Below are positions 1 to 64,000 of a stretch of DNA of 64,000 nt, piece after piece. The notes beneath the pieces are model-generated. The model did no database searches. It was not told the origin of the DNA and saw nothing but the letters and a program-made list of their open reading frames with translations. The translations under genes were made by a program, and so were the position numbers. Every line of letters starts with the position of its first letter. Within the stretch, counting starts at the first letter, position 1. The DNA is from Clostridioides difficile ATCC 9689 = DSM 1296 (lineage in GTDB: Bacteria; Bacillota; Clostridia; Peptostreptococcales; Peptostreptococcaceae). The stretch is from the NCBI RefSeq assembly GCF_001077535.1, contig NZ_CP011968.1, forward strand, positions 3,162,001 through 3,226,000, in the 5' to 3' direction.

Positions 1-1311
1 TTCTTGTATCTTCTTACCATCAGATTCAATCCTAGCTACATTCTTATATTTATTACCATGTTTTGCATTTTTGTCACTGATTCTAGCCTTATACTTAACA
101 GTATACGATTTATCTATATTTCCAAAATTAACTGAAATAGAATTTTTACTCTGTTCAATATTAAAATCACTAACTTCTTTTCCATCACTTGTTACTACAC
201 TTACAGAACCATTTATCAATGTCAATCCTTCAGGAAGCTCATCATACAAAATAATATCTTTTAACTCTTCCTGCTTTTCATTTACTTGTATACTGTAATT
301 TATATCTTTATTTTTAACTGGCATAAATACAGTAGTTGATTTTTTTCCTTCAACAAGCTTTTTAAGTGTTCCTTTAGCATCTGGAACATCCGTTTTATCT
401 CCAGGTTTTATTTCTACATCTATATCTCCACTTCCACTTTCTATTTTTCCAGTAGTTTCAATATGTATTTTTGCATTAGTATCTTCATCAACCTTTTTAA
501 CATATGCTTCCAAACCTATTTTACCTTGCATTACACTTTGGCCATTAGGTAATTCTCTAAATGTAAGTGTATACTCTCCATTACTTTCTGTTTTATCAAA
601 GCATTCACTTGTATAATCTAAATTAACTTTATTGAATACATCTGGCACCTTAAAAGTTATTGAATCTCCTGCTTGTATTCCTTTTGATGTTGGAGTATAA
701 GTTAAATTAAATGATATTTTTTTCATTGATTCTGTTTCTATTGTATTGTTATTAATTTTTACAACAAATCCATAGTCTTCATTTTCTTCATTAAGTTCTT
801 CTTCTAAAACTTTCAATAAATTTTCATCTTCTAATAGATTATCTTCCTCTGGAGTTTTTTCTGTATTTTTATTATCTAGTGGTTTTTCATCTTCTAAAGC
901 TTGTTCTGACTTTTTATTATCTGTTGACTTATCTTCTTCTGGTATCTGCTCTGGCTTTTTATTATCTATTGGCTTTTCTCCTTCTGGAGTTTGCTCTGGC
1001 TTTTTATTATCTGTTGACTTATCTTCTTCTGGGGTCTGTTCTGGTTTTTTATTATCTGTTGGTTTTTCTTCCTCTGGGGTCTGTTCTGGTTTTTTATTAT
1101 CTGTTGCCTTATCTTTCTCTGGAGTCTGTTCTGGCTTTTTATTGTCGCTTTCCTTCTCCTCTCCAGTTGATGAATTAGTTGAACCACTTTGAATCTGACT
1201 ATTCTCTCCTAATTCCGAAGCATAAGATACAGTTGGATATATTGTAGACACCACCATACTTAAAATCATAATTAAACTAATTAATAATGCCTTTCTATTT
1301 CCTTTCTTCAT
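1..1311 (-). CDS. Cell-surface adhesin, N-terminal part (gene runs off the window)
   Basis: The reading frame is open from an ATG at 1311 to the window edge, giving 437 residues without a stop. Residues 1-31 form a signal peptide with a KKGNRK start, a hydrophobic core and an SYA cleavage-like site. Residues 56-160 are seven acidic 15-residue repeats with the core DNKKPEQTPEE. The rest is beta-rich and resembles the Ig-like collagen-binding/Cna-type folds of Gram-positive MSCRAMM adhesins (for example ITFKVPDVF, LTFRELPNG, YDELPEGLTLINGSV). The sorting signal would lie beyond base 1. A c-di-GMP-II riboswitch precedes it, which matches my memory of C. difficile CD2831, a sortase substrate cut by the secreted protease PPEP-1. 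The protease sites are not in view. Adhesin class is well supported; the exact ligand is inference. Confidence 0.85.
   Translation of the reverse strand, partial: MKKGNRKALLISLIMILSMVVSTIYPTVSYASELGENSQIQSGSTNSSTGEEKESDNKKPEQTPEKDKATDNKKPEQTPEEEKPTDNKKPEQTPEEDKSTDNKKPEQTPEGEKPIDNKKPEQIPEEDKSTDNKKSEQALEDEKPLDNKNTEKTPEEDNLLEDENLLKVLEEELNEENEDYGFVVKINNNTIETESMKKISFNLTYTPTSKGIQAGDSITFKVPDVFNKVNLDYTSECFDKTESNGEYTLTFRELPNGQSVMQGKIGLEAYVKKVDEDTNAKIHIETTGKIESGSGDIDVEIKPGDKTDVPDAKGTLKKLVEGKKSTTVFMPVKNKDINYSIQVNEKQEELKDIILYDELPEGLTLINGSVSVVTSDGKEVSDFNIEQSKNSISVNFGNIDKSYTVKYKARISDKNAKHGNKYKNVARIESDGKKIQE
832..1146 (-). repeat. Seven 45-bp coding repeats in the adhesin stalk
   Basis: Seven consecutive 15-residue units start with DNKK or DNKN. 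The first five keep PEQTPE or PEQIPE; the last two have diverged (SEQALEDEKPL, TEKTPEEDNLL). The gradient of divergence toward the folded domains suggests expansion from the signal-peptide side. The region is proline- and glutamate-rich, so an extended spacer is likely. Copy number may vary between strains. Confidence 0.9.
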
Positions 1312-1401
1312 GTAAATCTCACCCCTTTAGGTTACCTATAATTTATAATCTAATCTTCCATTAATATCGTATATAAAGTAATTTTTACTAAAAAATTATA
1401 C

Positions 1402-1440
1402 AAAAAAAGCTATGAAAATAAATAAATTTATATTCATAGC
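1402..1440 (-). terminator. Riboswitch-controlled intrinsic terminator
   Basis: On the minus strand GCTATGAATA (1440-1431) pairs with TATTTTCATAGC (1420-1409) and is followed by seven T residues (1408-1402). Its 5' arm contains the CTAT that also closes the riboswitch P1 helix, so the two structures exclude each other. Confidence 0.85.
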
Positions 1441-1510
1441 CGGTTGCACCACTGACTCAGTATATCCATAAGGTGCCCAATAATAGAATATACTTCAACA
1501 TCTCTATAAT
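1434..1510 (-). promoter_or_regulatory. c-di-GMP-II riboswitch aptamer
   Basis: The minus strand contains ATTGGGCACC and, further on, GAGTCAGTGGTGCAACCGG. These are the conserved blocks of the class II c-di-GMP aptamer; I compared them by memory with the Clostridium acetobutylicum crystal-structure RNA. The GCACC/GGTGC pairing of the pseudoknot is present. P1 can form from ATAG (1507-1504) with CTAT (1439-1436). Ligand binding would stabilise P1, take up the 5' arm of the terminator and allow readthrough, making this an ON switch for the adhesin. Confidence 0.9.
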
Positions 1511-1640
1511 ATTTCATAAAAACAATTAAAATTGCTTTATTTATATTAAAAATACAATTATATACTTCTATTATATTATGCCTCTATACTATTGTCTATC
1601 CTTTTTACATTTTTTACCTTATGATGAGATTAATTAATAA

Positions 1641-2819
1641 TTAAATAAAATCCTTGTCTACAACAATTACACAATTATATTCAGGATTTATCTCCTTAAC
1701 TAATTTTGTTATATCTTCTTTTAAGTCATCTTCTGACATGTTTTTGGAAAATTCGGAAGGATTAACTACTATATCAAATATTAAATTCTTCTTGCTTCCT
1801 TTTCCAACTATTCTAAAATCATGCATAGATTTTACAAGACTATTTTTCTTAAGTATTTCTTCAAGTTCTTTTTTGGCTGACATAACTTCTTTATCTTCAA
1901 GACATATTGGGTCCATGTGAATTACTAGATATATATCTAATTTTTCAGATATTTCTCTCTCTGCAGTATCTATAATTTCATGTATTTCCATTATATCTAT
2001 GTTGGATGGAATTTCTGCATGTATAGATGCAATACATCTACCAACTCCATAGTTATGAATAATTAAATCATGTGTACCTATTATATATTTATAAGATAAC
2101 AATAGCTCTATAATAGAATTTACCATTTCTTCATCCGGTGCTTCCCCTAAAAGAGGATTTATAGTATCTTTTACAAGAGAGAAACCAGCATAAAGTATCA
2201 CTAATGATACTACGATACCAACATATCCATCTATGGGAAAATTAGTAAATCTAGCTACAATAAATGATATAACTACACAACTTGAAGTAAATACATCTCC
2301 TAAAGCATCAAGTGAAACTGCTTTTAAGGCTGAAGAATCAATTTTATTTCCCATAAATTTATTAAAACGACTCAACCAGATTTTAATCATTATAGATGCA
2401 ATTAAAAGTATAAGTGGTATTACTTCAAATTTTACAGGAATTGGATTTACTATCCTTTCTATAGATGACTTTACAAATTGAAGTCCAACCAACATCACCA
2501 TAAATGCTACTATTAATGCTGATAAATACTCTATTCTTCCATGACCAAAAGGGTGTTCTTTATCAGCTGGCTTACTTGCTAATTTAAAACCTATCATAGT
2601 TATTGCTGAAGATGCCATATCAGAAAGATTATTAAATGCATCAGCCATTATAGCTATACTAGATGTGAGCATTCCTATGAATACCTTTATCACAAATAAA
2701 AGTAAATTGGATAATATACCTACTACACCAGCTACATAACCATACTTATTTCTAACATCTGTATTTTGAACGTTTTCGCTATCTCTAATAAATGTTTTGA
2801 CTAGGATTTTGGAAAACAT
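1641..2819 (-). CDS. Cation diffusion facilitator (CDF) transporter
   Basis: A 392-residue CDF family protein that would export divalent metals (zinc, iron, manganese or cobalt) by proton antiport across the cytoplasmic membrane. It has the six-helix transmembrane core with both metal-site signatures, MADAFNNLSDM in helix 2 and DALGDVFTSS in helix 5, plus the cytoplasmic ferredoxin-like dimerisation domain (about residues 215-300). An extra C-terminal segment of about 90 residues follows, longer than in the 290-300 residue core members. The start has GGGAGG upstream. It stands alone, and the metal cannot be read from the sequence. Confidence 0.88.
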   Translation of the reverse strand: MFSKILVKTFIRDSENVQNTDVRNKYGYVAGVVGILSNLLLFVIKVFIGMLTSSIAIMADAFNNLSDMASSAITMIGFKLASKPADKEHPFGHGRIEYLSALIVAFMVMLVGLQFVKSSIERIVNPIPVKFEVIPLILLIASIMIKIWLSRFNKFMGNKIDSSALKAVSLDALGDVFTSSCVVISFIVARFTNFPIDGYVGIVVSLVILYAGFSLVKDTINPLLGEAPDEEMVNSIIELLLSYKYIIGTHDLIIHNYGVGRCIASIHAEIPSNIDIMEIHEIIDTAEREISEKLDIYLVIHMDPICLEDKEVMSAKKELEEILKKNSLVKSMHDFRIVGKGSKKNLIFDIVVNPSEFSKNMSEDDLKEDITKLVKEINPEYNCVIVVDKDFI

Positions 2820-3193
2820 GAAACTTACCTCCCTGCCCTTTATTTTATTAACAAATTTTATAATCTATCTCTTTATTTATGATAACATAATTTATATATA
2901 AAATTCTTAAAAATCACTCTACTTCAGTAAAATATTATTCTATATATCTATTTAGATACGAATTTTATATTTAGTAAAGTTTTTATGGCTTAGTGTCTGT
3001 TTAATAGATTCTATATAAGTTTTTACAAAGATTATTTATTATGATAATATCATTTTTCCCAAGTATTACTTAGAATATGATTTTTTTGTTTTGTCTGTAC
3101 ATATTTTAAATTTATACTATATTTATCTATATTTTATAACCTTATGATACACTATAACTATAAGATTTTAAATGGAAAGGAATGAAATAAATC
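2820..3193. other. 374-bp divergent intergenic region, nothing recognised
   Basis: The region lies between the CDF gene and the YbaK fragment and is almost entirely A/T. I found no open frame with a ribosome site, no strong hairpin and no operator-like repeat. It presumably once held divergent promoters for the two flanking genes. Confidence 0.5.
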
Positions 3194-3379
3194 ATGTTTT
3201 TTATCAGTGATATTTACACAAAATCACCTATTAAATTTGATACTCCTTTGCAAAAAAAGGCATACAAAATATTACAAAAATTAGATATTGACTTTGAATG
3301 TGTTGACACAGATGAAGCAATTACAATGGAAGATTGTGTTCAGATTAATAAAAAATTAAATATGAAAATGGTAATATAA
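3194..3379 (+). pseudogene. Truncated YbaK/ProX-type prolyl-tRNA editing domain fragment
   Basis: The 61-residue product matches the first third of bacterial ProX/PrdX-type trans-editing proteins, which hydrolyse mischarged Ala- or Cys-tRNA(Pro). Family-like features are TPLQKKAYKILQKLDIDFE, VDTDEAITMEDC and a KLNMKMV segment. In the family this last segment runs on into a KTLFL-type strand; here it ends MKMVI and a stop. No continuation appears in any frame before the terminator at 3395. The rest of the domain (normally about 160-170 residues) is missing, so it is very unlikely to edit tRNA. The ribosome site is weak (AAAGGA about 14 bases upstream). I call it a decayed remnant, though a short peptide could still be made. 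Confidence 0.75.
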
Positions 3380-3394
3380 AACAACATTAAACAA

Positions 3395-3438
3395 ACAAAA
3401 ACCGCAAAGTTACAATATATAGTACTTTACGGTTTCAT
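3395..3438 (-). terminator. Terminator after the P-type ATPase
   Basis: On the minus strand AACCGTAAAGT pairs with ACTTTGCGGTT, followed by TTTGTTTG. The hairpin also lies just after the YbaK fragment on the plus strand. Confidence 0.8.
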
Positions 3439-3443
3439 AAGAA

Positions 3444-6218
3444 TTAATTTTTACTATTAAAGTTCATAGTTCTACTATTTTTCATTGTTCTAAGAATTAG
3501 CTTTACAAATTCATTTGACAATAGGATAGTGGATGCAAATAGTATTATCTTTATCCACATATCAAAGTCCAAAGAAACAGAATTAAAGAAACTCTGGAAC
3601 ACTTGTGTAAATATTATTTGAATTATCCCTGTAACTACTATTATTTGCAATGCTAGTTTATTTTTAAAGAAATTTGGTATTGTACTATTTAAACCAAACT
3701 CTCTACAATTTAATGCATTAAAAAGGGCACTGAATGCAAATAAAGAAAATATAACAGTACCTTGTTCTTCTGATGTAGCTCCCAATATATTAAAAGCTGA
3801 TTGAGTAAATACAATTGTAATTATAAGAATAGCATTTATAATAATATTTACAAACATAGACCTAGCTATTATTCCAGAATGTCTATTTATTGGCTTTCTT
3901 TTCAATACATAATCTCTAACAGGTTCTAATCCTAATGCTAGGGCTGGAGGACCATCCATTATTATATTTACCCATAATAATTGTATTGTAGTAAATGGCA
4001 TATCCTTACCAGTAAGTTGAGATATTATAGCAATTATAAATGCTACTATATTTACAGTAAGCTGAAACTGTATAAATCTTTGAAAGTTCTCATATATACC
4101 TCTTCCCCATTTTATTCCCTCTACTATAGTACTAAAGCTATCATCAGTCAATATTATATCTGCTGCATTTTTAGATACTTCTGTTCCTGAAATACCCATT
4201 GCAATTCCAACATCTGCTTGACTAAGTGCTGGGGCATCATTTATACCATCACCTGTTACAGCTACAACTTCGCCACTTTTTTGAAGTGCTGAAACTATTC
4301 TCATTTTTGTATCTGGTTTACTTCTTGCAACAATAGATATTCCTTTGATTTCTTCTCTCAATTCTTTATCTGTCAATACATCTATATATGTTGCTTCAAC
4401 TGCCTTTTTCCCATCATTTAATAGTCCTAATTCATTTCCAATAGCTGTTGCTGTATTTATATTATCTCCTGTAAGCATTTTTACATCTACTCCTGCATTA
4501 AATGCTTTATCAATGGAATCTTTGACCCCTTCTCTCAATGGGTCCACTATTCCTACAAATCCACTAAAAACTAAATTATCTTCCTTCATATAACTTCTTG
4601 AATTTCCTATTAAATTCAATTCACCTTCTGAAGTCATTGCAACTTCTGTTTTAGAATTACTCATTTTTTTATAAGCAAATCCTAATGTTCTCATAGATTT
4701 AATTTGTAACTTCTTAATCTCATCTAAAATACTTTTTTCTACTTTTGGAGTTATTGGAACAATATTTTTTCCTTGTTGTACATAAGAACATTTTTTTAAT
4801 AATACTTCTGGAGCACCTTTTGAAAGTAATATATCTGAATCCTCTTGACGAATTAATGTTGACATCTTCTTTTCTTCTGAACTAAATGGTATTTGTGATA
4901 TCAAATACGTTTGTTTTCTCATTTCATTATAGTTCTTATCATTATGATATAAAAGTAATGCACACTCTGTTGCGCTTCCTATATATTTAAATGAATTATC
5001 TTCTTTTTCTATATCTGCAGTTGAATTTACTATACAGTTTTGTTCAAAATAGCTATTACTTTGATACTCTCCTCCACTTATATATTTACCATCAACATAT
5101 GCTACCTCTACCATCATTTTGTTTTGTGTTAAAGTCCCTGTTTTGTCGGAACATATTACAGAAACAGAACCTATAGTTTCACAGGCTTCTTTCTTTGTTA
5201 CTAATGCATTTATCTTTGCCATCTTTTGCATTGTTATAGCTAAGGTAATATTTATCATAGTTGGCAAACCTTCTGGAACAGTTGCAACTATTAATGCAAT
5301 ACAAACCATATATGCATTTTTAGCAGGTTCTAATGATTGTAAGAAAGATAATACACTGCTTGTATCTAAAATTAACATACCTTTTCTCTGCATCTGTATA
5401 ATCATAAACATACACAATAAAGTAGCTATTATGCCTGATATTCCTGCTATTTTAGCACCCAACTTCCCTAATTTAATTTGAAGTGGAGTTTGCTGGTCTT
5501 CATTTGATAAATTCTGTGCTATCTTACCCATCTCTGTCTTATCACCAGTATGAGTGACAACCATTATGCCCCTACCATATGCTACAAGAGTCCCTCCAAA
5601 TACCATATTGACTTGCTTTGCAGGTATTGCATCCTGTTCGATTATTTCTGTTTTAGAATAAACTACTTCCATATCTAATACAGCATCAGCATTCTTAGCT
5701 ACATCATCAGATTCTCCTGTTAGCATATCTTCTCTAAGTTTCAAATTTATAGACTGTATAAGTCTTCCATCTGCTGGTATCATATCCCCAGTTTCTATAT
5801 ATACAATATCTCCTGGTACTAAATCATTTTTTGATATTTTAATTATCTTCCCATTTCTAAGCACCTTTACTTCTATATTTTCTGTTAATTTTGACAGGGC
5901 ATGAGCTGCTTTTTTAGATTTTCCTTCAGTTATTATGCCTATAGAAATTCCAATAAAAATAGCCCCTAAAATACCTAATGCGTCATGTAATTCTCCCACA
6001 AAAGAACTTATTACTGCTGCTCCTATGAGAATTAATATCATAGGTTCTGTCAAACTTTCTCCCAACTCGTCCCAAAATGTTCTACCTTCTTTTATAGTAA
6101 ATTCATTTAATCCATATCTAAGCTTCCTTTCTTCTACCTCATTATCATCAAGTCCAATTTCTGGATTTGTTTTTAAGTATTTTAATACTTCTTTGGTAGG
6201 TTTATTATAATACCTCAT
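3444..6218 (-). CDS. Calcium-type P-type ATPase (P2 subfamily)
   Basis: A 924-residue cation-pumping ATPase of the SERCA/PMCA-like bacterial group, embedded in the cytoplasmic membrane. It has an N-terminal cation-ATPase domain, the TGES actuator loop (MLTGESDDV), the PEGLP motif of helix 4, the phosphorylation site CSDKTGTLT, the KGAPE nucleotide-binding loop and the hinge TGDGINDAP. The C-terminal helices contain the LLWVNIIMDGPPALALG signature of calcium pumps. Calcium export is the likely role; manganese or another cation is possible. It is a single gene with GGGGGA upstream of its ATG and its own terminator. Confidence 0.92.
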   Translation of the reverse strand: MRYYNKPTKEVLKYLKTNPEIGLDDNEVEERKLRYGLNEFTIKEGRTFWDELGESLTEPMILILIGAAVISSFVGELHDALGILGAIFIGISIGIITEGKSKKAAHALSKLTENIEVKVLRNGKIIKISKNDLVPGDIVYIETGDMIPADGRLIQSINLKLREDMLTGESDDVAKNADAVLDMEVVYSKTEIIEQDAIPAKQVNMVFGGTLVAYGRGIMVVTHTGDKTEMGKIAQNLSNEDQQTPLQIKLGKLGAKIAGISGIIATLLCMFMIIQMQRKGMLILDTSSVLSFLQSLEPAKNAYMVCIALIVATVPEGLPTMINITLAITMQKMAKINALVTKKEACETIGSVSVICSDKTGTLTQNKMMVEVAYVDGKYISGGEYQSNSYFEQNCIVNSTADIEKEDNSFKYIGSATECALLLYHNDKNYNEMRKQTYLISQIPFSSEEKKMSTLIRQEDSDILLSKGAPEVLLKKCSYVQQGKNIVPITPKVEKSILDEIKKLQIKSMRTLGFAYKKMSNSKTEVAMTSEGELNLIGNSRSYMKEDNLVFSGFVGIVDPLREGVKDSIDKAFNAGVDVKMLTGDNINTATAIGNELGLLNDGKKAVEATYIDVLTDKELREEIKGISIVARSKPDTKMRIVSALQKSGEVVAVTGDGINDAPALSQADVGIAMGISGTEVSKNAADIILTDDSFSTIVEGIKWGRGIYENFQRFIQFQLTVNIVAFIIAIISQLTGKDMPFTTIQLLWVNIIMDGPPALALGLEPVRDYVLKRKPINRHSGIIARSMFVNIIINAILIITIVFTQSAFNILGATSEEQGTVIFSLFAFSALFNALNCREFGLNSTIPNFFKNKLALQIIVVTGIIQIIFTQVFQSFFNSVSLDFDMWIKIILFASTILLSNEFVKLILRTMKNSRTMNFNSKN

Positions 6219-6283
6219 AACTTTATCCCCCTTGTTAATTATCTATAAGGAATTATATGCTTATGATAGCTTGTATATTACTT

Positions 6284-6321
6284 TTCAAAAAAAATAAGGT
6301 GTTGATTAATCAACACCTTAT
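6284..6321 (-). terminator. Terminator after glyA
   Basis: A perfect 14-bp inverted repeat, ATAAGGTGTTGATT and its complement (6294-6321), is followed on the minus strand by eight T residues. It ends the amidohydrolase-AbgT-glyA unit. Confidence 0.92.
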
Positions 6322-6389
6322 AGTGGTTATATATTATTAAATTTTATGTTACAGGCTTTATAAATTGTGAGCTATACAAATCAAAATAT

Positions 6390-7646
6390 TTAATCTTCAA
6401 AATACCCTTCTGGATATAATGGAAACTTAGATATAAGTTCTTGTGCCTCTGCTTTACATTCATCTAATACTTCTTTATTATCAATATTTTCTGCTACCTT
6501 ATTCATTATCCCTGCTATCTGTATAACTTCTTTTTCTTTCAGACCTCTTTGAGATATTGATGTAAGACCTATACGAACACCACTAGTTACAAATGGTGAT
6601 TGTGGGTCGTCAGGTATAACATTTTTATTAACTGTTATTCCTACATATTCAAGAGCTTTTTCAAATTGTTTTCCTGTAAGATTCTTACTTCTTAAGTCAA
6701 CCATTACTATATGATTATCAGTACCTCCACTTACAATACTAAAACCATGTGAAATCAGTTCAGAAGCTAGAGTCTGAGCATTTACTACAACTTGCTCCAT
6801 TATCTTTTTAAATTTATCTGTACTTAAATATAATAGTGAAAAGGCTTTTGCTGCAACTGTATTAAGATGTATAGAACCTAATGTTCCTGGAAAAACACCT
6901 TTATCGAGTTTCTTTGCATGTTCTGCTTTACAAAGTACAATACCACTTCTTGGTCCACAGAAAGTCTTTGTCGTAGATGAAGAAACAAAATCTGCATAAG
7001 GTACAGGACTAGGTATTACTTTCGCTGCGACTAATCCTGCAACATGTGCCATATCTACCATAAAGTAAGCTCCTACTTCTTTTGCAACCTTTGATATTCT
7101 TTCATAATCTATTAATCTTGGATATGAACTTGCCCCTGCAATTATAAGTTTTGGTCTACATTCTTTTGCCTTTGCTTCAAGAGCATCATAATCTATACGT
7201 CCAGTATTTGGGTCTACCCCATAAAATTCATATTTATAAATGTCATGTAAAAAATTAACTGCGCTACCATGTGTCAAGTGTCCACCTTGGTCAAGACGCA
7301 TACTTAAAACAGTGTCATTTGGTTTTAATATTGATGAATATACACAATAGTTAGCTGTAGAACCTGAATACGGTTGTACGTTTACATGTTCTGCTCCAAA
7401 TACTTCTTTTGCACGTTTTATTGCTAGGGTTTCAAGTTTATCTGCTTCTTCAGAACCTGCTTGAAAACGAGCCCCTGGATAGCCTTCTTCTGTTTTATTT
7501 GTAAATACACATCCACTTAATTCAAGTACTTCTGTTGGTGCTGTACTTTCAGAAGCTATCATCTCAATATTGTGTTCTTGTCTAACCAACTCATCAGCTA
7601 CAATCTTGTATAACTCTGGGTCTGAAATTTTTGTTGTTTTTAACAT
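6390..7646 (-). CDS. glyA: Serine hydroxymethyltransferase
   Basis: Full-length (418 residues) cytoplasmic PLP enzyme interconverting serine plus tetrahydrofolate with glycine plus 5,10-methylene-tetrahydrofolate. The PLP lysine lies in SSSTTKTFCGPRSG at residue 227. Other family blocks are IASES, NVQPYSGSTAN, VDMAHVAGL and the GVRIGLTS region. AGGAGG precedes the ATG. It is the last gene of a run with an AbgT transporter (71-bp gap) and an M20 amidohydrolase, which ties a folate-dependent enzyme to genes that may handle folate breakdown products. Confidence 0.96.
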   Translation of the reverse strand: MLKTTKISDPELYKIVADELVRQEHNIEMIASESTAPTEVLELSGCVFTNKTEEGYPGARFQAGSEEADKLETLAIKRAKEVFGAEHVNVQPYSGSTANYCVYSSILKPNDTVLSMRLDQGGHLTHGSAVNFLHDIYKYEFYGVDPNTGRIDYDALEAKAKECRPKLIIAGASSYPRLIDYERISKVAKEVGAYFMVDMAHVAGLVAAKVIPSPVPYADFVSSSTTKTFCGPRSGIVLCKAEHAKKLDKGVFPGTLGSIHLNTVAAKAFSLLYLSTDKFKKIMEQVVVNAQTLASELISHGFSIVSGGTDNHIVMVDLRSKNLTGKQFEKALEYVGITVNKNVIPDDPQSPFVTSGVRIGLTSISQRGLKEKEVIQIAGIMNKVAENIDNKEVLDECKAEAQELISKFPLYPEGYFED

Positions 7647-7717
7647 AATAATCCTCCTCTTAATTAAAGAATATATTTTATTAGTTTAATCTTCATTGAT
7701 AAATTTATTATAACGGT

Positions 7718-9268
7718 CTATAAAACGTAAGATATTCCTCCACCAGGTCCTAATGGTATGCCAATACCCATGAATAGTAACAATATTATTATTTCTATTA
7801 ATGTAAATACCACTGAGTATGGAATCATATTCGATATGACAGTACCTATACCTATATCTTTATCATATCTTCTGGCAAAGGCCAATATAACTGGAAAATA
7901 CGGAAAAAGTGGACTTATTGGATTTGTTGAAGCATCTCCAATACGATAAGCTATTTGAGTTAATGCTGGATTAAAGTCTAGTAGCATAAACATGGGAACA
8001 AATATAGGTGCTAAAATCGCCCATTTTGCAGAAGCACTTCCTACAAATAAATTGATAAATCCAGATAGCAATATAAATCCTATTATCAATCCATAGCTAG
8101 GTATCCCCGACTCTGCTAGTAATTTTGCTCCTGTTATTGATAAAATTGTTCCTAAGTTACTAAGATTAAATAAATTAATAAACTGGGATGCTATAAATGC
8201 TAGGACTATATATCCACCCATATCACTCATACTACTACCCATCATAGATACTAAATCTTTGTCACTTTTTATCTTCTTACTTACTTTTCCATACACTAAT
8301 CCTGGAGTTAAAAATATAATAGTGATTATAGGAACTATACCTTTCATTAAAGGTGCATTACTAGATAGTATAGAACCAGTCTCTGGATCTTTCATAAATG
8401 CATTGTCACCTATACATAAGGCAACTATCACTACTACTACAACTAACAATGATAATAAAGCGTATTTTATACCCTTATTTTCAAGTTCACTCAATTCCTG
8501 TATATCCTTATCATTTGTTGAATCATTATATTTTGTAAAACGAGGAGCTATAAATTTTTCAGTTACAAATGCTCCTGCAAAAGTTAAAACTATCGCTGAT
8601 ATAAAAGCAAAATAAAGATTCATTGCTGGATTGCCTTGGTAAGATGGGTCCATCATTTGAGCTGCTGGTATTGTAAATCCAGCTAACAATACATCTGTAG
8701 TACTAAGCATAACATTTGCTGCAAATCCCCCTGCAACACCTGCAAAAGCTGCAAACATACCTACAAGAGGATGTCTTCCAATTCCTAAAAACACAAGTGC
8801 TGCAAGTGGTGGTAATATTATAAATCCTACATCTGCTGCTGTATGTGACAACATACCTGCAAATACGATTGCTACAGTTACAAGTTTTTGTGGAACTTTA
8901 CTTATACCCTTTTTCATTAACACTTCCATAAATCCAGATTTCTCAGCAACACCTGCTCCAAGCATTGTAACCAGTACTAATCCTAAAGGAGCAAATGACT
9001 GAAAGTTTGTAACTATGCTACCTAAATATGATTGAATCTGCTCTTTCTCTAGTAGATTTACTACCTTTACAACTTCTTTTGTAGAAGGATGTATTTCTTC
9101 TACTCCTAAATTAGATATAACTGCTGACAATATTACAACAATTATACATAGTAATAAAAATATGGTTACTGGGTCTGGAAGTTTATTTCCTGCTCTCTCT
9201 ACAACATTTAGTGCCCTCATCAATAATCCACTATCTTTGTTTTTTTCCTGTGAATTAATTTTCCTCAA
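7718..9268 (-). CDS. AbgT family transporter
   Basis: A 516-residue membrane protein of the AbgT family, whose Escherichia coli member imports p-aminobenzoyl-glutamate; other members export sulfonamides. Many hydrophobic helices are visible, with family segments such as NKLPDPVTIFLL near the N terminus, SHTAADVGFIILPPLAALVF and GSASAKWAILAPIFVPM. It begins at a TTG codon with AGGGGG upstream; no ATG in a better position was found. The neighbouring M20 amidohydrolase 42 bp upstream mirrors the E. coli abgAB-abgT pairing and supports import of an aroyl- or acyl-amino acid that is then hydrolysed. The exact substrate is inference. Confidence 0.88.
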   Translation of the reverse strand: MRKINSQEKNKDSGLLMRALNVVERAGNKLPDPVTIFLLLCIIVVILSAVISNLGVEEIHPSTKEVVKVVNLLEKEQIQSYLGSIVTNFQSFAPLGLVLVTMLGAGVAEKSGFMEVLMKKGISKVPQKLVTVAIVFAGMLSHTAADVGFIILPPLAALVFLGIGRHPLVGMFAAFAGVAGGFAANVMLSTTDVLLAGFTIPAAQMMDPSYQGNPAMNLYFAFISAIVLTFAGAFVTEKFIAPRFTKYNDSTNDKDIQELSELENKGIKYALLSLLVVVVVIVALCIGDNAFMKDPETGSILSSNAPLMKGIVPIITIIFLTPGLVYGKVSKKIKSDKDLVSMMGSSMSDMGGYIVLAFIASQFINLFNLSNLGTILSITGAKLLAESGIPSYGLIIGFILLSGFINLFVGSASAKWAILAPIFVPMFMLLDFNPALTQIAYRIGDASTNPISPLFPYFPVILAFARRYDKDIGIGTVISNMIPYSVVFTLIEIIILLLFMGIGIPLGPGGGISYVL

Positions 9269-9310
9269 ACTAATACCCCCTCATAAACTTTATCTCCAGA
9301 ATGCTCTATC

Positions 9311-10501
9311 TTAAATTTTATTTTTTAATTTATCCATATAATTTATAACAGACTGACATAGTACATTTGTACCTACCAATATAGAATTTTTATCAGCTTT
9401 AAATTTAGGATTATGCCACTGATATATACAATCTTGTTCTTTGTTGCCTACCCCTAACCAGTAAAAAAATCCTGGGGCTTTTTCCATGAATATAGAAAAA
9501 TCTTCTCCTCCTGTAGAAGGTATTGGATCAACTATAGCATCTTCTGAATACAAATCACACACAGACTTACAAGCTATTGCGTACATCTCTTTACTATTTA
9601 TAACAGCTGGTAAATCAAATAAATAATCTAGCTTTGCAGTTGCTTGATATCCACGAGCTATCTCACAAACTATATTTTCTAAATTTTCTGATATTTTCTT
9701 TCGTACTTCATTACTAAAGCTTCTACATGTGCCTGTCATATCTACCTTTTCTGAAATTACATTATTTGCAGTCCCTCCATTTATAGTACCTATTGATATA
9801 ACAGCTGATTCTAATGGACTTATGTTTCTGCTTACTATGGTTTGAATACCCATTATAATTGCACTTGATGCTACTATAGGGTCTATTGTTCTGTTTGGTA
9901 TACCTCCGTGACCTCCAAATCCATTTACTTCTATCTTAATAGTGTCTACTGCTGCCATTAACCCACCTAACTTAACACCTATTTTTCCACAAGGTATATC
10001 TGGATGATTATGAAGTCCAAATATAGCATCAACTTTTGGATTTTCCATTACTCCTCGTTCCACTAACATCTTCGCACCTTTATTGACTTCTTCGGCTGGT
10101 TGAAATATAAACTTTACATTTCCATGAAGACTATCTCTAATATGAGACAATACATATGCACATCCTACAAGGCAAGACGTGTGTATATCATGCCCACATG
10201 CATGCATTATACCATCATATCTGGATTTATACTTAATATCAACCTCTTCATATATTGGCAACGCATCAATATCTCCTCTTAGTGCTACTGTGGGACCATC
10301 ATACTTCCCTTTTAATAATCCAACAACTCCTGTTTCCATTCCTAAATCTAATATTTCTATGTCTAAACTCACTAATAAATCTTTTATAGCTTTTGTAGTC
10401 CTAAATTCTTTAAAACTTAATTCGGGGTGCATATGAATATCTGTAAAAAAATCTAAAATATCTTCTTTATACTTTTCTGAGATTAAAATAAGTTCATGCA
10501 T
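9311..10501 (-). CDS. M20D amidohydrolase (AbgA/AbgB/hippurate hydrolase-like)
   Basis: A 396-residue cytosolic metal-dependent amidohydrolase that cleaves N-acyl or aroyl amino acids. Metal-binding signatures are MHACGHDIHTS, the EE pair in FIFQPAEEVNKGA, and GLHNHPDIP; the dimerisation lid contains GFGGHGGIPNRTIDP. PSTGGEDFSIF and the late WHNPKF segment are typical of the M20D branch. It is the first gene of the run with AbgT and glyA, starting at an ATG with GGAGAGG upstream. Candidate substrates are p-aminobenzoyl-glutamate or other acyl-amino acids brought in by AbgT. Confidence 0.88.
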   Translation of the reverse strand: MHELILISEKYKEDILDFFTDIHMHPELSFKEFRTTKAIKDLLVSLDIEILDLGMETGVVGLLKGKYDGPTVALRGDIDALPIYEEVDIKYKSRYDGIMHACGHDIHTSCLVGCAYVLSHIRDSLHGNVKFIFQPAEEVNKGAKMLVERGVMENPKVDAIFGLHNHPDIPCGKIGVKLGGLMAAVDTIKIEVNGFGGHGGIPNRTIDPIVASSAIIMGIQTIVSRNISPLESAVISIGTINGGTANNVISEKVDMTGTCRSFSNEVRKKISENLENIVCEIARGYQATAKLDYLFDLPAVINSKEMYAIACKSVCDLYSEDAIVDPIPSTGGEDFSIFMEKAPGFFYWLGVGNKEQDCIYQWHNPKFKADKNSILVGTNVLCQSVINYMDKLKNKI

Positions 10502-10739
10502 ACTAACACCTCTCCAAAATTTTATTTTTTTATTTTTTATAATTTAACTACAAATTATATAAGTTAATAATCTTTATAAAGATATTTTTTATAAATTTAA
10601 TTTTAGTTTATATTTATATTTTACTATATTATTTTAATTAAATATATTATCATGTTTTGCAATTTATTTAACTATTTTGACTTTTTAAATTCGGATTATA
10701 TAAAAAATTTTTTTAAATAAAAACTATTAATAAGTGGCT

Positions 10740-11828
10740 CTATTCCTGACTTTGTGTTGATTTTTTTCTACATGTAATTGCTTTATACACCATACAGACT
10801 AAAATTAAAAGCCCCATATAACCTGTATATGGATATAAAATGTTTACTAATTTACCAAACGGTAAAAAACCTCCTATACAAGCCAAAATAGCTATTACTG
10901 TTGTTACCAATTTAAATTTAGGATGTTCATCTTCAACAATTCTATTGGTTACAGACCATAAAAGTGGAACAGCTGTTGTATAGATACCTAATATTAATGC
11001 AACTGAAAAACATACACCTACAATCGGAGATATATTATCTGCTAAATAAAGTGATGGTATTTCTTTCATATACAAATTTCCTATATCTGAAATCATAGCC
11101 AAATACATAACTATACCAGCAGTCATAAACACTATTCCACCTAATAAACCTCCCCAAAAAGCATCCTTTTTACTTTCAATAGAAGCTCCCATTCCTGTTA
11201 AAAAAACAATCATTACAATAATATTTAATGTATTATATATTACACCAGAAACGATTGGACTTTCTGATGCTTTTGTAACTTCAATATTTTTCATAGCTTC
11301 TCCAACCATAGATAAACCGTCAAAATGCTTAAACAAGCTTATTAATCCAACAGCAATTGTAAATACTGCTATCACTGGTCCAATACGTCCAAGTATGCTT
11401 ACTAATTTTTCTAAACCCATAGACACTGTAATTAAAGTAGCAACAGCCATCAATACTCTTCCTAAGTAAGGATTTATACCATAGTATTCAGTTAAAGTTG
11501 AGCCTGCACCTGAAATCATTACTATAAGAATCCCAAATAAAAATATTGGACTAAACCATTCGTAAAATTTTCCTAAAATCTTCCCACAATAAAAAGTGTA
11601 AATTCTTGTTGGTTCTTTAAGTTTTAATTCTCTACCTCTAGTTATAACTTCAGCACCAAGAAATGAAAACAATACCATTGATATTAATGCTCCAATTAAA
11701 CCCATATACCCTTGTGAGGCAAAAAATTGTAGAATTTCTTGACCAGTAGCAAACCCAGAACCAATTGCTGTTGCTAGATAAGCGCCTGCAATACAGATAA
11801 TATTTTTCATATTCACTTTGTCTGACAT
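10740..11828 (-). CDS. YkvI-like membrane protein, putative amino-acid-type transporter
   Basis: A 362-residue protein with about ten predicted transmembrane helices, resembling the Bacillus YkvI group (COG3949). This group is distantly related to APC-superfamily amino-acid transporters. The first helix has the unwound glycine-rich motif AYLATAIGSGFATGQEILQFF, which in this superfamily sits at the substrate and sodium site. TATGGAGG-type spacing supports the ATG. It has a 284-bp upstream region with a palindrome at 12024 and lies downstream of a two-component system, so it is a plausible target of that system. Substrate unknown. Confidence 0.75.
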   Translation of the reverse strand: MSDKVNMKNIICIAGAYLATAIGSGFATGQEILQFFASQGYMGLIGALISMVLFSFLGAEVITRGRELKLKEPTRIYTFYCGKILGKFYEWFSPIFLFGILIVMISGAGSTLTEYYGINPYLGRVLMAVATLITVSMGLEKLVSILGRIGPVIAVFTIAVGLISLFKHFDGLSMVGEAMKNIEVTKASESPIVSGVIYNTLNIIVMIVFLTGMGASIESKKDAFWGGLLGGIVFMTAGIVMYLAMISDIGNLYMKEIPSLYLADNISPIVGVCFSVALILGIYTTAVPLLWSVTNRIVEDEHPKFKLVTTVIAILACIGGFLPFGKLVNILYPYTGYMGLLILVCMVYKAITCRKKSTQSQE

Positions 11829-12023
11829 ATTAAATTACCTCCATTATAAAGTTACCTTCCTTTAAGAAATATAAACTCTCAGTAAATTAAATGAAAATTC
11901 TGTCTTTTTGAAACAGTATTTAATTCACTTTTTTTATTTTGTATATCTTTTTCTTTTTATTTATATATATTTTTTTATATAAATAGGTACAGCTTTTATA
12001 AGGTTTAATATTATTAAATATGT

Positions 12024-12037
12024 TTAAAGCGCTTTAA
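12024..12037. promoter_or_regulatory. 14-bp palindrome upstream of the YkvI-like gene
   Basis: TTAAAGCGCTTTAA is perfectly palindromic and is the only G/C-containing symmetric site in this gap. Its core resembles a Bacillus-type cre/CcpA site (AAAGCGCTTT), but C. difficile CcpA is thought to prefer a different consensus, so the cognate protein is uncertain. Confidence 0.4.
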
Positions 12038-12112
12038 TTTTTATCATAATTAAAGTATACTTATTCAGACACACTCAAACAATTATCTATATTGACTTTT
12101 TATTTATCAATT

Positions 12113-12811
12113 TCAATTTTTAGTGTTCAGTTTATAAACTTTTGGAGTCATTCCTTTTTCTATCTTAAAGTTTTTATAAAAGTTATTTAGGCTATTATAT
12201 CCAACTATTTCTGCAATCTCATTTATACTTTTTGTAGTATTTTCAAGTAACTCAATAGATTTTTCTATTCTTATATGATTTAGATATGATATAAAAGTTG
12301 TATTTAAATTACTTTTAAAAATCCTAGATATATTAGATGGATTGGTTAAAAATAATCTAGCACAATCATTTAACTTTAAGTCATTGCTATAGTTTAGATT
12401 TATATATTCCAGTATCTCATTTAATAAATCATTATTGGTATATTGATATCCAATAATTTTTTCTACAGACTTAGTAAATTCTTTCATATCCAATGGTTTA
12501 AGGAGTATATCTTTTACATTTAATCTCAAAGCTTTTTGAGCATATTCAAAATAGTTAAATGCAGTTATTACTACAAAGTTTATTTTTTTAGATAAATGAG
12601 ATGTTTTTTCTATTACTTCTAACCCGTTGTATATTGGCATTTGAATATCTATAAAAACTATGTCTGGCTCTAAACCAATGATTTTATCTACTGCTTCATC
12701 ACCAGATGTTGCTTTACCAACAATTTTTATTGGCATATCTTTCATTTCTATAAAATGTGTTATTATTTTTAGAACAGCTTCTTCATCATCTATTATTAGT
12801 GCTCTTCTCAT
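12113..12811 (-). CDS. Response regulator, REC plus AraC-type DNA-binding domain
   Basis: A 232-residue regulator. The receiver domain (about residues 1-120) has the acidic pocket IIDDEE and the phospho-acceptor Asp55 in FIDIQMP, with the conserved Lys in ILLKPLD. A short linker leads to a two-helix-turn-helix AraC/XylS domain (about 130-230) with SNISRIFKSNLNTTFISYLN and the second helix NEIAEIVGYNSLNNFYKNFKIEKGMTPK. Such YesN-type regulators normally activate carbon or amino-acid uptake genes. The kinase gene lies 113 bp upstream on the same strand; the YkvI-like transporter lies 284 bp downstream. Confidence 0.92.
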   Translation of the reverse strand: MRRALIIDDEEAVLKIITHFIEMKDMPIKIVGKATSGDEAVDKIIGLEPDIVFIDIQMPIYNGLEVIEKTSHLSKKINFVVITAFNYFEYAQKALRLNVKDILLKPLDMKEFTKSVEKIIGYQYTNNDLLNEILEYINLNYSNDLKLNDCARLFLTNPSNISRIFKSNLNTTFISYLNHIRIEKSIELLENTTKSINEIAEIVGYNSLNNFYKNFKIEKGMTPKVYKLNTKN

Positions 12812-12924
12812 GAGAATACCTCCCTTTTAGCTTAATAATATAAAAAAGTAAGATATATAAAACAACATAAAAACATCTAATATATTTCTTAACATTTATA
12901 AAACTTATTAATTTTTCACAAGTT

Positions 12925-14430
12925 CTATACATACTCCTTATAATTTTCAATAGGAATTTTAATCATTATGTAAGTTCCTTCATTATCACTCGACTTTATA
13001 TCCATATCAAAATTATTTCCATAAGCAGATGTGAATTTTGTATATATTAAAGACAAACCATGACCATTATTACTACGAATACCTGCCTTTATTTTGTCTA
13101 TATTATTTCCATCTAAGATAGTTCCATTATTATGAATCTCTATAATAGCATACTGAGAATCTAATCTTGCAATTATTTCAATTCGCTTTTCTGTGTCAAT
13201 ATCTCTAAATCCATGTGTAAATGCATTCTCTACAATAGGTTGAATAAAGTTAAAAGGCACAGAAAGGTTATATAACTTCTCTGGAATAAGATATTTTACT
13301 TTAAGTGCATCTCCATAACGTAATTTCTGTAAATTCAAATAATTTTTAATGTATAATATTTCAGATTCTAATTCTACAAATCTTAAATCAGACCTCATTG
13401 TATATCTAAACATTCTTGATAAATCTATTATTGCACTATACAAATCATAACTACCATCATCTAGTGCTATGCTTGCCATTGAATTTAATGTATTAAATAA
13501 AAAGTGATGATTTATTCTTAAATTAGTAACCATATCTTGAGCTACTTTTAAATTCATTTCAAGTTGCTCTCCATAATGATATGTTCTTGCTATAGTCTTC
13601 TCTTTTTCTTGTAAATCCTTTCTTATATCATTAAAAGAGCAAAAATTTATTATATTTTTAGATATTTGTTTCAGGAGGCGTTTTATACTTCTAGCAGCTC
13701 CCTCTGGAATATCATATAAATTATTATGCTCTGTATCTAAATTCAAATCAGATAATAGTACATACCCTCCTCTTATAACACCTATGCTATTGCTTTTGTA
13801 CAGTATTGGTATATTATATATAGTTATCCCATATTCACATACAAATTGATTGCTACTTTTTTGATTCATACAATCACAATTTTGAGGAAATTTCATAGGA
13901 TTACATTTTTCAAAACAAAAAAGTGGAAAATAAGGATTTTTTAAAACTATATTCCATGAATCATCATATATAATTAATGGAATTTTAAACGGGTCTATAA
14001 ATTGACCACGAATTGATTCTACTGCTGCATACAAATTTAATGTACTTTCACTATAATTTATCAAGGTCTTCTTTAAATAATTATTAGGATTAATATCTAT
14101 AACTTCACTCTCTCCTACATCATCTACATTATTTGAAACAATAAGTTCTTTTATTTCTCTATCACCTGTATTTATAGTTTCATGTGTGCTACCAGATTCT
14201 ATATAAAAAATCATACCTTGATAAAATGGCTTCCAAACTCCATTTATAATATACAAACCCTCTCCCTCTAAAATATATATCATCTGCTCTTGACCATAAT
14301 GAACATGATTAAAATGTTTCTTACCAGGCATAGTTACTGCAATGTATATATTCATAGCTTGTTTTGGATTATTTTCATCATAAGTATGTTTCCATTCAAT
14401 ATATCCCCACTCAGTATTTTGAATTTTCAT
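12925..14430 (-). CDS. Soluble sensor kinase: cupin + PocR-like + LytS-type histidine kinase
   Basis: A 501-residue protein with no membrane helix. Residues 1-105 form a cupin barrel with HVHYGQE (His42, His44, Glu48) and SGSTHETIN (His83). Residues 125-265 look like a PocR sensory domain with a cysteine cluster (Cys172, 176, 185, 187 and 198). A coiled-coil stretch (270-300) leads to the LytS-class kinase, with His309 in NHHFLFNTLNSM, the N-box FIQPIVENAFTHG and the G-box NNGHGLSLIY. It should read a cytoplasmic metabolite or metal and phosphorylate the regulator encoded 113 bp downstream. Having two small-ligand folds on one kinase is unusual. Confidence 0.88.
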   Translation of the reverse strand: MKIQNTEWGYIEWKHTYDENNPKQAMNIYIAVTMPGKKHFNHVHYGQEQMIYILEGEGLYIINGVWKPFYQGMIFYIESGSTHETINTGDREIKELIVSNNVDDVGESEVIDINPNNYLKKTLINYSESTLNLYAAVESIRGQFIDPFKIPLIIYDDSWNIVLKNPYFPLFCFEKCNPMKFPQNCDCMNQKSSNQFVCEYGITIYNIPILYKSNSIGVIRGGYVLLSDLNLDTEHNNLYDIPEGAARSIKRLLKQISKNIINFCSFNDIRKDLQEKEKTIARTYHYGEQLEMNLKVAQDMVTNLRINHHFLFNTLNSMASIALDDGSYDLYSAIIDLSRMFRYTMRSDLRFVELESEILYIKNYLNLQKLRYGDALKVKYLIPEKLYNLSVPFNFIQPIVENAFTHGFRDIDTEKRIEIIARLDSQYAIIEIHNNGTILDGNNIDKIKAGIRSNNGHGLSLIYTKFTSAYGNNFDMDIKSSDNEGTYIMIKIPIENYKEYV

Positions 14431-14481
14431 AAAAGATTCCTTTCCTATAAATTATTTATGTTCATATTGTGAAAAATTAGT

Positions 14482-14553
14482 AAAAAAAATGTGTACATAC
14501 TCTTTCATATGATAGCTTACTATATCAATATTCATTAGTTTGTACACATTTTT
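14482..14553 (-). terminator. Long-loop inverted repeat, probable serS terminator
   Basis: ATGTGTACA (14489-14497) and TGTACACAT (14541-14549) are perfect complements, flanked by A and T runs. On the minus strand the stem is followed by a run of T residues. The loop of about 43 bases is long for a terminator. Because it also lies 50 bp upstream of the sensor-kinase start, an operator role is possible. Confidence 0.55.
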
Positions 14554-14776
14554 ATATTAATTATTTTTTTTTATTACTTCTATTATTATTGTATCACTTT
14601 TACATTAACTATTTTTTATTACTTCTATATTATTGTATCACTTTTATATTAACTTTTTTTTTATTACTTCTATATTATTGTATCACTTTTATATTAACTA
14701 TTTTTTTATTACTTCTATATTAGAAGTATCACTTTTATATTAATTATTTTTTATTACCTCTATATTATTGTATTGC
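14550..14776. repeat. 45-bp non-coding tandem repeat, about five units
   Basis: The block ATTACTTCTATATTATTGTA recurs with starts at 14573, 14618, 14663, 14708 and 14753, exactly 45 bp apart, with a partial unit before the first. Units continue TCACTTTTATATTAACTATT. The fourth has TAGAAGT in place of TTATTGT, which creates a perfect hairpin ACTTCTA-TAT-TAGAAGT at 14711-14727. It lies wholly between serS and its probable terminator, so it would be in the serS 3' UTR. Confidence 0.92.
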
Positions 14777-14798
14777 TTAAAAATACATAATTTAACTC

Positions 14799-16070
14799 TT
14801 ATTTAATAACAGAAACTCCCATATATGGTCTTAAAACTTCAGGAACAACCACAGAACCATCTTCTTGTTGATAATTTTCTAATATAGCTGCAACACTTCT
14901 TCCAATAGCTAACCCAGAGCCATTTAATGTGTGTACATATTCAGCTTTAGAATCTTTATCTCTTTTAAATCTTATTCCTGCTCTTCTAGCTTGGAAATCT
15001 TCGCAGTTTGAACAAGATGAAATCTCAACATACCTATTGTAACTTGGCATCCAAACTTCTACATCATATTTAAAAGAAGCTGTAAATCCTAAATCACCTG
15101 TACATATCTTTACTACTCTATAAGGCAGATTCAATAATTGTAGCATAGTTTCCGCATTGTTAGTAAGCTTTTCTAACTCATTGTAAGATTCTTCTGGTGC
15201 AACTATTTTAACCATTTCTACTTTGTTAAACTGATGCTGTCTTACTAAACCTCTTGTATCTCTTCCAGCAGAACCAGCTTCTGACCTAAAACATGGAGTA
15301 TAAGCTGTATAATTTATCGGTAATTGTTCAAATTTAAGTATTTCATTAGCATGTATATTAGTTAAAGGAACTTCTGATGTTGGAATCATAAAATAGTCCA
15401 TACCTTCTATTTTAAACATATCTTCTTCAAACTTAGGTAACTGTCCTGTACCTAAAAAACTATTTCTATTTGCCATAAATGGTGGAATAACTTCTGTATA
15501 TCCATTTACTTTTGTATTCGTGTCTAAGTAAAAATTTAATAATGCTCTCTCTAATCTAGCACCTAATCCTTTGTAAAGAGTAAATCTTGAACCAGTTATT
15601 TTACTAGCTGTTTCAAAATCAAGTATACCTAATTCTGTTCCAATTTCCCAATGAGCCTTAGATTCAAAATCAAAGGTAGTAGTCTTTCCCCAAGTTCTTA
15701 CTTCAACATTATCTTCATCAGTTTCACCTTGTGGTACTTCTGGATGTGGTACATTTGGTATTCTCATTAATAGGTATTCCATCTTATCTTCTACTTCTTT
15801 AAGATTTTGGTCTATTACCTTAATTTTATCAGATAACTCTTTTAATTTAATCTTTTCATTTTCTACATCTTTACCTTCTTTTATAAGATTTGGTATATTT
15901 TTAGATGCTGTATTTAATTCATTTTTCATAACTTCAACTTCTTGAAGAATCTTTCTTCTTTCATCATCTAACTTAACTACTTCATCAAGGTTAAAGTCTT
16001 TTTCGCCCCTTCTTTCCATTGCTTTTTTTATACAATCTAAATTTTCTCTTATTCTTTTTATATCAAGCAT
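14799..16070 (-). CDS. serS: Seryl-tRNA synthetase
   Basis: Class II aminoacyl-tRNA synthetase, 423 residues, charging tRNA(Ser). The N-terminal coiled-coil arm that contacts the tRNA long variable arm occupies about residues 30-105. Motif 2 is in [23 protein letters not shown] and motif 3 in [35 protein letters not shown] is the typical serine-pocket region. AGGAGG precedes the ATG. I looked for a T-box leader in the 200 bases upstream and found no AGGTGG-type antiterminator core. Confidence 0.97.
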
Positions 16071-16885
16071 TTTTTCCTCCTCAGTACCTAAGATTGGATT
16101 TATCTCTTAATCTCAAATAACTTAGATAATATACTTCATGCTTGAGGTTAAGAAACCTTTTTCTTTATCCGAACCTGTTATTTTTATTTTATTTATATTT
16201 TACTCACTTTTTTGCCCATTGTCAAATTATATTTAATTAAATAAATGAAATTTAATTTTAGGAGAATATTGCTAGATTTAACTTCATTATAATTATATCT
16301 ATTTTGCTAATCAATTATCTATTTTGACTTTTTCTTTATCAATCTTGTATAGTTATTAACTTTTATATAAATTTTTTTATATTATAACATAGTCCTATAT
16401 ATCTATTATTTGGATAGAATTATTTTTTAAATTAGAATTATTTTGATGAATGATTCAAGTAATAGGTATGAAATTGAATCTTTTAGAACTGCTTACAAAA
16501 AATACTCAAAGAAAAATAGTAATTTTCTCAGATTCACAATATATTTTATATGAAATGTTATAAGGTAATCTATTTAATAAATTTAAATTTGCTATTATAG
16601 ATTTAGTTCCAAAGTCTTACTGCAAAGTAATATACATAGTTTTTTAATAAACTAATAAGTGCAATTAATAACTACTTAATTGTTTAATATAGTACATAGA
16701 TAACTTTAATAAATCTACAGTTATTTAAAAAGGTAGAATCAATAAAATTATACTTATAAATCTTCAATACAATAATTAAAATTTAATAAAAATATAATTG
16801 TTGATTTAACTGTAATCTTATTTAATTCTACCTAACTTATTATATAAAACTATTTTTTATAGATTATAAAATATCTAACTTTCAT
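16071..16885. other. 815-bp intergenic gap with one decayed-looking frame
   Basis: This is the longest gap in the window. It is very A/T-rich. I see no ribosome-site-supported gene, no strong terminator and no riboswitch. The only protein-like stretch is the interrupted frame at 16468-16647, listed separately. Its first 90 bases carry the serS leader; the last 100 bases hold no obvious hairpin for the amidohydrolase upstream of it. Confidence 0.5.
16468..16647 (+). pseudogene. Interrupted 60-codon frame, possible gene relic
   Basis: From an ATG without a ribosome site, the frame reads MKLNLLELLTKNTQRKIVIF and on to an in-frame stop at codon 32, then continues open for 27 more codons (FKFAIIDLVPKSYCK included). 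Amino-acid composition looks protein-like, but length is short and A/T-rich DNA can do this by chance. I cannot assign a family. Confidence 0.25.
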
Positions 16886-18490
16886 CTACTTCAAAGAATA
16901 CAATACTTCTCCTTCTCTTATAGTCTGCAATACTTTAATATCTTTTATTTTCATAGGGTCGATTGTAAGTGGGTTTTCATCTAATATTATCAAATTAGCT
17001 AATTTCCCTTCTTTAATTGAACCTTTTTTATCTTCTTCAAAATATTGATATGCTGCATTTATAGTAACACCCTTTAAAGCATCTAATGGGCTTATCTTTT
17101 CATTTTCTCCTATTTGTATACCTTTTTTTGTAATTCTATTGACAGCACACCATACTGTTTCCAGCATATTAGGTGCTATTACTGGTGTATCCTGATGAAG
17201 AGTGTAAATTAATCCCTTTTCTATAGTTGTTTTAAGTGGGCTAATCTTAAACGCTCTATCTTCTCCAAGGTTTTTGATATGAATATCACCCCAATAATAT
17301 GTGTGAGCTACAAAGTATGAAGGTATCATATTTATTACTTTCATATCATCAATCTGGTCTGCTCTTACTGTTTGAGCATGTATCATAACTGGTCTTATAT
17401 TATTTTCACTACTTTGCTCTTTTAAGTTTAAAACTTTCTCAAACGCATCTATCAACTGGTCTGCTGCTGCATCTCCATTACAATGAGTTAATAGTTGCAT
17501 CTTTTCTTTTAGTGAAATATCTATAAACTTTTCTACTTCTTCATCTTTGTATATAGGATATCCACAATAACCATCATCTGAATTTTCATATGGTCTACTC
17601 AACCATGCTGTCTTACCTTGTGGAGAACCATCTAAGAAAATCTTATAACCTCCTATTTTAAATCTATTTATATATTTTTTTATAAACTCCCTATTATTAT
17701 CTACTACAGACTTACTTTTTTTCAAATTTACATATCCTACAACATCCATTTTTAATTTATTTTGATTTGCCATTGCTTTTAAAATGTTAAATTGATTTTC
17801 TTCCATTAAACCTTCTTGTGCTGTTGTAATACCATAGCTTAGATATATGTTCTGTGCTTTTTCAATTGAATTAAAAATCTCATTTGATGATGGTTGTTTT
17901 ATTTTAGATGCTACATTAAAAAATGCATTTTCTTCTAAATATCCATTTGGTTCTTCACTGCCTTCTACTCTACCTATATGTCCACCTTCTGGGTCACGTG
18001 TTTCATTGGTAACACCAAGCTGTTTTAACCCCAATGTATTTGCAACTCCCATATGACCAGAAGCATGTGAAATTAGTATTGGATTTTCTGAAGATGCACT
18101 ATCGAGTACACTCTTATCTGGATGCTTATTTTCTTCTAAAAAATTATTATCATATGAAAATCCAATTATCCAGTCTCCTTTTTTTATATTATTCGACTCT
18201 TTGAAATCCTGTATTTTTTTTACTATGTCTTTAAAACTGGTTGCATCTTCTAAAGGAACTAGCTTTAGAGTAGTAGCAAAAGCTATCAAGTGACTATGTG
18301 AATCTATAAAAGATGGCATCAATGTCTTACCTTGTAAATCTATAATTTCTGTATCTTTATTTTTCAAAGCAAATACTTCTTCTTTTGTTCCTATCTTTTT
18401 TATTATTTTGTCTTTTATAAGAATAGCATCTCCACATATTGAATCTTCCATTGTGATGATATTTCCATTGTAATAAATTTTTTCTTTCAT
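16886..18490 (-). CDS. YtcJ-like amidohydrolase
   Basis: A 534-residue member of the amidohydrolase superfamily (amidohydrolase_3, YtcJ type). The metal motif HSH lies in MPSFIDSHSHLIAF, with later ligands in LTHCNGDAAADQ, MIHAQTVRADQID and the Asp in LHQDTPV. The first 60 residues are the small beta-sandwich domain, which returns at the C terminus (IKEGKLANLIILDENPL). Members act on N-acyl or formamide-like bonds but substrates are mostly unknown. No signal peptide. It is a lone gene, AAGGAG before its ATG, divergent from a nitrilase 385 bp away. Confidence 0.85.
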   Translation of the reverse strand: MKEKIYYNGNIITMEDSICGDAILIKDKIIKKIGTKEEVFALKNKDTEIIDLQGKTLMPSFIDSHSHLIAFATTLKLVPLEDATSFKDIVKKIQDFKESNNIKKGDWIIGFSYDNNFLEENKHPDKSVLDSASSENPILISHASGHMGVANTLGLKQLGVTNETRDPEGGHIGRVEGSEEPNGYLEENAFFNVASKIKQPSSNEIFNSIEKAQNIYLSYGITTAQEGLMEENQFNILKAMANQNKLKMDVVGYVNLKKSKSVVDNNREFIKKYINRFKIGGYKIFLDGSPQGKTAWLSRPYENSDDGYCGYPIYKDEEVEKFIDISLKEKMQLLTHCNGDAAADQLIDAFEKVLNLKEQSSENNIRPVMIHAQTVRADQIDDMKVINMIPSYFVAHTYYWGDIHIKNLGEDRAFKISPLKTTIEKGLIYTLHQDTPVIAPNMLETVWCAVNRITKKGIQIGENEKISPLDALKGVTINAAYQYFEEDKKGSIKEGKLANLIILDENPLTIDPMKIKDIKVLQTIREGEVLYSLK

Positions 18491-18875
18491 AAAATTCTCC
18501 TTACGTTGTCTACTTTAATAAATTTTTTTCATTATTTTCTGCTTAATTATATTATCTTCTTTATAAACTTTTTCTTTAGAGTTTAATCATATAAAAGTTT
18601 TATTTTTAATTATTGTTTGCCAAGAAGTAAATACTATTCATTGTAAATAAGACAAATTAATAGGCTTTATACTAATTGAAAAAATATTATAAGTTGTTAA
18701 ATTTAAATATCTAAACTCAATTATATCTGTACAATTGTAATTTTTTAAATCATGATGTATTATTTTAAATATACAGTTACATTATTATTCACAATATAAG
18801 TATCTTAGTTCTCAAATAACATCTCATGTAATCTATTCAATGCAAAAAATTTAAATATTTTTTAGGAGGTTTTTT
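18491..18875. other. 385-bp divergent promoter region
   Basis: Lies between the start codons of the amidohydrolase (minus) and the nitrilase (plus), so it must carry two promoters. I could not pick a convincing -35/-10 pair for either. No inverted repeat of more than six bases per arm stood out. The nitrilase ribosome site TTAGGAGG ends the region. Confidence 0.5.
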
Positions 18876-19802
18876 ATGAGCAAGGAAAATAAAAATGTAA
18901 GAATTGCTGTTGTCCAGGCGTCACCAGTCATAATGGATTTAGAAAAAACTGTTGAAAAAGCATTAGGATTAATTAAAGAAGCTGGTAGAAAAGGGGCAAA
19001 TATCGTAGTTTTCCCTGAAGCATTCATACCTGCATATCCAAGAGGTCTTTCATTTGGATTTGTTGTTGGAAGTAGAACAATGGAAGGTAGAGAAGATTGG
19101 AAAAGATACTATGATAATTCTGTACCAGTTCCTAGTGCTACAACAGATTTATTAGGAAAAGCAGCACAAGAAGCAGGAGTATATCTATCAATGGGTATAA
19201 CAGAAAGAGATGGTAATGATATAAATTGTACCCTTTATTGCACAAACTTATTTTTCTCTCCAGAAGGTAAGCTAATTGGTAAACACAGAAAACTTAAACC
19301 TACAGGAACAGAAAGATGTATTTGGGGAGAAGGAGATGGAAGTACTCTTACAGTAGTTGATACTCCATATGGAAAAATGGGTTCGTTGATTTGTTGGGAA
19401 AATTATATGCCATTAGCTAGAACAGCTCTTTATGCTAAGGGTGTAAAACTTTACATAGCCCCTACTGCAGATTCAAGAGAAGAGTGGCAAGCAACTATGA
19501 AGCATATTGCTTTAGAAGGAAGATGTTTTGTAATTGGATGCAATCAATATGTTGAAAAAAATATGTATCCAACTGACCTTAACTACTATAAAGAGCTAGA
19601 TGCAGAACCAGAAATTATGTGTCCAGGAGGAAGTTGTATAGTTGACCCTTTTGGAAAATATGTAGCAGGTCCTATTTTCAATAAAGAAGAAATGCTAATA
19701 GCTGATTTAGACCTAGAAAAAATAGTACTTAGTAGACTAGATTTTGATTCAGAAGGTCACTATTCAAGACCAGATGTATTTGAATTAATTGTTCATGAAT
19801 AA
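18876..19802 (+). CDS. Nitrilase
   Basis: A 308-residue carbon-nitrogen hydrolase of the true nitrilase branch, converting a nitrile to the acid plus ammonia (or cyanide-type compounds). The catalytic triad is visible: Glu48 in VFPEAFIPAYP, Lys139 in KHRKLKPTGTER and Cys173 in LICWENYMPLAR. The CWEN sequence and the spacing are those of branch 1 nitrilases, not of amidases or carbamoylases. AGGAGG precedes the ATG. It is monocistronic, closed by a bidirectional terminator shared with the reductase gene. The natural substrate is unknown. Confidence 0.9.
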   Translation: MSKENKNVRIAVVQASPVIMDLEKTVEKALGLIKEAGRKGANIVVFPEAFIPAYPRGLSFGFVVGSRTMEGREDWKRYYDNSVPVPSATTDLLGKAAQEAGVYLSMGITERDGNDINCTLYCTNLFFSPEGKLIGKHRKLKPTGTERCIWGEGDGSTLTVVDTPYGKMGSLICWENYMPLARTALYAKGVKLYIAPTADSREEWQATMKHIALEGRCFVIGCNQYVEKNMYPTDLNYYKELDAEPEIMCPGGSCIVDPFGKYVAGPIFNKEEMLIADLDLEKIVLSRLDFDSEGHYSRPDVFELIVHE

Positions 19803-19840
19803 TCTTTTTACACAAACATCTACATAAATCTTTTTACATA

Positions 19841-19884
19841 AAAAAATGAGATACTCACAAGTAAATTTCAAGTATCTCATTTTT
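19841..19884. terminator. Bidirectional terminator between nitrilase and reductase
   Basis: AAAAATGAGATACT and AGTATCTCATTTTT are perfect complements separated by 15 bases, with A and T runs on the two flanks, so it works for both convergent genes. Confidence 0.9.
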
Positions 19885-19921
19885 GCTTAAAACCTATAAT
19901 CCTAATTATAAATTTATTCAC

Positions 19922-20920
19922 CTATATTTTTTCTAAATCAACTACTGTTCTTCCAACATGTTTTCCTGCCATTATTGAATCTATACTATCATTTAACTCT
20001 TCCAATGATACTACATTTACCATATCATCTAAATCATCTAATTTCCATTCATTTGATAATAAATCCCATATTTTTAATCTTAAGTTCATTGGGCAATCCA
20101 CAGAATCTATACCATATAAAGTAATTCCCTTTAATATAAATGGATATACTGAACTTGTAAAATCAACTCCTCCTGCATTACCACAAGTTGTTACTGCTCC
20201 ACAATAATTAGTTGTCTTTATTGCTGTTGCTAGAGTATTTCCTCCTACTGTATCTATTACTCCAGCCCATCTTGGTCTAAGCAGAGGTCTTCCTGAGTTA
20301 TCATCCACTTCTGACCTATGTATAACATCTTTAACACCTAAGTTTAGTAATACTTCTTTTTGTTCTTCTAATTTTCCTGTTGAAACTACAACTGAATAAC
20401 CTAATTTAATCAATATTTTAGTTGCAATTACAGCAACTCCTCCAGTACCACCAGTGACTAATACATCTCCCATATTCTTGTCTACAGAATCTATAAATTT
20501 ATACACAGATAAAGCTGCTGTAAACCCTGCTGTACCATAATCCATTGCTTCTTTTAGTGAAAGATTTTTAGGAAGTTTAACTACCCAACTAGAAGGAACT
20601 CTTATGTATTCTGAAAAACCACCAGAAGTATTCATTCCCAAGTCATAACCTGTTACTAAAACTTCTTCTCCAATTTTAAAATCATCACAACTACTAGATT
20701 CTACTATACCAGATGCATCAATTCCTGGTGTATGAGGATACTTTCTCGTAACACCCTTATTACCATTTGCAGAAAGTGCATCCTTGTAATTTAAAGAAGA
20801 ATATTTTACTTTTATTAGAACTTCGCCTTCTGGCAATGTATCTACTTCTCTTTCAACTATATTTCTTCTAAAATTTCCTTCTTCTTCTGTAATATATAGT
20901 GATTTAAATTTTTTATTCAT
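19922..20920 (-). CDS. YhdH/YhfP-type NADPH quinone/acryloyl-CoA reductase family
   Basis: A 332-residue zinc-free medium-chain dehydrogenase/reductase. The N-terminal substrate domain has SSLNYKDALSANG and HTPGIDASGIVESS; the Rossmann half has VTGGTGGVAVIATKIL for NADPH. The AGVIDTVGGNTLATAIKTT stretch is typical of the YhdH group, whose members reduce acryloyl-CoA, quinones or other reactive alkenes. It is divergent from a MarR regulator with paired operators between them, which fits induction by an electrophilic or phenolic compound. GGGAGG supports the ATG. Confidence 0.9.
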   Translation of the reverse strand: MNKKFKSLYITEEEGNFRRNIVEREVDTLPEGEVLIKVKYSSLNYKDALSANGNKGVTRKYPHTPGIDASGIVESSSCDDFKIGEEVLVTGYDLGMNTSGGFSEYIRVPSSWVVKLPKNLSLKEAMDYGTAGFTAALSVYKFIDSVDKNMGDVLVTGGTGGVAVIATKILIKLGYSVVVSTGKLEEQKEVLLNLGVKDVIHRSEVDDNSGRPLLRPRWAGVIDTVGGNTLATAIKTTNYCGAVTTCGNAGGVDFTSSVYPFILKGITLYGIDSVDCPMNLRLKIWDLLSNEWKLDDLDDMVNVVSLEELNDSIDSIMAGKHVGRTVVDLEKI

Positions 20921-20939
20921 AAATTTCCTCCCAATACAT

Positions 20940-20993
20940 TTAGTTTTATGTTAAACTAATTATAGTTTATAAATAGTTTTATGTCAAACTAAT
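20940..20993. promoter_or_regulatory. Two matching MarR-type operators
   Basis: Two copies of the palindrome TAGTTT-TATGTY-AAACTA occur, the first at 20940-20960 (extended to TTAGTTT/AAACTAA) and the second at 20974-20993. They lie in the 103-bp region between the divergent reductase and MarR genes with 33 bp between starts, about three helical turns. This is the expected arrangement for a MarR protein repressing both genes. Confidence 0.85.
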
Positions 20994-21023
20994 TTAAATA
21001 GATTAAAGATTGGAGAATAATTT

Positions 21024-21461
21024 ATGGAAGATAAATATATTGTACATTTCATAAGTAAAACAAAGGCTAGTATGATTAAATTCATTGAAAATAAACTCAG
21101 TAAAAATGGTTTAGGTGAGTTAATACCTACTCATGGAAATATTTTAACTGCACTTTATGAAAATAATGGAATACTTACAATGAAAGAAATTGCAGCTAAA
21201 ATAGGAAAAGATAAATCCACTGTTACAGTGTTGGTTAATAAACTTATAAACCTAGGATATTTAGAAAGACAAAAATGTACAAATGACAAACGTATCACGT
21301 ATATAAAGCTTACAAAAAAGGCACTGCTTATAGAAGATACTTTTAATAGCATCTCAACACAAGTTAAAGAGACAGCATACCATAATATTACAGAAAATGA
21401 AAAACAAGAATTTCTTAGAATTTTAAAAAAAATTAATGATAATTTTAAAAATGCTGACTAA
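21024..21461 (+). CDS. MarR family transcriptional regulator
   Basis: A 145-residue winged-helix regulator. The DNA-binding domain is at about residues 35-105: LTMKEIAAKIGKDKSTVTVLVNKLINLGYLER carries the recognition helix, and KCTNDKRITYIKLTKKA the wing with the conserved D-R pair. N- and C-terminal helices would form the dimer. It is divergent from the reductase gene and most likely binds the two palindromes between them, repressing both until a small ligand binds. Rubrerythrin follows 85 bp downstream and could also belong to its transcript. Confidence 0.92.
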   Translation: MEDKYIVHFISKTKASMIKFIENKLSKNGLGELIPTHGNILTALYENNGILTMKEIAAKIGKDKSTVTVLVNKLINLGYLERQKCTNDKRITYIKLTKKALLIEDTFNSISTQVKETAYHNITENEKQEFLRILKKINDNFKNAD

Positions 21462-21546
21462 ATTGAGCATAATTATATCTCCTATTGGAATAATAAATAA
21501 AAAGAATCAAATATTGTAAAAATTTATTATGATAGAGAGGTAGAAT

Positions 21547-22134
21547 ATGAATTTAAAAGATAGTAAAACTAAAGAAAATTTATTAAGAGCTTTTGCAGGT
21601 GAGAGTCAAGCTAGAAATAGATACAATATTTCTGCATCTGTAGCAAAAAAAGAAGGATTATATATAATAGAGTCTTTATTTAATTACACTGCTGACCAAG
21701 AAAAATCACATGCAAAACAATTCTTTTCTAAATTAAAAGAATTTGCTGGTGAAAATATAAGTATATCAGGAGCATACCCTGTAGATTTATATGACAAGAC
21801 AGCACAACACCTTAAAGCTGCACAACATAATGAGCTTCAAGAGTGGGATGATGTATATAAAAACTTTGGAAAAACAGCACGTGAAGAAGGATTTGAATCT
21901 ATAGCTAAGTTATTTGAAAATATAGCTGAAATAGAAAAAGTTCATGGTGATAGATTTGGTAGATATGCTACTGATTTAGAAGAAGGTACTTTATTCAGAA
22001 GAAATGAAGATATACAATGGATATGTACACATTGTGGCCATATACATATAGGTAAAGAAGCTCCAAAAGCTTGTCCTGTATGTCTTCATCCACAAGGATA
22101 TTTCTTAGATTTTAAAAACTCATTATTTGAATAA
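21547..22134 (+). CDS. Rubrerythrin
   Basis: A 195-residue peroxide-detoxifying protein of anaerobes. The N-terminal four-helix diiron domain has ExxH-type ligand helices (AGESQARNRYN, TADQEKSHAKQFF, AREEGFESIAKLFENIAEIEKVHGDRF). The C-terminal rubredoxin-like domain has CTHC and CPVC, binding one iron. It reduces hydrogen peroxide using electrons from rubredoxin-type donors. Domain order is the classical one, not the reversed form. GAGAGG precedes the ATG. It is followed by a long hairpin terminator. Confidence 0.95.
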   Translation: MNLKDSKTKENLLRAFAGESQARNRYNISASVAKKEGLYIIESLFNYTADQEKSHAKQFFSKLKEFAGENISISGAYPVDLYDKTAQHLKAAQHNELQEWDDVYKNFGKTAREEGFESIAKLFENIAEIEKVHGDRFGRYATDLEEGTLFRRNEDIQWICTHCGHIHIGKEAPKACPVCLHPQGYFLDFKNSLFE

Positions 22135-22213
22135 ATTAAGGCAATAATTCTATTTAAACAATTTACTATATTTATATCAAGTATTTTTATAAATACTGTA
22201 TTATCTTAATAAC

Positions 22214-22297
22214 AATAAAATGAACCATTGATATTACTATAAGTAGAAAATGTAGTTTAAATACAATTTATAGTAATTCATCATGGTTCATTTTATT
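22214..22297. terminator. Long bidirectional hairpin after rubrerythrin
   Basis: AATAAAATGAACCAT and ATGGTTCATTTTATT are exact complements, and the inner ATTACTATAA/TTATAGTAAT extends the stem, leaving a loop of about 25 bases. It separates convergent genes. The rest of the 299-bp gap holds nothing else I recognise. Confidence 0.85.
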
Positions 22298-22433
22298 ATT
22301 TACTAATCCCTATAACCTACTTAAATCTATCTTTAACTTTTACACACTCACATAAAATCTTATCTTTAAACTAAATATTTAAATAAAGTGTATTTTAAGT
22401 ATATTATTATAATACATTATATAAGATAATACA

Positions 22434-23054
22434 CTATGATAACTTTATACTTATATCATTTATTTCTTTTGTCAAGTCAATCTCAATAATCTTAACTACA
22501 TCTTTTTCAAACTTTACTTTTTTATAATCCAGACATCCTACTACGAATGGAACTCCAAACTTTCTAAACAAATAAATCTTTCCACTTTCATTGTATATTG
22601 ATGTAAAATTTTCTTCTATTATATTCACTATCAATTTTAACTCTTCAAAAGTTATTATAGATTTAACTAAAAACTTCTCTATTATGCTCAATATAAGCAG
22701 TTCTTTTTTACCTATGCTTTGCTCTTTTTTATATAAATTTTGAAATATTTCTTTGGTATAATTACATATAACTTCTTTACTGAGAATAAAATCAATGTCA
22801 AATTCTTTATTAATATCCTTTTTCATAAACATATTTGCAATATCATCAAGAGAAGTCTCCTCTTTCATAGACAATATTAACTCTATTCTTTCTAGTATTT
22901 TATCTCTTGGAAAGAAAGTCTCTTGACCTGTAAAAGCTGATTTTTTTATAAACCATTCCTCTGGTATTATGTTTTTTCTTTTCCATCTATATAATTGACC
23001 ATAAGATATATTAGTTTTGCTCAATAAATCTTTCTTAGATATTAATTCTTCCAT
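22434..23054 (-). CDS. YhbD-like DUF4004 protein with MerR-type helix-turn-helix
   Basis: A 206-residue protein whose first 65 residues form a MerR-like winged helix (ISKKDLLSKTNISYGQLYRW, then FFPRDKILERIELI). This matches the DUF4004 family, including Bacillus subtilis YhbD. The remainder is helical, then ends in short strands (IYLFRKFGVPFVVGCLDYKK). It lies 7 bp after the first bactofilin-like gene and 815 bp of the two form one unit, as yhbD-yhbE-yhbF do in Bacillus in the same association. Function is not established; a regulator or partner of the bactofilin-like proteins is likely. Confidence 0.75.
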   Translation of the reverse strand: MEELISKKDLLSKTNISYGQLYRWKRKNIIPEEWFIKKSAFTGQETFFPRDKILERIELILSMKEETSLDDIANMFMKKDINKEFDIDFILSKEVICNYTKEIFQNLYKKEQSIGKKELLILSIIEKFLVKSIITFEELKLIVNIIEENFTSIYNESGKIYLFRKFGVPFVVGCLDYKKVKFEKDVVKIIEIDLTKEINDISIKLS

Positions 23055-23061
23055 AACTTTT

Positions 23062-23829
23062 CTAGCCCACCTTTATACTGTTTTTTACAGTAGAATTATC
23101 TGAAACTGATAAATTATCACTGTATTCAATATTTACAACGTCACAATTATCTACTAGAGATATGCTTTTGCCTCGTATATCTTTTATTGATGCATCTTCT
23201 AATTCAATAGTATCTCCCTCTATCAAATTACATTTAAACTTTCCTGAAAAAATATTAATGATTTTAATTAATGAAAAAGCATCTTTGCTTCTTCCTATTT
23301 TTATATTAGTTGCCCCTATCTCTTTACAATAAGAACCTCCTCCTGAATAAACATATATATTTTCTCCATTTAAAAGACCATCACATTTTATTGCTCCATA
23401 TACCTTTATATCTTCACATTCTATATTTGATTTATTTCTCATTTCGCCATAGATTTTTATATCTTGTGCATACATATTTTCATTTACACTTAATTGTCCT
23501 CTTATTGTAACATTATTACATTTAAGTTTGCCATCCACTTTCTGTTGAGCAGTTATAACTAAGTCATCTATTTCTGCATCTCCCTCTATATTAAGTTGAC
23601 CATTCACTCTTACACGCTCTGCTTTAAGATTGCCTCTTATAATAGTTTTTCCGTTAACAACAAAATTTTTTATATTGATGTCACCTTCAAATTTTGCATC
23701 TCCAAGGACTTTTACTTCGTTACTTTTAACATTTCCTTTTGATTTAGAGCTTCCCACGATTTTTATATTTTCATACTCACCACTACTTATAAAGCCTTCT
23801 CCAAGTATTTTTATAGACCCTTTTTCCAT
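23062..23829 (-). CDS. Bactofilin-like polymer-forming protein (YhbE-like)
   Basis: A 255-residue protein built largely of short beta repeats with the periodicity of a right-handed beta-helix: NVKSNEVKVLGDAKFEGDIN, KTIIRGNLKAERVRVNGQLN and similar. This is the polymer-forming cytoskeletal (bactofilin, DUF583) pattern. About residues 185-215 break the pattern with a helix (KDAFSLIKIINIFSGKF) before strands resume. No signal peptide or membrane helix. It has a paralogue 40 bp upstream and a DNA-binding protein 7 bp downstream. A cytoplasmic scaffold is the family-based expectation. Confidence 0.8.
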   Translation of the reverse strand: MEKGSIKILGEGFISSGEYENIKIVGSSKSKGNVKSNEVKVLGDAKFEGDINIKNFVVNGKTIIRGNLKAERVRVNGQLNIEGDAEIDDLVITAQQKVDGKLKCNNVTIRGQLSVNENMYAQDIKIYGEMRNKSNIECEDIKVYGAIKCDGLLNGENIYVYSGGGSYCKEIGATNIKIGRSKDAFSLIKIINIFSGKFKCNLIEGDTIELEDASIKDIRGKSISLVDNCDVVNIEYSDNLSVSDNSTVKNSIKVG

Positions 23830-23869
23830 ATTATTACCTCATTTTAAATTTTATTTTTAAACCTACTTA

Positions 23870-24691
23870 TTACTTATCCTTCTTTAATTTTATTTTTTCA
23901 CTTATATTCTTTATTTCACCAACTATTGAATCTTCATCAATCTCTATACTTTCACTGTACTCCAAACTTTCTACATAACATCCCTTGCCTATTTTAATAT
24001 TTTTTCCTCTTACAACTTTGACTTCACTATTTTCTAAGCTTATTTCATCTGCTTCTATAATATTTGCAAACAATTTACTTTCTGTATACTTTCTAATTGA
24101 TAATAGACCTAAACTTATTAAATTTGAAGACACTTTTTCAAAGTTGATATGCTTTTTTTCTAGCATACGAAATTTTTTGCAATAATCTCCATGCCCCTTT
24201 TTTATATTTATACTACTTGCTCCAACTTCATTAAAATTAGAAGTTCCATTTAAACTAATATTAACTTCTTCACAATTCAAAAATCCATTACACTCCAAGA
24301 TTCCACTTAAATTGATATTTTCACAATCTATATTCTCATTTGCTTTTAAATATCCTTCTCCATGAATAATATCCGATTTTATACTTCCTTCTACATTAAT
24401 AATTCCACTAGTATCAATTTCAACAGAATTAATATTTCCTGTACATCTAAGAAGTCCCGATATCTCAACTTTTGATGCCAGTATGTTTCCTTCTACTTTA
24501 CTTAAACCAGATGTAAAAAATTCATTACATTCTGTTGTCCCAAAAACTTTTGCTGAACCAGAAGAATCAAATTTACTACATTTTACACTTCCTTCTATTT
24601 TGCCTGTTCCTGATATATTAACATTATCAAAAATTCCACCTTTACATTTTCCAACACCATCAAATCTTAGTGAACTTAATTCTTCATTCAT
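23870..24691 (-). CDS. Bactofilin-like polymer-forming protein (YhbF-like)
   Basis: A 273-residue paralogue of the next gene downstream, with the same strand-turn repeats (VNISGTGKIEGSVKCSKFD, NILASKVEISGLLRCTGNIN), each strand pair carrying G-x-I/L-x-G turns. The same helical break occurs near residues 165-200 (KKFRMLEKKHINFEKVSSNL) and is followed by a second beta section. It is the first gene of the cluster, with GAAAGG before the ATG. Two paralogues together suggest a co-polymer or paired filament. Confidence 0.8.
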   Translation of the reverse strand: MNEELSSLRFDGVGKCKGGIFDNVNISGTGKIEGSVKCSKFDSSGSAKVFGTTECNEFFTSGLSKVEGNILASKVEISGLLRCTGNINSVEIDTSGIINVEGSIKSDIIHGEGYLKANENIDCENINLSGILECNGFLNCEEVNISLNGTSNFNEVGASSINIKKGHGDYCKKFRMLEKKHINFEKVSSNLISLGLLSIRKYTESKLFANIIEADEISLENSEVKVVRGKNIKIGKGCYVESLEYSESIEIDEDSIVGEIKNISEKIKLKKDK

Positions 24692-24820
24692 AATGATATC
24701 CTTTCTTTACCGTATTTTATCTCTAAACCTAATATAACAAAACATTGTTACGTTGTCAAGTATGATAATAATACTTAATAAAGCAACTATCATTTATTTT
24801 CTATAAATAGGCATAAAAAT

Positions 24821-24893
24821 AATAGGGAAATTCTTTATTTAAACTATAAATCTAATTTCTTAGATTGTGGTTTAAATAAAATATATCCCTATT
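24821..24893 (-). terminator. Long two-part hairpin, terminator after PhnX-PhnW
   Basis: AATAGGGA and TCCCTATT close the base; TTTATTTAAAC-TATAAATCTAA pairs with TTAGATTG-TGGTTTAAATAAA inside. On the minus strand it is followed by ATTTTTAT. Confidence 0.75.
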
Positions 24894-24977
24894 ACTCAAT
24901 CTTTATATATTCATTGTATAAACTTCTAAAATATAAATCTTTAAATTCTACTGTCAATACTTTTTATACACTGTTTG

Positions 24978-25022
24978 TGCTATCATCTCACACACCTAAA
25001 GGAGTGGGCTTTCCACACTATT
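24978..25022 (-). mobile_element. Possible IS200/IS605 right-end relic
   Basis: On the minus strand the segment GTGGAAAGCCCACTCCTTTA, followed by GGTGTGTGAG, forms an imperfect CACTCC-TTTA-GGTGTG hairpin. It is unusually GC-rich for this gap and resembles, from memory, the right-end hairpin behind tnpB genes of clostridial IS605-type elements. No tnpA or tnpB remains nearby. Low confidence. Confidence 0.3.
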
Positions 25023-25049
25023 CTGTAACCTACAAGACACTATCTTCTT

Positions 25050-26960
25050 CTATCTATTGATAAATTTTTCTATTACATCAGCTAGTCTCTCCATATCAGT
25101 TGGATAAACTTCACCTATGCTACCTATTCTAAATGTATCTATATCAGTCAATTTACCTGGATAGATAACAAATCCATTATCTTTTAAATAAGTATAAAAT
25201 TCCATAAATTCAAACTTTGCATTTTTAGGATATAAGAAAGTTGTTATTACAGGTGATTGAGCATTATCATTCACCAAAGTATCAAATCCTAAAGATTTTA
25301 ATCTTGAAGCTATTGTAAACTGATTTTCTTTATATCTAGCATATCTTTTTTCAACAGAACCTTCTTCTTCCAATTCTAATAAAGCTTGATAAAAAGCTCT
25401 TACAACATGTGTAGGTGAGGTAAATCTCCATTTACCATTATTTTTCTCCATAGTCTCCCATTGCGCATACACATCAAGAGATAATGATTTAGCTATACCT
25501 TTACATTTAGATAATTTCTCTTTATTAGCTATTATAAAACCAAATCCAGGTACTCCTTGTATACATTTGTTAGAACTACTAACTAAAAAATCTATATTAA
25601 AATCTTCAACATCAATCTCAATTCCCCCAAAACTACTCATAGCATCAACTATATAAATTTTGTTATATTCTTTTGCAAGTTTCCCTACCTCTTGTATAGG
25701 ATTTAATCTACCTGTAGTAGTTTCACAGTGAACCATTGATATATGTGTTATATCCTTGTTTTCTTTTAATAAATTTTCTACTACATTTAAATCCACTGCT
25801 TCTATATCTTTAAAAGTGCAGTCAACAAATTCTATGTTAAGATAATTACATATATCTTTCATTCTCTTTCCATATGCTCCATTTGCAATTACAAGAAGTT
25901 TACCATCTTTTGAAATAGTACTTCCTATTATAGCTTCTACTGAAAAAGTCCCACTTCCTTGCATTAATACACTTGTGTATTTATCTGTATTTTGGGTTGC
26001 TAGAGATACTAATCTTCTTCTAACATCTTGTACTAGGTTATTATATTCAATATCCCAAGTACACCAATCTTTTAACATAGATGCTCTTACTGATTTAGTA
26101 GTAGATAGTGGTCCTGGTGTAAGTAATATGTAATCATTTTCTGGTACAAAATCTGATTTAATAGTTTCATTCTCTATTTTTATTAGTATATCTTCTAACT
26201 CAGCCATAGTTTCTATTACAAAATGTGCACCTGCCTCTTTAAATTTCTTTGAAACTATACTCATCTTAGCTTTTAATTCTTCCTTATCCATGTTCTCTAC
26301 TTCTTCTTGTGTAAGCCCTAACTCACTTGAACCTTTTATTACAGCAACACTCCACATTCCTGCATTTACGCCTTCTTTTACATCACTTATTGTATCTCCT
26401 ACTTTTACCATAGAACTCATAGGAGACACCCCTAAAGCTTCAGCATTTTTATAGCACATCCAAGGATATGGTCTTCCTTGAGATACTTCTGATGGTGTTA
26501 CAAGAAAATCGGGTGAGTATCCTTTCTTTGCTGCATTTGGTTCAACTATGTTCATCATCTCTCTTGTATAACCCGTTGTAGAACCTATTTTTAATCCATT
26601 TTTTCTCAACTTTTCAATAGTTTCAACAACATGAGGAATTGGAGTCGTATAATCTTCTAATGTCTCAAATAACATTGGCTCAAATTCAGCATAAAGTTCA
26701 TTTACATCATCTTCAGTTGGCACTTTACCAAATTTATCTGACCAAATATTCTTTATTCTATCCATTTCACACATTTCTCTTATATGGTCTATTTTTAATT
26801 TTCCCATAGGTTTTCTTGCTTCTTCCATTGTTACATCTATACCTCTTCTTTTAAATATCTCTATAAATACATTAAGAGGTGCAAAACATCCATAATCTAC
26901 TGTTGTTCCAGCCCAATCGAATACTACTGCTTTTATTTTTTCTCCATATATCTTTTTCAT
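25050..26960 (-). CDS. phnXW: Bifunctional phosphonoacetaldehyde hydrolase / 2-aminoethylphosphonate-pyruvate transaminase
   Basis: A 636-residue fusion. Residues 1-270 are PhnX, a HAD enzyme with nucleophile Asp15 in [13 protein letters not shown], the Schiff-base lysine in PMGKLKIDH (probably Lys56) and [11 protein letters not shown]. Residues about 278-636 are PhnW, a class V PLP aminotransferase beginning [13 protein letters not shown], with the PLP lysine in [15 protein letters not shown]. PhnW would turn 2-aminoethylphosphonate plus pyruvate into phosphonoacetaldehyde plus alanine, and PhnX would split that to acetaldehyde plus phosphate. I start at 26960 rather than the in-frame ATG at 26975, because GGAGG lies inside the first codons of the longer form. 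No phosphonate transporter is adjacent; a DeoR regulator lies upstream. Confidence 0.93.
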
Positions 26961-27085
26961 ATTTATAGCCTCCATAGATTCTTTTTAGAATTTTTGTGTT
27001 TTTAATTGTTTTTACTTTTAAAGTATAACTTTCATATGTTAATTATACATCATATTTAGGTTAAATATATATTAAATTTCTGTTT

Positions 27086-27219
27086 TTAGTTGTATTTAGT
27101 TGTTTTTATTTTGTATCATATTCCCATAAAATCCTAAGTTACAATCTAAAATTTACTTTCTAATCTTAATCTATGAACTGACTATATTTTATGAATTTAG
27201 TTGTATTGAGCATAGTTGT
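27086..27219. promoter_or_regulatory. Four direct TAGTTGT repeats, probable DeoR operators
   Basis: TTAGTTGT occurs at 27086-27093, 27096-27103 and 27197-27204, and TAGTTGT at 27213-27219, all in the same orientation, in two pairs within the 278-bp gap between DeoR and PhnX-PhnW. A weaker TTAATTGT lies near 27002. DeoR-family proteins often bind direct repeats, so control of the fusion gene by the adjacent regulator is plausible. Confidence 0.5.
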
Positions 27220-27238
27220 ATTATATAAAACTAAGGGT

Positions 27239-28024
27239 TTATTTTGCTTCTATCCATGTTATATTTATCTCATTTAACTTATCCTTCCATTCATTCGGAG
27301 GTTCTACATCACAAATAACAAAATCTAATTCCTCTAAATCTGCTATCTTATACATACTAGCAATTCCTATTTTAGAACTATCACATAATACAAAACTTTC
27401 CTTTGAATTTTTTATATATTCTTTTGACAACAATGCCTTATTTTGGTCTATACTACTAATTCCAAAACTATCAAGTATACCTTCACTAGATATAAAAGCT
27501 TTATCTACGTATAAGTTTTTCATAGTATCTATTGACATTGGACATGCTGTCCTTTGGTGTTTTAAATTTACTTTTCCACCAATAAATATAACTTCTCCAT
27601 CAAACAAACCTTGATTCTCATAAGAAATCAATTTTGATAGAACTGGATAAGAGTTTGTAATAATTTTTAAATTGTTTACAGATATTATATAATCTACAAT
27701 CTGCAAATTGGTAGTACCTTCATCTATGATAATTGACTCATTGTCATTTACAAATTTAGCTGCATATTTAGCAATACTTTGCTTTTTATCTAGGTTAGTA
27801 TTGTTTCTCTTTATATGTTCTGGTTCAATCACTCCATAATTTATTTTTATAGCACCACCATATACCTTTTTTAATTTATTTTCATTTTCTAATTCTTCCA
27901 AATATCTTCTTATTGTTTCTGATGATACTTCTAATCTTTTTACTAATTCTTTAGTGTTTACCTTCCCTTTTGAATCTAATAATTTAAGTATTTCTTTTTT
28001 TCTATCTATCGAATTTAAAGACAT
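27239..28024 (-). CDS. DeoR family transcriptional regulator
   Basis: A 261-residue regulator with an N-terminal winged helix (KEILKLLDSKGKVNTKELVK, then LEVSSETIRRYLEELE) and a C-terminal DeoRC sensor domain. The sensor has the DEGTTNLQIVDYI and ITNSYPVLSKL segments and the late LCDSSKIGIASMYKIADL. DeoRC domains typically bind phosphorylated sugars or small phosphoesters. It lies directly upstream of the PhnX-PhnW fusion and probably controls it. AGGAGG precedes the ATG. Confidence 0.9.
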   Translation of the reverse strand: MSLNSIDRKKEILKLLDSKGKVNTKELVKRLEVSSETIRRYLEELENENKLKKVYGGAIKINYGVIEPEHIKRNNTNLDKKQSIAKYAAKFVNDNESIIIDEGTTNLQIVDYIISVNNLKIITNSYPVLSKLISYENQGLFDGEVIFIGGKVNLKHQRTACPMSIDTMKNLYVDKAFISSEGILDSFGISSIDQNKALLSKEYIKNSKESFVLCDSSKIGIASMYKIADLEELDFVICDVEPPNEWKDKLNEINITWIEAK

Positions 28025-28155
28025 TCATTTTCCTCCTAAATATAATATATTTTTCTCCTATAATATTACAATGATACCTAAGATTTATGAAATCATATTT
28101 ATGTATTAAATTTTTTACTTAATTAAAGTTATTTTCAAAAGACTTTGTATTATCA

Positions 28156-28194
28156 TTAAAAAAGTCCATCAAATATTAGTATCAGATGGACTTT
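28156..28194 (-). terminator. Terminator of the dlt operon
   Basis: AAAGTCCATC (28161-28170) and GATGGACTTT (28185-28194) are exact complements with a 14-base loop. On the minus strand the stem is followed by TTTAAT. Confidence 0.9.
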
Positions 28195-28240
28195 GTAAAA
28201 TTTTATTTTATAAATTAATATTTAAAGTCTAACTACTAAT

Positions 28241-28471
28241 TTATTTTCTTGTCTCCAAGAATTTTACTAAATTATTTACAGTAGACATATCTTTTCTCTC
28301 TAAATCAGTTGGTTGAAGCTCTATCCCTAATCTATTTTCAATTTCAAGTAAAACTTCAATTATAGCTAATGAGTCTAAAAGTTCCGTCTCAAATAAATTA
28401 AGGTCTAAATCTTCTCTTATCTCATCAGTTCCTAATACATCTTCAAATATTTCTATAACTGTTTCTTGCAT
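28241..28471 (-). CDS. dltC: D-alanyl carrier protein DltC
   Basis: A 76-residue acyl-carrier-type protein. The phosphopantetheine serine is Ser34 in ETELLDSLAIIEV. DltA loads D-alanine onto the prosthetic group, and the carrier delivers it to DltB at the membrane for teichoic-acid esterification. It is the last gene of the operon, 18 bp after dltB, with AGGAGG before the ATG. Confidence 0.95.
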   Translation of the reverse strand: MQETVIEIFEDVLGTDEIREDLDLNLFETELLDSLAIIEVLLEIENRLGIELQPTDLERKDMSTVNNLVKFLETRK

Positions 28472-28489
28472 AAATTTTCCTCCTTAAAA

Positions 28490-29638
28490 TTAAGCTAAAT
28501 AACCTGAGAATATCAGCAATCCAAAACACACAATATGGAATGTAATGAAAATCTGCACTCTCTCGAACCATTTATCTTTTTTATGTTTTTTATAAAATTT
28601 AGATTTTCGCTGATATATATCAGTTAACACAAGTGCCAATCCTTGGTATACACCATAAGCAACATAATACCAAGTTAGACCATGCCAAAATCCCATTGTT
28701 ATCATGGTTATCATCTGAGCCACATGAGCAGCAGTAGTCCTTTTCTTAAATCTTTTCTTTCTCATTGATGACATAACAAATCTAGAAAAAATATAATCTC
28801 CAAACCATCTTGAAAGACTTATATGCCATCTTGTCCAGAACTCTTTCATATCTTTGCTGATAAATGGCTTGTCAAAGTTTATAGGTACTTGTATTCCAAA
28901 TATGTACCCTGTACCTATAGCAAATAAACTATATCCCGCAAAATCAAAGAACAGGTATAAACTATATGCGTACATATAACTTAAAATATTTATAAAACTC
29001 ATATCTTTAGGTATTCTTGATACCCAATATGTATTTATCAAAAATGCTATAACAAACTTATAACCTACTCCCATGACAATATTTTTTATTCCTGGCAGTA
29101 AGTATTCTTCTATATACTCTTTTCTAGAGATTTGTTTTTCCAAGTCCTGTTCAAATCTTCTTGACCTATCAATAGGTCCAGAACTTAAAGTTGGAAAAAA
29201 TAACATAAAATAAAGCATCTTTGAAATTTTAACTTCTTTTATAGCTCCATCATAAATTTCAATAACCATTTGTATAGTTCTGAAATTTAAGTATGATATT
29301 CCAATAAATCCAATTATTCCAAAAGAAGTAACTGGAGATATTTTATTTATTATTATTGGGAGCATTGATGCAAACAAGAATCCCCAATATATGTATTTAT
29401 TTTTAGTTTTTCTTCTTACATATTCATATCCTTTAACTATTATTATTTCAAGAATAATAAATATTACCAAGTACTTTAGTTGGACATCAATTCCTACTAT
29501 TAAGAATATCATAAACAAACTTGCCAACATACCATAATACTTTATATTCTTGCCCATTAGACCTAAAATTACTGATGGTATTGATGTTAATAATAATATA
29601 TAAAGATAAAAATAATCTCCATATTGTGAAAAAATCAT
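28490..29638 (-). CDS. dltB: MBOAT D-alanyl transferase DltB
   Basis: A 382-residue polytopic O-acyltransferase of the MBOAT family. The signature histidine lies in GFWHGLTWYYVAYGVYQG, and PTLSSGPIDRSRRFEQD and KEFWTRWHISLSRWFGDYIF are characteristic. It passes D-alanine from DltC across the membrane. Its ATG overlaps the dltA stop codon (TAATG), with GGAGG in the dltA tail, so the two are translationally coupled. Confidence 0.95.
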   Translation of the reverse strand: MIFSQYGDYFYLYILLLTSIPSVILGLMGKNIKYYGMLASLFMIFLIVGIDVQLKYLVIFIILEIIIVKGYEYVRRKTKNKYIYWGFLFASMLPIIINKISPVTSFGIIGFIGISYLNFRTIQMVIEIYDGAIKEVKISKMLYFMLFFPTLSSGPIDRSRRFEQDLEKQISRKEYIEEYLLPGIKNIVMGVGYKFVIAFLINTYWVSRIPKDMSFINILSYMYAYSLYLFFDFAGYSLFAIGTGYIFGIQVPINFDKPFISKDMKEFWTRWHISLSRWFGDYIFSRFVMSSMRKKRFKKRTTAAHVAQMITMITMGFWHGLTWYYVAYGVYQGLALVLTDIYQRKSKFYKKHKKDKWFERVQIFITFHIVCFGLLIFSGYLA

Positions 29639-31152
29639 TAAATTTCCTCCATAAGTTTCTTTCTGTCTATTTTACCATTGATATTTGTTGGAAACTCAGA
29701 GATTATTGAAATATTTCTTGGAATCATATATGAAGGTATATACTTTCCAAGTTCCTTTTTTATTATCCTCCCATTTTTAATATTACTTAAATCATTCTTT
29801 TCATTTAACTCAACAATACCTTTTAAGTAAGCAATTTTTTCGTCCTTATATACTGGTAAAACTACTGCATTTTTTACATTATGTACTTTTCTCAAATTAT
29901 TTTCTATATCTTCTATTTCAATTCTAAATCCATTTAATTTAATCTGAAAATCTTTTCTTCCACAATAATATATATTTCCATCTAAAAGATATCCCATATC
30001 TCCAGTTTTATAAGCTCTCCACTTTACACCATCTATTTCATCATAGAAAAATACTTCATCAGTCTTTTCTTTATTATTGAAGTAACCTTTAGAAACTGAT
30101 GGTCCAATTATTATAATTTCACCCTTTTCATTTTCTTTAAGCTCATTTCCATCTTCATCAAGTATTTTTATTTTACAATTTGACATAGGGTATCCAACTG
30201 GAAGACTTTTTTCATCATCTATAGCCTTTTGAGTCATATCATTTACACTTACACCAACAGTAGCCTCGGTTGGTCCATATCCATTGATAATTCTTGTGTT
30301 TGGAAATCTACTCATAAGTTCTTTAGTAAGATTTTTTGAAAGTGCTTCTCCTATGAATATCATTGACTCAAGGTTAGGAAGCATTTTACTATTAAACTCT
30401 TTTTCAGTTATACATACTCCTGCAAAAGAAGGAGTTGACACCCATACAGCTATATCTGAGATACTAAATTGTCTAAATAGTTCTCTATAGTCTGCTAATA
30501 CATCTTTTGATATTGAAAATAATGTAGCTCCATGGATAAGACCAGGGTATATTGTTGTAACTGAAAGGTCAAAAGAATATGCTGGTTGGTTCATTATTAC
30601 TTTTTCACTTCCATCTATGTTTAGATATGGGCTTATCCAATCTGAAAAGCTATCTAAATTGTTTGAACTTATTTGAACCCCTTTTGGCTTTCCTGTACTT
30701 CCTGAAGTAAATAGTATATATGCATTTTCATCATCTTTTACCCAGTTTTCTTTATCTAATGATTTTCCCTGATATTCATTTATTATATAATTTAATTTAT
30801 CCATATCAATTACATTGATATCTCCAAAATTTCTTTCATCACTAAAGTTAAATAATACCTTTGGTTTTATCTCTTTAGTGACTTCAAAAACTCTATCAAT
30901 TGGAAAACTAATATCAAGAGGCACATACGCTCTGCCTGATTTTAAAGCTCCTATCATACATGCCATTATCATGTTTTCTTTATTTCCATAAATTACTATA
31001 GGAGTATCTTCTTCTTTGTATACATCCTTTAGAAATACTGATATAGCATCTGAATATTCATTTAAATCTTTATAAGAAAGTTTATCTCCATTACACATTA
31101 GTGCTGTTCTATCTGTATTTGAATATTTTTTTATTCCTTCAATAATTTTCAT
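29638..31152 (-). CDS. dltA: D-alanine-DltC ligase DltA
   Basis: A 504-residue adenylate-forming enzyme that activates D-alanine with ATP and loads it on DltC. The P-loop-like core is YILFTSGSTGKPKGV; GYGPTEATVGV, YKTGDMGYLLDG and a C-terminal NINGKIDRKKL (catalytic lysine) complete the family set. AAAGGAGC lies upstream. The small dltX gene ends 14 bp before it. Confidence 0.95.
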   Translation of the reverse strand: MKIIEGIKKYSNTDRTALMCNGDKLSYKDLNEYSDAISVFLKDVYKEEDTPIVIYGNKENMIMACMIGALKSGRAYVPLDISFPIDRVFEVTKEIKPKVLFNFSDERNFGDINVIDMDKLNYIINEYQGKSLDKENWVKDDENAYILFTSGSTGKPKGVQISSNNLDSFSDWISPYLNIDGSEKVIMNQPAYSFDLSVTTIYPGLIHGATLFSISKDVLADYRELFRQFSISDIAVWVSTPSFAGVCITEKEFNSKMLPNLESMIFIGEALSKNLTKELMSRFPNTRIINGYGPTEATVGVSVNDMTQKAIDDEKSLPVGYPMSNCKIKILDEDGNELKENEKGEIIIIGPSVSKGYFNNKEKTDEVFFYDEIDGVKWRAYKTGDMGYLLDGNIYYCGRKDFQIKLNGFRIEIEDIENNLRKVHNVKNAVVLPVYKDEKIAYLKGIVELNEKNDLSNIKNGRIIKKELGKYIPSYMIPRNISIISEFPTNINGKIDRKKLMEEI

Positions 31153-31166
31153 ATAAGAATGCTCCT

Positions 31167-31313
31167 TTAAAATCCGTTATAAATAAATGGCAATTCTTTA
31201 AATGGAGTAAATGTTAGAACTCCTATCGCCAATATTATAACCATAGTTAAACAAATACTAGTTAACAAATCTTTATTGTTCTTTAAATATTTTAAATAAT
31301 CTCTCACAGACAT
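31167..31313 (-). CDS. dltX: DltX small membrane protein
   Basis: A 48-residue protein. It starts with MSVRDYLKYLKNNKDLL, has one hydrophobic helix (about residues 19-36) and ends LPFIYNGF. The ending matches the conserved FIYNEF-type tail of DltX (DUF3687), which is known to work with DltB and DltD in handing D-alanine to teichoic acid. The ATG at 31313 sits inside the last 41 bases of dltD in another frame with GGATGG upstream; a GTG two codons later is an alternative. It is easily missed by annotation because of length and overlap. Its place, between dltD and dltA, is unusual but inside the operon. Confidence 0.88.
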   Translation of the reverse strand: MSVRDYLKYLKNNKDLLTSICLTMVIILAIGVLTFTPFKELPFIYNGF

Positions 31314-32463
31314 CTACCCATCCTTTCGTACCAAGATGCATTACATCCCTTAAATAATACTTATCTGACCCTTTATCTTTAAGGTTTAGAACTTCAAAGC
31401 CTTTGCTTTCTGCTATTTTTTGTGCTTTATCGTAGTACTGATTTCTTTCTTTTTCAGAAATACCAGTCAAATTATAGAATTTATCCATACTTGGGATTAA
31501 TACAACAACTGGCTTAATACCTAAGTCAGTACATACATTTAGCATCAATTTATAATTTTCAAACTCCTTAGATGTTAATAAATTTACATCTTTGTCTCTT
31601 CCTTTGTATTGCTCTATACCATCTTTAAAATGCTCTTTATAATAGTACTTATCAATATTTAGTGGATTTTTACCAACTCTTTTTTTAGCATCTTCAATGG
31701 CTTTCTTTCTCTCATATGACCAATTTATTGGTCTTTTTCTTTTTGTTGCTCTCTTTTTATCTAGCTTAATTAATCGTTTATAAAGAATACCCTTTTCTTT
31801 AAGAGCTATACAATACTTTCTTCCTTGAAAATAAGGCTCTAAAAGCACCTTTTCAGCTTTTTCAGGAAATGTCTTAGGCTCATATAGCTTAGCATATAAT
31901 GCTTCTGCTTTATACTCATCACTTCCCCATAATAACTTACTTGATTTTTTTGCATATTCAATCTTATTTTGTTTAGATATTTTTGGATTATCTAAAAATC
32001 GATAAAATTGTATTGGTGAAAATCTAGACTGATAATGGTGACTTGTGACTCCGTCTTTTTCCATAAACCATTGCATAGAAATTAACAAGACAACTTTCTT
32101 ATTATCAATATTAGGATTCATACTTCCTAATATTGCAGCATCTTGTAATGTCTGAGTATAGGCTCTTCCAATTGCAAACACCTTATTTTTACTCCTATTT
32201 GTATTAAAATAGTACTTTGGATGTTGTTTTGTTGAATTACTAAGTTCTGATGACCCCAAAATCATAATATCCTTTTCTCTTAAAAAATGATTATTTGCTG
32301 TAACCCCTTTATCTTTTATATCACTTAAAGTATCATCCATAATTGGAAGTAGATTTTTCTCCCTCAAAAGTTCATCAGTTTTAGAATCAAGAAATTTGTC
32401 TAACCCAAATAAAAATACTACGCCTATTATAAAAGGTGTAATAAAGTATATCAATTTTCTCAT
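31273..32463 (-). CDS. dltD: D-alanine transfer protein DltD
   Basis: A 396-residue membrane-anchored SGNH-like hydrolase/transferase that acts outside the membrane at the last step of teichoic-acid D-alanylation. An N-terminal helix (LIYFITPFIIGVVFLFGLD) anchors it. The nucleophile serine lies in ILGSSELSN and the Asp-His pair in YLRDVMHLGTKGW. Here dltD is the first gene (dltD-X-A-B-C), whereas many Firmicutes have it last. In C. difficile the operon is known to answer to cationic peptides and the ECF factor SigV; I did not find a convincing SigV promoter. Confidence 0.93.
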   Translation of the reverse strand: MRKLIYFITPFIIGVVFLFGLDKFLDSKTDELLREKNLLPIMDDTLSDIKDKGVTANNHFLREKDIMILGSSELSNSTKQHPKYYFNTNRSKNKVFAIGRAYTQTLQDAAILGSMNPNIDNKKVVLLISMQWFMEKDGVTSHHYQSRFSPIQFYRFLDNPKISKQNKIEYAKKSSKLLWGSDEYKAEALYAKLYEPKTFPEKAEKVLLEPYFQGRKYCIALKEKGILYKRLIKLDKKRATKRKRPINWSYERKKAIEDAKKRVGKNPLNIDKYYYKEHFKDGIEQYKGRDKDVNLLTSKEFENYKLMLNVCTDLGIKPVVVLIPSMDKFYNLTGISEKERNQYYDKAQKIAESKGFEVLNLKDKGSDKYYLRDVMHLGTKGWVDVCERLFKIFKEQ

Positions 32464-32505
32464 ATTTTCTCTCCTCTAAAAATATTCAAATTTATGTTAT
32501 TATTA

Positions 32506-32534
32506 ATCATATTAGTTTTGATATGTATATTCAA
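32506..32534 (-). promoter_or_regulatory. Candidate housekeeping promoter of the dlt operon
   Basis: On the minus strand TTGAAT (32534-32529) and TATGAT (32511-32506) are separated by exactly 17 bases, placing the start of transcription near 32499, about 36 bases before the dltD ATG. The -35 box directly abuts the palindrome at 32536-32547. Confidence 0.6.
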
Positions 32535-32535
32535 C

Positions 32536-32591
32536 TACAAAATTGTAATAAAATCGTCAAAACTTTTTTTGATACTGTTACAAAATTGTAA
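32536..32591. promoter_or_regulatory. Pair of TACAAAATTGTA palindromes upstream of dltD
   Basis: TACAAAATTGTA occurs at 32536-32547, and the longer TTACAAAATTGTAA at 32578-32591. Both are perfect palindromes, with centres 43 bp apart (about four helical turns). Relative to the candidate start near 32499 the centres fall at about -42 and -85, typical of activator sites next to the -35 box. Confidence 0.7.
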
Positions 32592-32631
32592 AAAAAAAGA
32601 AAAAAACGCCAAAAATAAATTTCTTTTTAGC
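32591..32631 (-). terminator. Weak A/T hairpin closing the oxidoreductase transcript
   Basis: On the minus strand GCTAAAAA pairs with TTTTTGGC (one mismatch), followed by GTTTTTTTC and a further T run. It lies upstream of the candidate dlt promoter, so dlt probably has its own start. Confidence 0.5.
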
Positions 32632-32668
32632 ACTTTTTCATACTTATAATTTGACATTTTAACACTTG

Positions 32669-32692
32669 GTTAAGTATACGCCTTACCTTAAC
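32669..32692. promoter_or_regulatory. GTTAAG-N12-CTTAAC inverted repeat
   Basis: The two arms (32669-32674 and 32687-32692) are exact complements with a GC-richer centre (TACGCC). It lies between the oxidoreductase stop and the A/T hairpin. It may be an operator or part of the 3' end structure; no binding protein can be named. Confidence 0.3.
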
Positions 32693-32750
32693 TTAAAATT
32701 AAATTTATTTAAGAATATATATTATAAATTCTTATATTTTCTAATATAAA

Positions 32751-33770
32751 CTATATACTATCAGCTGGATAAACAATACTACTTTGTCTTCTTATCTCAT
32801 CCATAATTTCCATTACTATTATTGAATTTTCATGAGAATTTATATTTGATTCTATTTTATTGTTATTTATAAGACTTATAAACTCTACAAGTTCATAATA
32901 CATTCCTTCTATTTCTCTAGGCTTTTCCTCTGCTTTTTCTTTTGGAATAGATATATCTTCTTCTCTTCCATCTCTGTATTTAATAATAGCTTTTTCAAAT
33001 AGATTAAGCTTTTCAATTATTATACTTCCCTCTTCTCCTTGTATTTCAGATGGTATATAAGAATCAGCTACTTTAGAATACTGAATTATCGCATCCATAT
33101 CATCATATTGAAATACAGCTGAACCTTCTCCATCCACTCCAGTTTGAAGTATATGAGAAACTGCCTTTACAGTTTTTGGAGCACCAAATAAATTCACCAT
33201 AGGATGTATACAATACACTCCTATATCCATTAAAGCTCCATTTGACAACTCTTTTTTAAAGGCATTTTCTATAATTCCATTTTTATATTTATCATATCTT
33301 GAAGAATACTGACAATAGCTTCCAAAAAATCTTCTTATTTTCCCTATTTTATATAAGTTTTCTTTAACTGCTTTAAAGTTTGGAACACATGTAATTCTCA
33401 TAGCTTCCATAAGCAATACATTATTATCTTTGGCTGTTTTTATCATTGATTTGACTTCTTTTAAATTAGATGCTAACGACTTTTCACAAAGCACATGTTT
33501 TTTGTGTTTTAAACAAGTAATGGTTTGCTTTGAATGTAATGCATTTGGAGAAGCTATGTATACAGCATCTATATCCTTCGATTTAGCCATTTGTTCTAAA
33601 TCATCAAAAAAAATACTTGCTCCATATAGAGTTCCAAATTCTCTAGCTTTTTCTAAATTTCTAGAATATACAGCAACCAATTCAAAGTCTTTAACCCTAG
33701 ATGCAGCTCTTAGAAATATATTTGCTATATTGCTTGTCCCAACAATACCAAATCTTATTTTACCCATCAT
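32751..33770 (-). CDS. Gfo/Idh/MocA family oxidoreductase
   Basis: A 339-residue NAD(P)-dependent dehydrogenase acting on a sugar or cyclitol-like substrate. The Rossmann motif is GIVGTSNIANIFLRAA, and the catalytic-lysine motif reads HVLCEKSLA (EKS instead of the commoner EKP). The C-terminal half is the alpha/beta substrate domain (GALMDIGVYCIHPM). Alone between dlt and a membrane-protein gene; a double ATG starts it. Substrate unknown. Confidence 0.85.
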   Translation of the reverse strand: MMGKIRFGIVGTSNIANIFLRAASRVKDFELVAVYSRNLEKAREFGTLYGASIFFDDLEQMAKSKDIDAVYIASPNALHSKQTITCLKHKKHVLCEKSLASNLKEVKSMIKTAKDNNVLLMEAMRITCVPNFKAVKENLYKIGKIRRFFGSYCQYSSRYDKYKNGIIENAFKKELSNGALMDIGVYCIHPMVNLFGAPKTVKAVSHILQTGVDGEGSAVFQYDDMDAIIQYSKVADSYIPSEIQGEEGSIIIEKLNLFEKAIIKYRDGREEDISIPKEKAEEKPREIEGMYYELVEFISLINNNKIESNINSHENSIIVMEIMDEIRRQSSIVYPADSI

Positions 33771-33860
33771 AAATCACTCCCCATTTTCTACACTTTATTT
33801 TAATTTTAATAAAAAACTTTACAACTTATAGATATATTATAAAATAATTTTATCAAATAA

Positions 33861-33911
33861 AAAAGAAAGCTAATTTTAAATGATTTCACCATTTTAACAT
33901 AGCTTTCTTTT
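33861..33911. terminator. Hairpin after the 34485 membrane-protein gene
   Basis: AAAAGAAAGCTA (33861-33872) and TAGCTTTCTTTT (33900-33911) are exact complements flanked by A and T runs, so it could act in both directions. Confidence 0.85.
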
Positions 33912-33945
33912 AACTACAATCTAAATTCAACTTATATTTTTAAAG

Positions 33946-34485
33946 TTATCTTTCTACTATATCTTTATTTCCCCTCAAAAATTTTATAGTAAGAATTTCA
34001 TCCACAAACAATGTTACTAAAAGTATAGTTACAACAATTGGCCAATAAGGTATTATAAGACTATATAAACTATCAACTATATACACTTGAAAATATCTAA
34101 CTCCAATAAATGTCAATATAGTCCAATATACAGAAAACTTTAGACATACTATTCCTCTACTATTGTACTTATAATCTGAATAATCCCAATAGACCTTATT
34201 AAAATATACTTTCATAAGTATTCCTGTAATATATTCTACTACTGTCGGCACTACTAGACATAATAAAAGCAATGCAAATATATTATTGGGGTCAATAAAT
34301 CTTGAGACCTCTATTATAATCGACATTGCAATTGCATACATTGGTTTAAATGGACCATTTAAAAATCCATCTTCTTGAAAATGCCCTTGTTTATAATAAC
34401 TATATAAGTTTTCAATTATCCAACCTATAAAACCATACAAGAAAAAATTAAATAAAAAATATAATAGAGAACCTACATTATCCAT
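33946..34485 (-). CDS. Putative ABC-transporter type IV membrane protein
   Basis: A 179-residue protein with about five transmembrane helices, resembling the small family annotated as putative ABC-transporter type IV (PF06541). Recognisable parts are FFLYGFIGWIIENLYSY, FLNGPFKPMYAIA and the later YWDYSDYKYNSRG. I moved the start to the ATG at 34485, which has AGGAGG nine bases upstream; the longer frame (34530) adds 15 hydrophilic residues and contains that ribosome site. No partner ATPase is adjacent. Function unproven. Confidence 0.78.
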   Translation of the reverse strand: MDNVGSLLYFLFNFFLYGFIGWIIENLYSYYKQGHFQEDGFLNGPFKPMYAIAMSIIIEVSRFIDPNNIFALLLLCLVVPTVVEYITGILMKVYFNKVYWDYSDYKYNSRGIVCLKFSVYWTILTFIGVRYFQVYIVDSLYSLIIPYWPIVVTILLVTLFVDEILTIKFLRGNKDIVER

Positions 34486-34585
34486 GAATATTCCTCCTAG
34501 CTGTTTATACTTATTTTTTCTCATATTCATGGATTTATTCTAAATCAAAGAAATTATATTTAATTTATTTAATTAATACTTTATA

Positions 34586-35266
34586 TTATAGATTGTGACA
34601 TTCTTTAGAGTTTAAACTTTTTAGGTATTCTCTAACTTCCAGTAAATTTTCAAGTATCTTATGTGATTGTGATTTAATTTGCTCATCTGGCTCTTTTAAA
34701 TCTGGTACATTTATACATCTTATACCACCATTGTATGCAGCTTCGACTCCCATAGGCGAATCCTCTATGACAATACAATTTTTGGGATTAACATTTATCT
34801 TTTTAGCTGCTTTTAGGAATATCTCAGGGTTTGGTTTCGAGTTTACAACATCATCTCCACAAACTATAGCATCAAAGTAATCTTTTAAATTTGCCTTAGC
34901 TAATCTCTTTACTGCTCTTTCTCTCTTTGTTGATGTTGCAACAGCCATTTTGTATCCATTTTCTTTTAAAAAAGAGATTAGTTCATTGACTCCTAATTTG
35001 ATAGGAGCTCCCTTCCTCTCCATAAATTCAATCATATTTTTAGTTTTTTCGTCATATAAATCTATTATTGGTACAGAACTATCGTATATATCTGTAAGAC
35101 CTTCTATTATTCCTTTACGATTTCTTCCCATAACTGATGTATAAATTTCCTTAGTCATAGTATATCCATACTTTTCAAACGTCTCCATCCAAAATTCAAG
35201 AGAAATTCTCTCTGAGTCAAACAAAACTCCATCCATGTCAAAAATAATTCCTTCTACTTTTTGCAT
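34586..35266 (-). CDS. HAD-superfamily phosphatase/beta-phosphoglucomutase-like
   Basis: A 226-residue HAD hydrolase, subfamily IA. The nucleophile and acid pair are in IIFDMDGVLFDSE. MAVATSTKRE carries motif II, and VIEDSPMGVEAAYNGG motif IV. The helical cap between gives substrate choice; the family includes beta-phosphoglucomutase and sugar phosphatases. It follows the CorC-type gene by 28 bp and may share its transcript. Confidence 0.85.
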   Translation of the reverse strand: MQKVEGIIFDMDGVLFDSERISLEFWMETFEKYGYTMTKEIYTSVMGRNRKGIIEGLTDIYDSSVPIIDLYDEKTKNMIEFMERKGAPIKLGVNELISFLKENGYKMAVATSTKRERAVKRLAKANLKDYFDAIVCGDDVVNSKPNPEIFLKAAKKINVNPKNCIVIEDSPMGVEAAYNGGIRCINVPDLKEPDEQIKSQSHKILENLLEVREYLKSLNSKECHNL

Positions 35267-35294
35267 ACAATTCCTCCAATATTTTTTGATATAA

Positions 35295-36584
35295 TTATAT
35301 TACACTTTTTATGATTAATTTTACAACCCTCAATTTATCCAATTCTAATATTGTAAAATTGTAATTTTCAAAAGTTACACTTTGGTTTACTTTAATATTT
35401 GAACCAAGCATATAGGATATCCACCCACCTATACTGTCAAATCCATCATGCTCTATATCAAGTCCAAAATACTTATTAATATAGTTGATAGATTCAGTTC
35501 CATCAACTAAGTAAGAACCTGCTCCTATTTTCTTAATATGAGTCTCTTCTTTGTCAAATTCATCTTGAATTTCTCCAACTATCTCTTCTAGTATATCTTC
35601 TATTGTTACCACACCAGATGTACCACCATATTCATCCACAACTATAGCAAGTTGAAGTTTTTCCTTTCTTATTCTCTCAAGAGCTTTATCTATAGTTAAA
35701 TTTTCAGATATATATATAATATCTCTCAATATTTCTTCTAGTTCAATTTTATTTTCATTTATCTTTTGATTGTATAAATCTCTTATATGTACAAAACCTA
35801 ATATATCATCTTTATTTTTTCTGCATACTGGATATCTTGTAACACCTTCCTCTTTTAAAATAGCTAATATCTTTTCTTCAGAATCACTTTCATATATACA
35901 TACCATATCAGTTCTAGGAACCATTATCTCTCTAATTTTCTTTTCTTCAAATTCAAAAATATTATCAACTAATCTTTGCTCTGATTCATCTATAAGTCCA
36001 CTTTTATAACTTTCTTCTACTAATAGTCTTATTTCGTCACCTGTATGGGGTTCATCAACCTCATCAGCTTGTGAATATCCAAATGGTTTAAGAAATAAAT
36101 CAGTACTTAAGTTGAAAAAATATATTATTGGATATGTTAACTTATAAAATCCTACTAATAAAAAAGATGTACTCAACATTATTTTTTCTGTATTATAAAG
36201 TGCTAAAGCTTTAGGAACCAACTCTCCTATTACAACCTCCATCATTGTTATAATTAAAAAAGAAATGGAAATTGATATAGTATATATAATACTTTCACTA
36301 AGATTAAATACACTTACTATTGGTAAAATTAACTCTTTAACTGTAGATTCTCCCATCCAACCTAATGCAAGTGAACAAAGTGTTATACCAAGTTGACATG
36401 CAGAAAGATAGGAATTTAAGTTGTCTTTTATTATTTTACATCTTTTTGCATTATTATTACCTTCAGCTATCATGGTATCAATCCTAGAACTACGAAGTTT
36501 TACCATAGCAAATTCACAAGCTACAAAAAAAGCATTTATCAAAACAAGCATTACTATAAGTGTTACTTTTAATAACTCCCGCAT
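35295..36584 (-). CDS. CNNM/CorC/HlyC-type membrane protein
   Basis: A 429-residue hemolysin-family protein: an N-terminal DUF21 membrane domain (residues about 5-190, with VIGELVPKALALYN), two CBS domains (VPRTDMVCIYESDSEEK and LQLAIVVDEYGGTSGVVTIEDILEEIVGEI) and a C-terminal CorC_HlyC domain. Family members move or sense magnesium and other divalent ions. No Shine-Dalgarno lies at normal distance from the ATG; a GGGGGG run lies about 50 bases upstream behind a hairpin. Confidence 0.9.
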   Translation of the reverse strand: MRELLKVTLIVMLVLINAFFVACEFAMVKLRSSRIDTMIAEGNNNAKRCKIIKDNLNSYLSACQLGITLCSLALGWMGESTVKELILPIVSVFNLSESIIYTISISISFLIITMMEVVIGELVPKALALYNTEKIMLSTSFLLVGFYKLTYPIIYFFNLSTDLFLKPFGYSQADEVDEPHTGDEIRLLVEESYKSGLIDESEQRLVDNIFEFEEKKIREIMVPRTDMVCIYESDSEEKILAILKEEGVTRYPVCRKNKDDILGFVHIRDLYNQKINENKIELEEILRDIIYISENLTIDKALERIRKEKLQLAIVVDEYGGTSGVVTIEDILEEIVGEIQDEFDKEETHIKKIGAGSYLVDGTESINYINKYFGLDIEHDGFDSIGGWISYMLGSNIKVNQSVTFENYNFTILELDKLRVVKLIIKSVI

Positions 36585-36593
36585 AAAGTATTG

Positions 36594-36623
36594 GTTCTTA
36601 TAATGTAAGAAATCTATAAGAAC
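36594..36623 (-). promoter_or_regulatory. Leader hairpin between ribosome site and start codon
   Basis: GTTCTTATA and TATAAGAAC are perfect complements 12 bases apart, ending 10 bases before the ATG of the CorC-type gene. A GGGGGG ribosome-site-like run lies on the far side at about 36632-36638. Folding would bring that run closer to the ATG. A nine-codon TTG-started frame (ending at the TAA in the hairpin) follows the G run. Confidence 0.45.
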
Positions 36624-36721
36624 TCAAAGTTCCCCCCTTATATTTATAAATTTAATTTATAATATATATTCTATCATATTTATTAATATATCCTACTTTA
36701 TTACAAATAATTTTTATAAAC

Positions 36722-36780
36722 TAAATAACCCCTTTAATATTTATGACTGGCTATTTGATAAATATTAAAGGGGTTATTTA
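36722..36780. terminator. Very strong bidirectional hairpin
   Basis: A perfect 23-bp stem, TAAATAACCCCTTTAATATT plus three bases on each side, encloses a 13-base loop, with U-rich flanks on either strand. It stands alone in a 447-bp gap between the D-aminoacylase end and the CorC-type gene. Confidence 0.85.
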
Positions 36781-36934
36781 GTTATCATTTTTTATTTCTA
36801 AAAATCTTTTCTCAAATGATTTAGTTATCTATTTATCCAATTTTTTACATAATTTAATGATTAAAAATATTAATTTTTTCACTATAAAGTACAAATATTA
36901 TCTGATTATTAAAATAAATATTAATACTATAAAT

Positions 36935-36978
36935 AAAAACGAAGCATGATTTTTATTTAAATAAATCTCAAACTTCGT
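36935..36978 (-). terminator. Terminator after the D-aminoacylase gene
   Basis: On the minus strand ACGAAG and CTTCGT close a stem reinforced by ATTTATTTAAATAAA in the middle, followed by TTTTATT. Confidence 0.75.
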
Positions 36979-37031
36979 CTTTACTTACTTAGATATTTAT
37001 TTACTTTCTAAATCCTATTATTTTTAAAACC

Positions 37032-38633
37032 TTATCTTTTCAATACTTCACCACATTTATTCTCAGTAATCTCTCCATTTTCTAACGCAATTTTTCCATT
37101 TACAATTACATATTCAACACCATTGGCTAGTAATTGTGGCTTTGAAAAATCAATATCTTCTGACCTAGGATAACTATAGTTATCCATGTCAATAACTGCT
37201 ATATCAGCTATCAACCCTTCTTTAAGAATACCTCTATTTTTTATTTTAAATTGCCTAGCTGGTAATGAAGTAACTCTTCTTACAATCTCTTCCAATCTAA
37301 CACCAGACTTTCTGTACATATTGAAGAAAATTGGAAAAGCTCCTCTTCTTTGTAGTTCAAACCATGACATATCCCCACCCACACTAAACAAACAATCTGA
37401 ACCAACCATAACAAATGGATTATCAATTATTTTATCATCATGTAGTTTATCTGGGAAATCAGCTCTATACATTCCTCCTAAACAAAAGATAAGTTCTTCG
37501 TCTCCATCTAAAAGTAAATCGAGTAATAACTTGTCTTCATCTATTCCTTTTTGTGTAGCTATTTCACGTATTGATTTCTTTTCCATATTAATATCTTTAG
37601 TGTTTAGAAGTATTATACTCCCCCTATCTCCAAGTATAAATGCTTCTTTTAATATAAGTGTTCTTCCCTCTTCATTTCTAAGAGCATCCATTACCCCATC
37701 TATACCTAATTCAAATAGACTAGATGATATTGCCATAATAAATTGAATTACTCTTTTTTTCTTCATACAATGCCCAGAACTTCTTGGTACTGTGTCAACC
37801 ATTATTTCAACACCATTATACCTAGCCTTTAATATATCATCAAATGCTTCTATTTCAACTGGACTTAAGTGAGATACTTGAACCCTAGCACCACTTTTTT
37901 GCCCAACCTCTATGGCTTCTTTTACTGCATTATATCTTCCTATGTAATCTCTAATATGAGATGTATATATACCATCATACTCTTTAATCTGCCTTGCAAT
38001 ATCAACAAGTTCATCAATATCAGCATACTTACTTGGTATATATGCCAATCCAGTAGATATTCCAAAAGCACCACTTTTCATTCCATCATTTATTATATCT
38101 GTAATTTCATTTTTTTCCTTTTCTGTAGGAGGTCTATCCTTAGAACCTCCCATAACACTCCATCTTATAGTCCCATGCCCCAACAAGAATCCCATATTAA
38201 CAGAAATACCACTTTTAGATATAAGGTCACAATATTCTGTAAAATTATTCCAACATTTATTTTTATCTATAAGATACTTTTTTTCTTCTTCAAGTAATAG
38301 ACCATTTTTATACATATATTCATACACATTTTCAGAAGAATATGGTGTTATAGAATGTCCACAATTACCATTTATAGTTGTTGTAACTCCTTGTTTTAGA
38401 AACTTTTCAAATTTACCATCTAGTATTGCTACTATTTCTTCATGAACATGAGGGTCAATAAATCCAGGTGTTATAACTTTTCCACAACAATCAATCTCTT
38501 TATTTGTATTGCTATTTATCTTAGAATCTATTTTTGCTATTAAGTTGTCTTTAATTGCTATATCTCCATAAAAACCAGGATTACCTGTACCATCTATTAT
38601 AAATCCATTTTTTAAGATTAAATCATATATCAA
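37032..38633 (-). CDS. D-aminoacylase / N-acyl-D-amino-acid deacylase
   Basis: A 533-residue amidohydrolase that removes acyl groups from N-acyl-D-amino acids. The zinc motif is HVH (His62, His64) in GFIDPHVHEE, followed by the family cysteine Cys91 in GNCGHS. Further ligand blocks are SHIRDYIGRY, VQVSHLSPVE and MVGSDCLF. It starts at a TTG with AGGAGGG eight bases upstream; no usable ATG exists. It is the last gene of the sigma-54 transcript that begins with the M19 dipeptidase at 41380. Together they suggest use of peptides containing D-amino acids. Confidence 0.9.
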   Translation of the reverse strand: MIYDLILKNGFIIDGTGNPGFYGDIAIKDNLIAKIDSKINSNTNKEIDCCGKVITPGFIDPHVHEEIVAILDGKFEKFLKQGVTTTINGNCGHSITPYSSENVYEYMYKNGLLLEEEKKYLIDKNKCWNNFTEYCDLISKSGISVNMGFLLGHGTIRWSVMGGSKDRPPTEKEKNEITDIINDGMKSGAFGISTGLAYIPSKYADIDELVDIARQIKEYDGIYTSHIRDYIGRYNAVKEAIEVGQKSGARVQVSHLSPVEIEAFDDILKARYNGVEIMVDTVPRSSGHCMKKKRVIQFIMAISSSLFELGIDGVMDALRNEEGRTLILKEAFILGDRGSIILLNTKDINMEKKSIREIATQKGIDEDKLLLDLLLDGDEELIFCLGGMYRADFPDKLHDDKIIDNPFVMVGSDCLFSVGGDMSWFELQRRGAFPIFFNMYRKSGVRLEEIVRRVTSLPARQFKIKNRGILKEGLIADIAVIDMDNYSYPRSEDIDFSKPQLLANGVEYVIVNGKIALENGEITENKCGEVLKR

Positions 38634-38743
38634 AATATTCCCTCCTTAAAAACCAATTTTTAAATAATCTTAATGTAATTTTTATATTTGAAAATCAAAT
38701 TATTATATTTCATATTTGAAAATTCACTATTATTTCATTGTAA

Positions 38744-39421
38744 TTAGTCACTAAGCTTATCTTTATACATAGCTCTTGCAATTAATATAGTACCAAATAC
38801 ACATATAAGAACTACTAGAGACTGTGGTATTATACCTTGCTTTGATAATATAATAGTCAATACAGATATTACAATTGCTACTAGACCTAATTTTTTATCT
38901 TGTAAAAATACTTGTCCAAAAACTGACCCAAATAGAGCTGGTAAAATTAAGTTTAATTTTTCTACTACTTCAGCTGGAATTTTAGATAATACGCTTCCTC
39001 CTAAAATTACCCCTATAGTTAGTATACTTATATTCACTAAAATAGATACAGCTATTCCTATTGTAGATATTATCGAGCCTTCTTCTGTACCTGATTCAAC
39101 TTCTGCTGCCTTTTGAGCTGCTATTGAACATGGTAGCCTCATATTAGATATATTACCAGAAAGAAAACTCATATAAGTTCCTGGGATACCTAAGATTGGT
39201 GAATAAGAAACTGGTTCTATTATGTAATTTGGAGCACTCATACTGACAATTGCCATTGTACTTGCTAATAATGCTGATATTGGAGGCATAATACCAAATC
39301 CAAAGCTCAAAATTATTCCAGGAACTAATGCTGCTATAATACCCAAAGATAGTGTTAGTCTTCCATACCTTATCATAAAAGGTAAATATTCTTCATTGTA
39401 TATAGATTTTACTTTACTCAT
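38744..39421 (-). CDS. Membrane protein, second of a pair (possible transporter subunit)
   Basis: A 225-residue protein with about six hydrophobic helices (LGIIAALVPGIILSFGFG, PPISALLASTMAIVS, VSILVNISILTIGVILGG). I do not recognise a family with certainty. It lies 12 bp after another six-helix protein, inside the dipeptidase/D-aminoacylase operon. The two are likely halves of one small-molecule importer for the operon substrate. GGGGGGAG precedes the ATG. Confidence 0.6.
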   Translation of the reverse strand: MSKVKSIYNEEYLPFMIRYGRLTLSLGIIAALVPGIILSFGFGIMPPISALLASTMAIVSMSAPNYIIEPVSYSPILGIPGTYMSFLSGNISNMRLPCSIAAQKAAEVESGTEEGSIISTIGIAVSILVNISILTIGVILGGSVLSKIPAEVVEKLNLILPALFGSVFGQVFLQDKKLGLVAIVISVLTIILSKQGIIPQSLVVLICVFGTILIARAMYKDKLSD

Positions 39422-39433
39422 AAAACTCCCCCC

Positions 39434-40129
39434 TTATATTACTGAAGCTATTATCATTCCGCTAAACATTGATATTGTAAGCCCCCACTCTCTTAACCAT
39501 TTTATATTTTTCTTCTTTTCAAGCATACACAATATTACCATTATAGCCATTCCACTTATACATGCAATTGTTCCATTATCAAAACGCAACACCCTATCAG
39601 CATTTAGATATGCAAATGAACCCAACATTGCTCCTAGAGATATTATTGGTATAAATGATTTCTTGCCACTAGATATAACATTGGTTATCTTATCTAGTTT
39701 ATGTCCAAATAGTAATGTGAATATTATCCATCCTAAAGAACCTAATATCATAGTCCAAACTGCATTTGTAAATGCAAGTTTTGTCATTTCAGGAGAACCT
39801 AAAGTTATACCTAATGCATCTGTTCCAAATCCGGCTGACATTGATTCAAAAATTACAGAACCTATAAATGATAATCTCATCCATGCTATAGGCCCACCCA
39901 TAGTTACTATAAGCGATACCATTCCAGCAAATATAGTCATTGAAGGCCCAATAGCTGAAATAGCACTACTCTTAACAGCTGACTTTATTTGTTTATCTGT
40001 TATTCCCATTGTTTTACCAACTTTGCAAGATTTTATAGCAAATATAAGGGATTGTACCACTACTATTGATACTGCTACTGTACTCGCTATCCACAAAAGT
40101 GGATGATTAGCTAATTTTAAATAATCCAT
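39434..40129 (-). CDS. DUF5058-like membrane protein, first of a pair
   Basis: A 231-residue protein with about six transmembrane helices, resembling from memory the DUF5058 family. Notable stretches are HPLLWIASTVAVSIVVVQS, SAIGPSMTIFAGMVSLIV and a GGPIAWMRLSFIGS turn. It lies between the M19 dipeptidase (51 bp) and its partner membrane protein (12 bp). GGGAGG supports the ATG. I infer that the two form a transporter for dipeptides or acyl-amino acids; there is no direct proof. Confidence 0.65.
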   Translation of the reverse strand: MDYLKLANHPLLWIASTVAVSIVVVQSLIFAIKSCKVGKTMGITDKQIKSAVKSSAISAIGPSMTIFAGMVSLIVTMGGPIAWMRLSFIGSVIFESMSAGFGTDALGITLGSPEMTKLAFTNAVWTMILGSLGWIIFTLLFGHKLDKITNVISSGKKSFIPIISLGAMLGSFAYLNADRVLRFDNGTIACISGMAIMVILCMLEKKKNIKWLREWGLTISMFSGMIIASVI

Positions 40130-40180
40130 TTATAAAACCTCCCTATAAATCCTCAAATTTTATTAATATTTCTAATATAT

Positions 40181-41380
40181 CTATTTCCAAACCTGTTTTA
40201 GTACTCTAAGTATATTTCCACCTAGTACCTTCTCTATTTCCTCATCACTATATCCATGCTTTACTAAATATCTAACAATGTTTTTTGAAGTTTCTGTTGG
40301 GTTCTCAAGACCTTCTACATATTCTACTTTGGGATGTTCTTTTGTTCCTGTTATTTTTTTTATATCAAATTTAGCAGCTAGTACTGAGTGTAATTTTACA
40401 TGGTCGCCATATACTGTATCTGGTCCAAAAGCTACATGGTCTATTCCTACTAAATTTTTAATATACTCAAAATGTTCCATAAATGACTCTATTGAATGTT
40501 CTTTATTCTTCTCTGTTATTGTAGTATGAGGTGCTGCTTCTACACCTATAACCCCTCCTTTTTTAGCACATGCTATTAATACTTCATCTGGAGTTAGTCT
40601 CTTTGTGTTCCATAAACTTCTTGCCCCAACATGGCTTAATATTATTGGGTCCTTGCTATATTCTATTACATCAAGTGTAGTTTGAACTCCAACGTGAGAG
40701 CAATCTATTGCCATTCCAATTTTATTCATTCTTTCAACAGCTTTTTTCCCAAAATTTGTAAGACCTCCATCTTTCTCTTCTTTTAGTCCTGAACCTAATG
40801 CATTGGATTCGCTGTATGTTATACCCATTAACCTTATACCAAATCCATACAGTATATCTATTCTGTCAAGTTCATTTTCTATTGGTGCTGCACCTTCTAA
40901 TGTTGGTATCAATGCTACTTTACCTTCACTTTTAGCTCTGTATATATCTTCTACTTTTTCACACTTTATGACAAAATCTTGATGAGCTAAATCACATAGT
41001 CTCATGCCTAAATCTATTAATATATCATCCCATTTCCACCCTGAATTTGATGTTATCGTACATACACCATCCATTAAATTATCAAATATAGCATCATAAT
41101 ATCCTCTTGATAATGCTTCATAAGCGCATCTTTGTTTACCTTCCCTATTATATTCAAATATATCTCTTTCTAGGTGTTCTGGAAATAATACTGGATGTTC
41201 ATGTAATGATATAAATATTTTTTCATCCACTATACTTTTAACCTTCGCTTCTTGAATATCATCTAATTCAATAAGGTACTCTTTAACTCTTTTATCTCCT
41301 TTACACATCTCAATAGATGAAATATCTTTTCCTTTTTCTAAATAACTATAGGCTTCATATCCTTTGTAAGCTGACTTCAT
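40181..41380 (-). CDS. Membrane dipeptidase (M19 family)
   Basis: A 399-residue zinc dipeptidase of the renal-dipeptidase family, members of which accept a D-residue at the second position. The conserved glutamate is in LIPTLEGAAPIEN, and His ligands lie in AIDCSHVG and ILSHVGARSLWN. The first metal motif reads HEHP in ISLHEHPVLFPE, where the classical family has HxD. I start at the ATG at 41380; the TTG at 41395 overlaps the GGAGG ribosome site. No signal peptide, so it acts in the cytoplasm. It is the first gene behind a sigma-54 promoter. Confidence 0.9.
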   Translation of the reverse strand: MKSAYKGYEAYSYLEKGKDISSIEMCKGDKRVKEYLIELDDIQEAKVKSIVDEKIFISLHEHPVLFPEHLERDIFEYNREGKQRCAYEALSRGYYDAIFDNLMDGVCTITSNSGWKWDDILIDLGMRLCDLAHQDFVIKCEKVEDIYRAKSEGKVALIPTLEGAAPIENELDRIDILYGFGIRLMGITYSESNALGSGLKEEKDGGLTNFGKKAVERMNKIGMAIDCSHVGVQTTLDVIEYSKDPIILSHVGARSLWNTKRLTPDEVLIACAKKGGVIGVEAAPHTTITEKNKEHSIESFMEHFEYIKNLVGIDHVAFGPDTVYGDHVKLHSVLAAKFDIKKITGTKEHPKVEYVEGLENPTETSKNIVRYLVKHGYSDEEIEKVLGGNILRVLKQVWK

Positions 41381-41425
41381 AACAACATCCTCCAAGTTCT
41401 ACAATTTTTTATATTTTTCCTATGT

Positions 41426-41441
41426 AGCAATTGATGTGCCA
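41426..41441 (-). promoter_or_regulatory. Sigma-54 promoter of the dipeptidase operon
   Basis: The minus strand reads TGGCAC-ATCAA-TTGCT, a full match to the -24/-12 consensus TGGCAC-N5-TTGCW. Transcription would start near 41415, about 35 bases before the ATG at 41380. Confidence 0.93.
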
Positions 41442-41482
41442 AAATATAAATTTTAATTGTATAATAAATCTTGCAAAAAATA

Positions 41483-41517
41483 AAAACAGTAGTAAGGTTG
41501 ATATTTACTACTGTTTT
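41483..41517 (-). terminator. Terminator after the enhancer-binding regulator
   Basis: AAAACAGTAGTAA and TTACTACTGTTTT are exact complements with a nine-base loop, ending in T residues on the minus strand. Confidence 0.88.
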
Positions 41518-41522
41518 ATTAA

Positions 41523-41583
41523 AAATAATCTTCTTAGATTATTTATTCAATATTTTTGAATTATCTTAATCTTAAAGATAATT
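41523..41583. promoter_or_regulatory. Two inverted repeats, probable enhancer sites
   Basis: AAATAATCT-TCTT-AGATTATTT (41523-41544) and AATTATCTT-N7-AAGATAATT (41559-41583) are both perfect. Their centres lie about 119 and 156 bp upstream of the predicted start near 41415, the normal distance for sites bound by sigma-54 activators. The activator gene lies immediately upstream. Confidence 0.7.
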
Positions 41584-41640
41584 TTATTTATTTCTATCCA
41601 TTATAGGGATTTTTTTAGGGTGTTTTGCCTTTTTAGTCCC

Positions 41641-43686
41641 CTATATCACTCCCTTAATTTTTACATATGATATAAAGTTCTTTCCTTCATCAGTTATAAA
41701 ACTACCTTGTTTTTTTACTCCAGATAAAAGTAAACCATGGCTCTTTAACTTATCTATTCTTTTTCTAATTTGGTCTACACTTAAAACTATATCTTTTTCT
41801 TTTAAAATCTCTTGCAGTTTATTTCTTCCTAATAATATATTTTTATTATTCCAAGTTTCTATACTGGTCAATATACATATACTTTCCTCAAAGAAATTAG
41901 ATTGTTTGAAATCTAAGATAATTGAATCGAAATTTTCATTAACTAAAGTATTGTTTTTTTCAAATCTAAATTGTTCTGGCAAATGCTCGTAATCTACTCT
42001 ATCTTCCTCAACTATAGTATCAATATAATAAATTAAATTTTTAAGCTCTCTTACATTTCCTGGCCATTCATACAATGTTAAAGCTTGCATTGATTCCTCT
42101 GTAAAACATTTGTTGCTATTTATTTCATCTAAAAAATACTTACTTATAAGAGGTATATCTTCCTTACGTTCTCTAAGTCTAGGTATCTCTATATGTAATA
42201 CATTAATCCTATAATACAAATCTTCTCTAAAGGAACCTTCTTTAATTTTTTTCTTTAAATCTTTATTTGTTGCAGCTATAATTCTAACATCTATTGGTAT
42301 AATTTTACTTCCGCCCATTCTCATAACTTCTTTTTCCTGTAATACTCTTAGCAATCTCTGCTGTACATCTAAAGATATATCACCTATCTCATCTAAAAAA
42401 ATTGTTCCTGTGTGTGCTCTTTCAAATATACCCATTTTCCCACCTTTTATTGCTCCTGTAAAACTTCCTTCATCATAGCCAAAAAGTTCACTTTCAATAA
42501 GTGTATCTGACAAAGAAGATAGATTAACTGCAACAAATGGCTTGTTTTTTCTTAGAGATTCATTATGTATTGCCTGGGCAAATATTTCTTTTCCTGTTCC
42601 ATTTTCTCCAAGTATCAACACAGAAAAGTCTGTAGTTGCTATTTTTCTTGCAATATTAATTTTTTCTTTTATTATTTTACTCTCACCTACAACACTCTCA
42701 AATGTATACTTTGATACAAAACCTTTTGACTGAAGTTTATTTTGAATCTTGTCCTCAAGCTCTTGAATTGCACTTATATTTTTAATGCTTATAATACTCT
42801 TTATTCGTTCATTATTTTCATAAACATTTACTTTATTAATTATCAGTTTTTTGTTATTTAAATTTACTACTTCATCATTAACTTCATCTTCTTGAAAAAA
42901 TATTTTTTTGACAACCTTATCACTAAATAAGTCCATAAAGTTATTAGATATAATTTCATTTTGGTCTATTCCAACTAGATTAGAAAATACTTTGTTGCAA
43001 TATATAAATTTTCCTAATTTATCAACAGAAGCAATACCTTCATCTATAATCTCCAAAAAACTCTTCATGGTTTTATTCATAGTTGTATAATACCTATATC
43101 CACTTACTGTATCTTCATTGTATTTTTCCTTAATAATATGTAATTTATCTATAGATATATTTAGTTTTGTAAAGATTTCTATAACTGTATTTATATCAAT
43201 TACCTTATCACCTATGTCAATTATTTGCTTTATGTTTTGTGGTATGCTGTTTCTGCTTCCTGTAATAATTCCAATCTCACATTTAGACTTATCACAACCT
43301 GGATAATATGGTATTAGATTAATATGAATTAATCCTAGTTTTCTAATTATCTTGGCAGTTTCATCTGCTGACTCTTTATAAGCATCTATAACCATAACAT
43401 CAGAATCATTTTCTATACTTATTATCTGATTTATATTTTCAATATTTATAGTACGATGTACTATTACAATAGGTATATTTTTATCAATATTATTATGTAT
43501 ATATTCCTTTATATCATTGTCTGAACATACTACAAGCTCATAGCTTGACAGTTCAATATTTATCCTATTTACATATACCAAGTTATCTATATTACAAAAT
43601 TCTCCAAATATATTTTCCAATTGTTTTGATATATCTATATTTATTTTGTCATCAGTTGATACAAATAAAATATTATGTTTTTTCAT
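41641..43686 (-). CDS. Sigma-54-dependent activator with unusual C-terminal domain
   Basis: A 681-residue enhancer-binding protein. The first 200 residues are an uncharacterised sensor region with a receiver- or PrpR-like start. A PAS domain follows (about 215-310: ILEIIDEGIASVDKLGKFIYCNK). The AAA+ domain is at about 325-560, with Walker A GENGTGKE, the sigma-54 loop GSFTGA (usual GAFTGA) and Walker B FLDEIGDISLDVQQRLLRVL. The final 110 residues are not a Fis-type helix-turn-helix; they look like a winged helix (NKLQEILKEKDIVLSVDQIR, then GLLLSGVKKQGSFITDEGK). It probably activates the divergently placed dipeptidase operon through the paired repeats between them. Confidence 0.92.
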   Translation of the reverse strand: MKKHNILFVSTDDKINIDISKQLENIFGEFCNIDNLVYVNRINIELSSYELVVCSDNDIKEYIHNNIDKNIPIVIVHRTINIENINQIISIENDSDVMVIDAYKESADETAKIIRKLGLIHINLIPYYPGCDKSKCEIGIITGSRNSIPQNIKQIIDIGDKVIDINTVIEIFTKLNISIDKLHIIKEKYNEDTVSGYRYYTTMNKTMKSFLEIIDEGIASVDKLGKFIYCNKVFSNLVGIDQNEIISNNFMDLFSDKVVKKIFFQEDEVNDEVVNLNNKKLIINKVNVYENNERIKSIISIKNISAIQELEDKIQNKLQSKGFVSKYTFESVVGESKIIKEKINIARKIATTDFSVLILGENGTGKEIFAQAIHNESLRKNKPFVAVNLSSLSDTLIESELFGYDEGSFTGAIKGGKMGIFERAHTGTIFLDEIGDISLDVQQRLLRVLQEKEVMRMGGSKIIPIDVRIIAATNKDLKKKIKEGSFREDLYYRINVLHIEIPRLRERKEDIPLISKYFLDEINSNKCFTEESMQALTLYEWPGNVRELKNLIYYIDTIVEEDRVDYEHLPEQFRFEKNNTLVNENFDSIILDFKQSNFFEESICILTSIETWNNKNILLGRNKLQEILKEKDIVLSVDQIRKRIDKLKSHGLLLSGVKKQGSFITDEGKNFISYVKIKGVI

Positions 43687-44095
43687 AGTCCCACCTCCTG
43701 TTTAACGAGTATAGAAAGTAATAATTTGGTCTATTGTAGCACTTTTTAAAAAAGTTTTAAATCTTAAAAATCAAATTTTGTACCATTTACTATTATTTTC
43801 CATAATAAAATAATGTAAGCTATTTTTTTCACATATAATTTAATTTCTAAAACGGTTAGTTTGACATTATTGGAATATAAACAAAAATTTAATATAAATT
43901 CGTTAATATATTAATACATTTTTAAGAATGATAAGGAATAAATTATAACAAATTTTAGGAATATATAATAATAGGGTCTCAGAACTTAGTTACAAGTTCT
44001 AAAACCCTATTTGTTTAGTGTAAAAAACATCATAAAATTTAGCTTAAATCTTTTCACATAATATTACTCTTTTTCTAAGTGATAATAAAATATAT
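43687..44095. other. 409-bp gap upstream of the sigma-54 activator
   Basis: Contains the terminator of the upstream hydrolase gene (43971-44010) and the activator promoter region. I found no sigma-54 motif for the activator itself and no operator-like repeat. The sequence is otherwise plain A/T-rich DNA. Confidence 0.5.
43971..44010 (-). terminator. Terminator after the alpha/beta hydrolase gene
   Basis: ATAGGGT and ACCCTAT close the base, and AGAACTT pairs with AAGTTCT around a six-base loop. Confidence 0.8.
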
Positions 44096-44905
44096 CTATT
44101 CCTCTAAAAACTGTAAAAATTCCTGATTAAATAGTTTAAGCTCATCATAGAATATAGCATGACCACTATACTCAAAAGTATATAAAATTGAATCTTCTAT
44201 TTTTTCATTCATAAAAACTGCAAATTCATACGGACATATTTCATCTAATTTCCCATGAAATATACCAGTAGGCACTCTTACACATTTTAAATCATTAAAT
44301 AATTCTTCATCTCTTAAAGATACAGCAGTTCCAATAGTGCCAATACCTGATGCACTAAAACCAATATCATTAAACCATCTTCTAAAGCTTTCTGGTGGAT
44401 TTGATGCAAATACTTTTTCTCCAAAATCGGTTACCATTTCTGGTCTATCAGTACAGGCTTGTGCTATCAATTTATTTACATCTTCACGTGTCATACCATA
44501 TGGAAATTCTGGAGGTCTTTGTACAAATGATGGTGCAGCAGCTGCAGCTAATACCAATTTTGACACTCCATATCCATTAAATAAACTCATATACCTAAGT
44601 ACGATTGCTCCTCCCATTGAAAAACCAACAAGGGTAAAGTCTTTTAATCCAATAGCATGTACCACCTTATAAATATCGTCTGCTAATTGGCTATAAGTAT
44701 ATCCTCCTGATGTTGCATCAGATTTACCAAAACCTCTTAAATCAATTGAAACTGTTCTATATCCGAGTTTTGGCAATATATTTGTTTGATATTCAAATAT
44801 CTTATGTCCTAAGGGCCAACCATGTATAAAAAGTACAGTTTTTTTAGCACTCGGATTCAAATCATATACTGCTATGTTTATATCATTCACATATACATAA
44901 TACAT
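44096..44905 (-). CDS. Alpha/beta hydrolase (haloperoxidase/esterase-like)
   Basis: A 269-residue hydrolase. The oxyanion segment is LFIHGWPLGHKIFEYQ, the nucleophile Ser is in GFSMGGAIVLRYM, and acid and base lie in FHGKLDEICPYE and EYSGHAIFYDE. The pattern resembles small esterases and non-heme haloperoxidases. I start at the ATG at 44905; the longer TTG frame (44926) includes the AAGGGAG ribosome site. Single gene, closed by its own terminator. Substrate unknown. Confidence 0.85.
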   Translation of the reverse strand: MYYVYVNDINIAVYDLNPSAKKTVLFIHGWPLGHKIFEYQTNILPKLGYRTVSIDLRGFGKSDATSGGYTYSQLADDIYKVVHAIGLKDFTLVGFSMGGAIVLRYMSLFNGYGVSKLVLAAAAAPSFVQRPPEFPYGMTREDVNKLIAQACTDRPEMVTDFGEKVFASNPPESFRRWFNDIGFSASGIGTIGTAVSLRDEELFNDLKCVRVPTGIFHGKLDEICPYEFAVFMNEKIEDSILYTFEYSGHAIFYDELKLFNQEFLQFLEE

Positions 44906-44988
44906 ATCAACAGCAACTCCCTTCAAGAAAATGTATGATGGTTATTTTATATATATGAATAAAATGATGAATAACTAAATTTTCAAAT

Positions 44989-45522
44989 TTATTTACAATA
45001 CTTCTCTATTGCCTTTTCAAATAAACTTACATGAAGTTTTTCATCTAGGATTATTCTATTTAATATAGCTTTTATATAAGGGTCTTCAATAAGACTTATA
45101 TCTTTATAATAATTATTAATAGCCACATGCTCCAAATGCAAATCTAGTTTTAATCTGTTACAAATAGAATTTCCATAACATACAAAACCACCATTCCAAT
45201 ATGCACCACAAGAACTTGTAGAACCTCTATATACAGGATTTCCACCCAATAATCTTATAGTCTTTGCTAATATCTCCATATGTAACATTTCTGTTATAGA
45301 TATATTTATCCACATTTCACTTAACTCTCTATGCGTTTCATCTAAATCAAAATTATGGTATAGATATTGATTTACACTCGTAAATTCACTTGATACTCCG
45401 GCATAGTCATCCATCAATAATTCTGCATAGTACTTATTTGGACCTAAAACTTTTATCTCTGGATATGGCTCATCACTTGAATATCCATTTCGCTTGTGCA
45501 TGTCATAATGTGCATCACTCAT
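44989..45522 (-). CDS. Ferritin-like protein
   Basis: A 177-residue, mostly helical protein with the ligand pattern of diiron/manganese ferritin-like folds: EMLHMEILAKT, HLEHVAINNYYKD and ILDEKLHVSLFEKAIEKY, each an ExxH pair. It is related at a distance to manganese catalases and the CotJC spore-coat group; a cysteine-containing loop (STSSCGAYW, GFVCYGNSICNRL) is extra. AGGAGG precedes the ATG. It is divergent in no direction; the hydrolase lies 83 bp downstream. Redox or metal storage is inference. Confidence 0.72.
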   Translation of the reverse strand: MSDAHYDMHKRNGYSSDEPYPEIKVLGPNKYYAELLMDDYAGVSSEFTSVNQYLYHNFDLDETHRELSEMWINISITEMLHMEILAKTIRLLGGNPVYRGSTSSCGAYWNGGFVCYGNSICNRLKLDLHLEHVAINNYYKDISLIEDPYIKAILNRIILDEKLHVSLFEKAIEKYCK

Positions 45523-45616
45523 AATATCTCCTCCTTTAAATTTAATGTATGATATTAATTGTATGCATCACGACTTTTTCATATAACTTAGATAATAAAA
45601 TCTACTTAAATAATAA

Positions 45617-45653
45617 AAAGCCATATTAATTAAAATTAACATGACCTTTTATC
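45617..45653 (-). terminator. Terminator after the TldD/TldE genes
   Basis: On the minus strand AAAAGG-CATGTTAATT pairs with AATTAATATG-CTTTT with two mismatches, followed by TTATT. Confidence 0.6.
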
Positions 45654-45671
45654 CACAAAATTACTTTTTAA

Positions 45672-47021
45672 TTATTCATCTTTTCCAGCTACTGATAGCT
45701 CTTTAATAACAACTGAAGGCGAACCTATACTACTCATTGGAAATTCTAAATCTGCTCCTATAGCTTCAATATCTTTTAACAGGTCAAAATAGTTTCCTGC
45801 TACTGTAATTTGCTCTACTGGAAATACTTTTTTTCCTTCTTTGATATAAAAGCCTTTGGCAGCTAAAGAAAAGTCTCCTGTTACTGAATTTGCACCTGAA
45901 TGAAGTCCTGCAAAGCTAGTAACCATCAATCCTTCATCTATATCCTTTATAATTTCATCTAAAGATTTATCTCCTTTCTCTATATAAAAATTAGTTGGAT
46001 ATATGCTTATAGGTGATGAATATGAAGATTTTATTCCATTTCCTGTAGTCTTTACACCTGCCTTATTAGCCGTTTTTAAGTTATGAAGTAAAGTTATAAG
46101 CTTTCCATTTAAAACAACTTCTTTTTTAAATGTAGCTACTCCTTCATCATCAAAAGGAGTAGATGCCATACCATTTTCTAAAAGTGGGTCATCAACTATT
46201 GTAACTATAGGAGATGCTATCATGTCTCCTTCTCTATTTTTCAATAAAGATAATCCTTTTTGAGCTGAATCTGCATTAAATATCCCAGAAAATGTGCTAA
46301 GCAAAGATACCATAGCTTCATTAAGCAATATAGTTTTATATTTACCTGATGGAATACTCTTACCACCTACTTTAGATAAAGCATTATCAACACCAAGTTT
46401 TGCTATCTCACAAGGTTTTATTTCTTCAATAGAATTTGCTATATTATATCCTATTCCATCATATTTTTGTCCATTGTCTTCTATGATAGGAACTACAAAC
46501 CCTATAAGCATATTAGTTTTATTACTTAAATTAAGACCTTTAGTATTAGATATACCATTACTTGATACAGAATAAGATATAGTACATTTAGATAAATTTA
46601 CCACCTTATCTGAATAAGCTTTAGTCTCTCTTTCCATTTCTAAAGCTAAATCAATCAACTTATCTGCCTCTAAATTTTCTAGCTCTTTAGAATAAGTCTT
46701 TACATCATTATAGTGCTTATCTCCTTCATATATAAATTGTACATCTTCATTTTCAATAGTGTTTACTCCATCTTTTACATTTTTTATCAACATATCAACA
46801 GCTTTATCATCTAAAATTTCTGTATAAGAATAACCTATCTTTCCATTTACCTTACCTCTAAAAGATAAACCAAAAGATTTATCAAGATTGTATTTCTCAA
46901 CTTCTCCTTCATATATATTTATACTTAAATTTTCTCCTGTATAATAATATATTTCACACTCTTCAAAACCTTCACTTAGAGCCTTTTTAAATAATATATC
47001 TTTAAAATTTTTAAGTTCCAC
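45672..47021 (-). CDS. TldE/PmbA-type protein
   Basis: A 449-residue member of the TldD/PmbA family, the partner without the metal site. Family features are YYYTGENLSINIYEGEVEKY at the N terminus, NIANSIEEIKPCEIAKLGVD and the C-terminal SFAGLHSGANSVTGDFSLAAKG. With TldD it forms a heterodimeric protease that clips unfolded peptides and matures some ribosomal peptides. Starts at GTG with AGGAGGG upstream, 11 bp after TldD. No precursor peptide gene was found nearby. Confidence 0.92.
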   Translation of the reverse strand: MELKNFKDILFKKALSEGFEECEIYYYTGENLSINIYEGEVEKYNLDKSFGLSFRGKVNGKIGYSYTEILDDKAVDMLIKNVKDGVNTIENEDVQFIYEGDKHYNDVKTYSKELENLEADKLIDLALEMERETKAYSDKVVNLSKCTISYSVSSNGISNTKGLNLSNKTNMLIGFVVPIIEDNGQKYDGIGYNIANSIEEIKPCEIAKLGVDNALSKVGGKSIPSGKYKTILLNEAMVSLLSTFSGIFNADSAQKGLSLLKNREGDMIASPIVTIVDDPLLENGMASTPFDDEGVATFKKEVVLNGKLITLLHNLKTANKAGVKTTGNGIKSSYSSPISIYPTNFYIEKGDKSLDEIIKDIDEGLMVTSFAGLHSGANSVTGDFSLAAKGFYIKEGKKVFPVEQITVAGNYFDLLKDIEAIGADLEFPMSSIGSPSVVIKELSVAGKDE

Positions 47022-47032
47022 AATTATCCCTC

Positions 47033-48415
47033 CTATCTTCCACCTACAGTAATTTCTTTTACCCTTATCATAGGTTGGCCTACATTAGTTGGTATACTTC
47101 CTGATGATGAGCCACACATCCCCTGAGCTTGTTTTACGTTATTCCCAACCATATCTATATTCATAAGTATATCGCTACCTTTTCCAATTAAACTAGCACC
47201 TCTAACTGGCTCTTGTATTTCTCCATTTTTTATTAAGTAACCTTCTGAAACTACAAAATTAAACTCTCCTGTTACAGGATTTACAGAACCACCACCCATT
47301 TTTTTAGCATAAAGTCCATCTGGTATTGACTTTATAATATCTTCTGGTTTATCCTCTCCAGCAGCAATATAAGTGTTAGTCATCCTTGAAGTTGGTGCAA
47401 ATTTGTAGTTCTGTCTACGAGAACTTCCTGTAGGATTCATTCCCATTCGTCTACCATTAAGTTTATCTATCATATAAGACTTCAAAATTCCATTTTCAAT
47501 CAGTATATTCTTTTGAGTTGGATTTCCTTCATCATCTATATTCATAGAACCCCAGTAGTTTGGTATTGTACCATCATCTATAGCTGTAATCTTTGTGGAA
47601 GCAATCTGTTGACCTAATTTATCTGCAAATACAGAGTTCCCCTTTGCAACTGATGTAGCTTCCAAAGAATGTCCACAAGCTTCATGAAATATTACTCCAC
47701 CAAATCCATTATCTATTGCTACCATCATATTACCTGCAGGACAATTTTTAGCATGCAACATAGTATGCGCTACTCTAGCTGATTCTTTTGCATAATATTC
47801 TGGGTCTATTTCTTCAAATATTTCAAACCCTTTACAACCTCCAGGACCTTCAAATCCAGTTTGATTTTCATTACCCTTAGATGCAATTGAACTTATCCCT
47901 AGTCTAGTTCTTATTCTTCTATCCTCAACATATATACCTTCAGTGTTTGCAATTAATATTTTTTGGTCTTTATCCAAATAACTAACACTTACTTGAGATA
48001 TATCATTACTAAATTCTTTTGCACTCTTATATGCAACCTTCATAACACTTACTTTATCTTTATTTCCTATTGAATTTGGATAAATTTTTATATTATGTAT
48101 GTTATTTATTTTAATACTGTCATTTAATATTACACTTTTTCCATCTTCCAATTTACCTAAAGCAACAGCAGCTTTGTATGCTACATCCAACAGACTATTT
48201 AATGAATTGTCACTTGTATAAGCATATATACTTTTCAATCCTTTAAATATTCTTATTCCTATACCATAATTTCTTCCACCTATTGCATTTTCTACTTTAT
48301 TATCTATTAAACTAATAGAATTATTTATAGTGTCTTCTTCAAAAATCTCAGCAAAATCTCCTCCAGTAATTAGACATTTTTCTAATACCTTAGAAGCTAT
48401 ATTTTTTGAAAGCAT
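47033..48415 (-). CDS. tldD: TldD metalloprotease subunit
   Basis: A 460-residue catalytic partner of the next gene. The metal motif HExxxH is plain in IFHEACGHSLEATS. The C-terminal half has YMIDKLNGRRMGMNPTGSSR and VVSEGYLIKNGEIQEPVRGA, both strongly conserved in TldD. It acts in the cytoplasm as a TldD2-TldE2-type complex. AGGAGG precedes the ATG; it is divergent from the FAD oxidoreductase gene 243 bp away. Confidence 0.94.
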   Translation of the reverse strand: MLSKNIASKVLEKCLITGGDFAEIFEEDTINNSISLIDNKVENAIGGRNYGIGIRIFKGLKSIYAYTSDNSLNSLLDVAYKAAVALGKLEDGKSVILNDSIKINNIHNIKIYPNSIGNKDKVSVMKVAYKSAKEFSNDISQVSVSYLDKDQKILIANTEGIYVEDRRIRTRLGISSIASKGNENQTGFEGPGGCKGFEIFEEIDPEYYAKESARVAHTMLHAKNCPAGNMMVAIDNGFGGVIFHEACGHSLEATSVAKGNSVFADKLGQQIASTKITAIDDGTIPNYWGSMNIDDEGNPTQKNILIENGILKSYMIDKLNGRRMGMNPTGSSRRQNYKFAPTSRMTNTYIAAGEDKPEDIIKSIPDGLYAKKMGGGSVNPVTGEFNFVVSEGYLIKNGEIQEPVRGASLIGKGSDILMNIDMVGNNVKQAQGMCGSSSGSIPTNVGQPMIRVKEITVGGR

Positions 48416-48658
48416 AAATTTACCTCCTACTTTAAATTTTTAATTAACTTTTATTCAATCTTTTTACTTGTTAACAAACATTATATACTATATTACTTAA
48501 AATAAGGTAATTATGAATATATTATACATATGTTTTATACTAAAATGTTATCACATTTTATCTATACATACCCATATAACTAGATAATTAAAATGTATAA
48601 TATTATTTGCTATAGAAAATAATACACTCATACATAATAAATTTTAGGAGTGAAGTAT

Positions 48659-49873
48659 ATGAATCAAGAATATGTAAAAGGAAATCCTATTTTTACTAAT
48701 ATTAATAAAGTTCCAAGACAATTTCCATACCTTACTGATGATATTGATACTGATGTTATAATTGTTGGTGGTGGCGTAACTGGATGTATTTGTGCTTACT
48801 ATCTAGCTAAAAACAATATAAAGTCTGTCATTCTTGAAAAAGGAAGGATTGCACATGGAAGCACTAGCGTGACAACTTCTCTATTACAGTATGAATTAGA
48901 TGACAATTTGATAGATTTAACAGAGGTTATGACTCTAAAAGATGCTCTAAAAGCATACAACCTTTGTACTTCAGCACTTGAAGAATTAGATACATTTATA
49001 GAGCTATATGGAAATAAGTGTGATTATGCCAAAAGAGATACTCTACTTTATACTGCCAACAAACTTGAAGTTAAGGCTATCAAAGAAGAATATAACTTAA
49101 GAAAAGAAAATGGATTTGATGTTGAATATATTGATGAATCCACAAACCCTTTTAGCTTTGATTTAAAATCAGGATTGATAGCAAAGAATGGAGGACGAGA
49201 ATTAGACCCATATAAATATAGTCACCATTTGATTGATGTAAGTTTAAAAAATGGTCTTCAAGTATATGAAAATACAGAAGTAAAAAAAGTAGATTTATCA
49301 AATGATAAGGTTACTGCTGAAGTATCGTATGGATACAAAGTTCATGGTAAAAAATTAATTGTAGCTACAGGGTACAATACAAGTTTATTTACAAAAAGAA
49401 ATTTTGCAACTAAGTCAAATACTTTTAATATAGCAACGAAACCACTTAAAAACATAGCTTCTTGGAAAAACAACATTTTAATTAGAGATAACTGTGACCC
49501 ATATAATTATCTAAGAACTACTAAAGACAATCGATTAATTATAGGTGGTGAAGATGTAAGTTTTGATGATATAGAAAATGAAACTTTAGCCAATGAAAAG
49601 TATGATATTTTAGAACAAAGATTGAAAAGTATGTTTAAGGATATAAAAGACATTGAAGTTGAATATAAATATTGTGGTTGTTTTGCTTCAACTTTAGATA
49701 ATTTAGGTTTTATTGGTCCAGATAATAAAAATAACAATCTATGGTATTGCTTAGGTTATGGAGCAAATGGTATACTCTTTGCAATATTAGGAGGTATAAT
49801 GTTAAGTGAATTATATCTTGGCAAACAAAATAAAAATATGAAATTATTTAAAGTAGATAGATTTGATAAATAG
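48659..49873 (+). CDS. FAD-dependent oxidoreductase (DAO family)
   Basis: A 404-residue flavoprotein of the D-amino-acid oxidase/glycine oxidase superfamily. The dinucleotide motif is VIIVGGGVTGCICAYYLA with the acidic end ILEKGRIAHGST, and the late motif CLGYGANGILFAILGG contacts the flavin. I start at the ATG at 48659, eight bases after AGGAG; a GTG at 48650 would overlap the ribosome site. It may deaminate an amino acid or oxidise a secondary amine, but the substrate is not visible. Single gene with its own terminator. Confidence 0.87.
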   Translation: MNQEYVKGNPIFTNINKVPRQFPYLTDDIDTDVIIVGGGVTGCICAYYLAKNNIKSVILEKGRIAHGSTSVTTSLLQYELDDNLIDLTEVMTLKDALKAYNLCTSALEELDTFIELYGNKCDYAKRDTLLYTANKLEVKAIKEEYNLRKENGFDVEYIDESTNPFSFDLKSGLIAKNGGRELDPYKYSHHLIDVSLKNGLQVYENTEVKKVDLSNDKVTAEVSYGYKVHGKKLIVATGYNTSLFTKRNFATKSNTFNIATKPLKNIASWKNNILIRDNCDPYNYLRTTKDNRLIIGGEDVSFDDIENETLANEKYDILEQRLKSMFKDIKDIEVEYKYCGCFASTLDNLGFIGPDNKNNNLWYCLGYGANGILFAILGGIMLSELYLGKQNKNMKLFKVDRFDK

Positions 49874-49885
49874 ATATTATATATT

Positions 49886-49945
49886 AAAAGACTGTAAAAA
49901 GATGAAACTTTATAATTCTAAAAGTTAACTTTGATACAGTCTTTT
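49886..49945 (+). terminator. Terminator after the FAD oxidoreductase
   Basis: AAAAGACTGTA (49886-49896) and TACAGTCTTTT (49935-49945) are exact complements, with a long inner loop that includes a second partial stem (AACTTT/AAAGTT). Confidence 0.8.
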
Positions 49946-50070
49946 ATAATGTTCCTTTTAAAAATACTTTATTTATAATTAAATATAAAGTAAAATGTTA
50001 AAATATAACTAATAAAATTTAGTCATAAGATAATATTTAAGTTTATTTGATGAAATATGGAGGAATTATT

Positions 50071-51963
50071 ATGAAGGAAATACTCGTTATTGCTCCCACT
50101 AAAGGAACCTATGAAAAATCAATTCACATAGTTAAAAAAAACAAATATACAAATATTGATGTTGTATTTGGCAATCTAAAAGAAGGTATACCTCTTGCTG
50201 AAAAAAGTATTAATCATGGTACTAGAATTATCATAAGCCGAGGTGGAACTTACAATATGTTAAAAGCTACTTACAATATACCTATAGTTGAAATTAAAGT
50301 AGATGCTTATGATATTATAAAAAGTTACAAAGAGGTAAAAAATTCCAACGAACCATTTGGAATAATTGGATTTAATAATGTCATCTACGGTTTCGATATT
50401 ATAGAAGAAATATTGAATAAGAAAATAACTATGATTGAAATTGAAAAAGAAGAAGAAATTTATGATGCTATAGAAAAGTACAGAAAGAAAGGTATAAACA
50501 CATATATAGGAGATACCACTGTTGCACATATTGTTAAGAGACTTAATTGTAAGGGAATATTAATCGAATCTAGAGAAGAAAACATACTTAGAGCCATTCA
50601 ACAAGCAGAACAAATACTCGAAGCAACCAAGGATGAACAAAAAAGAAGATTACAGATAGAAGCTATGACAGATTTTGTACATGATGGAATAATAACAGTT
50701 GATAAAAATTTTAAAATAACATTATTTAATAAGAGTGCTGAAAAAATATTTGGTATAAAAAAAGAAAATGCACTTTATCATAATGTTGTAGATGTTATCC
50801 CAAACACAGTTCTTCCACAAGTAGTTGAGACTATGGAACCTCAAATTGGTGAAATACAAAATATAGGGAGTACAAAAATTATTACAAATAGAGTTCCAAT
50901 CATTGTTGATGGTCAGATTCAAGGAGCTGTTTCAACATTTCAAGATAGCAAGGAGATAAGTTCTTTTGAACATACAATAAGAAGGAGCTTATTAAGCAAA
51001 GGTCTATCTGCTAAATACACTTTTGATGATATAATTCATGCTAGTGAAAAGACAAAAGATTGTATAGAACTTGCAAAAAAATATGCTTGTTATGATACTC
51101 CTATGATTATTACTGGAGAATCTGGAGTTGGTAAAGAACTATTTTGTCAAAGTATACATAACTATAGTAAGCGTAAAAATGCACCTTTTGTTGCTGTAAA
51201 TTGTGCTGCCATACCTCCATCTCTAATAGAGAGTGAGTTTTTTGGTTATGAGGAAGGTTCATTTACAGGTGCTAGAAAAAAAGGTAAAGCAGGTATATTC
51301 GAACTAGCACATGAAGGTACAATCTTCCTAGATGAAATAAGTGAAATCCCTCTTGAACTTCAAGGTCGATTATTGAGAGTATTGCAGGAAAAACAAGTTA
51401 TGAGAATTGGTGGTGATAAAGTTATTCCTATAGATGTAAAAATTATCTGTGCTTCAAATAAAGACTTAAAAAATATGATGCGCAATGGTTTATTTAGACA
51501 AGATCTTTATTTTAGAATAAATATACTAACATTATATCTTCCTTCATTAAAAGAAAGAAAAGAAGATATTATAAAATTATCAGAATTTTTTATACATAAA
51601 TATTCAAGCAAATACAATAAAACGCCCTTAATTATCACTCCAAATATTAAAAAGGCACTTCTTGAACGAGAATATGAAGGTAATATAAGGGAATTGGAAG
51701 GTATGATGGAAAGGGCTGTTATTGTGGAATCATTTGACTCGATTTTATTAGAAAAGGTTAGCAATGAATATACAAATAATATAGTTGATAAAGATAATAG
51801 TGATTTTGAATGCAGTAATTTAGATTTAAAAACTTTAGAAAAAAAATATATCTATAAAATTTATAACGAAAATAATAGAAATACTACAAAAACCTGTGAA
51901 ATTCTAAAGATAACTCGCTCCACTCTATGGCGTAAGTTAAAAGAAATAGAAGATGATGTTTAA
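50071..51963 (+). CDS. Sigma-54-dependent activator, PrpR-N type
   Basis: A 630-residue regulator. Residues 1-185 are a PrpR_N sensor (KEILVIAPTKGTYEKS; SRGGTYNMLKATYNIPIVEI). A PAS domain follows at about 200-300 (MTDFVHDGIITVDKNFKIT). The AAA+ domain (about 320-550) has GESGVGKELF, GSFTGARKKG and FLDEISEIPLELQGRLLRVL. The C terminus is a Fis helix-turn-helix (NRNTTKTCEILKITRSTLWR). The ATG at 50071 has GGAGG upstream; the longer frame from 50047 overlaps that site. It sits 270 bp before the permease/lyase operon and most likely activates it in response to a small acid. Confidence 0.94.
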   Translation: MKEILVIAPTKGTYEKSIHIVKKNKYTNIDVVFGNLKEGIPLAEKSINHGTRIIISRGGTYNMLKATYNIPIVEIKVDAYDIIKSYKEVKNSNEPFGIIGFNNVIYGFDIIEEILNKKITMIEIEKEEEIYDAIEKYRKKGINTYIGDTTVAHIVKRLNCKGILIESREENILRAIQQAEQILEATKDEQKRRLQIEAMTDFVHDGIITVDKNFKITLFNKSAEKIFGIKKENALYHNVVDVIPNTVLPQVVETMEPQIGEIQNIGSTKIITNRVPIIVDGQIQGAVSTFQDSKEISSFEHTIRRSLLSKGLSAKYTFDDIIHASEKTKDCIELAKKYACYDTPMIITGESGVGKELFCQSIHNYSKRKNAPFVAVNCAAIPPSLIESEFFGYEEGSFTGARKKGKAGIFELAHEGTIFLDEISEIPLELQGRLLRVLQEKQVMRIGGDKVIPIDVKIICASNKDLKNMMRNGLFRQDLYFRINILTLYLPSLKERKEDIIKLSEFFIHKYSSKYNKTPLIITPNIKKALLEREYEGNIRELEGMMERAVIVESFDSILLEKVSNEYTNNIVDKDNSDFECSNLDLKTLEKKYIYKIYNENNRNTTKTCEILKITRSTLWRKLKEIEDDV

Positions 51964-51988
51964 AAATAATACATATCTATATATATCA

Positions 51989-52025
51989 AAACGTTTTATG
52001 TTTAATTTTAATACATAAGACGTTT
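51989..52025 (+). terminator. Inverted repeat after the PrpR-type regulator
   Basis: AAACGTTTTATG (51989-52000) and CATAAGACGTTT (52014-52025) pair with one mismatch, followed by ATTTGTTTTC. It could be a terminator for the regulator gene, or, lying about 195 bp before the next start, a distant enhancer site. Confidence 0.55.
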
Positions 52026-52094
52026 ATTTGTTTTCAATAAAAAATACAATTATATGATAAAAAGAATCTTTGTAAGTGAAATTCTCGTCAATCG

Positions 52095-52147
52095 TACTTT
52101 TAATTATAAGTAATCTACAGCATTTCAATCGATTATTAAAAATAATC
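52095..52147. promoter_or_regulatory. Two inverted repeats before the permease promoter
   Basis: TACTT-N8-AAGTA (52095-52112) and GATTATT-AAA-AATAATC (52131-52147) are perfect inverted repeats lying about 100 and 65 bp before the predicted start near 52204. Either could be the binding site of the PrpR-type activator. Confidence 0.45.
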
Positions 52148-52177
52148 ATGATAACTAAAGATACAAACTCTATATAT

Positions 52178-52192
52178 TGGCATATTAATTGC
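52178..52192 (+). promoter_or_regulatory. Sigma-54 promoter of the permease/lyase operon
   Basis: TGGCAT-ATTA-ATTGC matches the -24/-12 consensus with one substitution (GGCAT for GGCAC) and correct GG-GC spacing. The start would be near 52204, 30 bases before the permease ATG. Confidence 0.88.
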
Positions 52193-52233
52193 TTTTATAA
52201 TACCTATATAAAAATGAAAGGGAGTGATACTAG

Positions 52234-53208
52234 ATGCACATCTTAAAATCAGTGAAAAAGATACCAGGAGGACTTATGGTCTGTCCCTTGTTATTGGGAG
52301 CACTATTTAATACAGTATGTCCACAAGCTCTTGAAATTGGAGGATTCACAACATCCTTATTTAAAACTGGTGCAATGAGTATACTTGCTCTATTTTGTCT
52401 ATGCAATGGAGCTCAAATCAATATCAGACAAGCTGGTAAACCATTGACTAAAGGTATAGTACTTACAGCAACAAAATTTATAATTGGTGCAGTATTAGGT
52501 ATTATTGTTAGTAAATTTATTGGACCTAAAGGTATAATTGGTATTACACCTCTTGCCATAGTTGCTACCATGACTAATTCAAATGGAGGTCTATTTGCTG
52601 CTCTTGCAGGTGAATATGGAGACTCCACAGATGTTGGAGCAATATCTATCTTATCTCTAAATGATGGTCCTTTTTTTACAATGCTTGCTTTTGGAGTAAC
52701 TGGACTTGCAAATGTACCTATAGTAGCACTATTTGCAGCACTTATACCAATACTACTTGGATTTATACTTGGTAACCTTGATGAAGATATACGAGAATTT
52801 CTTGCACCTGGTACAACATTATTAATTCCTTTCTTCGCTTTTCCTTTAGGAGCAGCATTAAACTTTAATCAAATTATAACTGCTGGACTACCTGGAGTTG
52901 TACTTGGTTTAGGAGTTACTATAATAACAGGTATGGGTGGGTACTTTGTAATGAAACTTATACGTGCAGAACATCCAGCAGTAGGTGCAGCTACAGGTAC
53001 AACAGCCGGAAATGCAGCTGGTACTCCTGAAGCTTTAGCAGCTATAGACCCTACTCTAGCTACAATAGCAGCTGTTTCAACAGTACAGGTTGCTGCTGCT
53101 ATTATTGTTACAGCAATATGTTGTCCAATGTTAGTTTCCTATCTAGATAAAAGAGAAAAAAAGAAAAAATCTATTTTTAAAACAAATAAAAATATTGAAG
53201 TAAATTAA
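52234..53208 (+). CDS. 2-keto-3-deoxygluconate permease family protein
   Basis: A 324-residue transporter with about ten helices, of the KdgT family, which imports 2-keto-3-deoxygluconate by proton symport. Characteristic segments are KKIPGGLMVCPLLLGALFNT, MTNSNGGLFAALAGEYGD and AGNAAGTPEALAAIDPTLA. GGGAG precedes the ATG. It is the first gene of the sigma-54 transcript, 20 bp before the UxaA N-terminal gene. The actual substrate may be a hydroxy acid other than KDG, given the enzyme downstream. Confidence 0.9.
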   Translation: MHILKSVKKIPGGLMVCPLLLGALFNTVCPQALEIGGFTTSLFKTGAMSILALFCLCNGAQINIRQAGKPLTKGIVLTATKFIIGAVLGIIVSKFIGPKGIIGITPLAIVATMTNSNGGLFAALAGEYGDSTDVGAISILSLNDGPFFTMLAFGVTGLANVPIVALFAALIPILLGFILGNLDEDIREFLAPGTTLLIPFFAFPLGAALNFNQIITAGLPGVVLGLGVTIITGMGGYFVMKLIRAEHPAVGAATGTTAGNAAGTPEALAAIDPTLATIAAVSTVQVAAAIIVTAICCPMLVSYLDKREKKKKSIFKTNKNIEVN

Positions 53209-53228
53209 TACTTAAGGAGGTAAAATTA

Positions 53229-53504
53229 ATGAATGCAATTATTCATGCAAATGAAAAAGATAATCTAGTTACATGTGTCAGACCTTTAGTTAAAGGTGAA
53301 AAAGTTTCAATTGATGGAAAGTCTTACATAGTAAATGATAATATACCTGTCTTTCATAAGATGGCTACAGAAGATGTAAAAAAAGGTGATGTTGTATACA
53401 AATACGGTGAAATCATAGGAATTGCAACAGTTGACATAAAAACTGGTGACTATGTTCATGTACATAACATTGAAAGTACACGTGGTCGTGGAGATAAAAA
53501 ATAG
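53229..53504 (+). CDS. UxaA family lyase, small (SAF) subunit
   Basis: A 91-residue protein equal to the SAF domain found at the N terminus of altronate and galactarate dehydratases (LVKGEKVSIDGKSY; FHKMATEDVKKGDVVYKYGE; IGIATVDIKTGDYVHVHN). In this organism the enzyme is split, and the large part follows 12 bp later. The split form also occurs in (2R)-sulfolactate sulfo-lyase (SuyA/SuyB), so the substrate could be a sugar acid or a sulfonate. AGGAGG precedes the ATG. Confidence 0.88.
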   Translation: MNAIIHANEKDNLVTCVRPLVKGEKVSIDGKSYIVNDNIPVFHKMATEDVKKGDVVYKYGEIIGIATVDIKTGDYVHVHNIESTRGRGDKK

Positions 53505-53516
53505 GAGGAAGTTAAA

Positions 53517-54680
53517 ATGAAATTAATGGGTTATTTAAGAGAAAATGGTCAGTTTGGTATTCGTAATCATGTTTTAATTATTCCAACATCTGTATGTTCA
53601 AGTGAGACAGCTACAAGAATAGCATCACTTGTGCCTGGAGCAATAGCAATCCCTCATCAACATGGATGTTGTCAAATTGGTTCTGATATAGAGCTTACAG
53701 CAAAGACATTAATAGGATTTGGAAAAAATCCTAATGTTGCCGCAGTTTTAGTAGTTGGTCTTGGATGTGATGGTATTCAAGCAAAAGAATTAGCATCTGA
53801 AATAGCTACAACAGGAAAAAAGGTAGATTACGTTGTTATACAGGAATGTGGCGGAACATTAAAAACAGTTTCTAAGGGAGCTGAAATAGTAAGTAAAATG
53901 GCTCGTGAAGTGTCAAAAGAAGTAAGAGTTGAATTTGGTATGAGTGAAATTACATTAGCACTTGAATGTGGTGGTTCTGACCCAACAAGTGGAATAGCTT
54001 CAAACCCTTCAATAGGCGTTGCATCAAACCTTCTTGTAGATGAAGGTGGAAGTAGCATACTAAGTGAAACTACAGAAGTAATTGGTGCAGAACATTTGTT
54101 GGCTACCCGTTTTGAAGATGAAGAAATGAAAGATAAGTTTCTTAAATTTGTAAGTGATGTAGAAAAAAGAGCAATTGCTATGGGAGAAGATTTACGTAGT
54201 GGTCAACCTACTCCAGGCAATAAAACTGGTGGACTTTCAACAATTGAAGAAAAGTCACTTGGGTGTATGTATAAGGCAGGCAATAAGCCATTCAAAGGTG
54301 CTCTTGAATATGCTGATATTGTACCTCCTGATAAAAAAGGATTATATTTTATGGATACTCCAGGTCAAGATATAGATTCTATCACTGGTATGGTAGCAGG
54401 TGGTGCACAAATTGTAATCTTTTCAACTGGTAGAGGTACTCCAACAGGAAGCCCTATTTCACCAGTTATTAAAATCACTGGGAATAGTGATACATACAAC
54501 AAAATGCCAGACAATATCGATATAAATGCAGGTAGAATTATAACAGATGGTGCTAAAATAGCAGATATAGGTCAAGAAATATTTAATGAAATAATAGAAG
54601 TCTGTAATGGTAAACATACCAAAGCTGAAAGTCTTGGTCATAGAGAATTTGGCATTTACAGAATTTCATCTACATTTTAG
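53517..54680 (+). CDS. UxaA family lyase, large catalytic subunit
   Basis: A 387-residue iron-dependent lyase of the altronate/galactarate dehydratase or sulfolactate sulfo-lyase family. Conserved blocks are GYLRENGQFGIRNHVLIIPT, IPHQHGCCQIGSD, GLGCDGIQA, LALECGGSDPTSGI and the C-terminal FSTGRGTPTGSPISPVIKIT. The Cys-rich motifs are expected to hold the metal. It forms a complex with the small subunit upstream. A KdgT-type permease favours a sugar acid; distinguishing this from sulfolactate needs closer alignment. AGGAGG precedes the ATG. Confidence 0.88.
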   Translation: MKLMGYLRENGQFGIRNHVLIIPTSVCSSETATRIASLVPGAIAIPHQHGCCQIGSDIELTAKTLIGFGKNPNVAAVLVVGLGCDGIQAKELASEIATTGKKVDYVVIQECGGTLKTVSKGAEIVSKMAREVSKEVRVEFGMSEITLALECGGSDPTSGIASNPSIGVASNLLVDEGGSSILSETTEVIGAEHLLATRFEDEEMKDKFLKFVSDVEKRAIAMGEDLRSGQPTPGNKTGGLSTIEEKSLGCMYKAGNKPFKGALEYADIVPPDKKGLYFMDTPGQDIDSITGMVAGGAQIVIFSTGRGTPTGSPISPVIKITGNSDTYNKMPDNIDINAGRIITDGAKIADIGQEIFNEIIEVCNGKHTKAESLGHREFGIYRISSTF

Positions 54681-54770
54681 ATTGTAACAAAATATCTTTT
54701 ATAAATATAATACTTATGTAGATACATAAGCTAAAAGTTCTTTCTAATACTATAAAAATTTTCTATACTG

Positions 54771-54815
54771 AAAAGGAACTGTATCAAAATTATTTTGAAA
54801 ACAGTTCCTTTTTTT
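54771..54815 (+). terminator. Terminator after the UxaA-type genes
   Basis: AAAAGGAACTGT and ACAGTTCCTTTT are perfect complements with an 18-base loop, followed by further T residues. Confidence 0.92.
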
Positions 54816-54954
54816 AACCTCTTTTACTCAAAATATTATAAAATAAGATTTAAACAATAAACGTATCTTGATTAATCTCTAAGAAGACATAAATAAAGCT
54901 AAATGTAAAGTGGGATAAATAAAATTTAATATCTTTGTATGAAAAGATATTTGG

Positions 54955-54960
54955 TATAAT
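54955..54960 (+). promoter_or_regulatory. Extended -10 promoter of the phosphodiesterase gene
   Basis: TTGGTATAAT has a perfect -10 hexamer and the TG extension one base before it. No good -35 box lies at 17 bases (TTGTAT is 14 bases away). The transcript would begin near 54967, about 50 bases before the ATG. Confidence 0.6.
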
Positions 54961-55017
54961 ATGTCTGAGAGAATTCTTATTTGTAAACAAATAAAGGATG
55001 GAGGATGAAACAAAAGA

Positions 55018-57297
55018 ATGAACTTTGAAAACACAAAAAATAAAAAAATAATAGCTACTTTACTATTGACACTCCTTTTAATCGTGTCATTAACATGTGT
55101 CACTTTTATTATGAATCTAAATAAAGTAACACATAATGAAACAGAACGATATCTTGTAGAAGTTTCACAAGGTATTTCCACTACAATTAATGTGAAATGT
55201 AAAAGTATATTTAGGACACTATATTCTATGGGAGATACTTATTTTGAGATTAATGATAGTGAAAAAGAAGTCAATAGATACTTATCAAAAAAATTAAAAT
55301 TATTTGAATTTGATTGGTTAGGTATTATAGATTCTAATGGAAATTTTGTAAGTGCCCTTAAAGATACAGGTAATGTTAAAGGACAAGACTTTTATAGAAA
55401 AGCCCTTCAAGGCAAAGAAACAATTACTCCTGTTAAATCACAATCTGGTACATATGGAATTTTATATTCTGTACCACTATACAATGGCGATAAAATTGTT
55501 GGAGCTGTTGCTGCTTGGAATACTATTGATACTATGAGAAATTTATTAAGTGTAGAAAGCTTTCATGGTGAAGGATTTTCCCAAATTATCGACCAAGATG
55601 GAAATTTTATTGTAAGTTCAGCAAACAAAAATGCTCCAAAAAATGTGGTAAATTTTTTTGACATGATTAAACACCAAGGAAAACAGGTTGATAAAAATAA
55701 ACTTGAAGAAATGAAAATAAACTTAAAAAAGAACAAAACTGGTTCTATGTATTATACATTAAATGATGGTATTTCTAAGGCAATGCACTATCTTCCATTA
55801 CAAGAAGAAAACTTATACCTCCTTTCAATTGTTCCAACAAAAACAGCAAGTGCACAGTTTGATTTACTTCTAAAAAAAGCAATCTTCATCAATATTTTAA
55901 TTGTTATACTATTTTTATTGCTTATTATATTGATTATGTTTATAAATCAAAAGAACAGGGCACAACTTATAAAAATCGCCTATGTAGACTCTGTAACTAA
56001 AGGTTACAGTAAAGCACGTTTTGATATTGAAGCTAAAAAAATTATACAGTCATCTTCATCAGAAAGCTATTCATTGGTATCTATAAATATTCAGAAATTC
56101 AAACTTATTAATGATTCTTTTGGTAGTGAAGCAGGAGATAAAACATTAAAGTACATACATGATGTCATTAGTAATTATCTAGAACCAGGAGAATTGCTTT
56201 GTCGAGTTTCTAATGACCAGTTTAATGTACTTATTAAAACTATTCCTCAAAAAGAAATTCTTAAGTACATAGAAAATATCACCAATGATATTAATAGTTT
56301 CAATAAAAATGAAGAATGTAAATATTTTATAGCTCTATCTATAGGTGTATATAAAATTGATGACCCAAATCTACCTTTAGTTTCAATTCAAGACCGTGCA
56401 AATGTTGCACGAAAAAATAATAAAGGAAACATTGGAAATCATCCACTTTATACATGTGTTTTTTATAGTGATTTAGAGCGTTTAAAAATGATTAAAGAAA
56501 AAGAAATGGAAAATAGAATGGAGGAAGCATTAAATAATAACGAATTTATAGTATATCTTCAGCCTAAAATCAGCCTAAAAGATAATACTATTGTAGGTGC
56601 AGAAGCATTAGTAAGATGGCAAGACCCAAATAAAGGCCTTATACCACCAGACGAGTTTATTCCTTTCTTTGAAAAAAATGGTTTTATTACAAAACTCGAC
56701 CACTATGTTTTTGAAAAAGTATGTAGTATGATAAGAAAATGGATAGATAATGGAGAAACTCCAATACCTGTTTCAGTTAATTTTTCACGTGCTAATTTAA
56801 ATAATATAGATTTTTTAGAAAAATACAGAATGCTTCGTAATAAATACAACATTCCTGCAAAGCTCTTAGAAATTGAATTAACTGAAACACTTGTATTTGA
56901 AAATCTCCAAAAATTAATTAATATAATAGACCAAATCCATGAAGAAGGTTTTCAATGTTCACTAGATGACTTTGGAAGTGGATACTCTTCACTCAATATG
57001 TTAAAAGAAATAAAAGTTGACACATTAAAACTTGACCGTGCTTTTTTTAGCTCACCTAATGCAGATAATATTGCTGAAAATCATGTAATAGAATCTATAG
57101 TTAATTTGGCAAAAAAATTAAATATGAATAGTATATCAGAAGGTGTTGAAACAATCTTGCAAATGGATTATCTTAAAAAAATTAATTGTGATATGATACA
57201 AGGATATGTTTTTTCAAAACCTCTACCTCAAGAAATATTTGAGAAAATGACTTTTGGAAAAAAACTAGAAGAAACCAGTATGGATAGTTCCGTTTAA
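55018..57297 (+). CDS. Membrane c-di-GMP phosphodiesterase (dCache-GGDEF*-EAL)
   Basis: A 759-residue protein. Helices at about 10-32 and 285-307 enclose an extracellular dCache sensor. The GGDEF domain (about 335-480) is degenerate, with SNDQF in place of GGDEF, so cyclase activity is unlikely; it may bind GTP. The EAL domain (about 495-745) keeps GAEALVRWQDP, the Asn of PVSVNFSRAN, ELTET, DDFGSGYSSL, the Lys of TLKLDR and EGVET, so it should hydrolyse c-di-GMP. GGAGG lies 13 bases before the ATG, a long spacing; a seven-codon frame (ATG at 55005) overlaps the start. It is monocistronic. Confidence 0.93.
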   Translation: MNFENTKNKKIIATLLLTLLLIVSLTCVTFIMNLNKVTHNETERYLVEVSQGISTTINVKCKSIFRTLYSMGDTYFEINDSEKEVNRYLSKKLKLFEFDWLGIIDSNGNFVSALKDTGNVKGQDFYRKALQGKETITPVKSQSGTYGILYSVPLYNGDKIVGAVAAWNTIDTMRNLLSVESFHGEGFSQIIDQDGNFIVSSANKNAPKNVVNFFDMIKHQGKQVDKNKLEEMKINLKKNKTGSMYYTLNDGISKAMHYLPLQEENLYLLSIVPTKTASAQFDLLLKKAIFINILIVILFLLLIILIMFINQKNRAQLIKIAYVDSVTKGYSKARFDIEAKKIIQSSSSESYSLVSINIQKFKLINDSFGSEAGDKTLKYIHDVISNYLEPGELLCRVSNDQFNVLIKTIPQKEILKYIENITNDINSFNKNEECKYFIALSIGVYKIDDPNLPLVSIQDRANVARKNNKGNIGNHPLYTCVFYSDLERLKMIKEKEMENRMEEALNNNEFIVYLQPKISLKDNTIVGAEALVRWQDPNKGLIPPDEFIPFFEKNGFITKLDHYVFEKVCSMIRKWIDNGETPIPVSVNFSRANLNNIDFLEKYRMLRNKYNIPAKLLEIELTETLVFENLQKLINIIDQIHEEGFQCSLDDFGSGYSSLNMLKEIKVDTLKLDRAFFSSPNADNIAENHVIESIVNLAKKLNMNSISEGVETILQMDYLKKINCDMIQGYVFSKPLPQEIFEKMTFGKKLEETSMDSSV

Positions 57298-57304
57298 ATA
57301 AAAT

Positions 57305-57359
57305 AAAAAACTTGTCTCTATAAAATAATTTTAATCATTTTATAAAGACAAGTCTTTTT
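57305..57359. terminator. Bidirectional terminator
   Basis: AAAAACTTGTCT and AGACAAGTCTTTTT close a stem continued by TATAAAATAA/ATTTTATA between the convergent phosphodiesterase and MATE genes. Confidence 0.88.
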
Positions 57360-57391
57360 ATTTTCCAATTTAATTTTATTTTCTAAATTTC

Positions 57392-58732
57392 TTACACTCG
57401 GCTTGTTTTAAATTCCCTTTTTAAGAATAATAATACGATTATCATAGCAATAAAATCTGCAACTGGCTGTGCCAACCAAACACCATCTAAATTAAATTGA
57501 ATTGGAAGTACAATGATTAATGGTATAAATAAAATAAATTGTCTTAAAAGAGTTAAAAACATTGAATGTTTAACTTTACTTATACACTGAAAATACACAG
57601 GTCCTACAATAGAAATCCCCATTATAGGCAATGTAATTAGATTTAGGCTTATACCTCTTACTGCTATATCCATCAAATCTGAATCTTTATTAAATATACC
57701 TACAAATACTTCTGGGAAAACTTGTACTACTAAAAATCCAAATGACAATATGACAACTGACACTATGATAGATAATATTAAAGTTTTCTTTGCACGCTCA
57801 TATTGTTTTGCACCATAATTGTATGATATTATAGTTTGCATACCTTGATTCAATCCAAACACAGGCATCATAAACATCAATAAAATAGATGTAAGTGCTG
57901 TCATAGCTCCAATAGCTAAATCTCCACCATAAACCTTTAGAGAATTATTTGTAAACATGTGAGTTATACTTATAGCTACTTCCATAGCAAAAGGTGTCAT
58001 TCCTATTGCAAATACCTTCTTTACTATATCTTTATTCAATTTTAAGTTACATTTTTTTAGTTTTAAATTGGACTTCCCTCTTATAAAATAATGTATTACC
58101 CAAAAGAATACTACTATTTGACAGAGTACTGTTGCTATAGCTGCTCCTTTTATACCTAAATTAAATACAAATATAAATATAGGGTCCAATATCAGGTTTA
58201 ATACACATCCTACAATCATTGTCCTTGCTGCTAATTTTGGATTACCTTCTGCCCTAATTGCATTATTAAGATAAAATGCAACTAAATTAAATATACTTCC
58301 AACCAATATGACACTCATATAGTCTTTTGCATAAAATATTGAATCTTTACTTGCACCCAAAATAAAAAGTATATCTTCTAAGAAAACTAATCCTAATATA
58401 GTTATAATTAAAGAGATAATTATAGATAATGTCAAAGCATTACCTAATATCTTCTCTGCTTCTTCTCTATTTCTTTCACCTAACTTTATAGACAATCTTG
58501 TGCTAGCACCTACTGATACCAACATTCCAAAAGCTATTATTAGAGTAAATACTGGCATAGTTACACCAAGACCTGCAATAGCTATAGAGCCAATACCTTC
58601 CATAGAACCAATAAAAGCTCTATCTACTACATTATAAAGTGAAGTTACCATCATTGCTATTATTGCAGGTATCGAATACCTAAATAATAAAATCCATATT
58701 TTTTCATGTCTTAATGCTTCTTGATTCTCCAT
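57392..58732 (-). CDS. MATE family efflux protein
   Basis: A 446-residue multidrug/toxin efflux protein with about twelve helices in two homologous halves. The opening IWILLFRYSIPAIIAMMVTS and the repeated GxxxP turns of each half are visible (for example GLGVTMPVFTLIIAFG and MFMMPVFGLNQGMQ). It lies 12 bp behind the siderophore ABC ATPase gene on the same strand, with no terminator between, so it is probably the last gene of the iron-uptake operon. Siderophore-related export or protection is possible. Confidence 0.9.
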   Translation of the reverse strand: MENQEALRHEKIWILLFRYSIPAIIAMMVTSLYNVVDRAFIGSMEGIGSIAIAGLGVTMPVFTLIIAFGMLVSVGASTRLSIKLGERNREEAEKILGNALTLSIIISLIITILGLVFLEDILFILGASKDSIFYAKDYMSVILVGSIFNLVAFYLNNAIRAEGNPKLAARTMIVGCVLNLILDPIFIFVFNLGIKGAAIATVLCQIVVFFWVIHYFIRGKSNLKLKKCNLKLNKDIVKKVFAIGMTPFAMEVAISITHMFTNNSLKVYGGDLAIGAMTALTSILLMFMMPVFGLNQGMQTIISYNYGAKQYERAKKTLILSIIVSVVILSFGFLVVQVFPEVFVGIFNKDSDLMDIAVRGISLNLITLPIMGISIVGPVYFQCISKVKHSMFLTLLRQFILFIPLIIVLPIQFNLDGVWLAQPVADFIAMIIVLLFLKREFKTSRV

Positions 58733-58743
58733 GTTGTCACCAT

Positions 58744-59526
58744 TTACACCATGTCATAAGTTATACAAATTGGTTTATTTGTTCTTGGGTCTGTTGCTAT
58801 TTCTGCATCAATATTAAATAATTCTTTTAGATTATCCTTCGTCATAACATCATATGCATCACCTTCACAAACTATTTTACCTTTCTTAATACCTATCATG
58901 TGGTCAGCAAATCTTGCTGCATTATTAAGTTCATGTATTACCATGACAATAGTTCTTCCTTGTTTTTTATTTAGTTCATCTAATAATTTTAGTATCTCCA
59001 ATTGATGTGCCAAATCTAAATATGTTGTAGGCTCATCCAGTAATAATATATCAGTTTCTTGTGCCAAAGCCATAGCTATCCATGCCCTTTGTCTTTGTCC
59101 TCCTGATAAATCTTCCATATTTCTATCCTTAAATTCTGCAATTCCAGTAACTTCTAAACTCCAATTTACAATCTCTCTGTCTTCTTTACTAGAATTACCA
59201 AATCCACTTTTATGAGGAAATCTTCCATAAGAAATTAATTCTGAAACGGTAAGACCACTAGGAGCTTGAGGGCTTTGTGGAAGTACAGCCATATCCTTTG
59301 CTATTTCTTTAGACTTCTTTTTGTAGATGTCCTCTCCATTTATATATATTTTCCCACTATTAGGGCTAATAATTCTACCTATAGTTTTAAGTATTGTCGA
59401 TTTTCCACAACCATTAGCCCCTATGATGGTAGTTATTTTTCCTTTTGGTATATTTAAATTTAAATTTTTTATAATATCTGTGTTTCCATATGATACATTT
59501 AGATTCTTAGTATTTATACAGTTCAT
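58744..59526 (-). CDS. Siderophore ABC transporter ATPase (FhuC-like)
   Basis: A 260-residue ABC ATPase of the iron-siderophore type. Walker A is GANGCGKST, the signature is DLSGGQRQRAWIAMALAQ, Walker B is ILLLDEPTTYLD and the H-loop is VIHELNNAARF. It drives the two permeases encoded upstream (14 bp). In strain 630 I recall this locus as fhuC; the siderophore could be ferrichrome or another hydroxamate. Confidence 0.94.
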   Translation of the reverse strand: MNCINTKNLNVSYGNTDIIKNLNLNIPKGKITTIIGANGCGKSTILKTIGRIISPNSGKIYINGEDIYKKKSKEIAKDMAVLPQSPQAPSGLTVSELISYGRFPHKSGFGNSSKEDREIVNWSLEVTGIAEFKDRNMEDLSGGQRQRAWIAMALAQETDILLLDEPTTYLDLAHQLEILKLLDELNKKQGRTIVMVIHELNNAARFADHMIGIKKGKIVCEGDAYDVMTKDNLKELFNIDAEIATDPRTNKPICITYDMV

Positions 59527-59540
59527 AACAACACCCTTTC

Positions 59541-60563
59541 CTAATCATTTACCAACATTAAATAAATAAAGTACGGCACTCCTATTATAGAAACTACTAT
59601 ACCTACTGGTATTTCTATAGGTGCTAGAAGATTTCTTGATATAGTATCTGCTATTAAAAGTAATAATGTTCCTATCAATGCTGATACTGGTATTAATCTT
59701 TTATGCTTTGGTCCTATTATTTTTCTACCTATATGTGGAGCTATTAAACCTAAAAATGAAATACTACCTGCTACTGCTGTCGATACACCAGATAAAATTA
59801 CTGCATATATTATAAGTCTTCTTCTTTGTTTTTCTACATCTACACCAAGACTTATAGATACTTCATCACCCAAATTTAAAACATCTATATATTTAGATTT
59901 ATAAATAGTTATACCCATAAAAATCACTATAAATGGAAGCACAGCTATTACATATTTCCAACTGGTTCCCCAAATGCTTCCTGATGTCCATGCCATAACC
60001 CTATTAAATTCTTGTGTTGTAAATTTCAATTGGAATATCGTCAAAATTGAAGTAAAAGCTATGTTTACACCTATACCAATAAGTAGTAATCTTGACGAAT
60101 TTATACCACCTTTCCATGCAAGAGAATATATAAGAAATGCTCCAAATAAAGCTCCTATAAGTGCAACAATAGGCATTGTAAATACAGTCAAGTTACTCAT
60201 ACCTTCATATACATTACCATTCATAAGATATATATAAACTACTACAAACAATGCAGCACCTGAATTTATTCCCAAAATTCCAGAATCAGCTAAATCATTC
60301 TTTGTAACTCCTTGAAGTATTACACCTGCTGTTGATAATGCAGAACCAACCAAAAGTGCTATTACTATTCTTGGTAATCTTAATTTAAATATTGCAATTT
60401 CATGATTACGCTGACCCTTCCCTAAAAAAGTCTTTATAACATCCATTGGTTCTATAGAAAATGAGCCCATATTTAAACTCAATAAAAAAGTGATAAAAAT
60501 AAGCACCATTAAAATTGATATAACAAGTAATGTTTTAGAATTTATTTTTATAATATTTTTCAT
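59541..60563 (-). CDS. Siderophore ABC permease (FecCD family), second subunit
   Basis: A 340-residue ten-helix FecCD-family permease. Family blocks are IFKLRLPRIVIALLVGSALS, GVILQGVTKNDLADSGILGI, VAGSISFLGLIAPHIGRKI and IPVGIVVSIIGVPYFIYLM. It pairs with the permease encoded 5 bp upstream, both contacting the shared ATPase. AAGGGGGAG precedes the ATG. Confidence 0.94.
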   Translation of the reverse strand: MKNIIKINSKTLLVISILMVLIFITFLLSLNMGSFSIEPMDVIKTFLGKGQRNHEIAIFKLRLPRIVIALLVGSALSTAGVILQGVTKNDLADSGILGINSGAALFVVVYIYLMNGNVYEGMSNLTVFTMPIVALIGALFGAFLIYSLAWKGGINSSRLLLIGIGVNIAFTSILTIFQLKFTTQEFNRVMAWTSGSIWGTSWKYVIAVLPFIVIFMGITIYKSKYIDVLNLGDEVSISLGVDVEKQRRRLIIYAVILSGVSTAVAGSISFLGLIAPHIGRKIIGPKHKRLIPVSALIGTLLLLIADTISRNLLAPIEIPVGIVVSIIGVPYFIYLMLVND

Positions 60564-60568
60564 AGTAC

Positions 60569-61582
60569 CTATTTCTCCCCCTTTCTAACAAGGTATATAA
60601 ATATTGGCACTCCTATAAGTGCTGTTATAGAACCTACTGGTGTCTCATATGGAGGATTTATCATCCTACTTAATATATCTGTATATACAAGCAATACAGC
60701 TCCTAATACTAAAGAGCTCGGTATTATATACTTATAATCTGAACCTACTATTCCTTTAGCTATTTGAGGAACTATAAGACCTATAAAAATAATATTACCA
60801 GACACTGACACAGATGCTCCAGTCATTAATATTACAAGTACTATACATATAAATCTAACAAAGTTAGTTTTTTGTCCTAATCCTATTGCCACTTCTTCTC
60901 CAAGACTTAATATAGTTATTCTTGGAGCCATAATAATAGCTAAAATAAATCCAATACCACCAGCTACAAATAGCAATTTTATACCTTCCCACTTCACTCC
61001 TACAAGCCCTCCTGATATCCAGAAACTTAATTGTTGAGATAGGTTAAAATACATAGATATTGCTGATGCCAAAGAAATTAGCAATGTACCAAGAGCGACT
61101 CCTGCAAGAGCTAATTTTACATTATTAACTCTTCCTCTTGATTTAGAACTTATAAAATATATAAATAATCCACTTATACTTGCTCCAATAAATGCAAACA
61201 TCATTACACTAAAACTTCCATGTATAAGTTGAGGAAGTTTTTTTTGAAGTACCAGTGATATCGAAATTGCGAATGTAGCTCCTTGTGTAATTCCTATAAC
61301 AGATGGTTCAGCTATAGGATTTCTCGTTATTCCTTGCATTATTGCCCCAGAAACTGCTAAAAACCCTCCAACAAGTGCAGCTGCTATTGCCCTTGGAAGT
61401 CTAACATCCTTTACTATTCTCATATTTATTCCATCTTCCATTTTTATCAAACTATCTATAACAGTTGATAGATTCATATCTTTTGCCCCAATAGTTATGG
61501 ATAATACAATTCCAAATACAAGTACAACTATACTTACTAATATCAACAAATAAGTTATATTTTTTTTACTCAGCTTAGTCAA
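60569..61582 (-). CDS. Siderophore ABC permease (FecCD family), first subunit
   Basis: A 337-residue permease parallel to the next gene. It contains IVKDVRLPRAIAAALVGGFL, GAIMQGITRNPIAEPSVIGI, VSGNIIFIGLIVPQIAKGIV and TPVGSITALIGVPIFIYLV. It starts at a TTG with AAAGGAGG nine bases upstream; there is no better ATG. It is first of the permease/ATPase block and follows the binding-protein gene after 127 bp that contain a hairpin. Confidence 0.94.
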   Translation of the reverse strand: MTKLSKKNITYLLILVSIVVLVFGIVLSITIGAKDMNLSTVIDSLIKMEDGINMRIVKDVRLPRAIAAALVGGFLAVSGAIMQGITRNPIAEPSVIGITQGATFAISISLVLQKKLPQLIHGSFSVMMFAFIGASISGLFIYFISSKSRGRVNNVKLALAGVALGTLLISLASAISMYFNLSQQLSFWISGGLVGVKWEGIKLLFVAGGIGFILAIIMAPRITILSLGEEVAIGLGQKTNFVRFICIVLVILMTGASVSVSGNIIFIGLIVPQIAKGIVGSDYKYIIPSSLVLGAVLLVYTDILSRMINPPYETPVGSITALIGVPIFIYLVRKGEK

Positions 61583-61654
61583 TTATCCTACCTCCTTTTC
61601 CCTTTTAATCGTCAGTATAATATCATCTATTAAGTATTTTAATTTTAAGATTTA

Positions 61655-61698
61655 TTAAAAATAGGTGTGAAAAATGAATATCATTATCTCACACCTAC
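61655..61698 (-). terminator. Hairpin with Fur-box-like loop between binding protein and permeases
   Basis: On the minus strand TAGGTGTGA (61698-61690) pairs with TCACACCTA (61671-61663), and TTTTTAAT follows. The loop reads GATAATGATATTCATTTT, close to the Fur consensus GATAATGATATTCATTATC. It would both partly end the binding-protein transcript and offer a Fur site before the permease genes. Confidence 0.65.
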
Positions 61699-61709
61699 TA
61701 AGTTAAGAA

Positions 61710-62648
61710 TTACTTTGTTAATTCATTTTTAACTGATTCTAATAATAACTCTTTTCCAATTGGATTGTATGATTGACTGAAAAATGGAACAGCATCAAGT
61801 ATTGTTACATTACCATCTTTTACTGCTCTTATTTGAGCCCAGATAGCACTATTTTCTAAATCTTTTTTATCTGCTTCTGTAGCAATTACAACTATATGGT
61901 CTGCATCTATATCTGTTAAACCTTCCATACTTACCATTGGTAGTGTTATTCCATCCTGTTTTGGCATATTCTTAGGTCTAGCTAATTTCATATCATCATT
62001 GATTAGAGTACCTATTCCACCATCACTAAATACCATAAATTGACCTGAACTTGCCAACACTGGTAAATAAGTTTTTTCTCCATTCTTTTCTATAACTTCC
62101 TTACCTAACTTTGTAGCTTTTTCATCATACTTCTGTAGCCAACTTTTAGCTTCTTCTTCTTTGTCAAATAACTTTGAAACATCAGTTAACTTGCTTCTCC
62201 AGTCATTTGCATAATCTTTCATCATAACTACAGGAGCTATTTCTTTTAATTGGTCATATATTTTTTCTTGTCTTTGACTCATTATTATTAAATCAGGATT
62301 TACTTCTAATATAGCTTCCATATCCATAGTATCCATCATTGAGTGCCCAACTATCTTTACACCTTTAAGCTCTTCTCTTATGTAACTTGGTAATTTATCA
62401 GTTTCATATGAGTCTACATTTGCTGTTGCAACAGGCTTATAACCTGCTAATAATAGTTCTTCACTACTTCCTGATATATCAACTATTTTTTTAGGATTTG
62501 ATGGTATCTTAACCTCTCCTTTAACAGATTGTACAACTCTTGTCTCTGATTTATCTTTATCCTCTGTATTCTTATCTGAACATGCTGTAACAAGTACTAA
62601 TGTAGTTATAATAGATATAAATATTGCAAGTGATTTTATTTTTTTCAT
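61710..62648 (-). CDS. Siderophore-binding lipoprotein (FhuD/FepB-like)
   Basis: A 312-residue solute-binding protein. The lipobox LVTAC gives Cys23 as the acylated residue. The Fe-transport substrate-binding fold (cluster A-8) is seen in KIVDISGSSEELLLAGYKPV, EAILEVNPDLIIMS and HIVVIATEADKK. It sits outside the membrane and hands the ferric siderophore to the permeases. A Fur box lies 34-48 bases before its ATG. GTAGGAG is the ribosome site. Confidence 0.93.
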   Translation of the reverse strand: MKKIKSLAIFISIITTLVLVTACSDKNTEDKDKSETRVVQSVKGEVKIPSNPKKIVDISGSSEELLLAGYKPVATANVDSYETDKLPSYIREELKGVKIVGHSMMDTMDMEAILEVNPDLIIMSQRQEKIYDQLKEIAPVVMMKDYANDWRSKLTDVSKLFDKEEEAKSWLQKYDEKATKLGKEVIEKNGEKTYLPVLASSGQFMVFSDGGIGTLINDDMKLARPKNMPKQDGITLPMVSMEGLTDIDADHIVVIATEADKKDLENSAIWAQIRAVKDGNVTILDAVPFFSQSYNPIGKELLLESVKNELTK

Positions 62649-62669
62649 GATTACTTCTCCTACTTGTTT

Positions 62670-62697
62670 ATTATACTTACATGATATTGATTATCAT
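62670..62697 (-). promoter_or_regulatory. Fur box and -10 of the siderophore operon
   Basis: TGATATT-G-ATTATCA (62682-62696) matches 14 of 15 positions of the Fur consensus TGATAAT-N-ATTATCA. The minus strand has TATAAT at 62675-62670, so the box lies in the -35/-10 spacer and binding would block transcription when iron is plentiful. Confidence 0.92.
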
Positions 62698-62917
62698 AAG
62701 CACATATTTATTATAGCATTTTTCTATTTTTAGTCAATATTATTTTGTAAAAGGATAAAAATTCCTAATTAATCTTAATTATATATAGCTTAGATAAGGT
62801 TTTCTTATATTAAACAGTATTTTTTTAAAGAATTGGACACAAATACAATGACTTTTCAGTTAAACAATGATAAAATGCAATTTATAGATAATGAATTTAG
62901 TAAGGAGGATTCAAAAC

Positions 62918-63382
62918 ATGGTACATTTAGTATATTGTGATAATGCAGGAAAAAAAGGAGAAAAGGTCTTAGATAAAATCTTGGCTGGAACAAAAACAAT
63001 GGTTATTAGAGGTGCTGCTGGTAGAAAAATACCACATAGTAGAGTATTTGAAGATGAGTTACTTTATTTTATGGAAAAAGGAACTGCAAAAATATCTGCA
63101 AAAGCCACTGTTAAAAAGGTAGAAAACTATGTTAAATTAACAGAAGATGAAATTTCTAAAATTTTAAATGAAAATCAACCAAAATTAAATTTATCTGAAA
63201 AGCAAAAAGTTCGTTGGCATAAAAAATGTTTATGCTTAGTTGAATTTGAAAATGTTGAAGAAATAACACCTCTTGATTTTGACCATCAAGGAAATATGGA
63301 TGATTGGCTTATTGTTGAAAAAATTGAAGATGTAGTTGTTGGTACTAGTATACCTTACAATTATGAGAAGTCTAAATTCTAA
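62918..63382 (+). CDS. Small PUA/ASCH-like domain protein
   Basis: A 154-residue basic protein resembling ASCH or PUA-like RNA-binding folds, especially in KVLDKILAGTKTMVIRGAAG near the N terminus and the strand set ELLYFMEKGTAKISAKATVK. The later CLCLVEFENVEEITPLDFD and WLIVEKIEDV complete the barrel. I start at the ATG at 62918 with AAGGAGG upstream; a frame from 62891 adds nine residues and contains the ribosome site. Function unknown; ASCH proteins are thought to act in RNA or nucleotide-related processes. Confidence 0.7.
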   Translation: MVHLVYCDNAGKKGEKVLDKILAGTKTMVIRGAAGRKIPHSRVFEDELLYFMEKGTAKISAKATVKKVENYVKLTEDEISKILNENQPKLNLSEKQKVRWHKKCLCLVEFENVEEITPLDFDHQGNMDDWLIVEKIEDVVVGTSIPYNYEKSKF

Positions 63383-63425
63383 AGTATCAATAACATAATA
63401 CTATATTGCTAAACTCTACTTAAAT

Positions 63426-63479
63426 AAAAAAAGAGTGCATTTAATAATTATAAAAATTATTTTTATACACTCTTTTTTA
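63426..63479. terminator. Bidirectional hairpin
   Basis: AAAAAAGAGTG and CACTCTTTTTT close a stem continued by A/T pairs (AATAATTATAAAA/TTTT), between the convergent ASCH-like and PTS IIA genes. Confidence 0.85.
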
Positions 63480-63493
63480 ATAATAAATTTAAA

Positions 63494-63811
63494 TTACTTA
63501 CTTTCTAATCTTTCATATACATCTATAAATTCTTCTGCTAATTGTTGAAAATTCATAGCTGTCATTAAATGGTCTTGTGCATGAATAAGTATAACACTTA
63601 TTTCAGTTTTATTACCATTAGCTTCATTTTGTATCAATTCTGTTTGGAATTTATGAGCTTTATGAATTGATTCTTTCGACTTTTCAATACATTCTCTAGC
63701 TTTATCTATATTCCCGCTCTTTGCTTCTTTTATTGCTTCAAATGCTAGCCCTTTCGCATCACCTGCAAATCCAATTATTCCAAAAGATATCTCTATCATC
63801 TTCTCATCCAT
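63494..63811 (-). CDS. PTS lactose/cellobiose-type IIA component
   Basis: A 105-residue helical PTS EIIA of the lactose/N,N'-diacetylchitobiose family. It forms a trimeric three-helix bundle. The phosphorylated His is in VILIHAQDHLMTAMNFQQLAEEF, with the conserved Asp next to it. IIAs of this family take the phosphate from HPr and pass it to IIB. AGGAGG precedes the ATG, 12 bases after the ChbG stop. The IIB and IIC partners are not in the window; they should lie upstream. Confidence 0.9.
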   Translation of the reverse strand: MDEKMIEISFGIIGFAGDAKGLAFEAIKEAKSGNIDKARECIEKSKESIHKAHKFQTELIQNEANGNKTEISVILIHAQDHLMTAMNFQQLAEEFIDVYERLESK

Positions 63812-63823
63812 TTATTCGACCTC

Positions 63824-64000
63824 CTAAATATCTCTATAGCTTGATATGACTAATCCATTCTTTTCTAAAAATTCTTTGACTTTTTTAGATGTAAGTATCT
63901 TGTGCTCTTTCGTTCTATCAATAGCATAAGATGTAGAATTTAAAATATAATCATCTAAAAAAGCTGGGTGAGACATAATATCCACTACATCATACTTCAT
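63824..64000 (-). CDS. ChbG/YdjC carbohydrate deacetylase, C-terminal end
   Basis: The last 58 codons are visible, ending at 63824. The VVDIMSHPAFLDDYILNSTS stretch and the terminal LEKNGLVISSYRDI match the end of the YdjC/ChbG family, which removes one acetyl group from chitobiose or its 6-phosphate. It overlaps no other gene. Its position just upstream of a lactose/chitobiose PTS IIA supports a chitooligosaccharide or related disaccharide unit. The gene runs off the window. Confidence 0.85.
   Translation of the reverse strand: MKYDVVDIMSHPAFLDDYILNSTSYAIDRTKEHKILTSKKVKEFLEKNGLVISSYRDI

Follow-up and report, generated by a model that had tools for sequence, protein, structure and literature searches.

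Genes and regulatory elements of the locus

The window analysed here is a stretch of 64,000 nucleotides from Clostridioides difficile ATCC 9689 = DSM 1296. An ORF check found five genes, all on the minus strand, at the positions where the original prediction had placed them, together with the following elements.

36930..36987, minus strand: strong terminator-like hairpin 3′ of the amidohydrolase gene (folding, z -6.9)
37032..38633, minus strand: D-aminoacylase-like amidohydrolase, variant subfamily, 533 aa, TTG start (Amidohydro_3 profile)
38744..39421, minus strand: partner membrane protein, 225 aa, subunit B (no Pfam/NCBIfam family; model pLDDT 86.1; hydrophobic segments)
39434..40129, minus strand: DUF5058 membrane protein, 231 aa, subunit A (PF16481, 251 bits; model pLDDT 83.4; hydrophobic segments)
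40181..41395, minus strand: M19-like metallohydrolase, variant subfamily (H-E-H), CD2862, likely start ATG 41380
41426..41442, minus strand: -24/-12 sigma-54 promoter TTGGCACATCAATTGCT (pattern match and identity to the published CD2862 promoter)
41483..41517, minus strand: 13-bp perfect inverted repeat with a T-rich tail, the longest of three (13-nt arms, z -4.6)
41523..41544, no strand assigned: perfect inverted repeat with 9-bp arms, non-conserved candidate for activator binding
41559..41583, no strand assigned: perfect inverted repeat with 9-bp arms, non-conserved candidate for activator binding
41641..43686, minus strand: sigma-54 activator (EBP), 681 aa, PAS and AAA+ domains with GSFTGA (ORF, profile and motif evidence)

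The promoter carries GG at -24 and GC at -12 with the correct spacing, which is above chance; the pattern TTGGCAYRNNNNTTGCT gave 19 sites genome-wide, and its backward-read control gave none. The element at 41442-41426 is letter-identical to the mapped promoter of CD2862-CD2860, which, with the regulator CD2863, forms a SigL unit in C. difficile 630 (PMC7438776). Publication of this SigL unit thus already covers the promoter, the activator, the dipeptidase gene and the two genes for membrane proteins, and both the predicted consensus promoter and the sigma-54 module are borne out. As entered in that paper, the unit has no function given for the membrane proteins and does not list the fifth gene; in its Table 4, CD2863 is named as the associated regulator and the SigL fold change for CD2862 is blank. 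CD2860, CD2862 and CD2863 are not named in the available text of PMC9130780, nor are the R20291 locus tags that we looked for in that of PMC12069270.

The adjacent enhancer-binding activator was also found as predicted. PF00158 matched it at 227.7 bits in the profile search, and a Walker A motif (GENGTGKE) and a GSFTGA loop are both present, the latter being a working variant of the GAFTGA-type loop (PMC6615313). Judging by gene order and promoter identity, the gene is CD2863.

Between the activator gene and the promoter there are perfect inverted repeats with arms of at least 9, as had been noted, but they number three and not two. The longest, at 41483-41517, is kept in a shorter form in three of four Clostridioides relatives and is likely the intrinsic terminator of the activator gene. 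Since it looks like this gene's own terminator, the activator and its target genes are probably separate transcription units. The two repeats with 9-nt arms are modestly above chance (among 1000 shuffles, 36 had two or more matches and 7 had three or more) and are not kept as repeats in any of the four aligned Clostridioides relatives (L073-L076); they may be considered candidate activator-binding sites. The promoter and terminator region is kept in all four, and a sigma-54-type box precedes the M19 gene in 7/7 congeners fetched, four of which are apparently the same contigs as L073-L076 and were counted once. Synteny of the activator, both enzymes and the membrane pair extends to all eight Clostridioides genomes searched.

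Near 36978, the proposed end of the run without a terminator, a hairpin lies at about 36987-36930. A simple scan of the minus strand from 36900 to 43900 gave no terminator-like site, and it also missed this A+T-rich hairpin. The last gene, a putative member of the same operon, follows a long gap of 110 nt, and the operon entries for the CD2862 locus in PMC7438776 and PMC9210968, as far as these sources are available, end before it.

Active-site motifs of the two hydrolases

The M19-like gene probably starts at ATG 41380, after GGAGG (41393-41389), and not at TTG 41395. In the profile search, its product matched PF01244 (M19) at 240.6 bits against a cut-off of 26, over model positions 74-319. 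M19 enzymes have an N-terminal H-x-D metal motif, which was seen as DLHCDT at locus L176. In the window protein, LHEHP provides H-E-H instead, and H-[DE]-H was present in 12/12 close relatives. The profile match to M19 holds, but the dipeptidase activity proposed for the protein is not supported as stated.

The second enzyme retains the metal ligands HxH, Cys, His and His in an alignment with 1m7j, and the metal-ligand Asp in an alignment with L004, L056 and L061. In the D-aminoacylases, the Lys after SHx and the Tyr of PYxA have a role in substrate binding. The window protein has SHLS and PRSSG where the canonical L004, L056 and L061 have SH[LH]K and PY, so both columns are replaced; among four close relatives, Lys is kept in one (L220) and Tyr in none. 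The Amidohydro_3 profile and the metal ligands agree with the suggested D-aminoacylase family, but D-aminoacylase activity is not supported as stated. Judging from these motifs, both enzymes represent variant subfamilies with changed active-site motifs, one of M19 and one of D-aminoacylase. It should be noted that substrates cannot be read from the family name, since UacY, a C. difficile D-aminoacylase homologue of the same enzyme family but of a different locus and pathway, is assigned to uric acid breakdown (available text of PMC12507026).

The membrane pair and its genomic neighbours

The protein at 39434-40129 is a DUF5058 member, as had been expected (PF16481, 251 bits, gathering cut-off 28.2). 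The profile search assigned no Pfam or NCBIfam family to its partner, and 27 members of the partner family gave nothing beyond isolated stray matches (E 0.011 or weaker). DUF5058 directly precedes the partner in 79/80 loci of the second scan, the 80th ending at a contig edge, and also in 32/32 loci when an evenly drawn phylum set was combined with the own genome, with a median gap of 13 nt. The pair is obligate, and this pairing is new here; no fused form was present among the ORFs of the two locus sets scanned.

The two subunits co-vary with r 0.92, whereas the values with the following hydrolase are 0.63 and 0.58; mirror-tree correlation and gene neighbourhood are, however, both raised by shared descent too. 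Both are multi-helix proteins without a soluble domain in the structure models, with invariant Arg, Glu, Asn, Tyr and Ser within the helices; Arg85 and Glu95 of DUF5058 are invariant in 26/26 and 71/71 rows. Alignment A1 comprises 26 rows (25 of 30 full-length locus proteins and the window) and A2 comprises 27 (26 of 30 and the window), while A8 and A9 omit six near-duplicate loci and odd lengths.

Sequence searches gave no convincing solved relative of either subunit. A fold search with the monomer models against solved transporter folds gave no convincing match either, and since each model covers one subunit of what is probably a complex, they give no firm word on a new fold. Homology between the two subunits was undetectable (hhalign probability 0.6 and 0.3 percent). 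A SemiSWEET match (E 0.0084) was dropped as chance. A similarity to UppP in the own genome (23.3 bits, under the cut-off) was dropped because the locus was read as encoding a UppP-like protein. Four pattern matches in viral contigs included no relative, and a literature search on DUF5058 returned no paper.

The gene 3′ of the pair was compared in 74 of 80 loci (five others have an opposite-strand neighbour and one has no neighbour); the next-but-one set comprised 52 of 57 genes, with four from Clostridioides and L083 omitted. At least 64 of the 74 following genes encode a hydrolase of the M20 type or of Amidohydro_3 (M20_dimer 60, Amidohydro_3 4), and TIGR01891 (M20D amidohydrolase) was matched in 56. 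Among 67 of 174 distant control genes, one per locus, M20 families occurred in at most one, an upper bound based on the 25 of 96 control families listed. A regular association with unrelated enzymes, which would speak against the original prediction, was checked and not found; amide hydrolases adjoin the pair. As to the expected co-occurrence with M19 or D-aminoacylase genes, the commonest neighbour is neither of these but an M20 hydrolase. Because the usual partner enzyme is M20, the substrate in C. difficile is not readable from these relatives.

The own genome contains a second copy of the pair (L004, 5761-8889), consisting of DUF5058, partner and amidohydrolase. The three families and their order are alike in both copies, but identity is 32% for DUF5058, 34% for the partner and 31% for the amidohydrolase, and the fetched 12 kb around the second copy has no M19 gene or sigma-54 activator, with a 440-aa HTH-type regulator coming next instead. 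Comparison of this regulator with the activator revealed no shared sensor. The second copy is present in 4/8 Clostridioides genomes.

Proposed function and alternative readings

Of 11 other genomes that carry the M19-like subfamily, four also have the amidohydrolase subfamily alongside it, and the DUF5058 pair is absent from all 11 loci. In these four clusters (L216, L217, L219 and L220), an oligopeptide ABC transporter, recognised by Pfam in the last three and by clustering in L216, accompanies the M19-like, D-aminoacylase-like and M24 genes. The enzyme subfamilies are those of the window (55-68% identity for M19-like, 42-55% for the amidohydrolase), but the ABC transporter stands in place of the pair and no activator of the window's type was found. 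Because SBP_bac_5 binding proteins are included, the ABC system is an importer. Since the same enzymes adjoin it elsewhere, the pair most likely does its job, namely the import of peptides or N-acyl amino acids. The prediction of an unrecognised transporter thus appears probable from the obligate pairing, the r of 0.92, the amide-hydrolase neighbours and the position of the swapped ABC system.

We suggest, with a probability of about 0.6, that the module serves to break down a peptide or an N-acyl amino acid, the pair being a two-subunit importer that feeds two hydrolases. Sigma-54 RNA polymerase would idle at the -24/-12 promoter until the CD2863-type activator, on sensing a ligand, opens it. 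Both enzymes and the activator are free of hydrophobic segments, so the substrate must come in. DUF5058 and its partner would act as one transporter carrying it inward, the locus itself encoding neither an ATPase nor a binding protein. The H-E-H M19 variant and the D-aminoacylase-family variant, two cytosolic enzymes whose sequences show the fold and metal ligands of metallohydrolases, would then split amide bonds of the substrate, and the freed amino acids would enter fermentation. Against this reading stand the searches that matched neither subunit to a transporter already described, the blank SigL fold change for CD2862, the long gap before the last gene and the prevalence of M20 enzymes beside the pair elsewhere. 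The Stickland fermentation of C. difficile is fed by peptide and amino-acid uptake.

It is possible, though not the favoured view, that the module handles an N-acyl amino acid or a modified dipeptide resembling aminobenzoyl-glutamate, taken from the free pool or the diet. The M20D enzymes commonly encoded beside the pair point this way, and E. coli AbgA/AbgB with AbgT may offer a parallel; however, no M20 gene adjoins the pair in the window module, and the oligopeptide ABC swap points to peptides. In AbgABT, YjiGH-IadA, MadLM and AzlCD, a hydrolase or a small secondary carrier of several subunits is likewise encoded as one set, but none of the Pfam or NCBIfam families of these systems matched the window pair.

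A cell-wall recycling route, the earlier reading, in which the pair imports peptidoglycan-derived peptides with D-residues that the two hydrolases cut, seems unlikely. According to the available text of PMC9210968, two genes, among them the M19 gene, exceed the 4-fold cut-off under both conditions used for the cell-wall regulator WalR (for the M19 gene 2.29 with WalR overexpression, -2.53 and -1.43 with wal knock-down, apparently log2), and a promoter reporter of about 300 bp responded to WalR. It is these published data that point to a cell-wall origin of the substrate; together with Asp/Glu racemase genes near 2/11 M19-subfamily relatives (10 neighbours tested), they hint faintly at D-amino acids from this source, and the D-aminoacylase fold of the last enzyme also speaks for this route. 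However, TGTWAH-N5-TGTWAH with up to two mismatches has no site in 41396-41641; a two-mismatch match lies at 41676, inside the activator gene, and the exact match at 41621 is to a loose motif with 684 intergenic matches in PMC9210968. Given these matches, the WalR effect may be indirect. Furthermore, the membrane genes are not listed there as changed along with the M19 gene, and the Lys and Tyr of canonical D-aminoacylases have given way to other residues.

Export of products (amino acids or acyl acids) by the pair, as by small two-subunit exporters such as AzlCD, is improbable, since the locus encodes no import system, the enzymes are cytosolic and the system swapped in by relatives, with its SBP_bac_5 proteins, is an importer. 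Similarly improbable is a membrane enzyme or sensor complex for the same substrates: sequence and monomer-fold searches linked neither subunit to a known transporter, and invariant polar residues lie in the helices, but the ABC swap and the two multi-helix proteins without a soluble domain argue against it.

If the import reading is true, the widespread obligate pair beside M20, M19-like and D-aminoacylase-like hydrolases would supply numerous anaerobes of gut and sediment with a missing uptake route, and the swap with the ABC system yields a concrete, testable prediction on its cargo. In a more speculative version, DUF5058 and its partner would constitute a new heteromeric secondary transporter family of unsolved fold, in Bacillota and beyond, replacing ATP-driven peptide importers at amide-hydrolase pathways and, in Clostridioides, reclaiming D-residue peptides under the nitrogen-type sigma-54 switch together with WalR. 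A further unnamed unit appears to be formed by the window's two hydrolases, which share active-site changes.

Pairing of DUF5058 with its partner

The module occupies the minus strand in the order activator, short intergenic region, M19-like gene, DUF5058 gene, second membrane-protein gene and D-aminoacylase-like gene:

41641-43686 (-), activator (CD2863)
40181-41395 (-), M19-like enzyme (CD2862)
39434-40129 (-), DUF5058 membrane protein
38744-39421 (-), partner membrane protein
37032-38633 (-), D-aminoacylase-like amidohydrolase

Of 398 genomes sampled from the phylum, 31 had a DUF5058 match above the cut-off; the 14 control genomes had none. The partner, which matched no Pfam or NCBIfam family, lay directly 3′ of DUF5058 in 32/32 neighbourhoods (30 from the phylum draw and both copies of the own genome). 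Searching genome contigs for the partner yielded 182 confirmed places. In the best 80, which were retained, DUF5058 lay directly upstream in 79, and the remaining locus begins at a contig edge. The nearest named loci come from Clostridioides difficile records, with 99% identity in the partner protein. Among the 80 are also loci of the archaeon Halopenitus persicus and of MAGs labelled as Spirochaetes or Dehalococcoidia. The ORFs of the loci included no DUF5058-partner fusion. Both subunits are modelled as entirely helical, and close to the conserved motifs the helices are broken (pLDDT 83.4 and 86.1).

Distances of DUF5058 and the partner correlated with r 0.92 (70 loci), and those of the two members with the following hydrolase with r 0.63 and 0.58 (64 loci). 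Based on these values, the pair appears to travel together while the enzyme changes, although shared descent may also raise the correlation.

Several loci depart from the simple layout. In L038 the DUF5058 gene carries an in-frame TGA and reads as two ORFs beside an intact partner. A MAG labelled Clostridioides sp. (L098, with the gene layout of L176) has two pairs in tandem, and downstream of the second lies a canonical M19 gene (DLHCDT). A second DUF5058-partner-amidohydrolase set was found in 4 of 8 Clostridioides genomes; in the own genome (L004:5761-10569) a 440-aa HTH-type regulator follows it. The copy-2 amidohydrolase in L186 may be interrupted, since it reads as two ORFs (454 and 93 aa).

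Enzymes beside the pair and a probable transport role

Among 74 following genes, Pfam matches were to M20_dimer (60), Peptidase_M20 (52), M42 (9) and Amidohydro_3 (4), and 56 matched TIGR01891. Since the four Amidohydro_3 genes are those of Clostridioides, at least 64/74 encode M20-type or Amidohydro_3 hydrolases. The next-but-one genes (n = 52) included 26 PucR regulators and 13 M20_dimer matches; as a control, at most 1 of 67 genes lying at least five places from the pair matched M20 families. In the phylum-drawn set, 23/32 loci had an M20-type gene or the amidohydrolase nearby (20 M20-type by clustering, five of them Pfam-tested, and three more amidohydrolases), and some pair loci had none (e.g., L043, L054, L055, L064). 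The commonest neighbour of the pair is an M20 hydrolase, not an M19 or D-aminoacylase gene.

The canonical M19 motif is H-x-D, as observed in L176. Of 397 other genomes of the phylum, 11 carry close relatives of the M19-like protein (55–68% identical; 12 copies in all), beyond which similarity drops to 42% or less. All 12 have H-[DE]-H at the H-x-D position, and together with the window gene (40181-41395; relatives L193-L203, L214) they look like an uncharacterised subfamily. An Asp/Glu racemase gene was near 2 of 11 (10 proteins from four loci examined). Four of the 11 loci (L216, L217, L219, L220) contain a relative of the window amidohydrolase, 42–55% identical to it and only 30–32% identical to copy 2. 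In alignment, the window enzyme retains the metal ligands of D-aminoacylase 1m7j and lacks the Lys and Tyr columns present in L004, L056 and L061; among the four relatives, Lys is kept in one and Tyr in none.

Oligopeptide ABC components were found by permease clustering in 6 of the 11 M19-like loci, including all four with the amidohydrolase (components Pfam-tested in L217 and L219, binding proteins in L220, L221 and L223), and DUF5058 and the partner in 0/11. Both enzymes were accompanied by the pair in 8/8 Clostridioides genomes. The same two enzymes, which have no membrane segment, therefore stand with an ATP-driven peptide importer in other genomes and with the DUF5058-partner pair in Clostridioides. 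Of the arguments for transport, this swap carries the most weight. The original prediction of an unrecognised transporter survived the tests run and was strengthened by the obligate pairing, the hydrolase context and the swap. We suggest that DUF5058 and the partner may form one importing carrier, whose substrate would be a peptide or N-acyl amino acid, probably sensed by the activator. That substrate may contain D-amino acids, as originally read.

A possible link to the cell envelope

According to the available part of PMC9210968, CD630_28620 is one of only two genes beyond the cut-off in both conditions for the cell-wall regulator WalR, and a reporter on the R20291 promoter confirmed the direction of its response. 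Whether the effect is direct or indirect, these expression and reporter data lend experimental support from an independent source to an envelope link of the module. In Table 3 of that paper, the other gene that depends strongly on WalR heads cd630_05300-05280 ("membrane protein, membrane protein, amidohydrolase"), a set not located in the window. Within the own genome the partner profile matched the two known copies and no others, so these membrane proteins, if a pair is present, would be a different one.

Promoter, repeats and transcript extent

The predicted sigma-54 promoter is real: its 17-bp core and flank are identical to the CD2862 promoter printed for strain 630 in PMC7438776, where CD2863 is given as the regulator associated with the CD2862-CD2860 unit. 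Because it was already published, the promoter and activator portion of the finding is not new. In the portions of the sources available, the CD2862 fold-change cell is empty in PMC7438776, and the table of PMC6615313 has no entry for this unit.

The inverted repeats upstream of the promoter are present and perfect, but there are three between it and the activator gene rather than two. The longest is best read as the activator gene's terminator, as it folds far better than its own shuffles (z -4.6) and ends in a T-run. The other two, of 9 bp, are slightly above chance and were not kept as repeats in the four relatives aligned, where promoter and terminator were kept.

Folding of the 110 nt that precede the last gene gave no terminator-like structure (z 0.03), and a strong one lies 3′ of that gene (z -6.9). 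It may share a transcript with the genes upstream; the unit as given in the available parts of PMC7438776 and PMC9210968 does not include this last gene. A further exact -24/-12 match, TTGGCATATTAATTGCT, was found at 52177-52193 (+) and therefore marks a second sigma-54 unit in the window.
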